Source: Butyrivibrio sp. AE3004 (lineage in GTDB: Bacteria > Bacillota > Clostridia > Lachnospirales > Lachnospiraceae). Taken from it: DNA of 12,915 nucleotides. Both the position numbers and the translations under genes were made by a program. The stretch's first letter is position 1. Each line of letters starts with the position of its first letter. Below the pieces are notes generated by a model. It was not told the DNA's origin, did not search any database, and worked only from the letters and a program-made list of their open reading frames with translations. The stretch lies in assembly GCF_000703165.1 (NCBI RefSeq), contig NZ_JNLQ01000006.1:1-12915 (forward strand). Reading direction: 5' to 3'. Of this stretch, positions 1 through 12,915 are shown one piece after another.

Positions 1-38
1 CATGTGCAAATTCTTCATTGTTTAATGACAACAATAAA

Positions 39-73
39 AAACCTCCGCAAAACTTAGATTTTTGCGGAGGTTT
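39..73 (-). terminator. Rho-independent terminator after the mobilization operon
   Basis: A 14-bp perfect inverted repeat (39-52 with 60-73, containing CCTCCGC/GCGGAGG) encloses a 7-nt loop. On the minus strand it is followed by a T-rich run (TTTTTTATTG). It lies about 20 bp past the stop codon of the leftward membrane-protein gene, so it most likely ends the mobC-relaxase transcript. Confidence 0.85.
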
Positions 74-95
74 AGTCTTACAAATACTATCTTTA

Positions 96-914
96 TCACT
101 TTTTCTGCATTTTATCCCAATACCTGGATTTCCCTTGGTTTTCAAAGTATATATCCAAATAAATTATGACACCAAGATAAATTCCCTGCAAAAGTATTAA
201 CAGAACAACAAGATTAATGTTCATGATCTTATGGATTCCTTCTCCAAACAATATTACGGCTCCCAGAGATATCAGAAGTACTCTCAACCATAAGCTGCAC
301 CAGCGTTCCCTGTAATATCTGACAGTGATCCATGTACCGTAGCATATCCCTGCAATGAGTGCAGCTGTAAAAATAGTACTTGCGATCCTGAGAAACCATG
401 CCATCCCAAAGGAATAAGCATAAAGCTTTTCAACTCCATTTATATATTTGGAATAGCAAGGTCTTTCAAGCCACTTCACAAATAAAATTAATCTATTCCA
501 TGCCCACACAAAAGGAACCATCAATGCATCTCCAATATCATTCAAAAATGCCGGATATGCCATCAGACAGCAGAAGAGGGTCGCGGCAAGAGATTCCCAT
601 GCGATTCGTTCTCTCTTTCTGGAAATATCTACTCTGTATTGGGCCTTTTTATTTGCCTCTATCTTGGCCTGGATGGCTTCTGTAATCTTCCCATCTGCAA
701 GCTTCTTATAGTCAGATATATCCTTTTGAGCCTTGAGCTCGGCAGCCTCCTGGGCTGCCAAAGCTTCTTCAACGGCACTTACATTGGACATATCGACTTT
801 CTTTTGCGTATCAGAGAGAAGGGCCTGTGTATCCGCGAGATCTTTTTCTAGTTTCTCTTGCTCTTTCCTGCTCTTTAGCCCTGCGTTGTTCCTCAAGTCT
901 TCGTTCTCTTTCAC
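96..914 (-). CDS. DUF6040-type coiled-coil / multi-membrane protein, C-terminal part
   Basis: The 272-residue product has a charged coiled-coil N-terminus (LRNNAGLKSRKEQEKLEKDL, then LLSDTQKK), an Ala/Glu/Lys-rich stretch to about residue 100, and four or five hydrophobic segments in the rest, the last near residues 232-256. It resembles membrane proteins labelled DUF6040 beside relaxase genes in Lachnospiraceae elements; this is family recognition from memory and the function is unknown. The start given is a GTG that overlaps the relaxase stop codon in a GTGA arrangement, with no clear Shine-Dalgarno sequence, so translation here could depend on coupling. The alternative is that this is the C-terminal part of a 371-residue protein starting at 1212 and split by one extra base in the C4 run at 950-953; joining there gives continuous coiled coil. 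Confidence 0.75.
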   Translation of the reverse strand: MKENEDLRNNAGLKSRKEQEKLEKDLADTQALLSDTQKKVDMSNVSAVEEALAAQEAAELKAQKDISDYKKLADGKITEAIQAKIEANKKAQYRVDISRKRERIAWESLAATLFCCLMAYPAFLNDIGDALMVPFVWAWNRLILFVKWLERPCYSKYINGVEKLYAYSFGMAWFLRIASTIFTAALIAGICYGTWITVRYYRERWCSLWLRVLLISLGAVILFGEGIHKIMNINLVVLLILLQGIYLGVIIYLDIYFENQGKSRYWDKMQKK

Positions 915-1212
915 GAGTTCTTGACTCTGTTTCTGCCATTCCGATATCTCCCCTGTTGCTTCGGGCTAGTGCTGATATCAGATCTGACTTCTCTGATGAG
1001 AGCGTCAGTATCGTCCGTTCGTTCTCCTTCAGCTTCTCGTCCTGCCTGGATATCACTTCTGCCTGAGTCTTCACCAGAGATTCTAGCGATTGCTGATTCG
1101 ACCTCTGCATAATATCGCTCGAAGTATTCTGATTCACATTCTTCTGTTCCTGCTCCGAATTCATCAGCTCTTGGGTGACTGAGTCTGCTTTCATTCTGTC
1201 TTTCAAATTCAT
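811..1212 (-). CDS. Coiled-coil N-terminal part of the DUF6040-type protein, nested in the relaxase gene
   Basis: This ATG at 1212 has one of the best ribosome binding sites in the window (AAGGAGG, 9-nt spacing), yet it lies inside the relaxase reading frame. The product is a hydrophilic coiled coil (SLESLVKTQAEVISRQDEKL, then LSSEKSDLISALARSN) of the kind that precedes membrane domains in this family. After residue ~88 (ALARSN) the frame runs into Arg-rich, low-quality sequence and stops. Removing one base from the G4 run (plus-strand 950-953) links ALARSN to EISEWQKQSQELVKENEDLR and on into the 96-914 frame, giving a 371-residue protein. Real coding therefore probably ends near 950 in this frame. 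It overlaps the relaxase C-terminus by about 300 nt. Confidence 0.65.
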   Translation of the reverse strand: MNLKDRMKADSVTQELMNSEQEQKNVNQNTSSDIMQRSNQQSLESLVKTQAEVISRQDEKLKENERTILTLSSEKSDLISALARSNRGDIGMAETESRTRERERRLEEQRRAKEQERARETRKRSRGYTGPSL

Positions 1213-1771
1213 TGATTAAATCCTCCTTGTTAACCTTTAGACCTGCAAAGGTCTTTTCTATTTTGCTGTCACGGACTTTGTCTCCGTTTTCATTTTCAAA
1301 TACTATATGCTTTCGCTTATCCTCCCACTTCACAGACCAGCCTTTTTCTGCCATTCCAGAAATAAATTCCTCTTTACTGGCTGACCTTGGTATTACTTCC
1401 ATAAGGGCAATTCCGCAATCTGCCAAAAAGCTCTTTTTTGAATCATTGGTAAGAAGCTTGTAAGTATTCTTGTTCCATGAAATAATCTCACCCGCCTCTA
1501 TTGGCGAGCCATCAAAGTGGCGTCCCTTTTCAGCAACATGAAGACCTTTTTCACGGCATAAATTATTAGTAAACACTTTCTGCTTCTCTAAGTCTTTACT
1601 TGACTGATGAAGCTTTCTGCCATCCATATAGGAAACAGTGTTGGTTACGATATGGCAGTGAAGATGATTCCTATCCTGATGGACAGCGATAAGGCTCTGA
1701 TGATCAGGAAAAAACCTGTCTACAAATATTCTTCCTATCTCAAGAACTTCAGCAGGCGTCCACAGGTTCAT
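911..1771 (-). CDS. MOBP-type relaxase (MobA/VirD2-like), catalytic middle and C-terminal part
   Basis: The relaxase nicks oriT and leads the transferred strand into the recipient. This piece carries the metal-binding histidine motif HQDRNHLHCHIV (H-x-D and HxHxH; residues 110-119 of the rejoined protein) followed by TNTVSYMDGRKLH, typical of MOBP relaxases from Gram-positive elements. It starts abruptly at an internal ATG with no Shine-Dalgarno sequence. The conserved phrase SFHKDEPV at the end of the upstream frame joins TPAEVLEIG here if one base in the CC at 1760-1761 is dropped. The rejoined relaxase is 365 residues. The C-terminal ~100 residues are charged (YYAEVESAIARI, DTDALIREVRSDIS) and share DNA with the nested coiled-coil gene. 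On its own this fragment lacks the nucleophilic tyrosine and would be inactive. Confidence 0.88.
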   Translation of the reverse strand: MNLWTPAEVLEIGRIFVDRFFPDHQSLIAVHQDRNHLHCHIVTNTVSYMDGRKLHQSSKDLEKQKVFTNNLCREKGLHVAEKGRHFDGSPIEAGEIISWNKNTYKLLTNDSKKSFLADCGIALMEVIPRSASKEEFISGMAEKGWSVKWEDKRKHIVFENENGDKVRDSKIEKTFAGLKVNKEDLINEFERQNESRLSHPRADEFGAGTEECESEYFERYYAEVESAIARISGEDSGRSDIQAGREAEGERTDDTDALIREVRSDISTSPKQQGRYRNGRNRVKNS

Positions 1772-2009
1772 CTTTATGAAAACTGATCACATTATGGGCA
1801 CACATCCTACCGGAATCCTTATCCCATATCTTCTTTTCTTCAAGCCATGTCCTGTATACTGAATCATAGGTTATATCCTGTTCAGAAAATGGTCCCGTAA
1901 TTTCCAGATAACCCTCCTTCACTTTCTCATCCTTGAGGACATACTCTATGGTATTCCTCAAGCCCCCGTGACTTTTAGGTGGCTTACTGACTGCCTTATT
2001 AATCGCCAT
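1749..2009 (-). CDS. MOBP-type relaxase, N-terminal part with catalytic tyrosine
   Basis: The ATG at 2009 follows AAAGGAGG at 10-nt spacing. The 86 residues open with MAINKAVSKPPKSHGGLRNT and the IEYVL motif, whose Tyr23 is the expected nucleophile that binds the nicked strand. They continue with TGPFSEQDITYDSVYRTW and HNVISFHKDE, all classic relaxase N-terminal features. The frame then ends within a few codons (VDAC, stop). A single extra base at plus-strand 1760/1761 explains the break; the downstream frame carries the histidine motif. The start overlaps mobC by 52 nt, usual for mobC-relaxase pairs. It is either a true frameshift mutation, which would abolish self-encoded mobilization, or a consensus error. 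The local bases do not match a familiar programmed-frameshift site. Confidence 0.88.
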   Translation of the reverse strand: MAINKAVSKPPKSHGGLRNTIEYVLKDEKVKEGYLEITGPFSEQDITYDSVYRTWLEEKKIWDKDSGRMCAHNVISFHKDEPVDAC

Positions 2010-2344
2010 CTGTTATCATCCTCCTTTCGAACATCAATAATCTTATCCGAGAGTTCTTCCAGTTTTTCTGCTGTTGCTAAAAGTCCCTTCCCATTGGCAA
2101 CATGTGCCATCTGATTCACATTAGTAGCCATTCCTCTAAGCAGCCTGTCATGTTCAGCAAATTCTTTGTTGATTTCCTTTATTTCTGCAAGCTCCTCAGC
2201 AGAGGTAATGCTTGATCCACGGATTGCACTTATAATATATGACTGCTGTGTCAATCCGGATTCTTTTACTTTATCCTGCAATGCATCATATTCTGCATCA
2301 TTCATGCGTATGGTGACTGCCTTATTTCTTTTGCGTTTAGCCAT
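1958..2344 (-). CDS. mobC: MobC-like relaxosome accessory protein
   Basis: This 128-residue basic protein (MAKRKRNKAVTIRMNDAEYD) has the ribbon-helix-helix style N-terminus (VTIRMNDAEYDALQDKVKES) and the QMAHVANG-type central helix (MATNVNQMAHVAN) of the bacterial mobilization protein MobC family. Such proteins bind oriT and help the relaxase melt and nick it. The start is supported by AAAGGAGC at 9-nt spacing. Its 3' end overlaps the relaxase start in another frame, indicating translational coupling. It is the first gene downstream of the hairpin-rich region, the expected position for the protein that binds the origin of transfer. Confidence 0.9.
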   Translation of the reverse strand: MAKRKRNKAVTIRMNDAEYDALQDKVKESGLTQQSYIISAIRGSSITSAEELAEIKEINKEFAEHDRLLRGMATNVNQMAHVANGKGLLATAEKLEELSDKIIDVRKEDDNRWRLIRQSVSHLKVTGA

Positions 2345-2441
2345 GCTTTTTACGCTCCTTTCATGATTTTTTCGCTGGTTTCCAAAGGGAGCGAGGGCCT
2401 TTGGCGTGGTGCAGGAGCAGAGCTCCTAGACTATTGGACAG

Positions 2442-2480
2442 AGGAAAAAGAAATTATCCAGTGGATGATTTCCTTTTTCT
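2442..2480. repeat. Long inverted repeat, 18-bp stem
   Basis: Bases 2442-2459 pair with 2463-2480 around an AGT loop, with one A/C mismatch and two G-T wobble pairs. The arms are A/G-rich and T/C-rich (GGAAAAAGAAAT against ATTTCCTTTTTC). It lies about 100 bp upstream of the mobC start and could be an oriT arm or a mobC operator; there is no T-run suited to a terminator. Confidence 0.7.
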
Positions 2481-2555
2481 GAAGTCAGGTAGTCGGCTCC
2501 GGTGTGCAGAGGTCTGATAGACCTCGCCGGGGGTTCCAAGGGGGCGAAGCCCATC

Positions 2556-2626
2556 TGGCAAGTTTAGGAAGAGCCGAAAGGCTCCTTCCGGTGCAAATGT
2601 GGCTTGCCACTTTGCGAAACTTGCCA
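2556..2626. other. Three-way-junction inverted-repeat structure
   Basis: A perfect 10-bp outer stem (TGGCAAGTTT at 2556-2565, AAACTTGCCA at 2617-2626) encloses two hairpins that fill nearly all of the interior. The first (2567-2589) has a GAGCC/GGCTC stem capped by GAAA, extended by GGAA/TTCC past one bulged base. The second (2593-2615) pairs GCAAA with TTTGC and GTGG with CCAC. Only about five bases are left unpaired at the junction. The compactness suggests selection for a fold, as single-stranded DNA during transfer or as RNA. A GAAA loop closed by C-G is a stable GNRA tetraloop if the plus strand is transcribed. Confidence 0.65.
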
Positions 2627-2796
2627 TATTTTTCCATCGCCGATATGGCATTCAGTGTAGGGTCGGCTCGGCGGGCGATGGGGAAATATGTGGTCTTGCG
2701 ATTTGCCCGGGCGAGAGATACCGATGCAGGGATGGAGAATGCTGCTATAGCTTCCGGCAGGAAGTAATAGTAGTATTCTTCATCTCTGTAAACAAA

Positions 2797-2833
2797 GAAG
2801 GAGCAAACAGTCCAGTGAACTATTTGCCCCTTC
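2797..2833. repeat. Imperfect 15-position hairpin
   Basis: GAAGG, GCAAA and AGT on the left arm pair with ACT, TTTGC and CCTTC on the right arm, separated by two single A/C mismatches, around a 7-nt loop. It is one unit of the hairpin series between the parR-like gene and mobC. Confidence 0.6.
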
Positions 2834-2863
2834 GAAGTGATCAGGTATCGAACGAACCGGGAA

Positions 2864-2900
2864 GAAATGAAATCGGTGCGAACTGCGCCGATTTCATTTC
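2864..2900. repeat. Near-perfect 16-bp hairpin
   Basis: GAAATGAAATCGGTGC (2864-2879) pairs with GCGCCGATTTCATTTC (2885-2900), with only one T-G wobble, around the loop GAACT. It is the strongest single stem in the window. Neither strand has a T-run after it, so it is not an ordinary terminator. It lies about 90 bp past the parR-like stop codon. Confidence 0.75.
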
Positions 2901-2936
2901 TGGTAAATCGCCTTGCTCCCATGAGCAAGAAATGTT

Positions 2937-2989
2937 TGGCATCAATCTGATGCCATATGAATTTTATGGGTGGCACCAAAGTGATGCCA
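2937..2989. repeat. Paired small hairpins with repeated GATGCCA
   Basis: TGGCATC (2937-2943) pairs with GATGCCA (2949-2955). A second, weaker hairpin pairs TGGCA (2971-2975) with TGCCA (2985-2989) and repeats GATGCCA at 2983-2989. They lie immediately past the parR-like stop. They could be part of the transcript end or binding sites for the ParR-like protein; the sequence does not decide between these. Confidence 0.5.
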
Positions 2990-2991
2990 TC

Positions 2992-3351
2992 TTAAAATTC
3001 ATCAAGAAAGCTAAGAGCATCTTCACTGACAGCCCTATATTCATCTGTGAGTGATGAATCCTTGGAGATTGCTGTTGTAATGTCTCTGGTTTCACAGGCA
3101 GGTATTTCTTTGATTTGCCTTATACCTGCTTCCAGTTTATTGGTGACCAGATCAGCAATTCTTTCAGCAATCATATTCCATGAACTGGTTTCAATGCTCC
3201 CGGCACTTACTGCTCCCTTGCATATGAGCCTGAGTGCAACTGCATTCTTGGAAATATTTTCCTCCTCAGAAATCCTTTGGAGTAATTCCCAGGCTTCTTT
3301 ATCCTGAGGATTATCCATGCGGAATCTGATGCTTAATCTCTTTTCTGACAT
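2992..3351 (-). CDS. ParR/StbB-like DNA-binding partner of the ParM ATPase
   Basis: A 119-residue protein starts with MSEKRLSIRFRMDNPQDKEA, a beta-strand then helices pattern fitting a ribbon-helix-helix fold (about residues 5-45, including ISKNAVALRLICKGA). It ends with an acidic tail (SEDALSFLDEF), the region which in ParR proteins contacts the actin-like filament. GGAGGTGA precedes the ATG closely. It lies 23 bp downstream of the parM-like gene in the same direction, the usual parM-parR order. By family role it would bind centromere repeats and couple the element's DNA to ParM filaments. Identification rests on context and fold pattern; sequence similarity in this family is low. No clear centromere iterons lie upstream of parM; repeats downstream of this gene are candidates. 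Confidence 0.7.
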   Translation of the reverse strand: MSEKRLSIRFRMDNPQDKEAWELLQRISEEENISKNAVALRLICKGAVSAGSIETSSWNMIAERIADLVTNKLEAGIRQIKEIPACETRDITTAISKDSSLTDEYRAVSEDALSFLDEF

Positions 3352-3374
3352 ACAATCACCTCCGGGAAGAGAGC

Positions 3375-4304
3375 TTACGCGCCCTTCCTCAGTATGTGCT
3401 GTGCGTTGTAGATTTCTTCGTAGCCCTTGGCTGTAGCGCAGATGTCTTCAATGATCTCTACGCTTGAGGTATCATACTTTCCAAAATTTCTGATCAGGCA
3501 TCCTCCGCCTCCAATGATATGGAGCTTAACAAGCTCCGAATCATACTCGTATTCACTGAGCTTATCGAAGATCATTTCAGTATATTTGACCGCCTCCCTG
3601 TGCATGACAGCCTGAATCCTTTCTGACACTTCAGACGTTCCACTTATTAGAAAGTCTTCAATAACGCTCTCATCAGGAATCTTTCCACATTCAGCCTGTA
3701 CTTCATTCATGATTTTTTTTACACACTCATGAACACCAATCTTATCGGTATATTTTTTGTCAGAGACTGGTCGGCCATTAGTGATGACCAGTGTGTTCAT
3801 TGTTCCATTTCCGATATCTGCCAGCATGTGGACTCCTTTATAATCCTGGAGCGAAGCTGCTATAGCCGCATAGCCCTGAGGATAGATCGCCACATCGCAG
3901 ATTCTGATGTGATAATACTGCCCGCAGTATCTGTAACTAACTTCCCTGCTTCTCATCAGGTAATCCCTGAAGGAATCTTTCTGTTTTGACATCCAGTGAA
4001 GCGGAAGCCCAACTGCAAGTATCACATCTGCCGATCTTAAGCCTCTGAGTTCCAGTTCTTTTGCCACAGCAGCCAGAGTAAGGATATAGTAGTCATCGTC
4101 TGCATTCTTATTGGCTATGAATACCTTGTGACTTTCACCGATAACGTAATACATACCGTCAAGCTGCAACACATTTGTTGCTATAGCCGGATCCTCACTG
4201 TACTTCTTAACTCCACTCTTAAATACCGTATTTCTCGTCTTCATGTTTCCATATCCGTGATCAACTCCGATCACTAACTTTCCATCAATATATAAATCTT
4301 TCAT
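3375..4304 (-). CDS. parM: ParM/StbA-family actin-like segregation ATPase
   Basis: A 309-residue protein with the actin-fold nucleotide motifs: phosphate-1 loop GVDHGYGNMKT at residues 13-23, phosphate-2 loop DIGNGT at about 163-168, and adenosine motif IIGGGG at about 263-268. ParM proteins polymerise with ATP to push plasmid copies apart, together with ParR bound to a centromere. The start chosen is the ATG at 4304, which has GGAGG at 10-nt spacing; a TTG at 4313 lies only one base from that GGAGG and is unlikely. Length is close to the family norm. It follows the Rep-like gene by about 35 bp and precedes the parR-like gene by 23 bp, so the three probably form one operon. This module is expected for an element that persists as a circle. 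Confidence 0.9.
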   Translation of the reverse strand: MKDLYIDGKLVIGVDHGYGNMKTRNTVFKSGVKKYSEDPAIATNVLQLDGMYYVIGESHKVFIANKNADDDYYILTLAAVAKELELRGLRSADVILAVGLPLHWMSKQKDSFRDYLMRSREVSYRYCGQYYHIRICDVAIYPQGYAAIAASLQDYKGVHMLADIGNGTMNTLVITNGRPVSDKKYTDKIGVHECVKKIMNEVQAECGKIPDESVIEDFLISGTSEVSERIQAVMHREAVKYTEMIFDKLSEYEYDSELVKLHIIGGGGCLIRNFGKYDTSSVEIIEDICATAKGYEEIYNAQHILRKGA

Positions 4305-4339
4305 ACCTTTCAATCCTCCATTTTTTCTGAAATTTGTTT

Positions 4340-5116
4340 TTAGTTACATAAGAGCAGTCTTTCCAGCTCTTCATAGTCATACTCATTCTGCTGAAAATTG
4401 CAGAAGGCATTCTTTTTGGGCGAGGCTCCCGGCATTGTCACGGGACGGTTCAGCCTTTCCCTGCACCAGGCCCTGATGGTATCGTGGTTAAGGCATCCCT
4501 TATAACCATGATCCCTGATACGCTGTATCTGATAGTCAACACTTGCTTTGCCAAACTCCTTTATCAGATCTTCATATTCATCATCTGTGAGTGTGTCCTC
4601 CTTACTACACACTTCTTTAGTATTAGGTTTATAGTTATTAGATATATTATTAATATATTGTGGCGGATTCTCCGGCTGCGGTTTTTCCGCATACGGGTTT
4701 ACCGCATCCGGATTTTCAGGACACGGTGAAGTCTCTGGTTTTCTCGGGAATTCTTTGATCACTTTCCTTGACCGATCAACTGGATCAGTGGGATCGGTGG
4801 GCTGTGTTGGCTCAGTAGGCTTTACCGGTGTCTCATGGACCTCAAGAATAGTAGAGTCAAACTTGCCTCCACCATCCCTGCTCTGTTCTCTTGTGATATA
4901 CCCTTTATCAATAAGACTGTTCAGGGTCTTGGATACCTTGTCTTTTCCATCCGGAAGAATCTGGCAGAGCCCCTTGATTGTGAGCTGCCAGCTGTCCGGT
5001 AATGATAGAAGAGTCAGAAGCATACCTCGCTCCGTAAGCGATAAGTTTTTGTCTCTCATAATATTCTGAGAAACCAATGTGTAGTTCCCCTGGGTTTTGT
5101 TTTTTAATACTGCCAT
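4340..5116 (-). CDS. Helix-turn-helix replication-initiator-like protein
   Basis: The 258-residue product begins with a winged-helix domain (about residues 12-90: NIMRDKNLSLTERGMLLTLL, then GKDKVSKTLNSLIDKGYITR) of the kind found in replication initiators and DnaD-like proteins of Firmicutes elements. A low-complexity Pro/Thr linker follows (PTEPTQPTDPTDPVD), then Pro/Asn-rich sequence, and a C-terminal helical domain (YEDLIKEFGKASVDYQIQRI, YKGCLNHDTIRAWCRERLNR). The ATG at 5116 has AAAGGAG at a good distance; an upstream in-frame start at 5164 would lie in the hairpin and has no ribosome binding site. It probably initiates or helps control replication of the excised circle. Being first in the parM-parR operon supports this; direct proof of a Rep activity is lacking, and a transcription regulator remains possible. 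Confidence 0.75.
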   Translation of the reverse strand: MAVLKNKTQGNYTLVSQNIMRDKNLSLTERGMLLTLLSLPDSWQLTIKGLCQILPDGKDKVSKTLNSLIDKGYITREQSRDGGGKFDSTILEVHETPVKPTEPTQPTDPTDPVDRSRKVIKEFPRKPETSPCPENPDAVNPYAEKPQPENPPQYINNISNNYKPNTKEVCSKEDTLTDDEYEDLIKEFGKASVDYQIQRIRDHGYKGCLNHDTIRAWCRERLNRPVTMPGASPKKNAFCNFQQNEYDYEELERLLLCN

Positions 5117-5140
5117 AAACTGCTCCTTTACTTGCATTAA

Positions 5141-5193
5141 AAAAGAGCTAAAAAAGCTCTCCATAAACCTTGTGTGAAAGTTTATAGAGAGCT
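5141..5193 (-). terminator. Hairpin with T-run between int and rep; possible alternative folding
   Basis: AGCTCTCCATAAAC (5155-5168) and GTTTATAGAGAGCT (5180-5193) pair at 13 of 14 positions around an 11-nt loop. Read leftward the stem is followed by TTTTTT, fitting a terminator for the int transcript. A second short hairpin (AGAGCT at 5145-5150 with AGCTCT at 5155-5160) shares one arm, so the two stems exclude each other, an arrangement seen in attenuators. It sits about 25 bp before the Rep-like start. The stem arm is also a member of the repeat family flanking the att core. Confidence 0.6.
5155..5171 (+). repeat. att-flanking repeat A, left copy
   Basis: AGCTCTCCATAAACCTT matches the right copy at 5501-5517 at 16 of 17 positions in the same orientation. 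An inverted copy is present at 5178-5193. Occurrence on both sides of the tRNA-derived core suggests recombinase or accessory-protein binding. Confidence 0.65.
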
Positions 5194-5196
5194 GAC

Positions 5197-5220
5197 AATT
5201 CTACCTTTTGTTCTACCAAA
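5197..5220 (+). repeat. att-flanking repeat B, left pair (TTCTACC x2)
   Basis: AATTCTACC is followed 12 bp downstream by a second TTCTACC (5199-5205, 5211-5217). The same pair occurs at 5439-5461 on the other side of the core. This is the layout of integrase arm-type (N-terminal domain) binding sites in a P arm. Confidence 0.65.
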
Positions 5221-5250
5221 AAAAGCTCTATTCATCATTTTATTCTGTGT

Positions 5251-5269
5251 TATATGGTGTTATCATATA
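5251..5269. promoter_or_regulatory. 19-bp dyad, possible protein-binding site
   Basis: TATATG (5251-5256) and CATATA (5264-5269) form a perfect dyad separated by 7 bp, in AT-rich sequence between the left arm repeats and the att core. It could bind an accessory factor or regulate the leftward rep operon. No function can be assigned. Confidence 0.4.
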
Positions 5270-5345
5270 ATCGTTGGATTGGAAAAGCCCTTGAAATAAC
5301 AGACTTTGGAACGAAATAATACAGAACGGGAAATCCGTATCTATA

Positions 5346-5389
5346 TTCGGGACGCAGAGGTCGCAGGTTCAAATCCTGTCACTTCGACT
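5346..5389 (+). other. attP-like core: 3' half of tRNA-Pro(CGG)
   Basis: The segment reads as a tRNA from the anticodon loop onward: loop TTCGGGA (anticodon CGG) at 5346-5352, 3' anticodon stem CGCAG, variable AGGTC, T-stem GCAGG, T-loop TTCAAAT, T-stem CCTGT, acceptor CACTTCG (5380-5386) and discriminator A. The bases before it (CTATA) do not pair with CGCAG, so this is not a functional tRNA gene. Tyrosine integrases commonly use such 3' tRNA segments as attachment cores, with strand exchange at the anticodon loop, so that integration rebuilds the host gene. The integrase gene begins about 140 bp to the right. It was assigned to proline from the CGG anticodon and the TTCGGGACG...GGTCG pattern. 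Confidence 0.8.
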
Positions 5390-5438
5390 CAGTATTTACA
5401 AGGGTTTGCAGATTTGCAAGTCCTTATTTTTTTGTCCG

Positions 5439-5461
5439 AATTCTACCATTTTTCTACCAAA
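5439..5461 (+). repeat. att-flanking repeat B, right pair (TTCTACC x2)
   Basis: AATTCTACC at 5439-5447 and TTCTACCAAA at 5452-5461 repeat the left pair at 5197-5220 in the same orientation, with 11-bp instead of 12-bp periodicity. They mark the P' arm next to the integrase gene. Confidence 0.65.
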
Positions 5462-5500
5462 TCCCTTTTATTCTTAGATTTATTATTTCATCGCAGAATA

Positions 5501-5517
5501 AGCTCTCTATAAACCTT
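5501..5517 (+). repeat. att-flanking repeat A, right copy
   Basis: AGCTCTCTATAAACCTT lies 15 bp past the integrase stop and matches the left copy at 5155-5171 with one difference. Its presence on the right supports both flanks of the core being element DNA. Confidence 0.65.
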
Positions 5518-5531
5518 ATTAAGTTGTCATG

Positions 5532-6737
5532 TTACTGGTTGGAATAATCCTTAAGAGGAATAATTCCAGTCATAGCCTGCGAGATCTCTCGCTTAGCTTC
5601 TTTGTCTTTAACCTTTGCGTAAATCCTTAATGTTGTATCAATGTCTTTATGGCCAACCCATTTCTGAATACTCTTAACATCCATACCCTGGTGAACAAGG
5701 ATGGAAACACAGGAACTCCTAAGACCATGAAAGGTAATATTCTGTGGTAGCTCCGGCATCTTCTTAATAAGTTTGCCAAACAGTTTTGTAGGATAATCCG
5801 GATAAAAAAGCGACCCATCAACATGTTTGAAGATGTAGTCGCTTTCGTGGTATCCGTTACCGCATAGTATTCTGTTTTTATTTTCCTTCTCCTTAAGCCT
5901 TTTGAACATTTCCACCTGCTCATCTGTCAGAGGATATTCTCTGGCACTTGAAGCTGTCTTGGTAGCATTAACACGATTCACTTTCGTTCCTCGGGTTACT
6001 GTGTGATTAATGTTCATGGTTTTAGCCTTGAAGTCTATAGCAGACCACCTTAGCCCAAGCATTTCTTCTCTTCTCATTCCAAAGAATAAGGCCACATAGA
6101 ATAGTTCATATAATTCATGATCCTTTATGTTGTTCAGAAAGAGCTGCGCTTCCTCGTAAGAAAAGAATTTGTCGTCAGTACTTTGTTCCTTGGTGTATTT
6201 GACTGCGAGATTCTTGTTGATCTCTACCTCTTTGACTGGATTGCACGGGATAATTCCATCCTTTACAGCCTGATCCATAATACTCCCAAATAACACTTTT
6301 GTATCCTTAACTGTTCGTGGTTGTGCATGATCTGTTTCAAACATATTGTCCAGGAAGTTCTCGACCATAAGCACATTTACATCTTTGATTTTAGTATCAC
6401 CAAAATACTTCGTTATCCTGTTAACTCTATAAAAATAAGAAGAAAGGGTTGTATCTGAAACCTCTCTCTTCTTTTTCTCTAGAAAACAATCTGAATATTC
6501 TTTTAGCGATACATTTCTGTCAACAGCAATCGTGGCCCTTTTACTAAGAAGATTTTGTCTCATTTCCGAGGCCTTCTTAATGTTATCCGGCGTATCCTTC
6601 AAACCTGTAGAAATCCACTTTTTCTCACTTTTCTTGACTCCATCCTTCACAAAATACTGATGAGTAATTATATAAAGATAACCATTTTTCCCCTGAATGC
6701 CGGTTGCTCTTTTTCCGTTTTTCTTCGGTCTTGCCAT
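5532..6737 (-). CDS. int: Tyrosine recombinase / phage-type integrase
   Basis: This 401-residue site-specific recombinase has an N-terminal arm-binding domain (about residues 15-65), a SAM-like core-binding domain (about 75-170, NVSLKEYSDCFLEKKKREVS) and a catalytic domain from about 190. All catalytic residues are visible: Arg222 (GMRREEMLGLRW), Lys260, His337 and Arg340 (FHGLRSS), His363 (WVGHKD) and Tyr373 (TLRIYAKV). The protein therefore looks active. Length and layout match integrases of Firmicutes integrative elements and phages that enter tRNA genes. AAGGAGG precedes the ATG at a rather long 13 nt; the gene starts 5 bp past the xis stop, so it is probably coupled to xis. It reads toward the tRNA-Pro-derived core, which is its likely substrate. 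Confidence 0.96.
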   Translation of the reverse strand: MARPKKNGKRATGIQGKNGYLYIITHQYFVKDGVKKSEKKWISTGLKDTPDNIKKASEMRQNLLSKRATIAVDRNVSLKEYSDCFLEKKKREVSDTTLSSYFYRVNRITKYFGDTKIKDVNVLMVENFLDNMFETDHAQPRTVKDTKVLFGSIMDQAVKDGIIPCNPVKEVEINKNLAVKYTKEQSTDDKFFSYEEAQLFLNNIKDHELYELFYVALFFGMRREEMLGLRWSAIDFKAKTMNINHTVTRGTKVNRVNATKTASSAREYPLTDEQVEMFKRLKEKENKNRILCGNGYHESDYIFKHVDGSLFYPDYPTKLFGKLIKKMPELPQNITFHGLRSSCVSILVHQGMDVKSIQKWVGHKDIDTTLRIYAKVKDKEAKREISQAMTGIIPLKDYSNQ

Positions 6738-6742
6738 ACTTT

Positions 6743-6955
6743 TTAACTTGCCTCCTTAACAAATTTCCTATCGGGGTACATAAATTCCAAGAGGTAAAGC
6801 TTTGGAATTCTGTATTTTCCCGCTATCATCATGGATTTAATAGTTCCGTCCCTCAGATAGTCGTACACCTTGTTACGGCCTATCTTAAGAATGTTTTTGA
6901 CATCATTGATGCTTAATACATCGTCATACTCTGCTAACAAATTCGTGTATTCCAT
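6743..6955 (-). CDS. xis: Excisionase-like helix-turn-helix protein
   Basis: A 70-residue protein with a MerR/excisionase-type winged helix over residues 12-60: DVLSINDVKNILKIGRNKVY, then DYLRDGTIKSMMIAGKYRIP. Small proteins of this type directly upstream of a tyrosine integrase act as recombination directionality factors, bending att DNA to favour excision. The ATG has AAAGGAGC at 6-nt spacing. The gene overlaps the upstream small gene by 32 nt and its stop is 5 bp before int, so expression of all three is probably coupled. Confidence 0.88.
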   Translation of the reverse strand: MEYTNLLAEYDDVLSINDVKNILKIGRNKVYDYLRDGTIKSMMIAGKYRIPKLYLLEFMYPDRKFVKEAS

Positions 6956-7106
6956 GTCTGCTCCTTTCTTTGTTTTTCTTCATCTCGTTTACTATTTTCT
7001 TTACTGCTTCGTAAGGTGTTGGATCCTTAACTCCGCATACATCCCTGAAATCTAAAAGCTCTTCTTTTAATTTTCGATTTGCTCGTTGTCTGGCTCTGTT
7101 TCTCAT
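6924..7106 (-). CDS. Small basic protein of unknown function, first gene of the xis-int operon
   Basis: The 60-residue product is rich in Arg and Lys at its N-terminus (MRNRARQRANRKLKEELLDF) with a central DVCGVKDPTPYEAVKKIVNE segment. The DPTPYEAVK phrase recurs, from memory, in small hypothetical proteins before xis/int in Clostridia elements, but no function is known. AAAGGAGG lies 3 nt before the ATG, which is close but usable. The 32-nt overlap with xis argues that it is translated. It could be an accessory regulator of excision; that is inference from position. Confidence 0.65.
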   Translation of the reverse strand: MRNRARQRANRKLKEELLDFRDVCGVKDPTPYEAVKKIVNEMKKNKERSRHGIHEFVSRV

Positions 7107-7268
7107 TTTCCTCCTTTCTCAGAGCATAATTCCTCTGTTTTTTATTTTGTATCGGCAACATCTGAATCAGGAAATGCCGGGGATTTCGGCGACATCCGGG
7201 TTTTCCGGGAAACGCTTGGTTCTTTTTAACCACCCTTTGTTATTCTTTTATAGCTTATTATGATTTAT

Positions 7269-7297
7269 ATTATCTTAAGCTATTTTTATATTATCAA
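7269..7297 (-). promoter_or_regulatory. Promoter for the small gene-xis-int operon
   Basis: On the minus strand TTGATA (7297-7292) and GATAAT (7274-7269) are separated by exactly 17 bp, a good match to a housekeeping sigma promoter. It lies about 160 bp before the first gene of the leftward operon. One TCAATATTA repeat overlaps the -35 box. Confidence 0.65.
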
Positions 7298-7321
7298 TAT
7301 TATTTTTATATGTCAATATTA
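7294..7321. promoter_or_regulatory. Candidate repressor operators (TCAATATTA direct repeat)
   Basis: TCAATATTA occurs at 7294-7302 and 7313-7321, 19 bp apart (about two helical turns), with one copy overlapping the -35 box of the xis-int promoter. Proximity to the repressor gene suggests operator half-sites. AT-rich background makes chance similarity possible. Confidence 0.4.
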
Positions 7322-7367
7322 GTATATGCTATATTTATTACAGATAATACATTTCTTTCACTGAATG

Positions 7368-7376
7368 TGATAGAAT
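7368..7376 (+). promoter_or_regulatory. Extended -10 promoter of the repressor gene
   Basis: TGATAGAAT fits an extended -10 element (TG-N-TAGAAT) 29 bp before the repressor start codon. No good -35 box is seen at the usual distance, so strength may depend on the TG extension or an activator. Confidence 0.4.
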
Positions 7377-7404
7377 ATAGTACATACAAGAAAGGAGCAT
7401 GACC

Positions 7405-8052
7405 ATGGGTGATAAAGAAAACTTATTTGGCGAACGTCTTAAGATGTTACGATCTATGCAGGGGAATAAATCTCAGAAGGATTTTGCTGCGGAACTAGGT
7501 ATTCCCCAGCCCACATTGTCATCCTACGAAAGTGGCAAAATAAAACCGACTGTAGACGCTATCATCAATATTGCTGATAAGTGTGGAGTATCAATAGACT
7601 GGTTATGCGGTCGAGACGAAACATTCCACCTTGGAAGTCTAGGCGATGTTCTATCATGCTTCCTGGAGTTATATGAAACCAATGAGTTTTCCATAAAGAC
7701 TTCTATACATGACCGTGTAGACCTGGAATCAAAAGATGCTACTGAGGATGAAGATCGCAACTGGATAGAATTGAAGATTTATCACAACGAAGTTTTCCAT
7801 AATCCAGAGGCTACACTTAATCAGGATTTATGCTCAGCTATTGAAAAAGCATATAAGCTTACAAATGAGCTGCGTCACTTTGAACGTTCACAAGAAAGCT
7901 ATGAGCGTGAGAAGCTATATTTTATTGATAATATGAGAAGTGTTCCTATTACCAAAATTGATCATTCTGATATACCGGAAGAAGAGCAGAGAAAGCGCAT
8001 GCTGGAGCTTATGAAGGCAGAATGGGAAGCGATGGAGAATGGTGATAAATAA
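7405..8052 (+). CDS. XRE-family helix-turn-helix repressor
   Basis: The 215-residue product carries a Cro/cI-type DNA-binding domain at residues 9-66 (RLKMLRSMQGNKSQKDFAAE, LGIPQPTLSSYESGKIKPTV, then SIDWLCGR). The rest is acidic and helical, with no S24 peptidase (LexA/cI cleavage) motif. Relief of repression would therefore need another mechanism, such as an antirepressor or a metalloprotease partner; none is seen in this window. Two ATGs fit. The second, at 7405, is preferred because AAAGGAG lies 7 nt before it, against 1 nt for the ATG at 7399. It is transcribed away from the xis-int operon and probably controls that operon and itself. Confidence 0.87.
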   Translation: MGDKENLFGERLKMLRSMQGNKSQKDFAAELGIPQPTLSSYESGKIKPTVDAIINIADKCGVSIDWLCGRDETFHLGSLGDVLSCFLELYETNEFSIKTSIHDRVDLESKDATEDEDRNWIELKIYHNEVFHNPEATLNQDLCSAIEKAYKLTNELRHFERSQESYEREKLYFIDNMRSVPITKIDHSDIPEEEQRKRMLELMKAEWEAMENGDK

Positions 8053-8070
8053 CTTTTCTTGATTAGACAT

Positions 8071-8097
8071 CAGTTTGTGCTTTTTTTGCACATACTG
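8071..8097 (+). other. Hairpin with poly-T loop upstream of the AlbA_2 gene
   Basis: CAGT-T-TGTGC (8071-8080) pairs with GCACA-T-ACTG (8088-8097) around a loop of seven T, with one T/T mismatch. It begins 19 bp past the repressor stop and ends 15 bp before GGAGGT of the next gene. The T-run is in the loop and not after the stem, so it is a poor terminator; it may modulate read-through or translation of the downstream gene. Confidence 0.4.
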
Positions 8098-8125
8098 AAA
8101 TTACATACCAATGGAGGTAATAGAT

Positions 8126-9610
8126 TTGGCTTTACCTGTAAGTATACATAGCCTTCTCTCAGGTCGAGAGGTTGAATGGGCTCGAATAGAATTTAAAACA
8201 ACATGGGATCCTGCCGCTTCCCTTAAGACAATCTGCGCTTTTGCCAACGATTTGGACAATTGGGGAGGCGGATATATTGTTTTAGGAGTCGCTGAAGAGA
8301 ATGGTATTCCTGTAAGACCATTAGTTGGAGTTCCTTTGGATAAAGTTGATGAGTGGCAGAAGAGTATATTCAAAAAATGTAAGCTTATTAGCCCTGACTA
8401 TATGCCAATAATCGCAAAAGAAGAATATGAAGATAAAACATTCATCATTATCTGGTGTCCGGGAGGATATGGCAGACCATATTCTTCCCCGAAGACTATG
8501 GACAAAAACAACCACGAAAAAATAAGCTATATACGAAAAGGTTCAATTACAGCGGAACCTTCACCCGACGAGCAGAAAGAATTATATACCTTATCTAACA
8601 GAACCCCTTACGATGATCAGGTTAATCATAGAGCAGAGTTGTCAGATCTTAATTTCACACTGATTAAATCCTATCTTCGTGAGATAGACAGTGATCTATA
8701 TAGTCTGGCAGACAGCATGGATTTTACCGAATTATGCAAAAATATGCATCTCATCAGCGAATTACCGGAATATGTAAAGCCCAGAAATGTTGCTTTGATG
8801 TTTTTCAATTCTGAGCCTGACAAGTTCTTTCCATATGCTCAGATCGATGTTGTGCAGTTTCCTGAAGGCGAAGGCGGAGACAAAATCATTGAGCAGACCT
8901 TTAAAGGGCCATTGCATGAGCAATTACGTGCAGCTCTTCGATATATTCAAAATATGATAATTACAGAAAAAGTTATTAAGTATCCAGATCGTGCAGAAGC
9001 TGATCGTTTCTTCAATTATCCGTATGCAGCCATCGAAGAGGCTCTTGCAAATGCCGTATATCATAAAGCTTATGATGAACGTGAACCAATTGAAGTTCGT
9101 GTTACCCATGACAAGATTGAAATCATATCTCATCCAGGACCGGATAGATCGGTAACACTTCAAGGTTTAAAGGAATACAAAGTATACAGTAGACGATATC
9201 GTAATCGCCGTATTGGTGAATTTCTTAAGGATCTTCATCTAACTGAGGGTAGAAATACCGGATTCAAGAAGATATTAAAAGCACTTAGCGCAAATGGATC
9301 TCCATTACCTGAGTTCGAGACTGATGAAGCCCATGATTACTTTGTAACAAGACTCTTTATTCATGAGAAGTTTTATGATGAGGGTGAAGATGGGGGTAGT
9401 ACTACCCCCAAACTACCCCCAAATAATATTCATGATTCAATCCTCAATATGATGCGTATGAATCCTCAAATTACCAAGAAGGAAATAGCAGCAAATCTTG
9501 GATTAACAGTTGATGGAACAAGATATCACATAAAGAAAATGACGGATTCTGGTATGGTTAAATATATTGGAACTAGCAGAAATGGATATTGGAATATTCC
9601 ACCTAAATAA
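8126..9610 (+). CDS. AlbA_2/Schlafen-domain ATPase-like protein with C-terminal winged helix
   Basis: I place the start at TTG 8126, because GGAGGT (8113-8118) lies 7 nt before it. The ATG at 8111 would put that ribosome binding site inside the gene and has none of its own. The 494-residue protein opens with an AlbA_2 (Schlafen-type) domain, RIEFK at 20-24 and CAFANDLDNWGGGYIVLGV at 37-55. A GHKL/HATPase-like domain follows, with EEALANAVYHKAY at about 304-316 (Asn309 expected to bind Mg-ATP), and a winged helix occupies about 433-494 (ITKKEIAANLGLTVDGTRYH). This matches the COG2865 group of predicted ATP-binding regulators. Substrate and target are unknown. Same direction as the repressor and 73 bp away, it may share its transcript; a regulatory or defence role is inference. 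Confidence 0.88.
   Translation: MALPVSIHSLLSGREVEWARIEFKTTWDPAASLKTICAFANDLDNWGGGYIVLGVAEENGIPVRPLVGVPLDKVDEWQKSIFKKCKLISPDYMPIIAKEEYEDKTFIIIWCPGGYGRPYSSPKTMDKNNHEKISYIRKGSITAEPSPDEQKELYTLSNRTPYDDQVNHRAELSDLNFTLIKSYLREIDSDLYSLADSMDFTELCKNMHLISELPEYVKPRNVALMFFNSEPDKFFPYAQIDVVQFPEGEGGDKIIEQTFKGPLHEQLRAALRYIQNMIITEKVIKYPDRAEADRFFNYPYAAIEEALANAVYHKAYDEREPIEVRVTHDKIEIISHPGPDRSVTLQGLKEYKVYSRRYRNRRIGEFLKDLHLTEGRNTGFKKILKALSANGSPLPEFETDEAHDYFVTRLFIHEKFYDEGEDGGSTTPKLPPNNIHDSILNMMRMNPQITKKEIAANLGLTVDGTRYHIKKMTDSGMVKYIGTSRNGYWNIPPK
9391..9410. repeat. 20-bp perfect palindrome inside the AlbA_2 gene
   Basis: TGGGGGTAGTACTACCCCCA is a perfect palindrome, followed by a further ACTACCCCC copy (9412-9420 region). 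It encodes the GGSTTPKLPP linker between the ATPase-like domain and the winged helix. A C/G-run palindrome is unusual in this AT-rich gene. Confidence 0.7.
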
Positions 9611-9628
9611 CATATTGTAAATACAAAA

Positions 9629-9660
9629 ACCGGCAAGCCTCATACACATGAGATGCCGGT
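9629..9660. terminator. Bidirectional terminator between convergent genes
   Basis: ACCGGCA (9629-9635) pairs with TGCCGGT (9654-9660), with an inner CTCAT/ATGAG stem and an ACAC loop. Leftward it is followed by TTTTTGTATTT, a good terminator tail for the membrane-protein gene; rightward it is followed by CTTTCCTT, a weaker tail for the AlbA_2 gene. It lies between two convergent stop codons. Confidence 0.8.
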
Positions 9661-9677
9661 CTTTCCTTATTTACTAT

Positions 9678-10301
9678 TCAATCTTTTCCCTTTTTTCTAT
9701 TTAGAAAAAATCGAATTGCCATCACTATCAGAAGCACACAATATATTGTCGCTGTATATCTGAGAAAAAACCCCATGAATGCTTCTACTACGCCCATTAT
9801 CGGTTCGTGAAGCAGCGCTTCATAGATCATCTCCAGGTTAAGTACTATGAGCGAAACATATGCAGTGACTGAAAAGCCCACCCCATCCTTTATGCTCCTG
9901 AAAAGCTCTACAGCAAAAATCAGCAGATTTAGCAGATATACCACAACAAACTGATTGGATATAAATGGCCCAACCTGCACAGGCTCCATACCAAAAGGCA
10001 TCACACCATGCATGATCTTTAAGATGCACCAGCCAAACATAAGAGAGCTATATACTCCACTTATTAGGGAAGCTGCAAATCTTGCAAGATCTGGCCTGGA
10101 TAGAATCCTCATTGAGGGCTTCCCTCTCGAAGAAATCATCATAAATATGACCATAGCAGCCATGATAGCAAGGATTAATGGATAAAAATCTGCATAAAGT
10201 GGGAAAATCGACGGTCCATGGAATATGCCATATCCTGCCACGATGATAATAAACTCCATAAATGGTACAAACAAGTGCCCTAAGAAGTCTTTTTCTAACA
10301 C
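9678..10301 (-). CDS. Membrane protein of unknown function, longest intact frame
   Basis: This 207-residue part of the locus 9678-10552 has six or so hydrophobic segments, including FVPFMEFIIIVAGYGIF, YPLILAIMAAMVIFMMI and FVVVYLLNLLIFAVELF. The GTG at 10301 has no ribosome binding site; it simply marks where the frame opens after the A5/T5 run. The genuine N-terminus is encoded in two other frames up to 10552. Confidence 0.7.
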   Translation of the reverse strand: MLEKDFLGHLFVPFMEFIIIVAGYGIFHGPSIFPLYADFYPLILAIMAAMVIFMMISSRGKPSMRILSRPDLARFAASLISGVYSSLMFGWCILKIMHGVMPFGMEPVQVGPFISNQFVVVYLLNLLIFAVELFRSIKDGVGFSVTAYVSLIVLNLEMIYEALLHEPIMGVVEAFMGFFLRYTATIYCVLLIVMAIRFFLNRKKGKD

Positions 10302-10552
10302 TCAAAAACATAAAAATACCAATAAGTATCAAAGCAATACCTGGTAAAAGTTCCAAGAATATATATGAATAGCTTATTTTGCTTGCAATAAAGTATGCTG
10401 TTGGTCCATCAGGAACTACTCTCCGCCAAAACTGTTTGCATAGGCTGTACTGTTTGTGGCCAATAAAATACGTCATACACTATTCCAATCATCTTAAATG
10501 CAAAAAGTATTATTCCTATTATGATTAACAAGGTTGGTATGGCTTTCTTCAT
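9678..10552 (-). pseudogene. Multi-pass membrane protein, whole locus with two apparent frameshifts
   Basis: The start is an ATG at 10552 with GAGGA 7-9 nt before it: MKKAIPTLLIIIGIILFAFK opens a first membrane segment. That frame ends at 10428-10408. One extra base near 10414 (AESS to PDGPTAYF) and one in the T5 run at 10290-10294 (FLSVRK to DFLGHLF) explain the breaks. Removing both gives a continuous 290-residue protein with about seven to eight hydrophobic segments, a charged loop (SSRGKPSMRILSRPDLAR) and a basic tail (NRKKGKD). I do not recognise the family. It lies downstream of the sigma/anti-sigma genes on the same strand and could be their target, but a 225-bp gap separates them. Confidence 0.6.
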
Positions 10553-10777
10553 ACAGTATCTTCCTCAACGTTCCTATCTTTCTTAATTGCAAAAACACCC
10601 AAGCTGCTCTAAACAAGTGCAATCATCATGCAAATCAAGAATGCACTTGTATTTCATTTATCATAATTAACGTTTACTTCATCTCCACAATATACTTTTA
10701 CATTACTATCAATAAAGGACAGACATTTTAAACATTTGGAGACAACCAATCAATTCAGACTGTTTTTTACTATTATC
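10553..10777. other. Intergenic gap with one hairpin
   Basis: No gene is seen in these 225 bp. ACAAGTGCA (10613-10621) and TGCACTTGT (10642-10650) form a perfect 9-bp inverted repeat with a 20-nt loop, possibly a protein-binding site or a weak transcription pause for the anti-sigma transcript. The ribosome binding site of the membrane-protein gene lies at the left edge. Confidence 0.45.
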
Positions 10778-11035
10778 CTACATTTCAGTCTTTTTAAGTA
10801 ACATATCTAAAACTTTTGCACTATTTCCACAGTTCTTGATATCCTGGCCCAGAAATTCAGTGGCTATTGATGCGTCAAAAGTTATTGTGCGATTTTTACC
10901 TGCAACCTTATATTTAAAAGTGACATGATCAAGGTTGCCTATAAGTCCAAGAAGCAGATACGAAGTGTATTCCATTTTTTGAGTTAAAAGATCTTCGTTT
11001 TCAGGGGGAATTTCTTTATCAAGGCAAGTATCCAA
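10778..11035 (-). CDS. C-terminal fragment of the anti-sigma protein
   Basis: These 85 residues (LDKEIPPENEDLLTQKMEYT and KVAGKNRTITFDASIATEFL) continue the extracellular domain of the preceding frame when one G is added to GG at 11032-11033, giving EPYGWDTCLDKE. The TTG start has no ribosome binding site. Alone it would be a short soluble peptide of no evident function. Confidence 0.5.
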   Translation of the reverse strand: MDTCLDKEIPPENEDLLTQKMEYTSYLLLGLIGNLDHVTFKYKVAGKNRTITFDASIATEFLGQDIKNCGNSAKVLDMLLKKTEM

Positions 11036-11568
11036 CCATAGGGTTCATTGCTAGTTTCAAGCTGGCTTTGCATCTTTCCAAACTCTCCAAGCATTCCGCA
11101 TACATCCCTCATCGCACAAAGTGTTTTTCCATTCGCAGATGCATCACCGACGTAGCTGTGTCTGGTTTCATAGAGCTTACCTGTACGGTATGAAATCAAG
11201 CTTCCATCTTCCCACACAACGACTCCACCAATCTTTACCTGCCTAAAATTCTCGGGATTCTTTAACGAATATGTAAATTCTTTTCCTGGACGGTTGATAA
11301 AGCTAACCGGAACTTCCCTCACCACCGCAGTTACAACGCCATCATCTTCTTTAAATCTTATTCTTGAGATTACATTTATGCTATCTTCGGTACTGACTTG
11401 TATATGCAAAACACTATCTTCCACATCCAGCTTTTCAATTGCATAATAGCCCTCTTCATAATCCGTTCCCACAATGAAAATCTTGATAAATACAATAAGA
11501 ATACTGAGAATGATAGCCGCTGTGCTACCAATGATTATTCTTTTTCTGAGTCTATTTTCTTTTTTCAA
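10984..11568 (-). CDS. Anti-sigma protein, membrane segment and most of the extracellular domain
   Basis: The 194-residue frame begins KKENRLRKRIIIGSTAAIIL, a basic stretch then one hydrophobic helix (about residues 10-32), fitting a type II membrane anchor. An outer domain follows (YYAIEKLDVEDSVLHIQVST, CAMRDVCGMLGEFGKMQSQL). The start at 11568 is a TTG without a convincing ribosome binding site; upstream reading QF-LKKEN across the A4 run at 11567-11570 links it to the zinc-finger part. The last 17 residues after EPYGW are out of frame. Confidence 0.65.
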   Translation of the reverse strand: MKKENRLRKRIIIGSTAAIILSILIVFIKIFIVGTDYEEGYYAIEKLDVEDSVLHIQVSTEDSINVISRIRFKEDDGVVTAVVREVPVSFINRPGKEFTYSLKNPENFRQVKIGGVVVWEDGSLISYRTGKLYETRHSYVGDASANGKTLCAMRDVCGMLGEFGKMQSQLETSNEPYGWILALIKKFPLKTKIF

Positions 11569-11758
11569 AACTGAATTGCTTTTGTATCGTTATTGCCAGG
11601 AAAAAACTCTTTTTCTGTATCTCCGTTCATGCTTTCCAATATTTTTGACAATCCGGGCATTTCTCAAGATGGTCTTTTATGAGTTCATTGGTTCTCTCAC
11701 TGGTAAGTCCATCTATATATGATGGAAAAAGATCCTGATCATCTCACATGGATCTTAT

Positions 11759-12225
11759 TCATTCTCGTAAATTCCTTTCTAAGTTTTTCTTACTTCGTAA
11801 AAGTTACTCTTGCCCAGTTCTCTGTTTTCCCAAGTACTTCTCCAATCTCAGCAAAGGACGACCGCCTAGCCCACGAGGTAAGCTACTTCACGATATGGCT
11901 CTGGTAGATTATGTATGTGTTCATCAATTCTGACTTTTTTATTTGACTGCAGTGCGTACTCTCGCCGATTCCACAGGAATGTTAAGATCATCGTATAATC
12001 ATGCTGTGGATTTTTGCGTAGGTAGCTAAGATATGTATTCTTTGCGATCGCGCAAAGCCATGTGGATAATTTGCAGCTACCATTAAATCGATTGATGCTT
12101 TTAATTGCCTGGCAAAAGGTTTCCTGTGTCAGTTCCTCCGCAAGGTCATCGTTCTGTGCAACCGACCTCAGGTATCCGTAAACCATGCGGGCATACTTTT
12201 GGTATATTTCATCCATTGGTTGCAA
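11759..12225 (-). pseudogene. ECF RNA polymerase sigma factor, whole locus with six apparent frameshifts
   Basis: ECF sigma factors direct RNA polymerase to a small regulon. Restoring five missing bases (near 11990, 11875, 11858, 11800 and 11786) and removing one (near 11961) yields a 156-residue protein, the normal family length. Region 2 is intact (YARMVYGYLRSVAQNDDLAE, ELTQETFCQAIKSINRF, KLSTWLCAIAKNTYLSYLRK). The linker then reads DDLNIPVESAEYALQ in place of the present MILTFLWNRREYALQ, and region 4 reads EPYREVAYLRGLGGRSFAEI, GEVLGKTENWARVTFY. Region 4, needed for -35 recognition, is cut off in the sequence as given. The stop overlaps the anti-sigma ATG. Confidence 0.75.
11866..12225 (-). 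CDS. ECF sigma factor, N-terminal intact frame (region 2)
   Basis: The start is a TTG at 12225, chosen because GAAGGAGA lies 7 nt before it; the ATG at 12216 is 16 nt away. The 119 residues hold region 2 (promoter -10 binding and core contact) and the beginning of region 4 (RIDEHIHNLPEPYREVAYL) before a premature stop. Residues from about 79 to 90 appear to be read in a shifted frame between two compensating indels. Confidence 0.8.
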   Translation of the reverse strand: MQPMDEIYQKYARMVYGYLRSVAQNDDLAEELTQETFCQAIKSINRFNGSCKLSTWLCAIAKNTYLSYLRKNPQHDYTMILTFLWNRREYALQSNKKVRIDEHIHNLPEPYREVAYLVG

Positions 12226-12270
12226 GTTTCTGTCTCCTTCATTGTCTTTTAAGATGTTTCTATATAGTTA

Positions 12271-12296
12271 ATGCAGATAAACAAGAATTCGTTACA
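12271..12296 (-). promoter_or_regulatory. Candidate autoregulatory ECF-type promoter
   Basis: On the minus strand TTTTTGTAACGAAT resembles the TGTAAC -35 element of ECF-dependent promoters; GCAT follows after 16 bp as a degenerate -10. It lies about 45-70 bp before the sigma gene, where autoregulation is common. The -10 match is weak. Confidence 0.4.
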
Positions 12297-12328
12297 AAAA
12301 AGATTTCTTCTTTTAAAAATAAAGCTAT

Positions 12329-12364
12329 AAAAAAGCCCCTCCCCGTATTGACGGAAAGGGAGCT
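12329..12364 (-). terminator. Terminator of the leftward unknown gene
   Basis: Leftward, AGCTCCCTTTCCGT and ACGGGGAGGGGCT form a GC-rich stem with G-U pairs around CAAT, followed by TTTTTT. It lies about 60 bp past the stop of the 12422-12910 gene and separates it from the sigma-factor gene. Confidence 0.7.
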
Positions 12365-12421
12365 AAGCATAAGTGCCCTACCATTGTGTTTCATTTAAAT
12401 CATAAATATCCTAAATTCCTG

Positions 12422-12910
12422 TCAATTGTGCAAATATCCCTTTTGCAAGAGTTCATATATATCCTCTGCCACATCACAATACCCCTCATGTGTAAGTGTG
12501 TGACAGATTATTTCGCCATTTTTGATGAAAAGTGGATCTTCGAGTTTTATTCCCATAGACTCATCTTCCTTAAAATCAAAGAATTTTTTCAGCCCCATGA
12601 AAAATTCATATAATGTATAATCATTTTTCAGGAAGATTCTGGAATAACAGCCAGCAGAGTTGGGAACACCCTCCTCATTCGTCATCTCAATAACATTCTC
12701 ACTCAGTTTCCCCCATTTACTCCGACTTAGCTCGTCCAGATCATCCAGCCAGGAATCTACCTTAAAACAAACTATATCTGTATTTTTAAGAACCAGCTTT
12801 ATAAACCTTTGATACTCATTATGGTCTAAAACGTTGTAAGCTTCATATGAATCCTTTAGTTTAGCATTACATATAAATCTTTCTGTTCTTGCAATCTCTA
12901 TTGAATTCAT
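12422..12910 (-). CDS. Unknown soluble protein
   Basis: I do not recognise this 162-residue acidic protein (MNSIEIARTERFICNAKLKD; KVDSWLDDLDELSRSKWGKL; CYSRIFLKNDYTLYEFFMGL). It has no signal peptide or membrane segment and no obvious catalytic motif. It is uninterrupted, unlike the three loci to its left. The ATG lies 5 bp from the window edge, so the ribosome binding site is not visible and an upstream start cannot be excluded. A terminator follows it, so it is probably a separate transcription unit. Confidence 0.7.
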   Translation of the reverse strand: MNSIEIARTERFICNAKLKDSYEAYNVLDHNEYQRFIKLVLKNTDIVCFKVDSWLDDLDELSRSKWGKLSENVIEMTNEEGVPNSAGCYSRIFLKNDYTLYEFFMGLKKFFDFKEDESMGIKLEDPLFIKNGEIICHTLTHEGYCDVAEDIYELLQKGYLHN

Positions 12911-12915
12911 TTTTT

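Follow-up and report, generated by a model that had tools for sequence, protein, structure and literature searches.

Origins of transfer (oriTs) of the type found in Tn1549, pRJ6 and pRS01, of which Tn1549 and pRS01 belong to the MOBP class, lie upstream of a mobC-relaxase gene pair and carry an inverted repeat just before the cut site, a layout that recurs in the array described here. To our knowledge, the conversion of transferred strands from single-stranded to double-stranded DNA in Gram-positive gut bacteria seems little studied, sso1 of ICEBs1 being the worked example that we have met. The nic sites are given as RYGCTTG/C for Tn1549, CTTG/CA for pRS01 and TGCTTG/CCA for pRJ6, the slash marking the cut (PMC7755788), repeats are placed 8 or 9 nt ahead of the nick in pMV158 and two other relaxase systems (PMC5863519), and sso1 is described as active in an orientation-specific manner, as lying between nicK and ydcS and as resembling the sso of pTA1060 (PMC4595007).

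The stretch of DNA analysed here, referred to as the window, is a whole contig of 12,915 bases from a genome of 4,470,907 bases. It contains a gap of 647 bases (2345-2991) between mobC and an actin/ParR-type operon, with the flanking genes all on the - strand. The neighbours were identified by Pfam as a NikA-like/MobC protein and an actin-like ParM, while the product of the gene called parR gave no Pfam or NCBIfam match and owes its name to position only. The parts of the array and its surroundings, in window coordinates, are as follows.

911-2009, - strand: relaxase, in two reading frames in the contig (1749-2009 and 911-1771) (Pfam Relaxase)
1958-2344, - strand: mobC, NikA-like accessory protein (Pfam)
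2382-2404, 2413-2427, 2442-2480 and 2509-2525, + strand: trailing-side hairpins between mobC and P0 (folding)
2531-2552, + strand: P0, GGGTTCCAAG followed by a short GC hairpin (comparison of relatives, covariation)
2557-2565 with 2617-2625, + strand: P1, outer helix around P2, P3 and the nick (relatives)
2567-2589, + strand: P2, hairpin of variable length, absent in L008-L011 (relatives)
2593-2615, + strand: P3, inverted repeat around a CTTG loop, its end 8 nt short of the expected nick (relatives, covariation)
2616-2625, + strand: nic region GAAACTTG/CC, with the cut expected at 2623/2624 (homology)
2626-2641 with 2674-2689, + strand: P4, helix starting 2 nt past the expected nick (folding, covariation)
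2690-2698, + strand: J motif GTGGTCTTG (family form GTGGTTTTG), between P4 and P5 (aligned loci)
2698-2911, + strand: P5 module, with closing helix 2698-2707/2902-2911 (folding, relatives)
2725-2790, 2797-2833 and 2863-2901, + strand: inner hairpins of the P5 module (expected transferred strand)
2912-2929, + strand: small hairpin between P5 and the parR-side dyads (folding)
2937-2955 and 2971-2989, no strand given: two adjacent dyads beside parR, largely conserved in six close relatives
2992-3351, - strand: ParR-like gene
3375-4313, - strand: actin-like ParM gene (Pfam)
5346-5389, no strand given: attP core of 44 bp, matching both ends of the integrated copy (tRNA-Pro 3' end)

The arms of P1 are GGCAAGTTT and AAACTTGCC, and P3 in the window reads GCAAATGTGG-CTTG-CCACTTTGC. 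The first G of the J motif is able to pair with C2625, P5 begins with the last G of the motif, and both parR and parM lie on the leading side of the expected nick. P3 is likely to be the hairpin that the relaxase recognises, and the dyads at 2937-2989 are possibly a site for ParR or an accessory protein. By eye, three successive hairpins within 2382-2552, between P0 and mobC, resemble variants of one motif, a GC hairpin followed by a TTGGAACCCC-like sequence on the - strand, and they have the same look at the corresponding place in L013, L032, L043 and L044.

The stem-loop array is real. Folded as RNA, 2345-2991 reached -297.1 kcal/mol on the + strand (z -14.2) and -250.6 kcal/mol on the - strand (z -12.3), in each case with 0 of 20 dinucleotide shuffles as good, and folding with DNA parameters gave z values of -13.6 (+) and -12.1 (-), neither run yielding an equally good fold among its 20 shuffles. 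The preliminary description of this DNA had reported consecutive stem-loops with a GC content above that of the flanks; the former are confirmed by folding far below shuffled sequence on both strands and with both parameter sets, and GC content was found to be 0.50 in the array against 0.41 in both mobC and parR and 0.40 in the whole window. The + strand fold contains 13 terminal hairpins with 74% of its bases paired and the - strand fold 14 with 66%, the longest stems comprising 17-19 pairs with few mismatches, together with an imperfect stem of 31 pairs (2725-2755/2760-2790). A simple count of perfect-arm inverted repeats (arm of at least 6, loop of at most 30) is only moderately unusual, at 8 against a mean of 3.8 in 100 shuffles (sd 1.7, maximum 10), and the longest perfect arm is 14, against at most 11 across 100 shuffles. 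Direct repeats fall into seven families, all of them two-copy, and do not form the direct-repeat array of an iteron-type parC; a centromere for ParR, as once suggested, is thus not supported for the whole array and could at most reside in the dyads at 2937-2989.

A protein-coding reading of the array was rejected. All four ORFs examined contain stops in L004, L005, L006 and L012, that is in four of the six close relatives, and some are still open in the closest relatives, L003 and L007; a conserved protein in the open frames, raised earlier as the observation that would count against a structured array, was not found.

The element that carries the array is most likely an integrative mobilizable element, since integrase, relaxase and MobC occur together with an excised-circle junction; att sites and the excised circle were among the features found. 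At this junction, two parts of the contig match a chromosomal integrated copy in permuted order and share 44 bp. The integrated copy (L058 1831-18143) lies at a tRNA-Pro gene, differs from the contig by small indels and carries approximately 3.3 kb that are absent from it, so the contig represents a circle that is incomplete or has been shortened. Among the proteins scanned with Pfam, which came from part of the ORFs, no type IV secretion genes were noticed. The relaxase scored 68.5 bits against the Pfam Relaxase domain, above the curated cut-off of 24.6, and its scores of 39.3 and 38.8 (residues 1-370 of 398, chromosomal copy) lay below the NCBIfam MobP equivalog/subfamily cut-offs of 250 and 200, respectively.

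Several features of gene arrangement were also observed. The relaxase frame, split in the contig, is a single frame of 398 amino acids in the chromosomal copy, where it overlaps the next gene (L058 5211-6407 and 6007-7122). The overlaps between relaxase and next gene in L058, L077, L079 and L080 measure 401, 449, 500 and 602 bases, and two overlapping long ORFs recur in three distant elements (L077 15812-17699, L079 13192-15202 and L080 11962-14032). The gene after the relaxase encodes DUF6040 in the window and in L077. In L078 (490-3468), a relative from another genus, the actin-like gene is accompanied by a DUF5906/D5-type protein and not by the HTH_36 protein of the window, and in L008, upstream of the oriT, an actin-like gene directly precedes the array by eye, with no ParR-like gene between them.

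A related MobC is encoded in ten named loci labelled Butyrivibrio or Lachnospiraceae, six of which (L003, L004, L005, L006, L007 and L012) keep the gene order rep-parM-parR-mobC-relaxase, with about 660-700 bp between parR and mobC. The relatives share an anatomy on the + strand that consists of P0, P1, P2, P3, a nic site of GAAACTTG/CC or a close variant, and P4, followed in most compared loci by a GTGGTTTTG-type motif and P5. Common to them is a MOBP-type nic site near GCGAAACTTG/CC placed 8 nt past P3, and P4 starts 2-3 nt past the expected nick in aligned loci. An oriT had been proposed earlier from the location upstream of mobC-relaxase, and this proposal is strengthened by a conserved CTTG/CC nic-type site 8 nt past an inverted repeat, near the same gene pair in other genomes of the family.

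Pairing was assessed in an alignment of 17 sequences (A2), in which the named P0-P4 structure comprises 33 pairs. Paired cells made up 97.4% in A2 against 87.1% after shuffling, 14 of the 33 pairs showed double changes against 7.8 in shuffles, and sliding the partner by 1-3 columns reduced pairing to 39-49%. Covariation of stems in homologous mobC-upstream regions, the check suggested in the preliminary description, was found: the score was 0.299, shuffles gave 0.109 and none of 500 reached the observed value. Further pair types were not unusually numerous (23 against 21.3, with 97 of 500 shuffles as high). By helix, double changes occurred at 2 of 3 pairs in P0, 0 of 9 in P1, 1 of 3 in P2, 3 of 9 in P3 and 8 of 9 in P4. 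Covariation is strong in P4 and also seen in P0 and P3, but there is almost none in P1, whose pairing is weakly tested because P1 hardly varies.

A covariance model, R1, was built from A2 and matched nine loci outside the training set (L003, L007, L021, L022, L023, L043, L044, L045 and L053) with E values from 5.8e-42 to 1.3e-5; three of these closely resemble a known member, L003 and L007 the window and L022 the training-set locus L024, while the other six are distant. L046 and L047 were also matched, with scores like that of L045, and no match was obtained in L026, L048-L052 or L054-L057. The match in L053 has a poor P4 and lacks the J motif, and this locus may be a partial relative only. 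In 26 aligned loci (29 R1 rows minus three opposite-strand rows from L008-L010, where P3 is palindromic), P4 comprised 211 Watson-Crick cells, 17 wobbles on the + strand, 3 wobbles on the - strand only and 3 others, with double changes at 9 of 9 modelled pairs; the A2 counts are the cleaner test, because alignments fitted by a model lean towards the structure of that model.

The distribution was surveyed at several levels. A MobC match (E of at most 0.001, many of them weak) was present in 63 of 397 sampled Lachnospiraceae genomes, the DNA of the array gap matched 13 of 299 family genomes and the P3 plus nic core pattern occurred in 15 of 397, the latter two counts including the genome of the window. 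Class-wide, the core pattern was found in two of 391 genomes, namely its own and one of the same family, and R1 in one of 291, its own, with stricter filters and few family genomes in the sample. No DNA match to 2480-2995 was obtained in plasmid and phage collections and no match to the exact core pattern in IMG/VR; three distant MobC relatives (approximately 30% identity) were found in Phocaeicola and Bacteroides plasmids. In the class-wide samples, the core pattern and R1 were seen within the Lachnospiraceae only.

The J motif, of GTGG type, is present in 23 of the 26 aligned loci and absent in L021, L023 and L053, and it starts +53 to +130 nt from the nick, beyond a variable insert in P4. 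P5 was sought as a helix starting at most 3 nt from the last base of the motif in 21 loci, 19 with the motif and two, L021 and L023, without it. Against 60 shuffles, none was as good as the observed helix in 12 of the 19 loci, 1-3 were as good in six, and 11 in L044, so that in 18 of the 19 loci, which are non-independent within groups, at most 3 of 60 shuffles equal P5, whereas P5 is not significant in L044. The arms of P5 vary widely between lineages (GTGGTGCA, GTCTGTAGCTGCCA and GTGATTTTTC, for example), which supports pairing. P5 spans 83-88 nt in five of the eight motif-bearing groups and 60 nt in that of L008; in L013 and the group of the window, the span is 212-216 nt. Since L021 and L023 keep the core oriT (P0-P4) without the J motif, and P5 is not significant in L044, the leading cassette is inessential to this relaxase group. 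Separately, a pairing between the J motif and the nic or P3 region was weighed and dropped, as group A, L015, L022 and L024 misfit by eye.

These observations bear on whether the whole array might be a relaxosome or termination device, in which P4 and P5 are required for cutting, for holding and rejoining the strand ends or for contact with the coupling protein, without any priming; we regard this as rather unlikely. The start of P4 so close behind the expected nick fits such a device, as does P1, which spans the nick such that the folded strand would hold both ends together, and the R64 oriT is cited as having two sets of repeats with termination roles (PMC4652767, PMC5863519) and the oriT of MobM as switching between hairpins (PMC5863519). 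However, P5 lies behind a J motif whose start is 53-130 nt past the nick and beyond the variable P4 insert, and the motif is missing from two loci that retain P0-P4.

G.T pairs are tolerated on a folding strand, and on the opposite strand the same positions are A.C mismatches. Such wobbles were counted in stems where both mismatch types were scored alike, using the first locus of each of 10 groups. The leading 300 nt gave 49 wobbles on the + strand against 19 on the - strand (raw P 0.0004 against one half), the trailing 280 nt 45 against 16 (raw P 0.0003) and a control stretch 37 against 26 (raw P 0.21); the raw P values overstate the case, because composition alone predicts a + share of 0.37-0.67 in the leading part, whereas 0.5 was assumed in the binomial tests. 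Within groups C and D, the remaining members differ from the loci that entered these totals, and the + lean is absent from the leading region of L014 (3:4), L015 (4:7), L017 (5:7), L009 (4:4) and L023 (0:4). In a stricter count, confined to pairs that both window folds contain, the lean was small, with 40 + and 27 - wobble cells in six relatives. The fold z of the leading 300 nt was lower on the + strand in 17 of 19 loci, with L015 tied and L043 reversed, the margin being at most 0.5 in six of the 17 (40 shuffles per strand), and raw folding energy was lower on the - strand in five of 19 (L014, L015, L017, L018 and L023). Taken together, this points to the + strand as the folding strand, although not strongly in every lineage. 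The structure would then lie on the transferred strand, the polarity of transfer being assigned from the nick placed by homology.

The hairpins might instead be double-strand protein sites or cruciforms, bound by MobC or ParR, or belong to a - strand RNA as a mobC leader or parR terminator. Terminator-like - strand sites do occur below parR (2955-2937 and 2833-2797), the dyads stand beside that gene and folding is good on both strands. This explanation is already weakened, and we consider it very improbable: the covarying arms of P4 are split by inserts of very different length, unlike a dimer site, the wobbles lean to the + and not to the - strand, and direct repeats are two-copy only.

The + strand wobble pattern fits an RNA made from the + strand equally well. 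A structured RNA that acts in transfer, like the sgm-sRNA of SGI1, would also be in keeping with promoter-like + strand matches at 2013-2041 (inside mobC), 2604-2632 (overlapping P3 and P4) and 2970-2998, with a terminator-like hairpin on the + strand at 2937-2955 and with the sgm-sRNA itself, which PMC9299015 places between mpsA and the SGI1 oriT and describes as required for mobilization. Nevertheless, promoter-like matches (4 in all against 1.8, sd 1.3) and terminator-like matches (4 against 2.0, sd 1.8) are near chance and helix P4 is tied to the nic site, and we judge such an RNA improbable. Rfam provided no support either: no family reached the gathering score in the window, where a permissive scan returned sub-threshold matches only, and the sole match in 20 other loci was an unrelated tRNA in L021. 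For this reason, the earlier suggestion of an RNA of the ROOL/GOLLD kind is unsupported. Of the additional roles proposed in the preliminary description, one on single-stranded DNA fits best, given that covariation is seen before and after the expected nick and that the wobbles lean to +; the ROOL/GOLLD RNA and the whole-array centromere were not supported.

On balance, the array is probably an extended oriT in which the leading end of the transferred strand is under selection for folding. This estimate overlaps with that for the relaxosome-only device through the oriT part that both share, and the two do not add up to one. Computation established the shared anatomy, covariation mainly in P4 and also in P0 and P3, a P5 helix in nearly all motif-bearing loci and the + wobble lean. 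From homology we infer the cut at 2623/2624, and the + strand polarity and the priming role are proposed. A cut at GAAACTTG/CC would mean that the + strand is transferred, with 2624-2991 entering first and mobC-relaxase last. Most likely, a MOBP-type relaxase would recognise hairpin P3 and cut the + strand at this site, whereupon the strand would leave with its 5' end first and 2624-2991 would form the first few hundred bases to reach the recipient. This leading end would fold as a single strand into P4, the GTGGTTTTG-type motif and P5 with its inner hairpins, under selection, while P0-P3 on the trailing side would be where the relaxase binds, cuts and rejoins the strand. The most likely job of the leading end would be that of an sso/ssi-like initiation site, which recruits the priming machinery of the recipient after strand entry and re-closure.

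The priming step taken alone, in which P4-J-P5 would start the complementary strand, is put forward tentatively. Three points favour it: the cassette occupies a position from which synthesis of a complementary strand could begin after re-closure of the circle, sites of this kind are known on transferable elements (ICEBs1 sso1, Frpo), and retention of P0-P4 without the J motif in L021 and L023 suggests a separable module. With similar reserve, P4-GTGGTTTTG-P5 may be an undescribed class of single-strand initiation site located directly after the nick in MOBP-type elements of the family, with the imperfect hairpin as loading site for the priming machinery of the recipient. In the literature searched, mostly open-access papers, we recognised no description of a covarying nick-linked structure. 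Such a conserved structure offers a well-delimited target for deletion or inversion, and model R1 a means of finding oriTs of this type in unannotated elements of gut and rumen bacteria.

Among known systems, the large multi-branched ROOL/GOLLD RNAs are of the same size class as the array, which has no Rfam match. The sgm-sRNA of SGI1 and the array are both transfer-related noncoding sequence beside an oriT, but the former is a known transcript of an unrelated mobilization module (PMC9299015), whereas the array is known here as DNA sequence. With Frpo/ssi single-strand promoters, as described in PMC11541004, the array has in common its place in the leading region, folding of the strand expected to be transferred and neighbouring genes on the strand templated by it; in contrast to Frpo, no canonical -35/-10 pair was found in its hairpins, none standing out in the window and no sigma-70 promoter being seen by eye in the P5 hairpins of relatives. 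ICEBs1 sso1 and the array are both stem-loops on a transferable element, likened by features and not by sequence; sso1 lies between nicK and ydcS, the array right past the expected nick, and the strand bias of the array would predict an orientation specificity like that described for sso1. With the Gram-positive MOBP oriTs of Tn1549, pRJ6 and pRS01, the array shares the CTTG/C site. Compared by nic site and layout, the array differs from them in its covarying helix immediately behind the nick, in the GTGGTTTTG-type motif and P5 that follow, and in a relaxase far below the NCBIfam MobP cut-offs.
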